From positions 1 through 31,846 of IMG/VR virus record IMGVR_UViG_3300031857_000850: DNA of 31,846 nt. One strand, 5' to 3'. This document shows positions 1 through 31,846 of this stretch, piece by piece. How positions within the stretch are numbered: position 1 is the first letter of the stretch; each line of letters starts with the position of its first letter. The notes under the pieces are model-generated. The model did not search any database and was not told the origin of the DNA. It was given only the letters and a program-made list of their open reading frames with translations. This DNA is from a virus. The translations under genes and the position numbers were made by a program.

Positions 1-96
1 TCTGAAGCCTATGCGCTGTACCGCTCCATGCTGTCGGATTACATTGCTTTGGAAGCCACGCGCTTTCCTGAGATGCAGGAGTTTGTCGCGATATGA
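1..96 (+). CDS. Partial virion gene, C-terminal end only
   Basis: An open frame enters from the left edge and ends at a TGA that overlaps the next start in an ATGA arrangement. The 31 visible residues end in PEMQEFVAI and are helical in character. The position directly upstream of the tail nozzle-like gene suggests a head-completion or tail protein, but no family can be recognised from this fragment. The strongest support is the unbroken frame and the translational coupling. Confidence 0.65.
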   Translation, partial: SEAYALYRSMLSDYIALEATRFPEMQEFVAI

Positions 97-1649
97 GCCA
101 ACAGTTAGAGCGCTTTTCGATTTCTGCACCAGGCTTTTACGGCCTGAACACCCAAGATTCGCCGCTTGATCTTGCGGCGGGTTTTGCTTTGGTGGCGCAG
201 AATTGCATTCTCGACCAGTACGGTCGGATGGGCGCTCGTAAAGGCTGGGCAAAAGTAAATACCAGTACTGGCAATTTGGGCTCAAACGATGTAGGCGTCA
301 TTCATGAACTAGTCCAGACTGATGGTTCTGTGACAGTCTTGTGCGCTGGCAACAATAAGCTCTTCAAACTGAGCGGTACTAGCCTAGTTGAGTTGACCTA
401 TGGCGGCGGCGCTACAGCGCCAACAATTACTGCCAGTAACTGGCAGTGCGCGTCGCTTAACGGCATCACGTATTTTTTCCAAGCAGGCCACGACCCACTG
501 ATATACGATCCAGCGGTTAGTACCACTACCTACCGGCGTGTGAGCGAGAAAACTGGCTATGCAGGCACAGTGCCTTCAGGCAATATTTGTATTTCTGCTT
601 ACGGCCGTCTCTGGGTTGCAGGTAGTAATGCCGATAAGACGACACTGACGTTTTCTGATTTGCTATCCGGTCATGTTTATACGGGCGGCACTGCTGGTAC
701 GCTAAATGTTAATTCCGTCTGGCCAAATGGCGCAGATGAAATAACAGGATTGGCAGCGCATAACGGATTTTTGTTTATCTTCGGCAAACGCCAGATTTTG
801 GTATACCAAGGCGCTACAGCACCGTCGACGATGTCGCTGTACGACACGGTAATCGGCATTGGCTGCCAATGGCGCGATTCTATCCAGAGTACCAATACTG
901 ACGTCGTGTTTTTGTCGAATAGCGGTATACGGTCAATCATGCGTACCATCCAAGAAAAGTCCGCGCCGTTCCGCGACCTATCAAAAAATGTGCGCAATGA
1001 CTTGATGCAGTTGGTAGCTGGCGAAGACCCTGACAATATTAAAGCGGTGTACTCTGAGGTAGACGCGTTTTATCTGTTGACGCTGCCAACTACCGGTCAA
1101 GTCTACGTGCTAGACACTCGCGCGGCAATGCAAGACGGGTCATCACGCGCTACCACATGGACGCACATAGAGCCCACCGCGCTGTGCGCTCGTCGTAATG
1201 GCGATCTGTTAATTGGTAGGCCAGGATACATCGGTAAGTATTCTGGCTATTTGGATGACACAGAAACGTACCGTATGGCTTACTACACTAACCATGCGGA
1301 TTTAGGCGACATAACAGTCACATCCCTTGTTAAGCGTATATCGATTGTCGTTATCGGTGGGTCTGACCAAGTAGTAACCATTAAGTGGGGCTATGATTTC
1401 TCTGAGAACTATTTATCAGAAAACGTCACTATCCCTACGCAAGGTATATCGGAATACGGAATTGCCGAATATGGCGCTAACGGCGTGCCTGTCGCGCAGT
1501 ACGCTGGCGGTATTACGATTCAAACTTTAACCTCTCAGGCTACAGGGTCGGGCAAAGTAGTGCAAACAGGCTACGAGGCGGAAGTAAACGGTTTTGAGTT
1601 GTCCATACAAAAAATTGAAATCTTGGCCAAGCGTGGTCGGATTAGTTAA
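93..1649 (+). CDS. Tail nozzle/hub-like structural protein (P22 gp10-like, tentative)
   Basis: A 518-residue protein rich in short beta-strands, Gly, Thr and Asn, with no signal peptide or membrane segment. It opens with a motif around FSISAPGFYGLNTQDSPLDL and NCILDQYGRMGARKGW, seen at the N-terminus of podovirus tail proteins that fold as beta-propellers. Repeated strand blocks such as GFLFIFGKRQILVYQG and DVVFLSNSGIRS fit propeller blades. In P22-like phages this role extends the tail below the portal. The gene overlaps its upstream neighbour by ATGA and lies 9 nt before the fibre-tip gene, consistent with a tail-assembly transcription unit. The role is inferred from composition and context; another tail tube or nozzle protein is possible. 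Confidence 0.55.
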   Translation: MSQQLERFSISAPGFYGLNTQDSPLDLAAGFALVAQNCILDQYGRMGARKGWAKVNTSTGNLGSNDVGVIHELVQTDGSVTVLCAGNNKLFKLSGTSLVELTYGGGATAPTITASNWQCASLNGITYFFQAGHDPLIYDPAVSTTTYRRVSEKTGYAGTVPSGNICISAYGRLWVAGSNADKTTLTFSDLLSGHVYTGGTAGTLNVNSVWPNGADEITGLAAHNGFLFIFGKRQILVYQGATAPSTMSLYDTVIGIGCQWRDSIQSTNTDVVFLSNSGIRSIMRTIQEKSAPFRDLSKNVRNDLMQLVAGEDPDNIKAVYSEVDAFYLLTLPTTGQVYVLDTRAAMQDGSSRATTWTHIEPTALCARRNGDLLIGRPGYIGKYSGYLDDTETYRMAYYTNHADLGDITVTSLVKRISIVVIGGSDQVVTIKWGYDFSENYLSENVTIPTQGISEYGIAEYGANGVPVAQYAGGITIQTLTSQATGSGKVVQTGYEAEVNGFELSIQKIEILAKRGRIS

Positions 1650-1658
1650 GGAGTAGTC

Positions 1659-2351
1659 ATGTCAGACTATACAAAATCGACAGACTTTGCATCGAAAGAT
1701 TCGCTGCCATCTGGTAACGCAGCGAAGATCGTCAAGGGTACTGAGATTGACACCGAGTTTAATAACATCGCGACGGCGATTTCGACTAAAGCTGATTTGG
1801 CCAGCCCATCACTGACTGGCAGTCCTACAGCACCAACGCAATCGTCTGGCGACAGTTCGACTAAATTGGCTACCACAGCGTTCGTACAAGCAGCGCTGTC
1901 TGTCCTTTACCCAGTTGGATCGATTTACACAAACGCATCAGTTAGCACTAACCCTGCTACTTTATTTGGTTTCGGTACCTGGGAGGCGTTTGGAGCTGGC
2001 CGCGTTATGGTCGGCTTAAACGCTTCAGATACTGCGTTTGATACGCTAGGGGAAACCGGCGGCTCTAAAGATGCCACAGTAGTTAGCCACACACATAGTT
2101 TTAGTGGTACTACCTCCACTATTGGAAATCACGTCCACCCGCAACTTACTTATAACGCTTTAAGTTCAGGTGGGACAAAACCCGTTGGTTATGCAAATAC
2201 TGGTACTACCGCATCATATCTTTACGATACTGGTGAGGCTGGTAGCCATAACCATACTTTCTCAGGGACTACGGGCTCTTCTGGCTCATCCGGTACGAAT
2301 GCTAACTTGCAACCGTACATTGTCGTTTATATGTGGAAGCGCACTGCATGA
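1659..2351 (+). CDS. Short tail fibre / receptor-binding tip protein
   Basis: A 230-residue fibre protein. The N-terminal part (about residues 40-75) has the low-complexity block SPTAPTQSSGDSSTKLATTAF common in phage fibres. The middle carries LYPVGSIYTN and LFGFGTWEAFGAGRV, typical of collar/gp12-like receptor-binding domains. Three His-rich loops, SHTHSFSG, GNHVHP and GSHNHTFSG, resemble the HxH metal-binding sites that stabilise trimeric short tail fibre tips. The C-terminus LQPYIVVYMWKRTA is the usual terminal strand of this class. The start has a strong AAGGAG ribosome site. It likely contacts a cell-surface receptor at the tail tip. Confidence 0.75.
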   Translation: MSDYTKSTDFASKDSLPSGNAAKIVKGTEIDTEFNNIATAISTKADLASPSLTGSPTAPTQSSGDSSTKLATTAFVQAALSVLYPVGSIYTNASVSTNPATLFGFGTWEAFGAGRVMVGLNASDTAFDTLGETGGSKDATVVSHTHSFSGTTSTIGNHVHPQLTYNALSSGGTKPVGYANTGTTASYLYDTGEAGSHNHTFSGTTGSSGSSGTNANLQPYIVVYMWKRTA

Positions 2352-2683
2352 GTGCGATTGAAAAACAGCTCGAAGATTTTGGTGGAGGCATTACACATCA
2401 TTTTTCTGATGGGCTATATGCTAAAGAAGCACTTGTGCCAGCAGGCACTGCGATATTGAAACATACGCACGACTTTAGTCATCTGTCGATTCTGGCTAAA
2501 GGAAAAGTAGCTGTAATGGCAGATGAAGTAGTACAGGTTATTGAGGCGCCAGCTTGCATAGAGATTAAGGCTGGTGTAACACATGGGGTCAAGGCAATTA
2601 CTGACTGTGTTTGGTTTTGTATCCACGCAACGGACGAGAAAGACCCTGCGAAAGTGGATGACGTTTTAATTAAGGGGTACTGA
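2348..2683 (+). CDS. Cupin-fold protein
   Basis: A 111-residue single-domain cupin. Motif 1 is visible as LKHTHDFSHLSILAKGKV (about residues 36-53) and motif 2 as IKAGVTHGVKAI. The histidines could bind a metal, although the usual Glu of motif 1 is replaced by His. The start is the ATG overlapping the TGA of the fibre gene (ATGA), in preference to an in-frame ATG 15 nt upstream inside that gene. Its place between a receptor-binding fibre and ejection-protein genes suggests a virion-associated or fibre-related role, but substrate and function cannot be told. Confidence 0.65.
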   Translation: MSAIEKQLEDFGGGITHHFSDGLYAKEALVPAGTAILKHTHDFSHLSILAKGKVAVMADEVVQVIEAPACIEIKAGVTHGVKAITDCVWFCIHATDEKDPAKVDDVLIKGY

Positions 2684-2684
2684 C

Positions 2685-3761
2685 ATGCCTATCGGTGGAT
2701 TAATTAGCGCTGGCGCAAGTTTGCTAGGTGGCTTTCTTCAAGGTGAGGCCGCCAAAGATGCGGCGGCTACATCTGCGGGAGCGCAGACTGCGGCAGCAAA
2801 AATAGCGGCTGAAGAGTCCCGCTTTAGGCCGGTCGGCATGACGACTCGTTTTGGTACGAGTCAGTTTGGTTTCGACCCCAAGACTGGGCGCCTATCAAGC
2901 GCAAGTTACGCGGTCAGTCCTGAACTTAAAGCGTATCAAGACCGATTAGCGGCGCTTTTAGGTGGTCAGCTTGGCCAGGCCGAAGCCGCCGCCGGGATGT
3001 ACGCGCCACTGACAGGCGCTGCCGAGCGCATGTTTGGTTTGGGTGAGAGCTACCTAGCGCAGTCGCCCGAACAAGTAGCCCAGCAATATATGCAACGTCA
3101 GATGGATTTGCTGGCGCCTAGTCGTGAACGTCAGATGGCGCAACTGCAAAACCAACTATATCAAACTGGCCGTGGCGGCTTGTCAGTAGGTGCTACAAGC
3201 ACCCGTCCATCAGGCGCTGCTGGTTTAGGTGCTGCCAGCCCTGAGATGGAAGCCTACTACAACGCACTAGCACAGCAAGATGCAGCGCTGGCAGCGCAGG
3301 CACAGCAGGCTGGCCAGCAACAGCTGGCGTTTGGTACCGGCCTGTTCGGCACAGGTGCTGGGCTATTGGGTCAATACCAAGCAGGTCAAGTCGGCGCGCT
3401 GTCGCCATTCACTTCCTATCTGGGTGGCGTGAGTTCACTGGAAAGCCTTGGTATGCAGCCGTTCGAGTTGGGTGTGAATTTGGGTGGCCGTAACGTCAAT
3501 ACTTCTGGCGCAAATGCGCTTCTGCAAGGTGGTCTGGGCGCCGCGCAAGCGATGCAGCAGGCTAACGCGTACAGTCCAATAGGCTCTGCCTTGACTGGCC
3601 TTGGCTCCACTATGCAACAACAGCAGTATATGAACCGGCTATTCCCAACAGCGCCAGCGCCTATTGAGGAGCGGCAATTTAGGCCTATAACCGCTGCACC
3701 AGCTATACCGGCAACATCCTCATCGTCCAGCCCGTGGTCTGGTGGTTTTTACGCATACTAA
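2685..3761 (+). CDS. Probable internal virion / DNA ejection protein
   Basis: A 358-residue Ala/Gly/Gln-rich protein. The N-terminus (residues 1-25, GGLISAGASLLGGFLQG) is a glycine-rich hydrophobic segment like those of phage proteins that insert into membranes during DNA ejection. The middle (about 85-230) is helical and rich in Gln and Ala, and the C-terminus is proline-rich. The gene follows the cupin gene by 1 nt and precedes two long helical genes. A block of three such genes after tail genes matches the ejection-protein cluster of podoviruses (compare P22 gp7, gp20, gp16). The role is inferred from layout and composition, without a recognised domain. Confidence 0.5.
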   Translation: MPIGGLISAGASLLGGFLQGEAAKDAAATSAGAQTAAAKIAAEESRFRPVGMTTRFGTSQFGFDPKTGRLSSASYAVSPELKAYQDRLAALLGGQLGQAEAAAGMYAPLTGAAERMFGLGESYLAQSPEQVAQQYMQRQMDLLAPSRERQMAQLQNQLYQTGRGGLSVGATSTRPSGAAGLGAASPEMEAYYNALAQQDAALAAQAQQAGQQQLAFGTGLFGTGAGLLGQYQAGQVGALSPFTSYLGGVSSLESLGMQPFELGVNLGGRNVNTSGANALLQGGLGAAQAMQQANAYSPIGSALTGLGSTMQQQQYMNRLFPTAPAPIEERQFRPITAAPAIPATSSSSSPWSGGFYAY

Positions 3762-3770
3762 GGAGTAGAC

Positions 3771-5069
3771 ATGGCCAGCGAAATCTTAGGTCTGTTCACG
3801 ACGCCAGATCAATACAACTTAATGCAACAGCAGGCAACTGACGCCAAAGCGCTACAGTATGCCCAGCTAAATCCATTCCAGCGCGCGGAGATGAGTCTGT
3901 TCCGTGGCGGCGCAGGCTTGGGTAACGCTATCGGCGGCATATTTGGTATGCAAGACCCGCAACTGCGCATGATTAGCCAGCGCCAGCAGCTATCGCAGGG
4001 TCTGGATATGTCTGACCCGAATTCAATTATGCAAGTAGCGCAGCAAGCGGCTGAGTTAGGCGACATGCAGTTCGCTACTACTTTGGCAGAGTACGGCCGT
4101 AACGCGGCAGCTGAATTGGCTAAAACCAGAGCCTCTATCGCCACAGCTAAAAAAGCCGAGTTGACTATCGAGCAGGAAAATAAACTGCGCGATGAACTAG
4201 CTGCGCTTGGCTCTAATCCGACACAGTCCGACATCATCGCTACCGTGTCTAGGTATGGTTCGCCGGAGCGCGTGCTGGCAACTCTCAGTACGGCAGCTAC
4301 TACCCGAGAAAGCATTGAGGCGCGCAAGGACATAGAAAAAGAAAGGCTACTTGCAAGAGAACCTGAACAAAAGGCTAAAGCCGAACAGCGCGAACAGGAG
4401 CTAAAACTAGAGCACGAGCGTAAATTAGAAGCTCTAAGGGAAAAATTTGCTTCGCAAAAAGAAATTGAGCGCGAAAAACTCGATTATAAAAAGCAGGTAG
4501 CTGAAGAGAAAAAAGCGCAGGAAGAAGAAAAGAAAGAGAATAAGACGCTGACAGCTGGCTTGCAGGTAAAAGAAGATGAAGACCTCAAGTTAATTGATAG
4601 TTATCAAGCGCAACAAAAAGCGCTGGCAAGCCCAATTAAAATGTTGACGCCAGACCCTAAGACGAAAAAACCTCCGCTTGTACTGGGCCCACTACAAAAC
4701 CGTAAGTATGAGCTCGCAAACTTCCGTAGTAAATCTACGCCCGAAAGCCGCGCATATGCAGAGCTTGGTTCTGCTGTTAAAACGGCAGTAAATATTCAAG
4801 CTGATGCTGCTAAAGGCGTTCAGACTGATCGCGACATCATACGTTTCTCGAAGGCGCTTATTGACGCCTACGGTAATAACGATACGCAAGCAACACTGGA
4901 AGCACTGAAACGGTTTAACGGCGCGATTAAGGATGCAGAAGTTAAAACTAAGCAGATAATTGAGAGCCGTAGAAAGTCGCAAGGCGTGCAGCCTTATTTT
5001 GGTCAGGAGCAGCCAGCTACCGGAACTTCTACTCCAAAACGCGTCAAGTTTATGGACCTGCCTAAGTAA
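3771..5069 (+). CDS. Probable ejection protein with long coiled coil
   Basis: A 432-residue protein. Residues 1-120 are Gln/Ala-rich with a glycine-rich patch at RGGAGLGNAIGGIFGMQD. Residues about 185-275 are almost entirely Glu, Lys, Arg, Gln and Ala (KEREKLDYKKQVAEEKKAQ), a clear coiled-coil stretch. The C-terminus is polar. The start has AAGGAG followed by TAGACATG, nearly the same leader as the fibre-tip gene. Charged coiled coils in this position are typical of internal virion proteins released with the DNA, though a scaffold-like role cannot be excluded. Confidence 0.5.
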   Translation: MASEILGLFTTPDQYNLMQQQATDAKALQYAQLNPFQRAEMSLFRGGAGLGNAIGGIFGMQDPQLRMISQRQQLSQGLDMSDPNSIMQVAQQAAELGDMQFATTLAEYGRNAAAELAKTRASIATAKKAELTIEQENKLRDELAALGSNPTQSDIIATVSRYGSPERVLATLSTAATTRESIEARKDIEKERLLAREPEQKAKAEQREQELKLEHERKLEALREKFASQKEIEREKLDYKKQVAEEKKAQEEEKKENKTLTAGLQVKEDEDLKLIDSYQAQQKALASPIKMLTPDPKTKKPPLVLGPLQNRKYELANFRSKSTPESRAYAELGSAVKTAVNIQADAAKGVQTDRDIIRFSKALIDAYGNNDTQATLEALKRFNGAIKDAEVKTKQIIESRRKSQGVQPYFGQEQPATGTSTPKRVKFMDLPK

Positions 5070-5078
5070 GGTGCCGAG

Positions 5079-7346
5079 ATGGATATTGAACTCCCAAATG
5101 GCGTAGTAATTGAAGATGTGCCTGAAGGTGTATCTCAGGCAGAGATAAAAGCCCGAGCAATTCAGGCTGGGCTGGCAACGGAAGCAGATTTTCCTTCCGC
5201 GCCTGCTCCTGCGCCCGCACCCGCGCAGCAAGCGCGCTTGCAGCCGCCAAGTTTTGCCCAGCAAATGGTCGGTCCCGGCTCGCCTACTTACAGTCTGTTT
5301 CGCGGTGCGGTAATCGAACCCGCGCTTGGTATTAACCAACTGTTGGCACAGTCTGGTCTTTTTGGTGAAGACATTCGTCTTGGAGCGCAGCAAGCAGTTG
5401 AGCAAGAACGCGCCGCGTACGAGACTGGTCGTCAAGCAATGGGGCGTGAAGGGTTTGACATCACGCAGCTTGGTGGCGCTTTTCTGTCTCCTCTTAATAG
5501 GCTATTTGGCGCCGCCACTGCGCCGACCGTGGGTGGAAAAATGGCAGCTGGAGCAGGTTCGGCGGGCATTTTTAGTGGTTTACTACCTACTGCTGGCACT
5601 GACGAAAACTTTGCCGACGATAAACTGTTCCAGATGGGCGCAGGCGCCGTGTTTGGGGGGTTAATACCTGCCGTGGGTGTTGCTGGCGGAAAGGTGCTCG
5701 ACTACATCCGTAGCCTCCCTATAACGGCTAAAAATAAAGAGATAGCGTTGTGGGATTACATACAAAATCTTGTCGGGCCCGAAAAAGACGCCGCGTTGTC
5801 TGCGTTTAGAAATGCCGGTGAATTAGTCGCTGGCAGCCGTCCTACTGTAGCAGAGAGTTTAGTAGGCACGCCAAGCGCGGTTGGGCTCATAAAAGAGCAG
5901 CAACGGTTAGCTGGCCAAGCCGCTACAGCCCCAGCGTTTATTGAGCGCGGCGCAGAACAAGCCGCTGCCCGCGCCCGTACACTAGAAGGCGCGTTTGGGA
6001 CGCAAGCTGATTTAGAAGCAGCGCGTGCCGCCAGAACAGCTGAAACAACGCCTATGCGTGAAGAAGCGTTAGCGCAAGCCAATATTTATGGGCAGGTAGC
6101 GCCGCGTCTTGAGCAAGAAATTGCGCAGCGTGAGGCCGCTGCCATACAAAATCTTCAAACCACAGGAAAAATCGCCACCGAAGAAGCGCAGGCGCTACAG
6201 CGCGCGAATACTTGGACGCCAGTGCCAGGGCAACCGCGCTTCCCTGCGCGTTACAGCCCGAACTACGACATGGCTAAGAGCTTGAATACTGCTGTGCAAG
6301 AGGCAGCTGATGCGGTCGGGCAGCGTAAAGCGGAAGCGGCGTTTAAGAAATTACAGCTGCAAAGCGTCACAGACGAAGGGTTTTACCCATTATCGTCCGC
6401 GCCTTTGTTGGATAAGATTAACAACAGCTTATCCAAGACGGGCGAAAAATCTAATGCCTTGCTAGTAAATTCTTTGCAGAGTTTGCGCGACAAACTTGTT
6501 CGCTACACGGACGACAATGGCATCATCAATAGCGTTGACCTATATAACGTACGTAAAGAAATTGGCGATGATATCCGACAGTACATGTCGGAAAGAGGCG
6601 CTTCAGCTACGTTTGGCGCACAAGCTACTAACGTGGAAACGTCACTCAAGAAATTGCTGGACAACGCGATTAACACTGCGTCCGGCTCTAATTTGTGGAG
6701 CGACTACCTATCTAAGTTTGCGTCGCACAGCCAAAAAATTAACCGCATGGAAGTTGGTCAGGCGATTATCGGCAAACTAAACGCTGGAATTACCGACGTT
6801 GAAAAAGTCGGTGCGTTCGCGTCTGCGGTTGATAATGCAGCCAGCACTATCAAGCGCACGACCGGGGTGCAACGATTTGACAAACTATCTGATTTTCTTG
6901 AGCCCTCCCAAGTTAAAGCAGTTGAAAGCGTTCGTGCGGATTTAGCGAGAAAAGCCAACGCATTTGAGCTAGGCAAAGGCGTTAAAGGTAAAACCCCTGA
7001 AGAAGGCGCAAAGATTAACTTGCTTAACCGCTGGTGGACTATCGCCGGAGGCGTGTTGGATAGCCTTAAACGCGGTAGTCAAGCGGAGTTTGACCGCAAA
7101 ATGTCTGAGCTTATGTTAGACCCTGCAAAAATGGCTGGTTTCTTAGAAGTCATGCCAAAGCGCGAGACGACAAAAATAGCTGAAGCTATGATGGCGAAAA
7201 TGAGCCCGGAAACTAGACGCACATTTGCCAGCTATTTATCGACCGCGCCGTCTCGTGCAGTACGAACCGGTATACAGCAGACCATAGAGCGGCCAGAAGA
7301 GCGCATGCTGCCGCCCGTTGAAGTTATAGGATACCCAGAGGAGTAA
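5079..7346 (+). CDS. Large internal virion / DNA transfer-like protein
   Basis: A 755-residue, mostly helical protein. Residues 1-35 (LPNGVVIEDVPEGVSQAEIK) match a small N-terminal motif found on many phage internal virion proteins, followed by an Ala-Pro linker (PSAPAPAPAPAQ). Residues about 145-210 are glycine-rich and hydrophobic, suggesting membrane interaction. Residues 275-430 are strongly alanine- and glutamate-rich helices. It has the size and place of the largest ejection protein of podoviruses (P22 gp16 or T7 gp16 analog). No transglycosylase motif was recognised. It ends directly at the next ATG after an AGAGGAG ribosome site that serves the following gene. Confidence 0.5.
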   Translation: MDIELPNGVVIEDVPEGVSQAEIKARAIQAGLATEADFPSAPAPAPAPAQQARLQPPSFAQQMVGPGSPTYSLFRGAVIEPALGINQLLAQSGLFGEDIRLGAQQAVEQERAAYETGRQAMGREGFDITQLGGAFLSPLNRLFGAATAPTVGGKMAAGAGSAGIFSGLLPTAGTDENFADDKLFQMGAGAVFGGLIPAVGVAGGKVLDYIRSLPITAKNKEIALWDYIQNLVGPEKDAALSAFRNAGELVAGSRPTVAESLVGTPSAVGLIKEQQRLAGQAATAPAFIERGAEQAAARARTLEGAFGTQADLEAARAARTAETTPMREEALAQANIYGQVAPRLEQEIAQREAAAIQNLQTTGKIATEEAQALQRANTWTPVPGQPRFPARYSPNYDMAKSLNTAVQEAADAVGQRKAEAAFKKLQLQSVTDEGFYPLSSAPLLDKINNSLSKTGEKSNALLVNSLQSLRDKLVRYTDDNGIINSVDLYNVRKEIGDDIRQYMSERGASATFGAQATNVETSLKKLLDNAINTASGSNLWSDYLSKFASHSQKINRMEVGQAIIGKLNAGITDVEKVGAFASAVDNAASTIKRTTGVQRFDKLSDFLEPSQVKAVESVRADLARKANAFELGKGVKGKTPEEGAKINLLNRWWTIAGGVLDSLKRGSQAEFDRKMSELMLDPAKMAGFLEVMPKRETTKIAEAMMAKMSPETRRTFASYLSTAPSRAVRTGIQQTIERPEERMLPPVEVIGYPEE

Positions 7347-8039
7347 ATGCCATTCGCGCTTATTGCCGCCGCGAATACAGCCATTGCGGCGGCGAAAGCC
7401 GGGTGTAAGCTTTACAAGGATATTAAGAATGCGGCTGGGGACGTCAAGGATGTACTTGACGATCTGAAAAAGCAGTTTGCTGCTAAACCCAACCCATCTA
7501 ACGAAGAGAAACGACAGTACAACGAAGAAGTCCAGCGCGTCCAGACGATTGCTAAAACTGATCCTGGGGATGCGTTTACAGACATTGGCGAGCAGTTAGG
7601 AAAGTTCATGGACGCGTATGACGCGATCATTAAACTGTTCCTGAAAGAAGAGATGGAAGCCAAGAAGGTCTATAAGGGTGATGAGAGTATAGGAAGGCGA
7701 GCGCTTCGGCGCGTATTGATACGATCCAGACTAGATTCTATGCTGGCTAGTATCCGCGAAGAAATGGTGTACAACGCTCCGCCCGAGCTGGGGTCATTGT
7801 GGAGCAAATTTGAGGCTATGTGGAAGCAGATCAATGAAGAGCAAGAAATTGCTCGTGCTGAAGAATTGCGGAAAGCTCAAATAGCGGCATGGCAACGGGC
7901 AAGAACAATAAACAAGGCAAAGGCGCTGGCAACTTGGATTGGCGCGATCCTGTTCGTCCAAGTTTGGATGTGGGCGCTAATGGTAATGATAAGGAAAAGT
8001 CAGACGTATCAATCGTTATCGTCATATGTCTGGCAGTAA
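7347..8039 (+). CDS. Conserved phage protein, C-terminal membrane anchor
   Basis: A 230-residue protein with an amphipathic Ala-rich N-terminus (MPFALIAAANTAIAAAKAG), a charged helical middle and one predicted membrane segment near residues 195-215 (WIGAILFVQVWMWALMVMI). It begins one base after the preceding stop with a strong ribosome site. Its last 151 nt are read in a second frame by the next gene. It sits between ejection-type genes and the lysis cassette and may be an envelope-active virion or lysis accessory protein. I do not recognise a named family. Confidence 0.6.
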   Translation: MPFALIAAANTAIAAAKAGCKLYKDIKNAAGDVKDVLDDLKKQFAAKPNPSNEEKRQYNEEVQRVQTIAKTDPGDAFTDIGEQLGKFMDAYDAIIKLFLKEEMEAKKVYKGDESIGRRALRRVLIRSRLDSMLASIREEMVYNAPPELGSLWSKFEAMWKQINEEQEIARAEELRKAQIAAWQRARTINKAKALATWIGAILFVQVWMWALMVMIRKSQTYQSLSSYVWQ

Positions 8040-8227
8040 TGGCGCTGACATTTGTGTTTGCTATACCGATGCTAGGTATGGCTTACATGGATATGAATAA
8101 CGCTACTGCCGCAGCCGTTGAAGAGTTAAAGCGTATGCGTGAGACGCGCCGTAGATATGTAATGGAGTTAAGGAAACTTTATGAGCCTGACACTGAGCCA
8201 ATTACGCCAACTACTCCCCAAGAATAA
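7889..8227 (+). CDS. Small single-pass membrane protein
   Basis: A 112-residue protein with a polar N-terminus (GKNNKQGKGAGNLDWRDPVRP), one strong membrane segment about residues 41-66 (VSIVIVICLAVMALTFVFAI) and a charged helical tail (AVEELKRMRETRRRYVMELR). The first 151 nt overlap the previous gene in another frame, and the last 47 nt overlap the endolysin gene. The ribosome site for this start is weak, so a later start such as the ATG codon inside the membrane segment is possible, although that would remove the anchor. The position before the endolysin makes a holin or antiholin-like role possible but unproven. Confidence 0.6.
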   Translation: MATGKNNKQGKGAGNLDWRDPVRPSLDVGANGNDKEKSDVSIVIVICLAVMALTFVFAIPMLGMAYMDMNNATAAAVEELKRMRETRRRYVMELRKLYEPDTEPITPTTPQE

Positions 8228-8831
8228 GTACGTCGAGCACTGGCACACTGCGCTGGCCATGCCTCAGACCGAGCTTGGCGGCAGCACGCTGCTAGACGAC
8301 TACGATATCAATACCCCAAAACGAATCGCGGCGTTTATTGCGCAATGTGCTCATGAATCTGGTGGGTTTTCTGTGCTTCAAGAAAACCTAAATTACAAAC
8401 CCCAAGCGCTTCGGCGCCTTTTTTCGAAGTATTTCACCGATGATGTTATTGCTGGACAGTATTGCGCGAAACCTAACAAGCAGGAGGCTATTGCCAACCG
8501 TATTTACGCTAACCGTATGGGGAATGGCGATGAGTCTTCTGGTGACGGCTATCGGTTTCGCGGTCGTGGGCTTATTCAGCTTACTGGACGAGACAACTAT
8601 CAAGCTTTTGCTGACAGCTTGGAAATGGCCATAAACGACGTGCCTGACTATTTGGCCACGTTCGAAGGGGCAAGTCAGAGCGCTTGCTGGTTTTGGGAGA
8701 AAAATGGCTTAAATAAGTGGGCCGACGCAGGCGACATAAAAGAACTGACGCGCCGGATTAATGGCGGTTTCATTGGGCTTGAAGATAGGATCAAACACTA
8801 TGAACATGCGTTGCATATTCTTGCTGGCTAG
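8181..8831 (+). CDS. Endolysin, glycoside hydrolase family 19 (chitinase-like lysozyme)
   Basis: A 216-residue single-domain GH19 enzyme that would cleave the glycan backbone of peptidoglycan. The catalytic pair is visible as Glu59 in AHESGGF and Glu68 in LQENLNY. Family hallmarks follow: YRFRGRGLIQLTGRDNY (about residues 122-138), a Trp-rich SACWFWEKNGLNKWAD and a C-terminal TRRINGG. Length is usual for phage GH19 endolysins. No signal peptide is present, so export would depend on the nearby holin-like protein. The ribosome site AAGGA precedes the ATG, and the 3' end overlaps the lipoprotein gene, placing it first in the lysis cassette. Confidence 0.92.
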   Translation: MSLTLSQLRQLLPKNKYVEHWHTALAMPQTELGGSTLLDDYDINTPKRIAAFIAQCAHESGGFSVLQENLNYKPQALRRLFSKYFTDDVIAGQYCAKPNKQEAIANRIYANRMGNGDESSGDGYRFRGRGLIQLTGRDNYQAFADSLEMAINDVPDYLATFEGASQSACWFWEKNGLNKWADAGDIKELTRRINGGFIGLEDRIKHYEHALHILAG

Positions 8832-9045
8832 TCTGGCGTTAATAGGTTGTCAGGACCGCTTTCGCTACCCATGCCAAGACCCAGCGAACTGGGAAAACAA
8901 AGAATGCAAGCGTCCTATTTGTTCGTCAACAGGCACGTGCCCAGATCAATTAACCAAACCGGAGGATATGAAATCCGATGAACCCGCTAAAGTTAATCAG
9001 CCAGTTCCTTGCAATGAACCAGGAGCAGCACGATGCAGTAATTAA
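8800..9045 (+). CDS. Small Cys-rich lipoprotein
   Basis: An 81-residue protein with a signal peptide and lipobox Leu14-Ile15-Gly16-Cys17 (SLALIGCQDRF). The mature part starts QDRFRYPCQDPANW and holds six further cysteines, consistent with disulfides in the periplasm. The chosen ATG has AGGA nine bases upstream; an in-frame ATG two codons later would also work. The DRFRYPCQDP motif is one I associate with conserved small phage lipoproteins next to lysis genes, function unknown. Because a convincing Rz1-like gene exists downstream, this is probably not the main o-spanin; superinfection exclusion or envelope remodelling are alternatives. Confidence 0.75.
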   Translation: MNMRCIFLLASLALIGCQDRFRYPCQDPANWENKECKRPICSSTGTCPDQLTKPEDMKSDEPAKVNQPVPCNEPGAARCSN

Positions 9046-9436
9046 GTTTGCCATCGCTGTCACGTTCTGCTTTACTGTCGTCATGATGGTAGGGATTAGC
9101 CTGTACTCGGTCGTGTTTGTGACGCAGCCGATGAACGGCATGGCGCCTGCGGACAAGCAGTTCTTCCTGATCTTGTCGGACATGTCCAAGTACATCCTTG
9201 GGTCGCTGGCGACACTTCTGGCCGTCAAAGGCAAGGACGCCCTGCCACAGTTCGTGCCGCCAGGCTTATCGACCGCAAAAGACCGCGAAGACGCGCCCAA
9301 GGCCCCAACGCCTGCTGCGCCTGCGGCCAAACGGACTGAGCCAACGATCGAGCCTGTAGCAGCTGCTGCGCCTGTTGTGATTGGATTTGGCGGCAAACCG
9401 GCGCCTCCGCCAGCGCCTCAACCGGAGATCGAATGA
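8978..9436 (+). CDS. Holin-like membrane protein
   Basis: A 152-residue protein with two membrane segments, about residues 22-48 (FAIAVTFCFTVVMMVGISLY) and 70-85 (YILGSLATLLAVKG), then a long Pro/Ala-rich polar tail (APKAPTPAAPAAK to the end). Two segments and a charged tail fit class II holins, and its position two genes after the endolysin and before spanins supports a holin role. The tail is longer than in classical holins and may be periplasmic or cytoplasmic. GGAGG lies 12 nt upstream of the ATG. It overlaps both the lipoprotein gene upstream and the next small gene (ATGA). Confidence 0.6.
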   Translation: MNPLKLISQFLAMNQEQHDAVIKFAIAVTFCFTVVMMVGISLYSVVFVTQPMNGMAPADKQFFLILSDMSKYILGSLATLLAVKGKDALPQFVPPGLSTAKDREDAPKAPTPAAPAAKRTEPTIEPVAAAAPVVIGFGGKPAPPPAPQPEIE

Positions 9437-9612
9437 TGCAATATGTATACATAATGGCCGTGTACACCATATTCTGCTTTGCTGCTGCTAATGCTTATGC
9501 TGGCGGCGAGATGAAGAAGGTCTGCCACGAAGACGCCAAGACCAAGAAAGAGGTCTGCAAGACGATCAAGGTGCACAAGAAGCTCGAAGGCACGAAAGTA
9601 CCGCCAAAATGA
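9433..9612 (+). CDS. 59-aa secreted, lysine-rich small protein
   Basis: A short open frame linked to both neighbours by ATGA overlaps. Residues 1-23 form a signal peptide (VYIMAVYTIFCFAAANAYA) with a likely AYA cleavage site. The mature peptide is only about 36 residues, strongly basic, with two cysteines (KKVCHEDAKTKKEVCK). The coupling on both sides and the intact signal peptide argue it is real. It lies between holin and i-spanin genes, so a periplasmic role during lysis is plausible, but no family is recognised. Confidence 0.65.
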   Translation: MMQYVYIMAVYTIFCFAAANAYAGGEMKKVCHEDAKTKKEVCKTIKVHKKLEGTKVPPK

Positions 9613-10079
9613 ACCCGTACTTCATCGCCGGGTCAGTCGTGGCAGTCGTCTTGGCCTACGGCGTCGGTCACTGGCAAGGTGACGACGCCGGGCAGGCCAA
9701 AGTCAATGCCCAATGGGATAAAGAGCGTGCCGAGCAGATGGCCGCCTTTGCCGAGGCGCAGCGTCAAGCGCGCGAGAAAGAACAGGCGCTGCAACAAGGC
9801 GCAGACAACCTACGCATGGAGAAAGAACGTGAAATCAAGAATATTAACGCTCGCGCTACTGCCCTTGCTAACAGCCTGCGCGAGCGCCCGGATCGCCCCA
9901 CCACCGAAAGCGGTGCCGTGTCCGGTTCCGCCTGCGCTTGTAGTGGAGCGAGTGGAGCGCAACTGGCAAGGGGAGATGGAGAGTTTCTTGCGCGGTACAG
10001 TGCCGACGCCGCCCGCCTCTCCATCGAACTCGACAAATGCGTCAAGCAGTATGAAGCAGTGAGGCAGCTGCGACCGTAG
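9609..10079 (+). CDS. Rz: Rz-like i-spanin
   Basis: A 156-residue type II membrane protein: one N-terminal anchor (residues 4-21, YFIAGSVVAVVLAYGVG) followed by a long charged helix (about 35-95, QAREKEQALQQGADNLRMEK) suited to a periplasmic coiled coil. This is the architecture of lambda Rz. Its 3' half encodes a second lipoprotein in another frame, the classical Rz/Rz1 nested arrangement, which strongly supports the call. It would link inner and outer membranes and disrupt the outer membrane at the last step of lysis. Its 3' end overlaps the convergent leftward operon by 38 nt. Confidence 0.8.
   Translation: MNPYFIAGSVVAVVLAYGVGHWQGDDAGQAKVNAQWDKERAEQMAAFAEAQRQAREKEQALQQGADNLRMEKEREIKNINARATALANSLRERPDRPTTESGAVSGSACACSGASGAQLARGDGEFLARYSADAARLSIELDKCVKQYEAVRQLRP
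9829..10062 (+). CDS. Rz1: Rz1-like o-spanin lipoprotein nested in Rz gene
   Basis: A 77-residue lipoprotein read in an alternative frame entirely inside the i-spanin gene. It starts at a GTG preceded by GGAGAAAG with good spacing. The signal peptide KSRILTLALLPLLTAC ends in lipobox Leu14-Thr15-Ala16-Cys17. The mature part is proline-rich (IAPPPKAVPCPVPPAL), the hallmark of Rz1 proteins, and ends in a polar Ser/Thr-rich tail. No ATG precedes the signal sequence in suitable position, so an ATG-only gene call would misplace or miss it. It would anchor in the outer membrane and pair with the i-spanin. Confidence 0.82.
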   Translation: MKSRILTLALLPLLTACASARIAPPPKAVPCPVPPALVVERVERNWQGEMESFLRGTVPTPPASPSNSTNASSSMKQ

Positions 10080-10266
10080 CTTCCGGGTTCACCAAAGTTT
10101 CAATTCCTTGGGCACACTTGATTCTAAAGTCCGCCCATTTCTTTTGGTACACAGGGTCCTCAGTAGGCGGCACCCAGCCGTAGTTCGCGCGCCAGCGTAT
10201 CGTGACGTCAGTGGTCGATGGGGTGTAGACGTAGTGATCGCCCGGCTTCATATTACTATTCTTCAT
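10042..10266 (-). CDS. Small hypothetical protein, last gene of leftward operon
   Basis: A 74-residue polar protein (MKNSNMKPGDHYVYTPSTTD) with Trp-rich centre RWRANYGWVPP. The start was placed at the ATG preceded by AGGAGGAAGAAAA, rather than an upstream in-frame ATG inside the zinc ribbon gene. It overlaps the preceding gene by 11 nt and runs tail-to-tail into the i-spanin gene. No known domain was recognised. Confidence 0.6.
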   Translation of the reverse strand: MKNSNMKPGDHYVYTPSTTDVTIRWRANYGWVPPTEDPVYQKKWADFRIKCAQGIETLVNPEATVAAASLLHTA

Positions 10267-10504
10267 TTTTCTTCCTCCTGTCTTCGTTTTTCCTACGCGC
10301 ATTGACTTTACTCCTGTTTATTTCATCAATCTCTTCCTGAGTGTAAACCGCTTTGTTGGCTTTTGGCGGTGTGATCGTTAGCCACACTTCGCCTGTGTAA
10401 GCAGATACTCCGCAGTTATAGCAGCGCCGTAGCCGTTTGATACCGTCCGGCAAGCGTTGTGATACTACAACATATGTACGCGAATCGCACTCGCGGCAGT
10501 TCAT
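10256..10504 (-). CDS. Zinc ribbon protein
   Basis: An 82-residue protein with an N-terminal four-cysteine zinc ribbon: CRECDSRTYVV about residues 3-13 and RRCYNCGVSAYTGE about residues 27-40. The spacing and the RLPDGIKRLRRC connector resemble NrdR/Ogr-type zinc ribbons that bind nucleic acid. The C-terminal third is a strongly charged helix ending KNEDRRKKNEE. A role in transcription control is plausible for a small phage zinc ribbon but is inference. It overlaps its upstream neighbour in an ATGA arrangement. Confidence 0.7.
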   Translation of the reverse strand: MNCRECDSRTYVVVSQRLPDGIKRLRRCYNCGVSAYTGEVWLTITPPKANKAVYTQEEIDEINRSKVNARRKNEDRRKKNEE

Positions 10505-10704
10505 TCCCGCCCCCTTGCGCGGATAGCGTTTGCTGCTTCGACGTACGTCTTTGCGTTAAATGCAATAACAGCACACGCTTCACGCTCGGCTGCTGCGACT
10601 AGGGCGGCAAAGCGTTCTAGCGTTTCCCACTTAACAGGCTCTTGATCCCACGGCTTAGATATTCCAGCCTCCCGCGCCATGCGGATAATGCCGTCGTGGT
10701 TCAT
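10501..10704 (-). CDS. Paralog B of tandem small protein pair
   Basis: A 67-residue protein starting MNHDGIIRMAREAG. It shares the pattern RMAREAG, RFAALVAAAEREAC and AIRAR with the next gene upstream in the operon, so the two are tandem paralogs. The start was set at the ATG that overlaps the stop of the paralog and follows GGGAGCAGG; the upstream in-frame ATG would lie inside the paralog gene. Helical throughout, function unknown. The ...MAREAG...AAAEREAC... pattern is widespread in phage accessory regions. Confidence 0.65.
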   Translation of the reverse strand: MNHDGIIRMAREAGISKPWDQEPVKWETLERFAALVAAAEREACAVIAFNAKTYVEAANAIRARGRE

Positions 10705-10961
10705 TCCTGCTCCCTTGCGCGGATAGCGTCGGCACATTCTCCAGCGCCTAAACATCTTTCCCAGTATCTATCTTCGTTGTGTTCTGCCCATTCTTCTTTA
10801 AACTCATTACCGATGGTGTAACAAAGATCAAGACACGCCTCGCGCTCGGCTGCTGCGACTATGGCTGCGAAGCGTTGGAGTTCTTTTGGGTAATTGATGA
10901 TGGCATCGTGAGATTCAAAGCCAGCCTCCCGCGCCATGCGGGTAATGTCATCTTTCGTCAT
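10701..10961 (-). CDS. Paralog A of tandem small protein pair
   Basis: An 86-residue helical protein (MTKDDITRMAREAG, RFAAIVAAAEREACLDLCY, ADAIRAREQE). It is the longer copy of the gene that follows it in the operon, with an extra acidic insert EFKEEWAEHNEDRYWERC. The two copies share near-identical DNA at both ends, including one 21-nt identical segment (10664-10684 and 10921-10941). Start and stop codons overlap both neighbours, so translation is coupled. Function unknown. Confidence 0.68.
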   Translation of the reverse strand: MTKDDITRMAREAGFESHDAIINYPKELQRFAAIVAAAEREACLDLCYTIGNEFKEEWAEHNEDRYWERCLGAGECADAIRAREQE

Positions 10962-11152
10962 CGCTCTAAGGCCTTTGCAAGAATCTCTTCGCGCTCCCGA
11001 GCGTCACGCAGCGCGCAGTAGCGCTGATGCAGACGCGTCAGGTAGGAGGAGCGGCGATACGTTTCAAGTTCAGTCTGAAGCAGCGTCCAGACTTGCTTTT
11101 CAGTTAGTTTACTCAAACGCTGGTTTAGCGTCGTCCAGTCTAGTCGTGCCAT
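10958..11152 (-). CDS. Small helical hypothetical protein
   Basis: A 64-residue protein, basic and helical (MARLDWTTLNQRLSKLTEKQ, LETYRRSSYLTRLHQRYCALR), with a C-terminal charged helix DAREREEILAKALER. It resembles small phage proteins that pack as helical bundles, and no domain was identified. It lies 1 nt after the stop of the gene upstream and overlaps the next by ATGA. The high Arg and Leu content allows nucleic-acid binding but does not show it. Confidence 0.62.
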   Translation of the reverse strand: MARLDWTTLNQRLSKLTEKQVWTLLQTELETYRRSSYLTRLHQRYCALRDAREREEILAKALER

Positions 11153-11153
11153 G

Positions 11154-11450
11154 TTATTTCCCTTCTAATTTAACTACAGAAATCAAATCGCCGTCAGCAG
11201 TGAAACAAAAACGCACGTTTGGGGGTGGTATATGCGACATAACACATATAATTTTTTGGATCGTACTGTCAAATTCAACATAACGCTCTTCAAATATCAC
11301 TGCTTTCCTAACGCGGTATTCGGTATCTTCTGCCCACGTAGGATGGTCAGTTACCGTCCACTTTTTGTGGCGCTGGCAGAATTTTTCTATTTGAGCGCCA
11401 TCGGCCCAAGCTTTAATTAGCGCCGCATGTTTATGTTTAATCTTAGGCAT
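11154..11450 (-). CDS. Conserved phage/bacterial hypothetical (HKHAALIKAWADGA family)
   Basis: A 98-residue protein starting MPKIKHKHAALIKAWADGAQIE, followed by HPTWAEDTEYRVRKA. This combination, a KHAxLIKAWADGA head and a W-E-D-x-E-Y-R-V segment, is a recurrent small family in phages and prophages, without known function. The rest (residues 50-98) is beta-rich. A GGGAAG ribosome site precedes the ATG. It overlaps the end of the gene upstream by 8 nt. Confidence 0.62.
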   Translation of the reverse strand: MPKIKHKHAALIKAWADGAQIEKFCQRHKKWTVTDHPTWAEDTEYRVRKAVIFEERYVEFDSTIQKIICVMSHIPPPNVRFCFTADGDLISVVKLEGK

Positions 11451-11640
11451 CTGGCTTCCCTTTAATCAGATCGACGAGTTCGGAATACGCTGCTTTGCTA
11501 TGTTCGTGCGTCTTGGCCATGACAACCTCGCGAGCGACTGACGCGATGTGGTCTAGCCTGCGGAGCATTGCAGCAGCTTCATTGTGGCGCGGATCAGTGG
11601 CTGTCTCGTCCAGCCACGCGGCCATAAACTTAGGGTTCAC
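11443..11640 (-). CDS. Small helical hypothetical protein, GTG start
   Basis: A 65-residue helical protein (NPKFMAAWLDETATDPRHNE, MLRRLDHIASVAREVV). It begins at a GTG overlapping the TGA of the helicase gene (GTGA) and is preceded by GGAGGAG at ideal spacing, so the non-ATG start is well supported. An in-frame ATG five codons later lacks such a site. No domain was recognised. Its coupling to the helicase suggests co-expression, with no evidence for direct interaction. Confidence 0.65.
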   Translation of the reverse strand: MNPKFMAAWLDETATDPRHNEAAAMLRRLDHIASVAREVVMAKTHEHSKAAYSELVDLIKGKPDA

Positions 11641-12974
11641 TTTAACTCCTCCAAGGCAATATCAGAAATCGCGCGCTTGTCATGCAACGCGCCCCAAATC
11701 TTCTCGTCGATCGTTTTCTCGGTCAGCATCACATAGCACCAGACTGCTTTTGTTTGTCCGGAACGGTGCAGCCTTCCAATCGTTTGCTCGTACAGCTCCA
11801 GTGACCACGGCAGCGACAGAAATACGATGTGGCAGCCTCCGTGTTGTAGATTAAGTCCGTGACCTGCCGACTTTGGGTGAAGTAAGAGCTTCTGAATTTC
11901 ACCTCGGTTCCACCGCTCGACCACGTTCGGCGTATCCATCGTCGCAGCCTGCGGATAACGGCGACGAAGTTCTGCAAGCTCCTCCTGATAAGAGTACGCA
12001 ATGATCGTGTTCGCATGTTGGTTTTCCTCTAGTAGTTCGTCCAATCGATCAAATTTGTGGCTGCTAAACCAATGGGCTGTCTGAGTATTCTTAAACTTAC
12101 CGTAATCCTCCAGCGCCTCTCGCTGCGTCTCGTAGACAAAACCAGACGCCATCTGTTGCAGTTTTCCAGTCACAACCGCCGCGTTTGCAGCAATCGCCTG
12201 CGCGTTAGGAAACTCGACAACGAAATCGCGCTTCATTTTGTTGTAGAGCGTATAGTCCATCGTCCCGCGCACCTCTACGATGTTTAATGGCGGCAGTTTG
12301 TCCTTGTACTCGCCAGCATCCAGCAGGTACGTCGCGGGTTTGATCTTCTGCATGACCAACTCCAGCGCACCGCGTCTGGGCGACCAGTCACCGAAATCCC
12401 GGTTCGTGCAGACAAAATATTGCTGCAAGAAGGCGCCCTTGCTGCGACCTAAGAGCGACTGGTCGATGATCTTGCACTGGCCGAAGACATCTTCCAGACC
12501 GTTGGACGTGAACGATCCGGTCAGGCCCCAGCGAATCTTGATGTGTTCGATCGCTTTGAAAAGCGCCTTAAACCGCTTGCCGGACGGGTCTTTTAGCCTG
12601 GTCAGTTCATCAAAGACGATCGCATCGAACCGGCTTAGACCGTAATCGGCCAGCCATTGCAGGTTGTCGTAGTTAATGACTACAAAGTCAGCAGTTACGC
12701 TCTCGACCGCACGCAAGCGATCTTTAGGTGAGCCAACGGCTAACGCCAGGCGCAGTGATGGCGTCCATTTTGGTGCCTCAACGGGCCAGACGTCGGTGCA
12801 TACGCGTTTGGGAGCGACAACCAAGAAACGGCTAGCCACACCATCGTAAATGGCGTCCCTCATGGCGGTCAGCGTGATCGCGGTCTTGCCAGCTCCCACG
12901 GGCGCTAAGATCATCGCCCGATCGCGCTCGTAAAGGAAATCAGCGGCCTCTTCTTGGTACGGGCGGAGTTTCAT
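11637..12974 (-). CDS. SNF2/DEAD-type helicase
   Basis: A 445-residue superfamily 2 ATPase. Visible motifs in order: Q-like LRPYQEEAADFLYER, Walker A APVGAGKT (Lys30), motif Ia LVVAPKRVC, Walker B as DELTRLK, motif III LTGSFTSN, motif V SAGHGLNLQHG and motif VI QTIGRLHRSGQ with the arginine finger. The DELT box and HRSGQ motif are typical of SNF2-like phage helicases used in replication or recombination. The start was set at MKLRPYQ; two upstream in-frame ATGs add residues that do not look like the family and overlap another frame. The Shine-Dalgarno signal is weak, so translation probably relies on coupling to the upstream small gene. Confidence 0.88.
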   Translation of the reverse strand: MKLRPYQEEAADFLYERDRAMILAPVGAGKTAITLTAMRDAIYDGVASRFLVVAPKRVCTDVWPVEAPKWTPSLRLALAVGSPKDRLRAVESVTADFVVINYDNLQWLADYGLSRFDAIVFDELTRLKDPSGKRFKALFKAIEHIKIRWGLTGSFTSNGLEDVFGQCKIIDQSLLGRSKGAFLQQYFVCTNRDFGDWSPRRGALELVMQKIKPATYLLDAGEYKDKLPPLNIVEVRGTMDYTLYNKMKRDFVVEFPNAQAIAANAAVVTGKLQQMASGFVYETQREALEDYGKFKNTQTAHWFSSHKFDRLDELLEENQHANTIIAYSYQEELAELRRRYPQAATMDTPNVVERWNRGEIQKLLLHPKSAGHGLNLQHGGCHIVFLSLPWSLELYEQTIGRLHRSGQTKAVWCYVMLTEKTIDEKIWGALHDKRAISDIALEELK

Positions 12975-13083
12975 TGATTTTGCGTCCGAAAAATAGATCA
13001 TGCAGGTTGCGGGTGTTTTGCTTCTCCCACTCTTTATTCTTACGTGCCCTTTCAGCACGTTCACGTTCATACCGCCAGTTCAT
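12940..13083 (-). CDS. 47-aa basic helical protein overlapping helicase start
   Basis: A 47-residue frame beginning MNWRYERERAERARKNKEWE and ending PPVPRRGR. It has GGGAGAAG before its ATG, and the ATG overlaps the stop of the upstream gene (ATGA), like every other junction in this operon. Its last 35 nt overlap the start of the helicase in another frame. The ribosome site is better than that of the helicase, which suggests it is translated and delivers ribosomes to the helicase start. The strongly basic content is compatible with nucleic-acid binding. No family recognised. Confidence 0.55.
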   Translation of the reverse strand: MNWRYERERAERARKNKEWEKQNTRNLHDLFFGRKINETPPVPRRGR

Positions 13084-13724
13084 GTGTTCTTCTCCCGCAG
13101 CTTGGCTTCGATGAAGCGGACAAGATATTTAAAAACCACATAGTCATCGCAACTTGCGTTGTCCATAAACGCATCCTCTACTTCCTCATCCGTCAGCCCC
13201 TGCCATTCGCGCTGTGGTGGGGTGTCGTGTGACGTTTGATCCATCATTACTGTTCGCGCTAATGCTTCGCAGGTTTGACATGGTGTTGGATTTGCATAAA
13301 CAGGCATCCAACGGTCGGGGTATTTGTCTAGGTCTACGGGCTTTTTGCCTATCGAAATACCGTGCTCAATAAATCTATGCAGCCACGCCACCGGCTCCTG
13401 ATTGCAGAACGCGCCTGCCGAATCTGCAGAACGGTTTGCAGAATCCGGCGTGCTAAGTGGGGCGGGGTAAAGACTCATCAGGGAGTAGTTAGGCAAACGT
13501 TCGGGGCTGGGTGCGTCAGTTGTCATTGACCATAGAGGGCCGTTTTTCGGATGCACCGGCACCCACGCCACCGGCTCCGGTTCAGGTGCGCTTAGTCTGG
13601 CGCGGAGAAACTCGACTGCGCTTTGCCAGTCCTCTACTATCTTTGCGCTAAACGTCGGGGGTGTAGCGCATTGCAACGCATCCAGCACCTGCTGCGCTTC
13701 ATCGCGGGTTAGTGTGATGGTCAT
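13080..13724 (-). CDS. Hypothetical protein with two EPVAW-type modules
   Basis: A 214-residue protein with an N-terminal helical segment MTITLTRDEAQQVLDALQC, then two related blocks: PEPVAWVPVHPKNGPLW to SLMSLYPAP (about residues 50-88) and QEPVAWLHRFIEHGISIG to WMPVYANP (about 108-145). Such EPVAW-to-LYxxP blocks recur in phage and prophage proteins of Proteobacteria and appear in tandem. The C-terminal part holds WQGLTDEEVEDAF, another recurrent phage accessory motif. The start has AGAGG and overlaps the stop of the small upstream gene; longer in-frame starts were rejected. Function unknown. Confidence 0.65.
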   Translation of the reverse strand: MTITLTRDEAQQVLDALQCATPPTFSAKIVEDWQSAVEFLRARLSAPEPEPVAWVPVHPKNGPLWSMTTDAPSPERLPNYSLMSLYPAPLSTPDSANRSADSAGAFCNQEPVAWLHRFIEHGISIGKKPVDLDKYPDRWMPVYANPTPCQTCEALARTVMMDQTSHDTPPQREWQGLTDEEVEDAFMDNASCDDYVVFKYLVRFIEAKLREKNT

Positions 13725-13885
13725 TGAAACCTCTGTGGCAAGTGTTCTCTGGTTATCCGTAATGCTTCTTCTAACGCACACGCGATTGCTTCACGGTCTT
13801 CAACCATTGTATTAGGGTCAAGGTCTTTGACTACCACGGATACGCCATCCTCGTCATGGTTTACTTCGATTGTGTAAGTTGTCAT
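13721..13885 (-). CDS. 54-aa acidic small protein
   Basis: A 54-residue frame (MTTYTIEVNHDEDGVSVVVK, then DREAIACALEEALRITREH). The N-terminal half forms beta-strands and the C-terminal half one helix, a beta-beta-alpha layout. The ATG overlaps the TGA of the gene upstream and its own TGA overlaps the next ATG. AGGAGAACAACG gives a strong ribosome site. These features make the gene secure despite its size. The fold vaguely recalls HicB-like or dsRBD-like small domains, but I do not assign one. Confidence 0.7.
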   Translation of the reverse strand: MTTYTIEVNHDEDGVSVVVKDLDPNTMVEDREAIACALEEALRITREHLPQRFQ

Positions 13886-14175
13886 CGTTGTTCTCCTGTA
13901 GCTTTGGCGATGTTGGCTTCAATCAATTCCCATGTCGCATCTTCAATTCCGCATTCACAAACAAAACATTGTTCAAACCGAATGCGCTTAAATATCTGCA
14001 TTAACTCAGCATTCACCTCATGCAAGCGGCGTAGTTCGGCGGCGGCTTCATCCAATACCATGTCGAATTCTGAGGCGTACCCGCCCTGCTCGTCTTCGCT
14101 TAACTGCGGGTGAAATTGCGCTGACTCAAATAAATATTCAGCCAGCCGCAGGGCTTCTGGTTTTTGCCCATTCAT
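13882..14175 (-). CDS. Hypothetical helical protein
   Basis: A 97-residue, acidic and helical protein (ALRLAEYLFESAQFHPQLSE, LDEAAAELRRLHEVNAELMQ). The pattern LAEYLE followed by AAAELRRLHEVN is found in many small phage accessory proteins of proteobacterial phages. Two cysteine pairs near the end (FEQCFVCECGIED) could bind a metal. It overlaps the VRR-NUC gene by 38 nt upstream and the next gene by ATGA downstream. Function unknown. Confidence 0.62.
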   Translation of the reverse strand: MNGQKPEALRLAEYLFESAQFHPQLSEDEQGGYASEFDMVLDEAAAELRRLHEVNAELMQIFKRIRFEQCFVCECGIEDATWELIEANIAKATGEQR

Positions 14176-14425
14176 CTATTTGCTCCTTTGTCCAAAGCAC
14201 TGCATGTTTTTGATTTAAGTGCTGCATTGTCAATAAGAAAAACTTTTGCAAAGCAGACAACCGACCATTCGTTGTTTTTAATTCAATAAACCACGTCTCG
14301 CCGTTTGGTAGGCAGGCGATCCGATCACAGACGCCGCGCTGGGTTACAGAGCGGAACTTGTACGTCTGGCCACCGAGACGTTCAACAGCCCAGACGAAAT
14401 GCTTCTCTACTTCAGATTCTTTCAT
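14138..14425 (-). CDS. VRR-NUC domain nuclease
   Basis: A 95-residue stand-alone VRR-NUC nuclease of the PD-(D/E)XK superfamily. Visible elements are the N-terminal helix KESEVEKHFVWAVERLGG, RSVTQRGVCDRIACLPNG with the catalytic Asp, and the WFIELKT motif (E-x-K). Related phage proteins cleave branched DNA structures such as Holliday junctions, fitting recombination or packaging-linked resolution. The first ATG was chosen; an in-frame TTG at 14461 extends it into the divergent promoter. No ribosome site precedes the ATG, so the transcript may be leaderless. It is the first gene of the leftward operon. Confidence 0.8.
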   Translation of the reverse strand: MKESEVEKHFVWAVERLGGQTYKFRSVTQRGVCDRIACLPNGETWFIELKTTNGRLSALQKFFLLTMQHLNQKHAVLWTKEQIDEWAKTRSPAAG

Positions 14426-14454
14426 GTGTTGTAGCTTAAATGATTTAAAAATGT

Positions 14455-14483
14455 TTGACAAGCGGTTTTTTGCCCGCTATGCT
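14455..14483 (+). promoter_or_regulatory. Sigma70-type promoter for replication operon
   Basis: A perfect TTGACA (-35, 14455-14460) is followed by 17 nt and TATGCT (-10, 14478-14483). The spacer contains an inverted repeat AGCGG-N8-CCGCT between the two boxes, a possible operator. The predicted transcript would start near 14490 and reach the well-spaced GGGAG ribosome site of the first gene at 14517. Confidence 0.7.
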
Positions 14484-14516
14484 GAAGGCTCAATCACTAC
14501 ACGGGAGTACAGTCAA

Positions 14517-14696
14517 ATGAATGTAGAAGACATTTTTGATGCGGACGGCGCAGCCTTACAGGCCGCATTAGACCTTATTGAGGTCATCCTTGAGACCGAC
14601 CCTGGCGTTTACGACGAAACGGCTGCGCCAGTAGTGCTGCTGTTACGTCAACGACTGTCTAGTTCGTGGCGTAACGAACCGGCGAGGGCTAAATAA
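14517..14696 (+). CDS. Small acidic hypothetical protein, first gene of replication operon
   Basis: A 59-residue acidic protein (MNVEDIFDADGAALQAALDL) ending in a basic tail (SSSWRNEPARAK). The start is the ATG with GGGAG nine to ten bases upstream; longer in-frame versions run through the promoter and are rejected. The stop overlaps the next start (TAATG), so the two are translationally coupled. The gene precedes a DUF2800-type nuclease in many phages with the same module, but I recognise no domain. Confidence 0.62.
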   Translation: MNVEDIFDADGAALQAALDLIEVILETDPGVYDETAAPVVLLLRQRLSSSWRNEPARAK

Positions 14697-15814
14697 TGGC
14701 TCACTCCAATATCGTCGGGGGCAGCACCGCCAAGCGCGTCATCGCCTGCCCTGCATCTGTCAAGCTCTGCCAGCAGATGCCCCCGCAGATCGAATCCGAG
14801 CACGCAGCGCGTGGGACGCTACTGCACAACGTCATGGCTGAACTCTTGGAGTTCGACAAAAAACCCGAGCAGATGATCGGCGCTACTTACAAAACCCAAG
14901 TTCTGACACAGGAGCTAATCGATGAGAAGGTTATACCCGCTCTGGAAGCACTCCAGGAGATTGACCCAGACAATCAAATGTACTATATGGTCGAAACCCG
15001 AGTGGGGTTTGGAGATTTTCTTCCTGATGTATTCGGTTCTACTGACTTACTGGGTCGTATTGGCAGCCGGGCTATTGTTCTCGACTGGAAATTCGGTGAC
15101 GGGGTTCTTGTTGACGCTGACGATAATCCCCAGCTGCTATTTTATGCGGCGGCAGCTATGCGTACTCCATCGGCCAAGTGGGTTTTCGAGGGTGCCGATG
15201 AGATTGAACTCATCATCGTCCAACCTCCAGCAATCCGGCGCTGGGTCACTAATCGCGCGCGGGTTGCTAATTTCGAACTCCAGCTCTTACGAGCCGTCAC
15301 GCAAGCGCTTCGTCCTGATCCGCTAATGCAAACCGGCGACCATTGTCGCTGGTGCACTGCAAAACCGATCTGCCCTGAGATGAACGGCGAAGTTGATCGG
15401 GCGCTGAAAACGCAGCTCTCAGCACTGCCAGCCGAGCAAATCAGCATCATGCTAGGCCAAGCTGACCGCTTGGAAGACTTCATTAAAGACCTGCGCGCGC
15501 TGGCGTTTAATATGCTCGACAAAGGCCACAAGGTGCCAGGCTACAAACTGGTCGCCAAGCGTGGCACGCGTCAGTGGGCGGACGAAAACGACGCTGCTAT
15601 ATGGATTTCTAGTCAAGGTATTGCACCATACAAAGAACAAATTCTTTCGCCTGCACAGGCGGAAACTGCGCTGAAAAAGCGTAAAATCAAACTTCCGGAC
15701 GAGCTGGTTACATCGGTGTCGTCTGGCAGTACCTTGGTGCCGGAGAGCGATCCCCGTCCTGAGGTTCTTCAAATTGGCAAGCAGCTCGCTGCTGCCTTAT
15801 CTAAACTACAGTAA
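14696..15814 (+). CDS. DUF2800 Cas4/AddB-like Fe-S nuclease
   Basis: A 372-residue PD-(D/E)XK nuclease of the DUF2800 type. Residues in order: Cys18 in IACPAS, His44 in GTLLHNVMAELL, Asp117 in STDLLGR, the D-x-K pair Asp130/Lys132 in VLDWKFGDG, QxxxY (Gln146, Tyr150), then a cysteine cluster Cys217, Cys220, Cys226 in HCRWCTAKPIC. Cys18 with the three C-terminal cysteines matches the 4Fe-4S site of Cas4 and AddB nucleases. It probably trims DNA ends during recombination-dependent replication. It sits upstream of ssDNA-binding-like, polymerase and primase genes, the usual context for DUF2800. Confidence 0.88.
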   Translation: MAHSNIVGGSTAKRVIACPASVKLCQQMPPQIESEHAARGTLLHNVMAELLEFDKKPEQMIGATYKTQVLTQELIDEKVIPALEALQEIDPDNQMYYMVETRVGFGDFLPDVFGSTDLLGRIGSRAIVLDWKFGDGVLVDADDNPQLLFYAAAAMRTPSAKWVFEGADEIELIIVQPPAIRRWVTNRARVANFELQLLRAVTQALRPDPLMQTGDHCRWCTAKPICPEMNGEVDRALKTQLSALPAEQISIMLGQADRLEDFIKDLRALAFNMLDKGHKVPGYKLVAKRGTRQWADENDAAIWISSQGIAPYKEQILSPAQAETALKKRKIKLPDELVTSVSSGSTLVPESDPRPEVLQIGKQLAAALSKLQ

Positions 15815-15825
15815 AGGATCATCAA

Positions 15826-16071
15826 ATGGAATCTGATACAGTACCAAATAGACCGCTTTCTTTTGGTGAAAAAGCGGTTGGGATTACTTTCAATCCAGGT
15901 CAAAGTCATGAGGTTCACAAATGCAAAAAAGAATTTGCGGATGTAATTGACCGCATGAATTATTTGCGTGAGCAATCGTTTGACCCTGAAGTAAAGCGTA
16001 TGGCGTCTATTGCAATTACAGAAGCGCAAACCGCGCAGATGTGGGCAGTTAAAGCTATTACGTGGAAGTAA
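15826..16071 (+). CDS. Putative Acb2/Tad1-hairpin cyclic-nucleotide sponge
   Basis: An 81-residue protein with two helices. The pattern GEKAVGITFNPGQS, then EFADVIDRMNYLREQ, then MASIAITEAQTAQMWAVKAITW resembles, from memory, the helical hairpin shared by the Acb2 (anti-CBASS) and Tad1 (anti-Thoeris) phage proteins. Those proteins sequester cyclic di/trinucleotides or cyclic ADP-ribose derivatives and so block defence signalling. The C-terminal MWAVKA helix is the most recognisable part. AAGGA precedes the ATG. It lies between nuclease and ssDNA-binding-like genes, so it should be made early, as an anti-defence factor must. The family call is recognition without a search, and ligand specificity cannot be told. 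Confidence 0.55.
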   Translation: MESDTVPNRPLSFGEKAVGITFNPGQSHEVHKCKKEFADVIDRMNYLREQSFDPEVKRMASIAITEAQTAQMWAVKAITWK

Positions 16072-16114
16072 TAAATTCAATTAACTACAGTAAAGTCTAA
16101 GAAAGGACACTACT

Positions 16115-16738
16115 ATGTCATTCGCACTCGCAAATCTTCCTCCTGTTTCTTCCCTGTCTGTCGCTCTGCGCACCCTTGAGAAAGACGTCGGCGCTGTTGG
16201 CTCCGTCATTCTGAAGATGGACAAAGGCGGCCATTGGATATACGGCGCTGAACAAACTGAAGTCGAGTCTGACAGCACGTGGGCAGTCAATCCATTCTCT
16301 TTCATCCACGGTTATATCGCGTGGGGTGATGGTGAAGTCCTTGGCGAAATGATGGTGCCTGTCACCGAACCAAAGCCTGAACTGCCACCTGTGCCACACG
16401 GCGCAAAGAAAGGCTGGGAAGTACAAGTGGGCATGTCGCTGAAGTGCCTGTCAGGCCCTGATAAGGGTCTGGAAGTGCGCTACACGACAACTTCAGTGGG
16501 CGGCAAGCGCGCTGTCAATACGCTGGGCGTGGCAATCGCCGCTCAGTGCGAGACAACGCCGGGCAAGCCTGTGCCGGTCGTTGCCTTGAAAAAGGACAGC
16601 TACCAGCACAAGTCCTACGGCAAAATCTACACGCCGGTCTTTGAGATCGTCGAGTGGGCGTCAATGGATGGCCAGACTGAAGACGCAGAAGAAGGCAAAG
16701 AAGAGGCGGCACCCGCACGCCGTCGTCGTTCGGCCTAA
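16115..16738 (+). CDS. Probable single-stranded DNA-binding-like replication protein
   Basis: A 207-residue protein with beta-strand-rich blocks (WAVNPFSFIHGYIAWGDGEV, TSVGGKRAVNTLGVAIAAQ, KSYGKIYTPVFEIVEW) and a flexible tail that turns from acidic (DAEEGKEEA) to basic (ARRRRSA). In phage modules of the order DUF2800 nuclease, this gene, polymerase, primase, the slot is commonly held by a DUF2815-type or other ssDNA-binding protein. The strand-rich fold and the low-complexity tail suit such a role, but no diagnostic motif is visible. AAAGGAC precedes the ATG. Confidence 0.5.
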   Translation: MSFALANLPPVSSLSVALRTLEKDVGAVGSVILKMDKGGHWIYGAEQTEVESDSTWAVNPFSFIHGYIAWGDGEVLGEMMVPVTEPKPELPPVPHGAKKGWEVQVGMSLKCLSGPDKGLEVRYTTTSVGGKRAVNTLGVAIAAQCETTPGKPVPVVALKKDSYQHKSYGKIYTPVFEIVEWASMDGQTEDAEEGKEEAAPARRRRSA

Positions 16739-16752
16739 GTAACACGGGGGAA

Positions 16753-16789
16753 AGCGACGCAGTCGCTAATAAGTCCGCTCCTAGGGCGG
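16753..16789 (+). other. Two small hairpins in 64-nt gap before methyltransferase gene
   Basis: The first is a perfect 6-bp stem, AGCGAC-GCA-GTCGCT (16753-16767). The second is CCGC-N7-GCGG (16775-16789) enclosing the palindrome CCTAGG. Neither has a T-tract, so they are not ordinary terminators. They sit immediately upstream of a gene with a non-canonical start and poor ribosome site, so an RNA processing or translational control role is possible. Confidence 0.35.
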
Positions 16790-16802
16790 CAGAGATGGAT
16801 GC

Positions 16803-17381
16803 GTGAGTACCCCACCTATTCCTATGAAAATACTTATTGCTTGCGAATATAGCGGCAGAGTGCGCGACGCCTTCATCCGGCGTGGGCATGATGCTATAAG
16901 CTGTGATTTGTTGCCTACTGATGCGCCTGGGCCGCATTATCAGGGTGATGTCGCTGATATTCTTAACGACGGGTGGGACATGATGATTGCTCATCCCCCT
17001 TGTACTCATCTGGCAGTGAGCGGCGCTAGGCACTTTGCTGCTAAACGCGAAAGCGGAGTACAGCAAGAGGCGCTTGACTTTGTTCGACTGTTATTAGAAG
17101 CGCCTATCGAGCGTATTGCGCTTGAAAATCCTGTATCAATAATTAGCAGTCATATACGCAAGCCCGATCAGATTATTCAGCCGTGGCAGTTTGGCCACGG
17201 TGAAACCAAGGCAACTTGCTTATGGCTTAAAAATCTGCCGAAATTGCAGCCTACTAATATTGTAGAGGGGCGAGAGGCGCGTATTCACAAAATGCCGCCT
17301 AGCGCAGATCGATGGAAAAAGCGCAGCGAAACTTACGAGGGTATTGCTAACGCAATGGCAGCGCAATGGGGTGGTAAATGA
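16803..17381 (+). CDS. Cytosine-C5 DNA methyltransferase-like protein
   Basis: A 192-residue protein of the short phage cytosine methyltransferase-like family. Motif I is represented by ILIACEYSGRVRDAFIRRGH, motif IV by MIAHPPCTHLAVSG with the candidate catalytic Cys, and motif VI by ERIALENPVS. A C-terminal region follows with KPDQIIQPWQFGHGETKAT and CLWLKNLP. It is much shorter than Dcm or M.HhaI (over 320 residues) and has no recognisable target-recognition domain. It may modify phage DNA against restriction or act on nucleotides. The start is either GTG here or the ATG at 16824, where the family similarity begins; neither has a strong ribosome site. Confidence 0.72.
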   Translation: MSTPPIPMKILIACEYSGRVRDAFIRRGHDAISCDLLPTDAPGPHYQGDVADILNDGWDMMIAHPPCTHLAVSGARHFAAKRESGVQQEALDFVRLLLEAPIERIALENPVSIISSHIRKPDQIIQPWQFGHGETKATCLWLKNLPKLQPTNIVEGREARIHKMPPSADRWKKRSETYEGIANAMAAQWGGK

Positions 17382-19348
17382 ATGTTTTGTTTGCGGATTT
17401 CGAAACTAGGAGTCGATGTGACCTATTATCTCGTGGCGGGTACAACTACAGTCTTGATGCAAGCACATCAATTCTCTGCTTTTCCTACGCACTTAACGAT
17501 GATGAAGTACAGACTTGGGTTCCCGGACAGCCGTTCCCCGAGAGTGTTAGTGAACATATTAGACAAAACGGGCAACTCAGATTCCATAATGCGGGTTTTG
17601 ATAGGCAAATATTCTGGAACGTCTTATGCCAAGATTTCGATGTACCAAAACCTAAACTCGAACAGTTCTACTGCACCGCTGCGCAGGCGCGTGCTAACTG
17701 CTTACCGGGAAGCCTTGAAGACGTCGGACGAGCCATCAGTAGTCAGATGCGAAAAGACCATCGCGGCTCACAGCTTATTCGACTTTTGTCAATCCCACGG
17801 GCAGACGGCACCTTCAATAACGACCCCGCGTTAATGGCCGAGATGATTCGCTACTGCGAGCAGGACGTTCGAGCCATGCGAGCCGTATCGAAAGCCATGC
17901 GCGACCTGTCGGATGACGAGCTGGCCGACTATCACGTCAACGAGCGCATCAACGACCGTGGTGTGCTGCTGGACAAACCGCTGGCTGAAGCGGCGATCAA
18001 GTACGCCTCAGTCGAGCTGGAAGAGATCGAGTCGCTGGTGCAGGAACTGACCGAAGGCGAGATCACGTCTGTGCGCAGTCCGCGCATGAAGGCGTGGGTC
18101 ATGGAGCGGGTCGGCCCACAAGCGCTTGAGATGATGGTAACGTACAAGGACGGCGAGAAGAAATACTCGATCGATAAATCTGTGCGAGCGAACTTGCTCG
18201 CGTTTGCGGAGGAAAATCCCGATGAGATTCCGGCCCATGTTGCGGACGTCATTCAATGCGCAGATGATTTATGGGCGTCCTCGGTTGCGAAGTTCAGCCG
18301 CCTTAGCGAGCTGGCAGACGAAGACGATCACCGAGTACGAGGTGCGTTTGTCTTCGCAGGCGGATCAGCTACCGGACGAGCTTCAAGCTATGGTGCGCAG
18401 GTTCACAACTTCACCCGAAAGTGTGCCGATGATCCCGACGCTGTTAGGCACGCTATGGTGCGAGGGCACGCCATCGTCCCACGATTTGGACGTCGCGTTA
18501 CAGATGTTCTACGTGGAATGCTCCGGCCCGCACTGATACCCGCCGAAGGTAAGAAATTCGTCGTTGCAGACTGGTCAGCTGTTGAGGCTCGCGTTACCGC
18601 ATGGGCCTCAGCTGATCCGCAAGCCGAGTCGGTGCTGGATGTCTTCCGGGAAGGCCGCGACATTTACAAGCGCGAAGCGGTTGGCATCTACCACGTACCA
18701 GAAGACCAGATCACCAAAGACCAGCGCCAGATCGGCAAGGTCGCTGTTTTGTCGCTCGGCTTTGCAGGCGGCATTGGTGCGTTCTCAGCGATGGGTCGCA
18801 ATTACGGCGTCTTCATGGCTGAGTCAGACGCCAAGCGGATCGTCGACGCATGGCGGCGCGCGAACTCATGGGCAGTGCGCTACTGGCAAAAGCTCGAAGA
18901 GGCGTACACGCGAGCGCTTCGCAACCCAGGGCGTGAGTTCTCAGCTGGGCGTGTGACGTATTTGTACGATGGCCAGCATCTCTGGTACGCGCTACCAAGC
19001 GGTCGCATTCTATGTTATCCGTTCGCTAAGTTTGACGGCGACGAGATAACGTATGTCAAGGCGGCATGGAAACCGGCAGCTGATGCGAAAGAATGGCCAC
19101 GTGCGCGCTTGTGGCGAGGGCTGGCCTGTGAGAACATAACGCAAGCGATCGCGAACGATCTGTTACGGCATTCTTTACGCCAGCTTCCGGAGACTGTACT
19201 GCATGTGCACGATGAAATCGTTCTCGAATCCGCAGCACCAGAAATTTCTGCAACAAAACTCCAGCAAGTAATGTGCACGCCGCCCGACTGGGCGCAAGGA
19301 CTGCCGTTGTCTGCTGAAGTCGAAATAATGAGTCGTTACGGCAAATAA
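17378..19348 (+). CDS. DNA polymerase, family A, with 3'-5' exonuclease
   Basis: A 656-residue replicative polymerase. The N-terminal exonuclease shows Exo I as ADFETRS (Asp7, Glu9), Exo II as LRFHNAGFDRQIF and Exo III as YCEQDVRAM. The polymerase domain has motif A VVADWSAVEAR (Asp398), motif B KDQRQIGKVAVLSLGFAGG and motif C HVHDEIVLE (Asp612, Glu613). All catalytic acids are present, so it should be active and proofreading. No 5'-3' exonuclease domain is present. The start overlaps the methyltransferase stop by ATGA. Directly after the stop codon lies a terminator-like hairpin separating it from the primase gene. Confidence 0.95.
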   Translation: MNVLFADFETRSRCDLLSRGGYNYSLDASTSILCFSYALNDDEVQTWVPGQPFPESVSEHIRQNGQLRFHNAGFDRQIFWNVLCQDFDVPKPKLEQFYCTAAQARANCLPGSLEDVGRAISSQMRKDHRGSQLIRLLSIPRADGTFNNDPALMAEMIRYCEQDVRAMRAVSKAMRDLSDDELADYHVNERINDRGVLLDKPLAEAAIKYASVELEEIESLVQELTEGEITSVRSPRMKAWVMERVGPQALEMMVTYKDGEKKYSIDKSVRANLLAFAEENPDEIPAHVADVIQCADDLWASSVAKFSRLSELADEDDHRVRGAFVFAGGSATGRASSYGAQVHNFTRKCADDPDAVRHAMVRGHAIVPRFGRRVTDVLRGMLRPALIPAEGKKFVVADWSAVEARVTAWASADPQAESVLDVFREGRDIYKREAVGIYHVPEDQITKDQRQIGKVAVLSLGFAGGIGAFSAMGRNYGVFMAESDAKRIVDAWRRANSWAVRYWQKLEEAYTRALRNPGREFSAGRVTYLYDGQHLWYALPSGRILCYPFAKFDGDEITYVKAAWKPAADAKEWPRARLWRGLACENITQAIANDLLRHSLRQLPETVLHVHDEIVLESAAPEISATKLQQVMCTPPDWAQGLPLSAEVEIMSRYGK

Positions 19349-19352
19349 AAAA

Positions 19353-19376
19353 GCCGCCCTGCCAGGCGGCTTTCTT
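19353..19376 (+). terminator. Rho-independent terminator/attenuator between polymerase and primase
   Basis: A GC-only 6-bp stem GCCGCC/GGCGGC with a six-base loop (19353-19370) is followed by TTTCTT and preceded by an A-run. It begins five bases after the polymerase stop. The next gene begins only 16 nt further and has no evident promoter between, so this probably lowers but does not abolish downstream expression. Confidence 0.75.
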
Positions 19377-19392
19377 AACTACAAGGACTGCA

Positions 19393-21744
19393 ATGGACTT
19401 TTTTGAGTATATCGCAAATCTTGCCCCAGAGGGCGAGACGGCGCTGTTTGTGCGACAGACGCCTATGAAGAAAAACGGCGAGCTGCAATTTCACGCCGAC
19501 GGAGCAATTAAGGCTACATGGCCATCATTTTTTCCTAATCACAAACGCAAGGACGGCGAAGCTTGGTACGGCAACACGGCCAGCTTCATCATTGACCGCT
19601 TCGGCGAGAAACCCAGCGCTAGTGCGGCTAATTGCGAGTACGTGCTCGTCATGGTGCTGGACGATGTGGGCGATCCAGCCAAGGCACCGAAGCTGCCGCC
19701 GCTGGCGCCGACTTGGATCATGGAGACGTCGCCCGGATCGTTCCAGTGGGGCTACGCCTTCTCAGAACAACCGACAAAATCCGACTTCGCCGCCGCGATC
19801 AAGGCGATCGCAGCTGCTGGCTACACTGACCCGGGCGCCTGCAACCCGGTGCGCAACTACCGCCTGCCTGGCAGCGTCAACTTGAAACCCGGCAAGAATG
19901 GCTTCAAAGCCAAGCTGATCGAATTCAACCCCGAGCAGGAATACACCCTCGAATATATCTGCGCAGCCTTGCAGGTAACGCCCGAGGAGTCGTCATCGCT
20001 GGGTGTGACGCCCATCAAATTGAAAGACGACGGTGGAGACGACGTCTTCCGGTGGCTCAACGATCAAGGGCTAATCCTGCGCAAACCCAATTCCGAGGGC
20101 TGGGCTGGCGTCGTCTGTCCCAATAGCGCCGAGCATACCGACGGCAATCCGGAAGGGCGCTACAACCCGTCCGCGCGCGCCTACTGCTGCCTGCACTCGC
20201 ACTGCTTGGAGCTGGACTCGACGACATTCCTGAACTGGGTAGCCTTGCAGGGCGGGCCTAAACACGAGCCGGGTGTCAGGGACGAGCTGATCGCCAGCAC
20301 GATGAGCGCGGCATTGGAAAAGCTAAATCCCGAGGCGGCGGCTGAGATGTTCACCGAGACGCCCGAGGCGGTGCTGGCTGAGATCGAGCGCAAGGAACTC
20401 GGGCGGCTGGAGAAGGCTGGCTGGTTTGAGCGCTTCGCGTATATCCAGACAGACGACTGCTATTTCGACCTGCAAGATCGCCGCGAGGTCGCCCGCTCAA
20501 CCTTCAATGCGCTGTTTAGGCATATCGACTGCACATCGATTCACTCGGCGCGCAAGGTCGAGGCCTCAGTCGCTTACGACCAAAACCGCGAGGCGATGGG
20601 CGCCAAGACGCTCTTAGGCGTCACCTACGCGGCAGGCGAAGGGCTACTGGTAGCACGCGACGGCGGCATTTACGGCAATCGCTGGCGTGACGCCCGCCCG
20701 GCAATCGTGGGCGCTGCAGGCACCGCCATGAGCGTCAAGCCTTGGCTAGACCATGTCGAGCGCATGATCCCGACCGACTTCGAACGCGAGCATTTCTTGA
20801 ACGTGCTGGCTTACAAAATCCAAAACCCGAACCGCAAGATCAATCACGCAGTGCTTATTGGTGGCTACCCTGGCAGCGGCAAGGATACGATGCTGGCGCC
20901 CTTTTTCTGGGCTATTGGCGGAGACTCGAAAGCGAACTGTTCACTGGTCAGGAACGAGGATTTATCGTCGCAGTGGGGCTATGCGCTTGAGTGTGAGGTC
21001 ATGGAAATTGCCGAGCTGCGGCAAGCCGAAGCCCGAGATCGACGCGCGCTTGAGAACAGCTTAAAACCCATCATCGCAGCGCCGCCCGAGTTTTTGCCTG
21101 TTCACAGAAAAGGCCTGCACCCGTACGAAAGCTTAAACCGGGTGCTGGTGATTGCGTTTACGAACGAGCGTGCGGCCATATCAATACCCTCGGACGACCG
21201 GCGATGGTTTTGCCTTTGGTCGGATGCCGGACGTTTACCGGAAGCGGACGCCCAGGCTTTGTGGGGCTGGTACAAGGGTGCCAATTCGGCAAACTTAAAC
21301 CTAAACTCGGGAATGGCGGCTGTTGCGGCTTACCTGCGCGCTCGGGACGTGTCGAACTTTAACCCAGGGGCGACGCCGCCAATGACCGAAGCCAAGGCGA
21401 TCATGATCGACCAGGGCCGATCGACGGCCGAGTCTTACCTAGTCGAACTCATCACCGGGCGCTTGGGCGAATTCGCCTCAGGCGTCATTGCATCGCCCTT
21501 TTATGCGCTTTGCGACCGGCTGGCGGGCGCCGCTCCGACGGGCGCGAAAATCCCGCAAGTAGCGCTTTTGCACGCGCTCCGCGAAGCAGGCTGGATCGAC
21601 TGCGGGCGCATACACTCGCACGAATTCCAGACTAAAAAGCACATTTTCTGCGCGCCTGAGCTTGCGGGCAAACCGCGCGCGGCGCTTCGGGCAATGGTCG
21701 AATCGGTGCCAGCGCCAGCTGCGGTTAAGCTTGTAAAAGGGTAA
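19393..21744 (+). CDS. Primase-helicase (RepB-like primase plus SF3 helicase, DUF5906)
   Basis: A 783-residue fusion. The N-terminal third looks like a RepB-type primase (TWIMETSPGSFQWGYAF, CNPVRNYRLPGSVNLK). A zinc-binding region at about residues 242-275 has CPNSAEH and YCCLHSHC. The C-terminal half is an SF3-type helicase with Walker A IGGYPGSGKDT (about residues 489-499), followed by CEVMEIAELRQ and VLVIAFTNERAA, then ISIPSDDRRWFCL, features of DUF5906 and VapE-like proteins. It would prime and unwind DNA for the polymerase encoded upstream. It is the last gene of the rightward replication operon and meets the leftward small-gene operon tail-to-tail. Confidence 0.88.
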   Translation: MDFFEYIANLAPEGETALFVRQTPMKKNGELQFHADGAIKATWPSFFPNHKRKDGEAWYGNTASFIIDRFGEKPSASAANCEYVLVMVLDDVGDPAKAPKLPPLAPTWIMETSPGSFQWGYAFSEQPTKSDFAAAIKAIAAAGYTDPGACNPVRNYRLPGSVNLKPGKNGFKAKLIEFNPEQEYTLEYICAALQVTPEESSSLGVTPIKLKDDGGDDVFRWLNDQGLILRKPNSEGWAGVVCPNSAEHTDGNPEGRYNPSARAYCCLHSHCLELDSTTFLNWVALQGGPKHEPGVRDELIASTMSAALEKLNPEAAAEMFTETPEAVLAEIERKELGRLEKAGWFERFAYIQTDDCYFDLQDRREVARSTFNALFRHIDCTSIHSARKVEASVAYDQNREAMGAKTLLGVTYAAGEGLLVARDGGIYGNRWRDARPAIVGAAGTAMSVKPWLDHVERMIPTDFEREHFLNVLAYKIQNPNRKINHAVLIGGYPGSGKDTMLAPFFWAIGGDSKANCSLVRNEDLSSQWGYALECEVMEIAELRQAEARDRRALENSLKPIIAAPPEFLPVHRKGLHPYESLNRVLVIAFTNERAAISIPSDDRRWFCLWSDAGRLPEADAQALWGWYKGANSANLNLNSGMAAVAAYLRARDVSNFNPGATPPMTEAKAIMIDQGRSTAESYLVELITGRLGEFASGVIASPFYALCDRLAGAAPTGAKIPQVALLHALREAGWIDCGRIHSHEFQTKKHIFCAPELAGKPRAALRAMVESVPAPAAVKLVKG

Positions 21745-21769
21745 AAAAAGGCCCGCCGGAGAGCGGGCC
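21743..21769 (-). terminator. Strong terminator of the leftward small-gene operon
   Basis: A perfect 7-bp GC stem, GGCCCGC/GCGGGCC with a six-base loop (21750-21769), is followed on the minus strand by seven T residues. On the plus strand the stem is followed by A residues, so the hairpin works mainly for leftward transcription, ending transcripts next to the primase stop codon. Confidence 0.85.
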
Positions 21770-21825
21770 AAAAATCGCGCTTTGGAGACTCAAAGCCAAC
21801 GCGCGATCGAGGGAAAGAGAAAAGC

Positions 21826-21900
21826 TTAATCGCGCATTGGCAAGGCTGATTTTAGAATAATTATTAAGAGCGCGACGATTATTTTTCCGAGAAATAGCAT
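21826..21900 (-). CDS. Possible 24-aa hydrophobic peptide
   Basis: A 24-codon frame: MLFLGKIIVALLIIILKSAL followed by four polar residues. It would be a single membrane helix flanked by lysines. AAGGG lies eight bases before the ATG, and the ATG lies inside the end of the upstream gene, as at other junctions of this operon. The size makes chance occurrence possible. If real it would be a small membrane peptide ending the operon. Confidence 0.3.
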   Translation of the reverse strand: MLFLGKIIVALLIIILKSALPMRD

Positions 21901-22133
21901 GCGGCCGCCCTTTCAATATCCTGAATGACCGAATCGGCCAGAATCCCCTCGATATCGACGCCGCCTGCAAACGCATACACTAACCAAGCGCCGCCCGGAT
22001 ATCCGACGCCGGGATCAGGTTCGGAATATTCCAGAAAACAAGCTAATACTTTGCCAGGTTCGAACTCATATTCGAACGCGCGGAGATGGTTCGGCCAATG
22101 GCCGGTCGAATAGTCAATCTGATAATTTTTCAT
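21879..22133 (-). CDS. Hypothetical protein of small-gene operon
   Basis: An 84-residue protein with mixed strands and helix (MKNYQIDYSTGHWPNHLRAF, GAWLVYAFAGGVDIEGILAD). It is Trp/Tyr-rich, moderately acidic and single-domain. The start lies 10 nt after the stop of the 54-aa gene upstream, with GGGAAAACCA before the ATG as a usable ribosome site. I do not recognise a family. Genes of this type, early, tiny and unrelated to each other, often act on host functions in phages, but no function is shown here. Confidence 0.6.
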   Translation of the reverse strand: MKNYQIDYSTGHWPNHLRAFEYEFEPGKVLACFLEYSEPDPGVGYPGGAWLVYAFAGGVDIEGILADSVIQDIERAAACYFSEK

Positions 22134-22143
22134 TGGTTTTCCC

Positions 22144-22308
22144 TCAAGATTTAGACAGGCAAATTTGCGATACGCCGTTCTCGCGGACGGTGTGACGTTC
22201 GTAGTGAATAGTGCCGTTATGGTCTAAAAACTCGCTTTCGGTGCACTCCCGATAGTCCGGGTCGTCAAGTTCGCAGTCGAAAATAAAGAATCGCACGTCG
22301 ATTTTCAT
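22144..22308 (-). CDS. 54-aa acidic hypothetical protein
   Basis: A 54-residue frame (MKIDVRFFIFDCELDDPDYR, then HNGTIHYERHTVREN) with three cysteines and many Asp/Glu. It starts inside the stop of its upstream neighbour (ATGA) and has GGGGAAG nine to ten bases before the ATG. The first half looks like a beta-strand pair. No family recognised. Coupling and the ribosome site make it credible although it is under 60 codons. Confidence 0.62.
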   Translation of the reverse strand: MKIDVRFFIFDCELDDPDYRECTESEFLDHNGTIHYERHTVRENGVSQICLSKS

Positions 22309-22493
22309 AGTAAAGCTTCCCCAAAATTGTCAGTATTAACCGGGACCGGGTCCCGGCGGATATAACCCTGGCCAGCTGGCGGGCGAACCGTCGACCAGCG
22401 GATGACGTCTCCAGTATCATCCAACCAGCCGAAATAAACCTGGCGGGTCCAAAATGAACCGGTAAAGCGAGGATGATCGGCTGGCGCTGTCAT
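22305..22493 (-). CDS. 62-aa hypothetical protein
   Basis: A 62-residue Trp- and Pro-rich protein (MTAPADHPRFTGSFWTRQVY, DVIRWSTVRPPAGQGYI) with little helix and probably a small beta-barrel or sheet. The start overlaps the stop of the upstream gene by ATGA and the stop overlaps the next start likewise. No motif or family recognised. Confidence 0.6.
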   Translation of the reverse strand: MTAPADHPRFTGSFWTRQVYFGWLDDTGDVIRWSTVRPPAGQGYIRRDPVPVNTDNFGEALL

Positions 22494-22747
22494 TGGCCAA
22501 CAATCGACCGATCAAAGCAGAAAACGTAGCCTTTGCCGTCCGCACTGTCGCCGAACCGCATATCGTCAAGCGGCCAGTCAAGCTTGTTGCGCTCGATTAA
22601 TGCCTTGACCGCCTCAAAATGCGCCAATTCGTACGATTTCTCGTACGGATACGAGATTGTTGCCTGCCATTTTGTAGACGTATAGGCCTTGATTCGCGCG
22701 CCTTTGTGCGTAGTGGCTGGGATAAATTTAGTGTGAATGGCAATCAT
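22490..22747 (-). CDS. Conserved phage hypothetical (MIAIHTKFIPAT family)
   Basis: An 85-residue protein beginning MIAIHTKFIPATTHKGARIK, followed by YPYEKSYELAHFEAVKALIE and a C-terminal GDSADGKGYVFCF. The conserved start HTKFIPATxxxGxRIKA is a pattern I associate with a small protein family in proteobacterial phages and prophages, function unknown. It may form a compact alpha-beta fold. GGGAGG lies before the ATG at good distance. Upstream in-frame extensions to 23038 run through two other genes and are rejected. Confidence 0.7.
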   Translation of the reverse strand: MIAIHTKFIPATTHKGARIKAYTSTKWQATISYPYEKSYELAHFEAVKALIERNKLDWPLDDMRFGDSADGKGYVFCFDRSIVGQ

Positions 22748-22749
22748 TG

Positions 22750-22911
22750 TTAATCCCTCCCGATGATGATAAGACCGAATATCAGCACGGCCAGCACGGC
22801 CGCTCCGCCTGCAATCTCCCGAGCGGTCACGGCGTCCGATACGAACGAAATGCAACCCAAAGCGATCAGGCCTCCTGACAGTGCTGCCAGCAATACAGGT
22901 AATTTGTCCAT
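22750..22911 (-). CDS. 53-aa two-helix membrane protein
   Basis: A 53-residue protein with two membrane segments, residues 4-24 (LPVLLAALSGGLIALGCISF) and 33-51 (IAGGAAVLAVLIFGLIIIG), joined by a short polar loop SDAVTAR. AGGAG lies nine bases before the ATG. It sits 2 nt from both neighbours. Such small two-pass proteins can be holin-like, superinfection-exclusion or membrane-signalling proteins; early position and distance from the lysis genes argue against a lysis role. Confidence 0.65.
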   Translation of the reverse strand: MDKLPVLLAALSGGLIALGCISFVSDAVTAREIAGGAAVLAVLIFGLIIIGRD

Positions 22912-22913
22912 TG

Positions 22914-23054
22914 TCAGAACTCCTCAGCCAAAATGCGCTCGACTTCAGCGTCATCGCGCCTGCGCAAACTTTCAACAAGCGCGTCATTTTCCAGCGCAAT
23001 TTCCGGCGCAATTTCATATCGAGCGCAAAGCGCAGCAAATTGATTCTGTGTCAT
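22914..23054 (-). CDS. 46-aa acidic helical protein, first gene of leftward operon
   Basis: A 46-residue helical protein (MTQNQFAALCARYEIAPEIA, then LVESLRRRDDAEVERILAEE). AAGGGGAA precedes the ATG with good spacing, and a consensus-like promoter lies about 50 bases upstream, so this is the first gene of the operon. No family recognised; the size and charge recall small phage inhibitors or regulators, but this is only an impression. Confidence 0.62.
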   Translation of the reverse strand: MTQNQFAALCARYEIAPEIALENDALVESLRRRDDAEVERILAEEF

Positions 23055-23103
23055 TTGATTCCCCTTTCATTTTTATCCGGCCTGTGTCGCTGGCCGTGAA
23101 GGT

Positions 23104-23131
23104 AGAATAGCATATTATTTTGTCCTGTCAA
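23104..23131 (-). promoter_or_regulatory. Sigma70-type promoter for leftward small-gene operon
   Basis: On the minus strand a perfect TTGACA (23131-23126) is followed after 16 nt by TATTCT (23109-23104). The AT-rich spacer and surroundings suit a strong early promoter. The predicted start is about 40 nt before the first gene. The ATGGTC repeat cluster begins about 47 nt upstream of the -35 box. Confidence 0.68.
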
Positions 23132-23177
23132 ACATTATTTTATGTGCCTGTGAAAATAATTTTTTCGGGCGGTTTGC

Positions 23178-23500
23178 ATGGTCTTTATGGCACTCGCATG
23201 GTCATTTTTTCGGCTGAGATGACCATGCCAAAACCCGCGCAGAATCTAGCTTTTTGCTGTAAATGGTCTTTATGGTCATGTTTTTATAGATACTCAGGAA
23301 AAGTATTAGATATATAGCCGTGAGCGGAATTAGACCGGCGCTTACGCTGTCAGGCGTGCGTATAGTTACACAGCGCTGGAGTCTGGCAAAAATGATGACC
23401 ATTTTGGCCATGCCATCGATTTTTAGGGTTAAGTGATTGATTTTTAATTGTTTATTGCATGGTCACGCGGTCGAATATAAAAGACCATGCGTGACCATGC
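23178..23500. repeat. ATGGTC/GACCAT repeat cluster (operator or iteron array)
   Basis: Nine exact copies of ATGGTC or its complement GACCAT start at 23178, 23198, 23221, 23263, 23272, 23397, 23459, 23483 and 23493, where less than one is expected in 323 nt. Six extend to GCATGGTC/GACCATGC. Two long inverted repeats stand out: GCATGGTCAT (23196-23205) with its complement at 23219-23228, and GCATGGTCACGC (23457-23468) with its complement at 23489-23500. A 13-nt direct repeat ATGGTCTTTATGG occurs at 23178 and 23263. The array fills the AT-rich intergenic region between a leftward promoter and a regulator-like gene, as expected for operators or replication iterons. Confidence 0.8.
23455..23481 (+). 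promoter_or_regulatory. Candidate promoter of regulator-like gene, inside inverted repeat
   Basis: A -10-like TATAAA (23476-23481) lies in the centre of the 12-bp inverted repeat, with TTGCAT (23455-23460) 15 nt upstream as a weak -35; TATTGC at 23453 would give 17 nt. A protein bound to the two arms would cover the promoter, which suggests autoregulation of the gene at 23528. Box quality is modest. Confidence 0.45.
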
Positions 23501-23527
23501 GTAACCATGTCGGAGTGATAACAAACC

Positions 23528-23737
23528 ATGCCTTCCGGACGCCCAGGTAGACCAGCGTCAATCCGCACGCGCAATTTTCGCCGGTATCTGACCGACGCAG
23601 ATGCCGCAATACTCGCGCACGCGGGCGACGGCGACATGTCCGCCGGTTTTCGCAATCTGATTGATTGGTATTGGCAGAGTGTCAATGATGCAAAAACAAA
23701 CGAACGATCGTGCTATAAAATAAAACCTGACGAGTAA
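23528..23737 (+). CDS. Small basic DNA-binding-like protein (possible ribbon-helix-helix regulator)
   Basis: A 69-residue protein with an N-terminal basic arm MPSGRPGRPASIRTRNFRRY containing an AT-hook-like GRPGRP, then LTDADAAILAHAGDGDMSAG and FRNLIDWYWQS. A strand followed by two helices would fit a CopG/Arc-type ribbon-helix-helix fold, but key residues are not diagnostic. It stands alone, directly downstream of the ATGGTC repeat array, and is followed by its own terminator. That layout suggests a regulator that binds the array. The GGAG ribosome site is 12 nt from the ATG, longer than usual. Confidence 0.55.
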   Translation: MPSGRPGRPASIRTRNFRRYLTDADAAILAHAGDGDMSAGFRNLIDWYWQSVNDAKTNERSCYKIKPDE

Positions 23738-23745
23738 TGGCGAAT

Positions 23746-23764
23746 AGCACCCCCGTGCTTTTTT
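23746..23764 (+). terminator. Rho-independent terminator after regulator-like gene
   Basis: A 5-bp stem AGCAC/GTGCT with a CCCC loop (23746-23759) is followed by a run of six T residues. It begins nine bases after the stop codon of the regulator-like gene and insulates it from the packaging operon. Confidence 0.75.
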
Positions 23765-23768
23765 CTAC

Positions 23769-23864
23769 ATTCTGAATTCAGAATACCCTCCCGCCTCCCA
23801 GCAAATAGCCCCCTCGCTCCCAGCTGCCAGCCCCGAATACGAATGCGCCATAACGTACGTTATG
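23769..23864. promoter_or_regulatory. Two 16-bp perfect palindromes in intergenic region
   Basis: ATTCTGAATTCAGAAT (23769-23784) and CATAACGTACGTTATG (23849-23864) are each perfectly self-complementary, 64 nt apart, and unrelated in sequence. Perfect dyads this long are typical of dimeric repressor operators. Between them lies a C-rich stretch without any gene. The binding protein is not known. Confidence 0.55.
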
Positions 23865-23933
23865 TAAAACGCTTTTCAGCCGATAATCTTTAGATTTTGG
23901 CAATTTTCCGGACGATTTTCTGGCTGATTGATA

Positions 23934-23984
23934 GGGGGGGGAGGGGTCTGCTGGCACTATAAAATTTTGGGTACCCTCTCCCCC
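23934..23984. other. G8AG4 tract and complementary C-rich tract
   Basis: An uninterrupted G8 followed by A and G4 (23934-23946) is partly complementary to ACCCTCTCCCCC (23973-23984), giving an imperfect hairpin over an AT-rich loop of about 26 nt. The G-runs could also form a quadruplex. It lies about 180 nt before the small terminase candidate, where packaging recognition or cos sites are often found. No coding potential is seen here. Confidence 0.45.
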
Positions 23985-24039
23985 ACACCAAAAGGGAAAA
24001 CAGCCAAATAGGCAAACACCCTTCCCACAACAAAAAAGT

Positions 24040-24068
24040 TTGCAGCTCCCCGCAGCAAGCGCTAGAAT
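24040..24068 (+). promoter_or_regulatory. Candidate promoter of packaging/structural operon
   Basis: TTGCAG (24040-24045), 17 nt, then TAGAAT (24063-24068), a -10 box one base from consensus. The -35 box is weak, which would fit activation by a phage factor. The leader to the small terminase start is about 90 nt. The stretch 23738-24160 holds no convincing gene. Confidence 0.5.
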
Positions 24069-24160
24069 CCGCGCATGGGCGCACGTTGGACGGCCGACCG
24101 CACCACGGCCACGAGAAAGACGGCGTGCGTCCTACCTAACACTTTCCGCCAGGAGACAAA

Positions 24161-24496
24161 GTGCCCGCGCCAATCAAAGACCCGCCCTACGTTCCGCCCG
24201 CCGTCCTACCCAAAACGGACAACATGCGTCTGAAAGAATTGAAGCAGATGCTGATCGAAGGCAAGGGGCAGCAGGTCGTCCAGAAAGTGCTGGATATTGC
24301 GTTAGAAGACGGCCATCCTGGCCAGATGGCGGCGCTAAAGCTCTGTATGGAGAGGGCGCTACCGGTCAGTATGTTCGAGAAGACCGCCGCCCAGCGCGCC
24401 GCTGTGACGATTAACATCACCGGCATTGGCGGCCCCGACGCACCGGCGCCCCAAGCCGAGATCATCGACGTACAAATGAAAGACGCCAATGGATGA
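24161..24496 (+). CDS. Small terminase subunit candidate
   Basis: A 111-residue protein starting at a GTG with AGGAG five to six bases upstream. It has a helical core (KELKQMLIEGKGQQVVQKVL, GQMAALKLCMERALPVSMFE) followed by AAVTINITGIGGP and an acidic tail. Small terminases of many podoviruses are short helical proteins that oligomerise and bind the packaging site, ending in a flexible tail that contacts the large subunit. It lies two genes before the large terminase, next to a possible packaging site. No helix-turn-helix is certain, so the call rests mostly on position. Confidence 0.6.
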   Translation: MPAPIKDPPYVPPAVLPKTDNMRLKELKQMLIEGKGQQVVQKVLDIALEDGHPGQMAALKLCMERALPVSMFEKTAAQRAAVTINITGIGGPDAPAPQAEIIDVQMKDANG

Positions 24497-24890
24497 GTAT
24501 TTATCTGGACTTGGGCTGACGCCCCAAGAGCTCAATAAAGTGATGTACCACCGCGCCAACATGGCCAAGCCTGGCCGCGACGCCGAGGGAAATCCCGTGA
24601 CCATCTACGCCACCGGCATACGCATTCCGTCAGGAAAGTTCAAAGGCAAGTTCGTATCTGTGCCGGGATTCGTCAACGGCAAAATTATTCAGGACGAAGG
24701 CGAGCTATACAAAATCTGGCGAAAAGACATTAACGCTGGAAAATGGCCGCTTTTCCCGACCAGCGAGGCACTAAATGAGCGCGACGCTTGGCTGCACCAA
24801 GTCATGGAACGTGACATGCAGTTGATGCGATCCCAGCAGCAGCCTGAGACGCCGGTTTACTATCAAGACCCGTTCGGGGCGCCGTTCTGA
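24489..24890 (+). CDS. Conserved hypothetical between terminase genes
   Basis: A 133-residue protein with GRDAEGNPVTIYATGIRIPS and GKFKGKFVSVPGFVNGKIIQ, a beta-rich centre, then a helical end rich in Gln and Met (WLHQVMERDMQLMRSQQQ). The final YQDPFGAPF is short and aromatic. It overlaps the small terminase candidate by 8 nt and the large terminase start by TGATG. Genes of this kind are common between terminase subunits in podovirus-like phages, but the function is not known to me; a packaging accessory or virion protein is likely. Confidence 0.6.
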   Translation: MDEYLSGLGLTPQELNKVMYHRANMAKPGRDAEGNPVTIYATGIRIPSGKFKGKFVSVPGFVNGKIIQDEGELYKIWRKDINAGKWPLFPTSEALNERDAWLHQVMERDMQLMRSQQQPETPVYYQDPFGAPF

Positions 24891-26149
24891 TGGCTGACCT
24901 ATCGTTCCAGCTGCTGCCGTGGCAACAAACGGTTTTTTCCGATTCCACGAGGTTCAAAGTCGTCGCCGCTGGCCGCCGCTGCGGCAAGTCCCGGCTGGCT
25001 GCCACCACCCTACTGATTGAGGGGCTGCGCTGCCCAGCAGGGTCAGCGGTGCTGTACGTGGCACCGACCAACGGGCAGGCCCGGCAGATTATCTGGAATG
25101 TCTTGCTGGACTTGGGACGCGAGGTCATTGCGGGCAGTCATGTGAACAATCAGGACATCACCCTGATAAATGGCGCGACCATCTATGTGAGGGGCGCGGA
25201 CAGACCCGACACCCTGCGAGGCGTCTCACTCACCTACGCGGTATTGGACGAGGTGGCTGATATCAAGCCCGAGGCCTGGGAGCAGGTCATCCGAGCCAGC
25301 TTGTCGGACAAGAAAGGTCGGGGTCTCTTCATCGGCACGCCTAAGGGCAGGAATTGGTTCTTCGATCTGTTCAAGCTCGGCCAGTCTGGCCAGGACGAGG
25401 ATTGGAAAAGCTGGCACTTCACCACTAAGGACAACCCGCTGATCGACCCCAAAGAGGTCGAGTCGGCCAAGAAGACGCTCTCGACCTTCGCGTTCAAGCA
25501 GGAATACATGGCTTCCTTCGACAACGCGGGCTCCGACGTCTTCAAAGAGGATTGGATCAAGTACGGCGAAGAGCCCGACTACGGCAGCTACTTCGTCGCA
25601 GTCGACTTGGCTGGATTTGAAGAAGTTGCCAAACAAGCAGCTAACTCGAAAAAGCGGTTGGACGAGACGGCGATTGCGATTGTCAAGGTGACAGACGAGG
25701 GCCAGTGGTTCGTCAAAGAAATCGTCCACGGGCGCTGGGACATCAAAGAGACAGCTGTCAAGATTCTGACAGCCATGCGCGACTACCGGCCTATGTCGGT
25801 TGGCATTGAGCGCGGATCGCTGAAAAATGCGGTTTTGCCGTATTTAAGTGACTTAATGCGCAAGAATAATGTATATTCCCACATCATCGACCTTACGCAC
25901 GGCAACCGTAAGAAAGCGGACAGGATCGTCTGGAGCCTTCAGGGACGTTTTGAGCACGGCCGGATTGTCTTGAATCAAGATGAAGACTGGACTGAATTCT
26001 TAGACCAGCTCTTGATGTTCCCCGCAGTAGGCGTGCATGATGACTTGCCCGATGCGCTCTCGTACATTGACCAGCTGGCAGTGACTAGCTACTTTGAAGA
26101 CGATCAGAGCGACGACTGGGAGCCTATAGACATCATCGCAGGATACTAA
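24890..26149 (+). CDS. terL: Large terminase subunit (TerL)
   Basis: A 419-residue packaging motor. ATPase domain: Walker A AAGRRCGKS (Lys33), a YVAPTNGQARQI segment, Walker B AVLDEVADI (Asp120, Glu121) and coupling motif FIGTPKGRN. Nuclease domain, RNase H-like: Asp239 in VAVDLAGFEE, GIERGSLKN, and HDDLPDALSY with Asp384, Asp385 and Asp388. All motifs expected for a functional enzyme are present, and the length is typical of the shorter TerL types. It pumps DNA into the prohead through the portal encoded by the next gene, which starts directly after this stop codon. Confidence 0.95.
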   Translation: MADLSFQLLPWQQTVFSDSTRFKVVAAGRRCGKSRLAATTLLIEGLRCPAGSAVLYVAPTNGQARQIIWNVLLDLGREVIAGSHVNNQDITLINGATIYVRGADRPDTLRGVSLTYAVLDEVADIKPEAWEQVIRASLSDKKGRGLFIGTPKGRNWFFDLFKLGQSGQDEDWKSWHFTTKDNPLIDPKEVESAKKTLSTFAFKQEYMASFDNAGSDVFKEDWIKYGEEPDYGSYFVAVDLAGFEEVAKQAANSKKRLDETAIAIVKVTDEGQWFVKEIVHGRWDIKETAVKILTAMRDYRPMSVGIERGSLKNAVLPYLSDLMRKNNVYSHIIDLTHGNRKKADRIVWSLQGRFEHGRIVLNQDEDWTEFLDQLLMFPAVGVHDDLPDALSYIDQLAVTSYFEDDQSDDWEPIDIIAGY

Positions 26150-28195
26150 ATGGATCAGAACGACTACGACCAGCCTACGGAAGCCGACAAAGAGCTACTA
26201 GCCTTTGTGGTCGACCACTGCAACCGCTGGCGCGACTGGCGCGACACCAACTACTTAAGCCTCTGGGAAGAGTACGAGCGCATCTTCAGGGGTGAGTGGG
26301 CGTCTGAGGACAAGACCCGCGAGTCAGAACGATCGAAAATTGTCACCCCTGCGGCACAGCAAGCCGTCGAAACTCGCCACGCGGAGATCATGGAAGCGAT
26401 CTTCGGCTCTGGCGAGTTTTTTGATATTGAAGACGACCTGCAAGACGCCGATCAGCAGACGATCGACATCGAAGCGCTGCGCGCGCAACTCTCCGAAGAC
26501 TTCAAGAAAGACAAGATCAAAAAGGCGATCGACCAGATCGAGCTCTTGGCTGAGATTTACGGAACAGGCATTGGTGAGATCGTCGTTGGCTCCGAGATGG
26601 AATACATCCCTGCCACGCAGGCGATCCCAGGCGTGCAAGGCCAGGCAGCCATTGGTGTGATTGAGAAGCCGCGCGTAGCAGTCAAGCTCGTGCCGGTGAA
26701 TCCGAAAAATTTCTTGTTCGACCCTAACGGCACATCCATCGACGACTGCATGGGTGTGGCCATTGAGAAGTACGTCTCCATCCACAAGGTCGTGCGAGGC
26801 ATCGAGCGAGGCATCTACCGCAAGGTCAACATCACTCCGACCTATGAAGACTCGCAGATAGAACCCACGCAAGAAGTGCAGCAGTTCCAAGACGAGAAGG
26901 TGCGTCTGCTGACGTACTACGGTCTGGTGCCACGCGAGTATCTGACTAAGCTTGAAGAGATGGAAGCCGGGGGCAAGATCGAAGAGCTCTTCCCTGAGGA
27001 TTCAGCAGCAGACGACTATCAAGATATGGTCGAAGCCATCGTGGTAGTAGCTAATGATGGCATGCTGCTAAAGGCTGAAGAGACGCCCTACATGATGAAA
27101 GACCGTCCGGTACTAAGCTACCAGGACGACACCGTGCCGAACCGCCTCTTGGGTCGTGGGACGATCGAGAAGGCCTACAACATGCAAAAGGCCATCGACG
27201 CGCAGGTGAGAAGTCATCTGGACTCTCTGGCGCTGACAACTGCGCCGATGATGGGCATGGACGCCACACGCCTGCCGAGAGGGGCTAAGTTTGAGGTCAA
27301 GCCTGGCAAGGCGATGCTGACCAACGGCAACCCGCAGGAGATTTTGTTCCCGTTCAAGTTCGGTCAAACGAGTCCTGAGAACATCGCCACCGCGCAGACG
27401 TTCGAGCGCATGCTGCTGCAAGCCACGGGTACGATGGACAGCAACGGCATGGTCAGCCAAGTCTCACGCGACGGCAACGGCGCTGCGATGTCGATGGCAG
27501 TTGCGACCATCATTAAGAAGTACAAGCGCACGTTGGTGAACTTCCAGGAAGACTTCTTGATTCCGTTCATCAAAAAAGCTGCGTATCGCTACATGCAGTT
27601 TGACCCCGATCGCTACCCGTCCACCGATTTGAACTTCGTGCCCACGGGCACGCTGGGCATCTTGGCGCGCGAGTACGAGCAGCAGCAGTTCGTTGGCCTG
27701 CTACAGACTTTGGGTCCAGATACGCCGGTGCTACCGATTATTTTGAAGGGCATTGTGGCTAATAGCAGCCTCTCGAACCGTCTGGAGCTCTTGGAAGCCT
27801 TGACGCAAATGGCCCAGCCGAACCCTGAGCAGCAGCAAATGGCCATGATGCAGCAGCAACTGGCCATGCAGGCCGCGCAAGCGCAAATTGCGGTCAATCA
27901 GACGCAAGCCGAGCAAAATCGTGCTGAAGCGACTAAGACATTGATTGAAGCGCGTCTGAAGCCGGTCGAAACTGAGGCGAAAATCAGCCAGGCGCTGACA
28001 GCGAATCTGCCGAATCAGGCGGATTTGGCCTCGCGGGAGTTCGACAAGCGGGCAAAAGTGGCTGAGTTGATGCTAAAAGAAGCTGACATCAAGAACAAAA
28101 CGAAGATTGTGGAACTGCAAATGTCCAAAGCCCGCGATGGTGTGGCCGGATTGGAGAATCAGTTCCTTGAAGAGCTCCAGAAAGGGCTGAAATAA
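26150..28195 (+). CDS. Portal protein (P22-like, podovirus type)
   Basis: A 681-residue portal. The N-terminus is acidic and helical (RWRDWRDTNYLSLWEEYERI), followed by SKIVTPAAQQAVETRHAEIM, a segment typical of long podovirus portals. The middle contains strands and the wing region around PVNPKNFLFDPNG and the clip/stem-like RPVLSYQDDTVPN. The C-terminal 140 residues are Gln/Ala-rich helices (QQQMAMMQQQLAMQAAQAQI) that may form a barrel as in P22 gp1. It forms the dodecameric DNA gate at one vertex. It abuts TerL and overlaps the next gene by TAATG. Confidence 0.88.
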   Translation: MDQNDYDQPTEADKELLAFVVDHCNRWRDWRDTNYLSLWEEYERIFRGEWASEDKTRESERSKIVTPAAQQAVETRHAEIMEAIFGSGEFFDIEDDLQDADQQTIDIEALRAQLSEDFKKDKIKKAIDQIELLAEIYGTGIGEIVVGSEMEYIPATQAIPGVQGQAAIGVIEKPRVAVKLVPVNPKNFLFDPNGTSIDDCMGVAIEKYVSIHKVVRGIERGIYRKVNITPTYEDSQIEPTQEVQQFQDEKVRLLTYYGLVPREYLTKLEEMEAGGKIEELFPEDSAADDYQDMVEAIVVVANDGMLLKAEETPYMMKDRPVLSYQDDTVPNRLLGRGTIEKAYNMQKAIDAQVRSHLDSLALTTAPMMGMDATRLPRGAKFEVKPGKAMLTNGNPQEILFPFKFGQTSPENIATAQTFERMLLQATGTMDSNGMVSQVSRDGNGAAMSMAVATIIKKYKRTLVNFQEDFLIPFIKKAAYRYMQFDPDRYPSTDLNFVPTGTLGILAREYEQQQFVGLLQTLGPDTPVLPIILKGIVANSSLSNRLELLEALTQMAQPNPEQQQMAMMQQQLAMQAAQAQIAVNQTQAEQNRAEATKTLIEARLKPVETEAKISQALTANLPNQADLASREFDKRAKVAELMLKEADIKNKTKIVELQMSKARDGVAGLENQFLEELQKGLK

Positions 28196-29640
28196 TGGAT
28201 ATCGAGAAGATTTTGGCCTCCGATGTCGAGCCCGACGTCTTTACTGGCGTCGGGTCAGCCGTTTCTGAGGCTCGCGAGGTCACTCGGCAGCGCTTAAGCG
28301 AGAATGTCCAGACGGTTTTGGCCGCTTTGGGCAAGATGAAGAGCGAAATCGAGGGTAAATACGACGACGTTGCTCTCCAACTTGAGCAACGCATTGCAAA
28401 TATCCGCGACGGCCGCGATGGCGCGCCTGGACGCGATGGAGCACCCGGCCGAGACGGCAAAAATGGCCGTGATGGCAAGGACGGCCGGCCGGGCAAGGAT
28501 GGTGTAGACGGCCGCGACGGCGTCGATGGCCAAGATGGCGTGTCGGTGACGAACGCGTACCTCGACTTTGACAACAGTCTCGTTATTGAGCTCTCCAACG
28601 GCCGTCAGATCAATGTCGGCGAGGTCTTGCCGCCTGACTTGAGCGATCGTCTGAAAGTCATCATCAACCAAGGCGCCTCGGGCGGTGGTGGAGGCGGGGC
28701 GAGTCTGCCAGATCAGACAGGCAACGCGGGCAAGTTCCTAACGACTGACGGCAGCACGGCCTCTTGGGGCACGCCAGCGGGCTCAGGTGACGTTGTAGGC
28801 CCAGCATCAGCCACCGACAACGCGGTCGCACGTTTTGATTCGACGACTGGCAAGCTGATTCAAAACAGTGTCGTGACGATCAGCGACACAGGCGCTATGT
28901 CTGGCGTTACGTCGTTAGGTGTAGCGGACTACATCGACTTTGATACGACACCCACAGTCTCCAACGCTATTGGCCGCATGTATTGGGACGCGGCGCAGAA
29001 TACTTTGGCCGTTGGCCTGACATCTACACTTGTGGCCGATGTAGGCCAGACGCTTTACGCTCGCGCAACTAATGCTGAAGCCGTAACCATTACCAAAGGC
29101 CAAGCTGTTTACGCGTTCGGCGCAACGGGAAACCGTGTATCCGTTAAATTAGCCAACAATACTGGCGACGCCACCTCAGCAAAAACTTTTGGTTTGGCCG
29201 CTGAAGATATTACTGCTGGTGGCACCGGCATGATTATCTGCCAAGGCGTACTAGATGGCTTGGACACCAGCGCGTACACAGCGGGCGACTCCTTGTACCT
29301 TGGTGCAACCAATGGCGCCTTGACTGCAACAAAGCCATACGCACCAAACCATTTGGTCTATATCGGAACAGTTGAGCGCGCTAATGCAGGTAATGGGCAA
29401 ATCTATGTGCGCGTTCAAAATGGCTATGAAATAGATGAGCTACACAATGTGTCGGCTCAAAACCCCACTAACGGCCAGATATTGATCTACAACGAGACGA
29501 CAAGTCTGTGGGAGAAGGCCAATATTACCGCCGGATCGAATATTACGATCACGAATGGCGCTGGATCAATTACGATTGCGTCTACCGGCGGTGGCGGCGG
29601 TTCTGGTGATGGCGGTGCATACGCCTGGTTCTTATCTTAA
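28195..29640 (+). CDS. Collagen-like fibre protein
   Basis: A 481-residue fibre. Residues 1-70 form a helix with heptad-like character (AALGKMKSEIEGKYDDVALQ). Residues 73-115 hold fourteen uninterrupted Gly-X-Y triplets (GRDGAPGRDGAPGRDGKNG and on), a collagen-like triple helix rich in Arg, Lys and Asp. A glycine hinge GGGGGG follows near residue 163. The C-terminal 300 residues are beta-rich, with GSGDVVGPASATDNAVARFD, common in phage fibres, and a glycine-rich end. It probably forms a trimeric virion fibre. It follows the portal gene, an unusual place for a fibre. Confidence 0.75.
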   Translation: MDIEKILASDVEPDVFTGVGSAVSEAREVTRQRLSENVQTVLAALGKMKSEIEGKYDDVALQLEQRIANIRDGRDGAPGRDGAPGRDGKNGRDGKDGRPGKDGVDGRDGVDGQDGVSVTNAYLDFDNSLVIELSNGRQINVGEVLPPDLSDRLKVIINQGASGGGGGGASLPDQTGNAGKFLTTDGSTASWGTPAGSGDVVGPASATDNAVARFDSTTGKLIQNSVVTISDTGAMSGVTSLGVADYIDFDTTPTVSNAIGRMYWDAAQNTLAVGLTSTLVADVGQTLYARATNAEAVTITKGQAVYAFGATGNRVSVKLANNTGDATSAKTFGLAAEDITAGGTGMIICQGVLDGLDTSAYTAGDSLYLGATNGALTATKPYAPNHLVYIGTVERANAGNGQIYVRVQNGYEIDELHNVSAQNPTNGQILIYNETTSLWEKANITAGSNITITNGAGSITIASTGGGGGSGDGGAYAWFLS

Positions 29641-29649
29641 GAGGTAAAC

Positions 29650-30816
29650 ATGAAAACTTTGGTCTTAGACGGCACCGCAATCAGCATTCAGGTGGCGATG
29701 TCCACCTCAGCGGCCACCACTAACCCGACATTCGTCGCCACTTACGCTGACAATGCGGGCTCTGGCATTACTGAAGGCGCGACAGACGGGCAACTAAACG
29801 GCTCAACTGACGTAACAGTCGTCCCGGCCCCGACCGGCACGAATCGCCGCGTCATTAAAGACATTACGATCTATAACGGCGATTCAGCAGCCGTTACAGT
29901 GTTCGTTAAGTACGACAACAATGCTACTCAACGCACATTAGCTAAGATAACTTTGGCGGTTGGCGACACATGGACAACTGACGGTACGTTTGATGCCAAC
30001 GGCAATTTGAAGACCGTTGCAGGAATGGTCAATCTAACCACTCAAGTGACTGGCACGCTACCGGTGGCCAATGGTGGTACAGGCGCCGCGACGCTGACTG
30101 GTGTGTTGAAAGGTAATGGCACATCAGCCTTCACCGCAGCAACTGCTGGAACTGACTATGTTGCTCCTGGTGGAGCTTTAGGGACCCCTAGTTCTGGTAC
30201 GCTGACTAACGCTACTGGTTTGCCTTTGAGCACTGGCGTAACAGGTACTCTACCCGTTGGCAACGGCGGCACTGGCGCTACTACGCTGACAGGGGTATTG
30301 AAAGGTAACGGCACATCGGCGTTTTCTGCGGCGACTGCCGGTACAGATTTCGTAGCTCCAGGTACTGCAACAACTTTTACCGCTACTCAGTCGTTTACCG
30401 GCTCTTCATCGACTGTTGCGATGAAGATTACAGATGCTATTGAGCCTATTACTGTATCTGCTACTGCTGCCACCGGAACGATTGCTTATGACGTAACTAC
30501 TCAATCTGTTCTGTATTACACAAGCAACGCAAGCGCTAACTGGACGGTTAATTTCCGGGGTTCTAGCGGTACGAGTTTGAACACACTGATGTCCACTGGC
30601 GAAGCTATCACTGTAACTTTCTTAGTAACTAATGGTTCTACAGCTTATTACAATAATGCGGTTCAGGTAGATGGATCGAGCGTCACACCTAAATATCAGG
30701 GTGGTACCGCTTGGACTGCTGGTAATGCAAGTTCTATTGACGCTTATACCTATACGATTGTTAAGACAGGCAATGCTGCGTTCACTGTGTTTGCTGCTCA
30801 AACTAAGTTTGCTTAA
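29650..30816 (+). CDS. Fibre protein with 64-residue internal repeat
   Basis: A 388-residue protein. Residues 1-110 form a beta-domain including TNRRVIKDITIYNGDSAAVT. Two repeats follow at about residues 133-172 and 197-236, each GTLPVxNGGTGAxTLTGVLK then GNGTSAF and AATAGTDxVAPG. This NGGTG repeat is widespread in phage tail fibre and adhesin-like proteins and forms elongated beta-rich shafts. The C-terminal third is a further beta-domain, possibly receptor-binding. AAGAGGTAAAC precedes the ATG. The repeats are almost identical in protein but use many different codons, so the duplication is old or selection is strong. Confidence 0.75.
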   Translation: MKTLVLDGTAISIQVAMSTSAATTNPTFVATYADNAGSGITEGATDGQLNGSTDVTVVPAPTGTNRRVIKDITIYNGDSAAVTVFVKYDNNATQRTLAKITLAVGDTWTTDGTFDANGNLKTVAGMVNLTTQVTGTLPVANGGTGAATLTGVLKGNGTSAFTAATAGTDYVAPGGALGTPSSGTLTNATGLPLSTGVTGTLPVGNGGTGATTLTGVLKGNGTSAFSAATAGTDFVAPGTATTFTATQSFTGSSSTVAMKITDAIEPITVSATAATGTIAYDVTTQSVLYYTSNASANWTVNFRGSSGTSLNTLMSTGEAITVTFLVTNGSTAYYNNAVQVDGSSVTPKYQGGTAWTAGNASSIDAYTYTIVKTGNAAFTVFAAQTKFA

Positions 30817-30825
30817 GGTTAAATA

Positions 30826-31846
30826 ATGGGATTGCTTTCGACAATTGGTGCGGCATCAGCTAGAGCTTATGGATTTACTCGGTCTGCTATTGCTGCGGCT
30901 GTTGATGCTTATTTCAATCTTACAACTCTTTTGTTGCCCGGTAATGGTACAAATGGAGCGCAGAACAATACGTTCTTAGATTCAAGCAGCAACAACTTCA
31001 CTATTACCCGCAACGGTAACACGACGCAGGGTACGTTCACTCCGTTTAGTCAGACAGGATGGAGTAATTATTTTTCCTCGGGTCAATCAAATTACATAAC
31101 AACACCATCAACAGTGCCATCAATCACTGGAGACTACACAGCAGAAGCGTGGATTTATTTAACTTCATTACCAAATATAGGAGTTATATTTTCTTTAAAT
31201 GCTTCTGAATTTGAATTATGGGTAAATCTAAATAATGGAATTACTTATTACACAGGAGCTGGAAATAGAATAAATACTACGTCCACAGTTTCGTTAAATA
31301 CATGGACGCATATAGCTTTAGTTCGTTCTTCTGGTGTAGCAAAAATTTATATTAATGGTGTCGCTGACGTATCTACGTATAGCTCAAGCGCAACTATAGG
31401 TTCTGGAACTGCTTTCTTATATTTAGGTAGGGATAGCGGTACAAGCGGGGGTTTTAACGGCTATATTTCAAACGCTCGTTTAGCTATTGGGGCAGCAGTT
31501 TATACAAGTAACTTCACTCCTCCAACTGTTCCATTAGGTGCAACTTCAGGAGGTCAAAACCCGCCGACTGGAACACAAACTTATCTATTGACTTGCCAGT
31601 CAAACAGGTTTGTTGATAACAGCAGCAGCCCCAAAACCCTGACTATCACCGGAACTCCATCCGTCCAAGCCTTCAGCCCGTTTGCTCCTACTGATGCTTA
31701 TAGCACTACGACAGTAGGTGGTAGTGGGTATTTGGATGGGACGGGAGATTATCTATCGCTTCCTACGGGGCAAACCCCTCTTTTACTTGGTAACAGCGAC
31801 TTTACTTTTGAGGCATGGGTATATAAGCAAACAACTGGCGCTGCAA
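30826..31846 (+). CDS. LamG (concanavalin A-like) domain protein, truncated by window end
   Basis: An open frame of 340 residues runs off the right edge without a stop. The N-terminus is MGLLSTIGAASARAYGFTRS. A first LamG-type jelly-roll follows, with DYTAEAWIYL, TWTHIALVRSSGVAKIYING and FLYLGRDSG, then a second module begins with VDNSSSPKTLTITG and NSDFTFEAWVYKQ. Such tandem LamG modules occur in phage tail fibre or capsid-decorating proteins and can bind carbohydrates. The region around 31140-31500 is clearly more AT-rich than the terminase and portal genes, which may reflect exchange of host-recognition modules. AAGGTTAA lies before the ATG. Confidence 0.8.
   Translation, partial: MGLLSTIGAASARAYGFTRSAIAAAVDAYFNLTTLLLPGNGTNGAQNNTFLDSSSNNFTITRNGNTTQGTFTPFSQTGWSNYFSSGQSNYITTPSTVPSITGDYTAEAWIYLTSLPNIGVIFSLNASEFELWVNLNNGITYYTGAGNRINTTSTVSLNTWTHIALVRSSGVAKIYINGVADVSTYSSSATIGSGTAFLYLGRDSGTSGGFNGYISNARLAIGAAVYTSNFTPPTVPLGATSGGQNPPTGTQTYLLTCQSNRFVDNSSSPKTLTITGTPSVQAFSPFAPTDAYSTTTVGGSGYLDGTGDYLSLPTGQTPLLLGNSDFTFEAWVYKQTTGAA

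Follow-up and report, generated by a model that had tools for sequence, protein, structure and literature searches.

Known members of the Acb2/Tad1 hairpin family (Pfam PF24729) are phage sponges which sequester cyclic di- and trinucleotides and, in the case of Tad1, also gcADPR (PMC12043709). Acb2 is found in PaMx33/PaMx35-type phages (PDB 8H2J) and as Vs.4 in phage T4 (PDB 7UQ2), and takes the form of a homohexamer with cyclic di- and trinucleotides as ligands; Tad1 is an inhibitor of Thoeris. It is encoded by a short stand-alone gene, giving a product of about 74-110 aa, and its layout has been described as a short N-terminal helix followed by a helical hairpin (PMC12043709, PMC10419184). 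By one account, Acb2 is comparatively rare and confined to particular groups of phages (PMC11722364). In the T4 protein, exchange of a tyrosine (Y8A, the same tyrosine as Y11 of the PaMx-type proteins) gives a binding-deficient mutant (PMC12657230), and binding is lowered by T68M (PMC12657230) and by F82C (PMC12657218). Tad1 from a Clostridium botulinum prophage (PDB 7UAV/8SMD) has an extra N-terminal antiparallel β-sheet domain before the helices (PMC12043709), with solved chains of 123-138 aa. A further group of hairpin phage proteins, the MWANAAIA branch, has 'Acb2 homolog 43' (PDB 9PTQ) as its nearest solved structure. The sponges Acb4 and Tad2 are also known, and Acb4 is without structural homology to Acb2, Tad1 or Tad2 (PMC11722364).

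The window, that is, the whole stretch of 31,846 nucleotides analysed here (IMG/VR virus record IMGVR_UViG_3300031857_000850), carries at 15826-16071 (+) a gene for an 81-aa protein of this hairpin family, for which a role as cyclic-nucleotide sponge is proposed. The protein is of a size with Acb2, a helical hairpin is likewise predicted for it, and both have the C-terminal helix pattern A/G-x-T-x-x-Q-x-x-x-M-W/x-A-x-R/K, whereas the N-terminus reads GEKAVGxxFNP in place of GYRDLSQEEI...N..K. It has the PF24729 domain in common with Tad1, as well as a similar MW-containing helix motif, seen via the profile of the MWANAAIA branch, but it is shorter than the solved Tad1 chains and its model contains no strand. 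The MWANAAIA branch is of the same length class and has the same hairpin and the motif T-x-(L/A)-(E/Q)-x-A-x-MWA; the two groups differ at both ends, with F-T-Y-H-x-P against GEKAVGxxFNP at the N-terminus and IARNE against ITW at the C-terminus. Acb4 and Tad2 share with the window protein the proposed mode of action, sequestration, and no sequence link to either was found. Judged by its N-terminal segment, the protein falls outside Acb2 proper, and the missing β domain places it outside Tad1; it can still work like either of them.

Coding status and family membership

The ORF comprises 246 bases, translates into exactly 81 aa and contains both motifs quoted in the preliminary description. It starts 11 nt past the stop codon of the upstream DUF2800 nuclease gene, and a Shine-Dalgarno-like AAAGGA, read directly from the sequence at 15813-15818 (+), lies 7 nt before the ATG and overlaps this stop codon. 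On comparing the gene with seven relatives, pS was found to be 0.69-1.0, which is near saturation, and pN 0.08-0.14. Hence, it is a real protein-coding gene under purifying selection. No sigma-70-like match was found between the nuclease gene and the ORF, and the sole upstream match on the + strand lies at 14455-14483; such matches were no commoner than in shuffles.

The PF24729 profile matched the window protein with E=2.8e-11 and 43.9 bits, above the curated cut-off of 27. The match spans residues 35-79, equivalent to profile positions 21-57 of 58, and the same profile was matched by all of the relatives aligned with the window protein (33/33). When a profile of the window relatives was compared by hhalign with 36 Acb2 proteins (PaMx-type and T4), a probability of 93% was obtained (E=3.1e-7), with an alignment that begins only at residue 35; the hairpin alone aligns, and a full-length alignment was not obtained. 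The earlier assignment to the Acb2/Tad1 hairpin family was thus upheld by both kinds of profile comparison, and by sequence the protein is a member of PF24729. The window subfamily also aligns with the MWANAAIA branch (hhalign, E=9.2e-5), the profile of which matches both 'Acb2 homolog 43' in the PDB (E=5.9e-6) and Tad1 (E about 0.005). As this branch matches on both sides, the window subfamily, Acb2 and Tad1 are linked via a common hairpin.

In PHROGs, the window protein matched phrog_717 and phrog_14434 only, both of unknown function, and PADLOC and NCBIfam searches gave nothing relevant. A phmmer search of the PDB with the single window sequence returned chance matches only, the subfamily profile matched nothing among PDB sequences but T4 Vs.4 at E=0.13, and no subfamily member with a solved structure was detectable by sequence search of the PDB.

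N-terminal signature and predicted fold

The signature GEKAVG-x-x-FNP occupies residues 14-24 (15865-15897, +) in the subfamily alignment and is absent from proven Acb2. In the preliminary description, KAVGITFNP was taken as part of the Acb2 signature, and here the Acb2/Tad1 reading had to be corrected: it stands for the hairpin, but neither for this motif nor for the N-terminal positions of Acb2. In the alignment of 36 Acb2 proteins, G10, Y11, E17, I19, N23 and K26 are invariant, and the segment G-Y-R-D-L..E-x-I..N..K that holds Y11 and K26 is neither aligned nor present in the window subfamily; no aligned counterpart of Y11, N23 or K26 was found there by hhalign. EAQTAQMW is nearly invariant, in part because searches were seeded with that peptide, and the N-terminal motif was therefore judged only on loci obtained from C-terminal seeds. 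GEKAVGxxFNP is retained in these loci, which come from bacteria of several phyla, and the signature is also kept in the distant phages Aaphi23, PS3 and Flavobacterium phage FCV-1.01. Hence, it was concluded from these alignments that KAVGITFNP is the marker of a separate subfamily and not of Acb2. A Pasteurellaceae sub-branch (L112-L115, L400) reads FNV where the others have FNP, and (I/L)DAQMWAV where they have TEAQTAQMWAV.

On aligning all branches together with MAFFT, the N-termini were placed ambiguously, so that no residue equivalence is claimed for Y11; it can only be guessed that the dinucleotide-binding tyrosine of Acb2 (Y8 in T4, Y11 in PaMx-type proteins) has its equivalent in the invariant F22, or in F13. 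Helix 1 of the hairpin covers residues 28-50 (15907-15975, +) and contains the invariant V30 and K34 (AlphaFold2 model and subfamily alignment), and helix 2 covers residues 54-79 (15985-16062, +; SIAITEAQTAQMWAVKAIT), within reach of both the hhalign alignment and the PF24729 match. The Acb2 pattern T-x-x-Q-x-x-x-M-x-x-x-R/K-A/G is present in the window protein when aligned ungapped with T4 Vs.4; T65, W73 and K76 correspond to T68, W76 and R79 of T4 Acb2, and the C-terminal F82 of the latter falls beside T79/W80.

The AlphaFold2 model (mean pLDDT 92.8) has helices at residues 13-17, 28-50 and 54-79, that is, a short N-terminal helix and two long antiparallel helices, in agreement with the hairpin expected beforehand. 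A Foldseek search against BFVD, which holds predicted viral proteins, gave Acb2/Tad1-hairpin phage proteins as the top two matches (E=7e-4 and 1e-3), the first of which, from phage PS3, itself belongs to the window subfamily. Against the PDB, the window model retrieved no Acb2, no Tad1 and no sponge. For control, an Acb2 with the sequence of 8H2J was modelled from locus sequences only, with the T4 Vs.4 row left out; this model retrieved Acb2 with E about 1e-11 and T4 Acb2 with E about 2e-3, and neither Tad1 nor 9PTQ was among the best 50 matches listed. Since the control misses these family members among the listed matches, the result for the window model would speak at most against a close structural likeness to Acb2, and not against membership in the family.

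Distribution and proposed function

Relatives of the window protein are encoded by 272 viral-contig stretches. The GEKAVGxxFNP subfamily is represented both among phages and among prokaryotic genomes from several phyla, and the branch is carried by phages or prophage-like loci of Pseudomonadota, Bacteroidota, Actinomycetota, Acidobacteriota and Saccharibacteria (phyla as named in the records). Phages that are unrelated carry it as a short stand-alone gene, and its surroundings vary. In phage DSL-LC05, it follows TerL at a distance of one small gene and precedes the portal gene, in phages Pmp11 and Aaphi23 it adjoins the terminase small subunit gene, in phage PS3 it lies between two genes for virion-interior proteins and in phage EcP1 among early small genes. 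Neighbours at 55-56 loci on each side include terminase, exonuclease, SSB, spanin, tail, ribonucleotide reductase and integrase genes. As a measure of co-occurrence with CBASS, a SMODS nucleotidyltransferase was found over the cut-off in 4 of 25 carrier genomes, a count that has no comparison set and is uninformative. Avibacterium paragallinarum NCTC11296 has five loci (L091, L093-L096), each with 65% identity to the query, which suggests several related prophage copies.

The reading preferred here, with a probability of roughly three in four, is that the gene product, a small and divergent representative of the Acb2/Tad1 hairpin family, acts as a stoichiometric cyclic-nucleotide sponge against CBASS, Thoeris or a similar system and that the gene is carried as moron-type cargo. 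The helical hairpins would assemble into an oligomer, which would bind cyclic (oligo)nucleotides or alarm molecules of the gcADPR type; with these sequestered, the effectors of CBASS, Thoeris or related systems would not be activated. The high conservation would suit binding of an invariant small molecule, and the cargo-like distribution fits counter-defence.

The protein could instead bind another nucleotide that is not a CBASS or Thoeris signal, for example a housekeeping second messenger, and so retune host physiology. Most of the N-terminal part is unlike Acb2, the β domain of Tad1 is absent, the signature is highly conserved across phyla and known members of the family bind a variety of cyclic nucleotides (PMC12043709), all of which would agree with such a ligand; however, all characterised hairpin-family relatives that were found are anti-defence sponges, and the distribution also speaks for counter-defence, which makes such a ligand unlikely. 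No published binding data for the GEKAVGxxFNP subfamily were found in the literature covered.

Within the sponge reading, a wider proposal is put forward tentatively: the GEKAVGxxFNP proteins may form one more, widely distributed lineage of hairpin sponges, in which the end that binds the ligand has been rebuilt and the range of ligands departs from that of Acb2 and Tad1. An immune signal for which no sponge has yet been described is possibly among these ligands, and the gene may have spread between phages in a small cassette whose insertion duplicates the junction. If the branch does sponge immune signals, the hairpin strategy would be much commoner than thought for Acb2, and the replaced N-terminus would allow the evolution of ligand choice on a single small scaffold to be tested directly.

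Apparent insertion into the replication operon

In the window, the operon begins with a gene for a DUF2800 / PD-(D/E)XK (Cas4/RecB-like) nuclease (14696-15814, +; DUF2800 E=5.5e-59 and PDDEXK_1 E=4.9e-13 in Pfam), followed by the sponge candidate and a gene for a 207-aa SSB-like protein (16115-16738, +), the name of which rests on operon context, phrog_9528 being its only PHROG match. A DNA-methyltransferase-like gene (16803-17381, +; phrog_757, E=1.4e-74) and genes for a family-A DNA polymerase (17378-19348, +) and a primase/helicase (19393-21744, +; DUF5906, RepB-like primase domain) follow. The gene had been described as lying between a Cas4-like nuclease and a polymerase, which is right for the nuclease and loose for the polymerase, since the SSB-like and methyltransferase-like genes intervene. 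In this phage the gene does stand within a replication operon, but the family as a whole does not share that placement.

The junction was surveyed in the 80 viral contigs whose DUF2800 relatives scored best; 79 of these contigs had a readable junction. The DUF2800 gene directly abuts the SSB-like gene in 78 of these, none of the 79 has the sponge gene there and one holds a different ORF of 75 aa. The sponge gene was found at the same junction in three further contigs (L003, L004 and L007), which came from the sponge search; as carriers and non-carriers were drawn from different searches, 78/79 is no estimate of prevalence. In a DUF2800 tree, the four carriers stand in three places and three changes are needed in all bootstrap trees, which would fit repeated gains at one site, with one gain followed by losses as the alternative.

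The gene is flanked by two exact copies of the 13-bp direct repeat AACTACAGTAAAG, whereas 3000 shuffles gave no match longer than 10 nt. The left copy (15804-15816, +) spans the last codons and the stop of the DUF2800 gene, and the right copy (16083-16095, +), after the sponge gene, is a duplicate of that gene end. A comparable repeat is present in L003 and L004 (a copy of CTAAACTTYAATAAGGTAA) and in L007 (of AAAGGAACGGTA). Part of this similarity could be due to common ribosome-binding sites; the copies in the window and in L003 nonetheless include DUF2800 codons. Flanking repeats are no general mark of the family, with only a handful beyond chance among 86 loci. In L028 and L103, which have unrelated contexts, 14-nt direct repeats lie just before the start codon of the sponge gene and just after its stop.

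It was thus concluded that the sponge gene is cargo and not replication machinery, on the basis of the empty junction in 78 of 79 relatives, the low GC3 (34%, with a GC of 41.5%, against a GC3 of 43-72% in seven other window genes), the flanking repeat, the three places in the tree and the varied contexts. A moron-type gene would have been inserted between two tightly packed replication genes together with a copied junction and ribosome-binding site, and would therefore probably be expressed early, from the replication operon. Pairs of empty and filled junctions show how counter-defence genes may enter a tightly packed essential operon. In L377 (4119-4395), the DUF2800/SSB junction holds a different, cysteine-containing ORF of 75 aa with a similar leader copy downstream, and the junction may thus serve as a site where small cargo genes are inserted.

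These data bear on a second alternative, namely that the protein works within the replication/recombination module, as a part of it or as its regulator (an adaptor for the nuclease, the SSB-like protein or the polymerase, for instance), and resembles the sponges in fold only. The gene is co-directional with the operon at a gap of 11 nt, and upstream neighbours of its relatives (n=56) include exonucleases (phrog_69, 3; phrog_2139, 3) and Cas4-like proteins (phrog_1706, 3), with ssb genes also adjoining; yet almost all relatives of the module do without it, and elsewhere it is found beside terminase, virion, lysis, tail and ribonucleotide reductase genes, so that a replication role is largely refuted by the presence/absence pattern and is very improbable. 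That the gene is a sponge gene in decay or already inactive, as the unrecognisable Acb2 N-terminus might suggest, is scarcely credible given the strong purifying selection (pN about 0.1), the complete ORF with its ribosome-binding site and the conservation of the signature in loci found independently of it.

The methyltransferase-like gene at 16803-17381 was detected in only 6 of the 80 operons of DUF2800 relatives and is therefore probably a second cargo gene. In L023, where the context is otherwise unrelated, a homologue with 72% identity precedes the sponge gene by about 0.8-1.3 kb. Upstream of the operon, the window has a DEAD/SNF2-type helicase gene (11637-13070, -), a homologue of which is found near most DUF2800 relatives.
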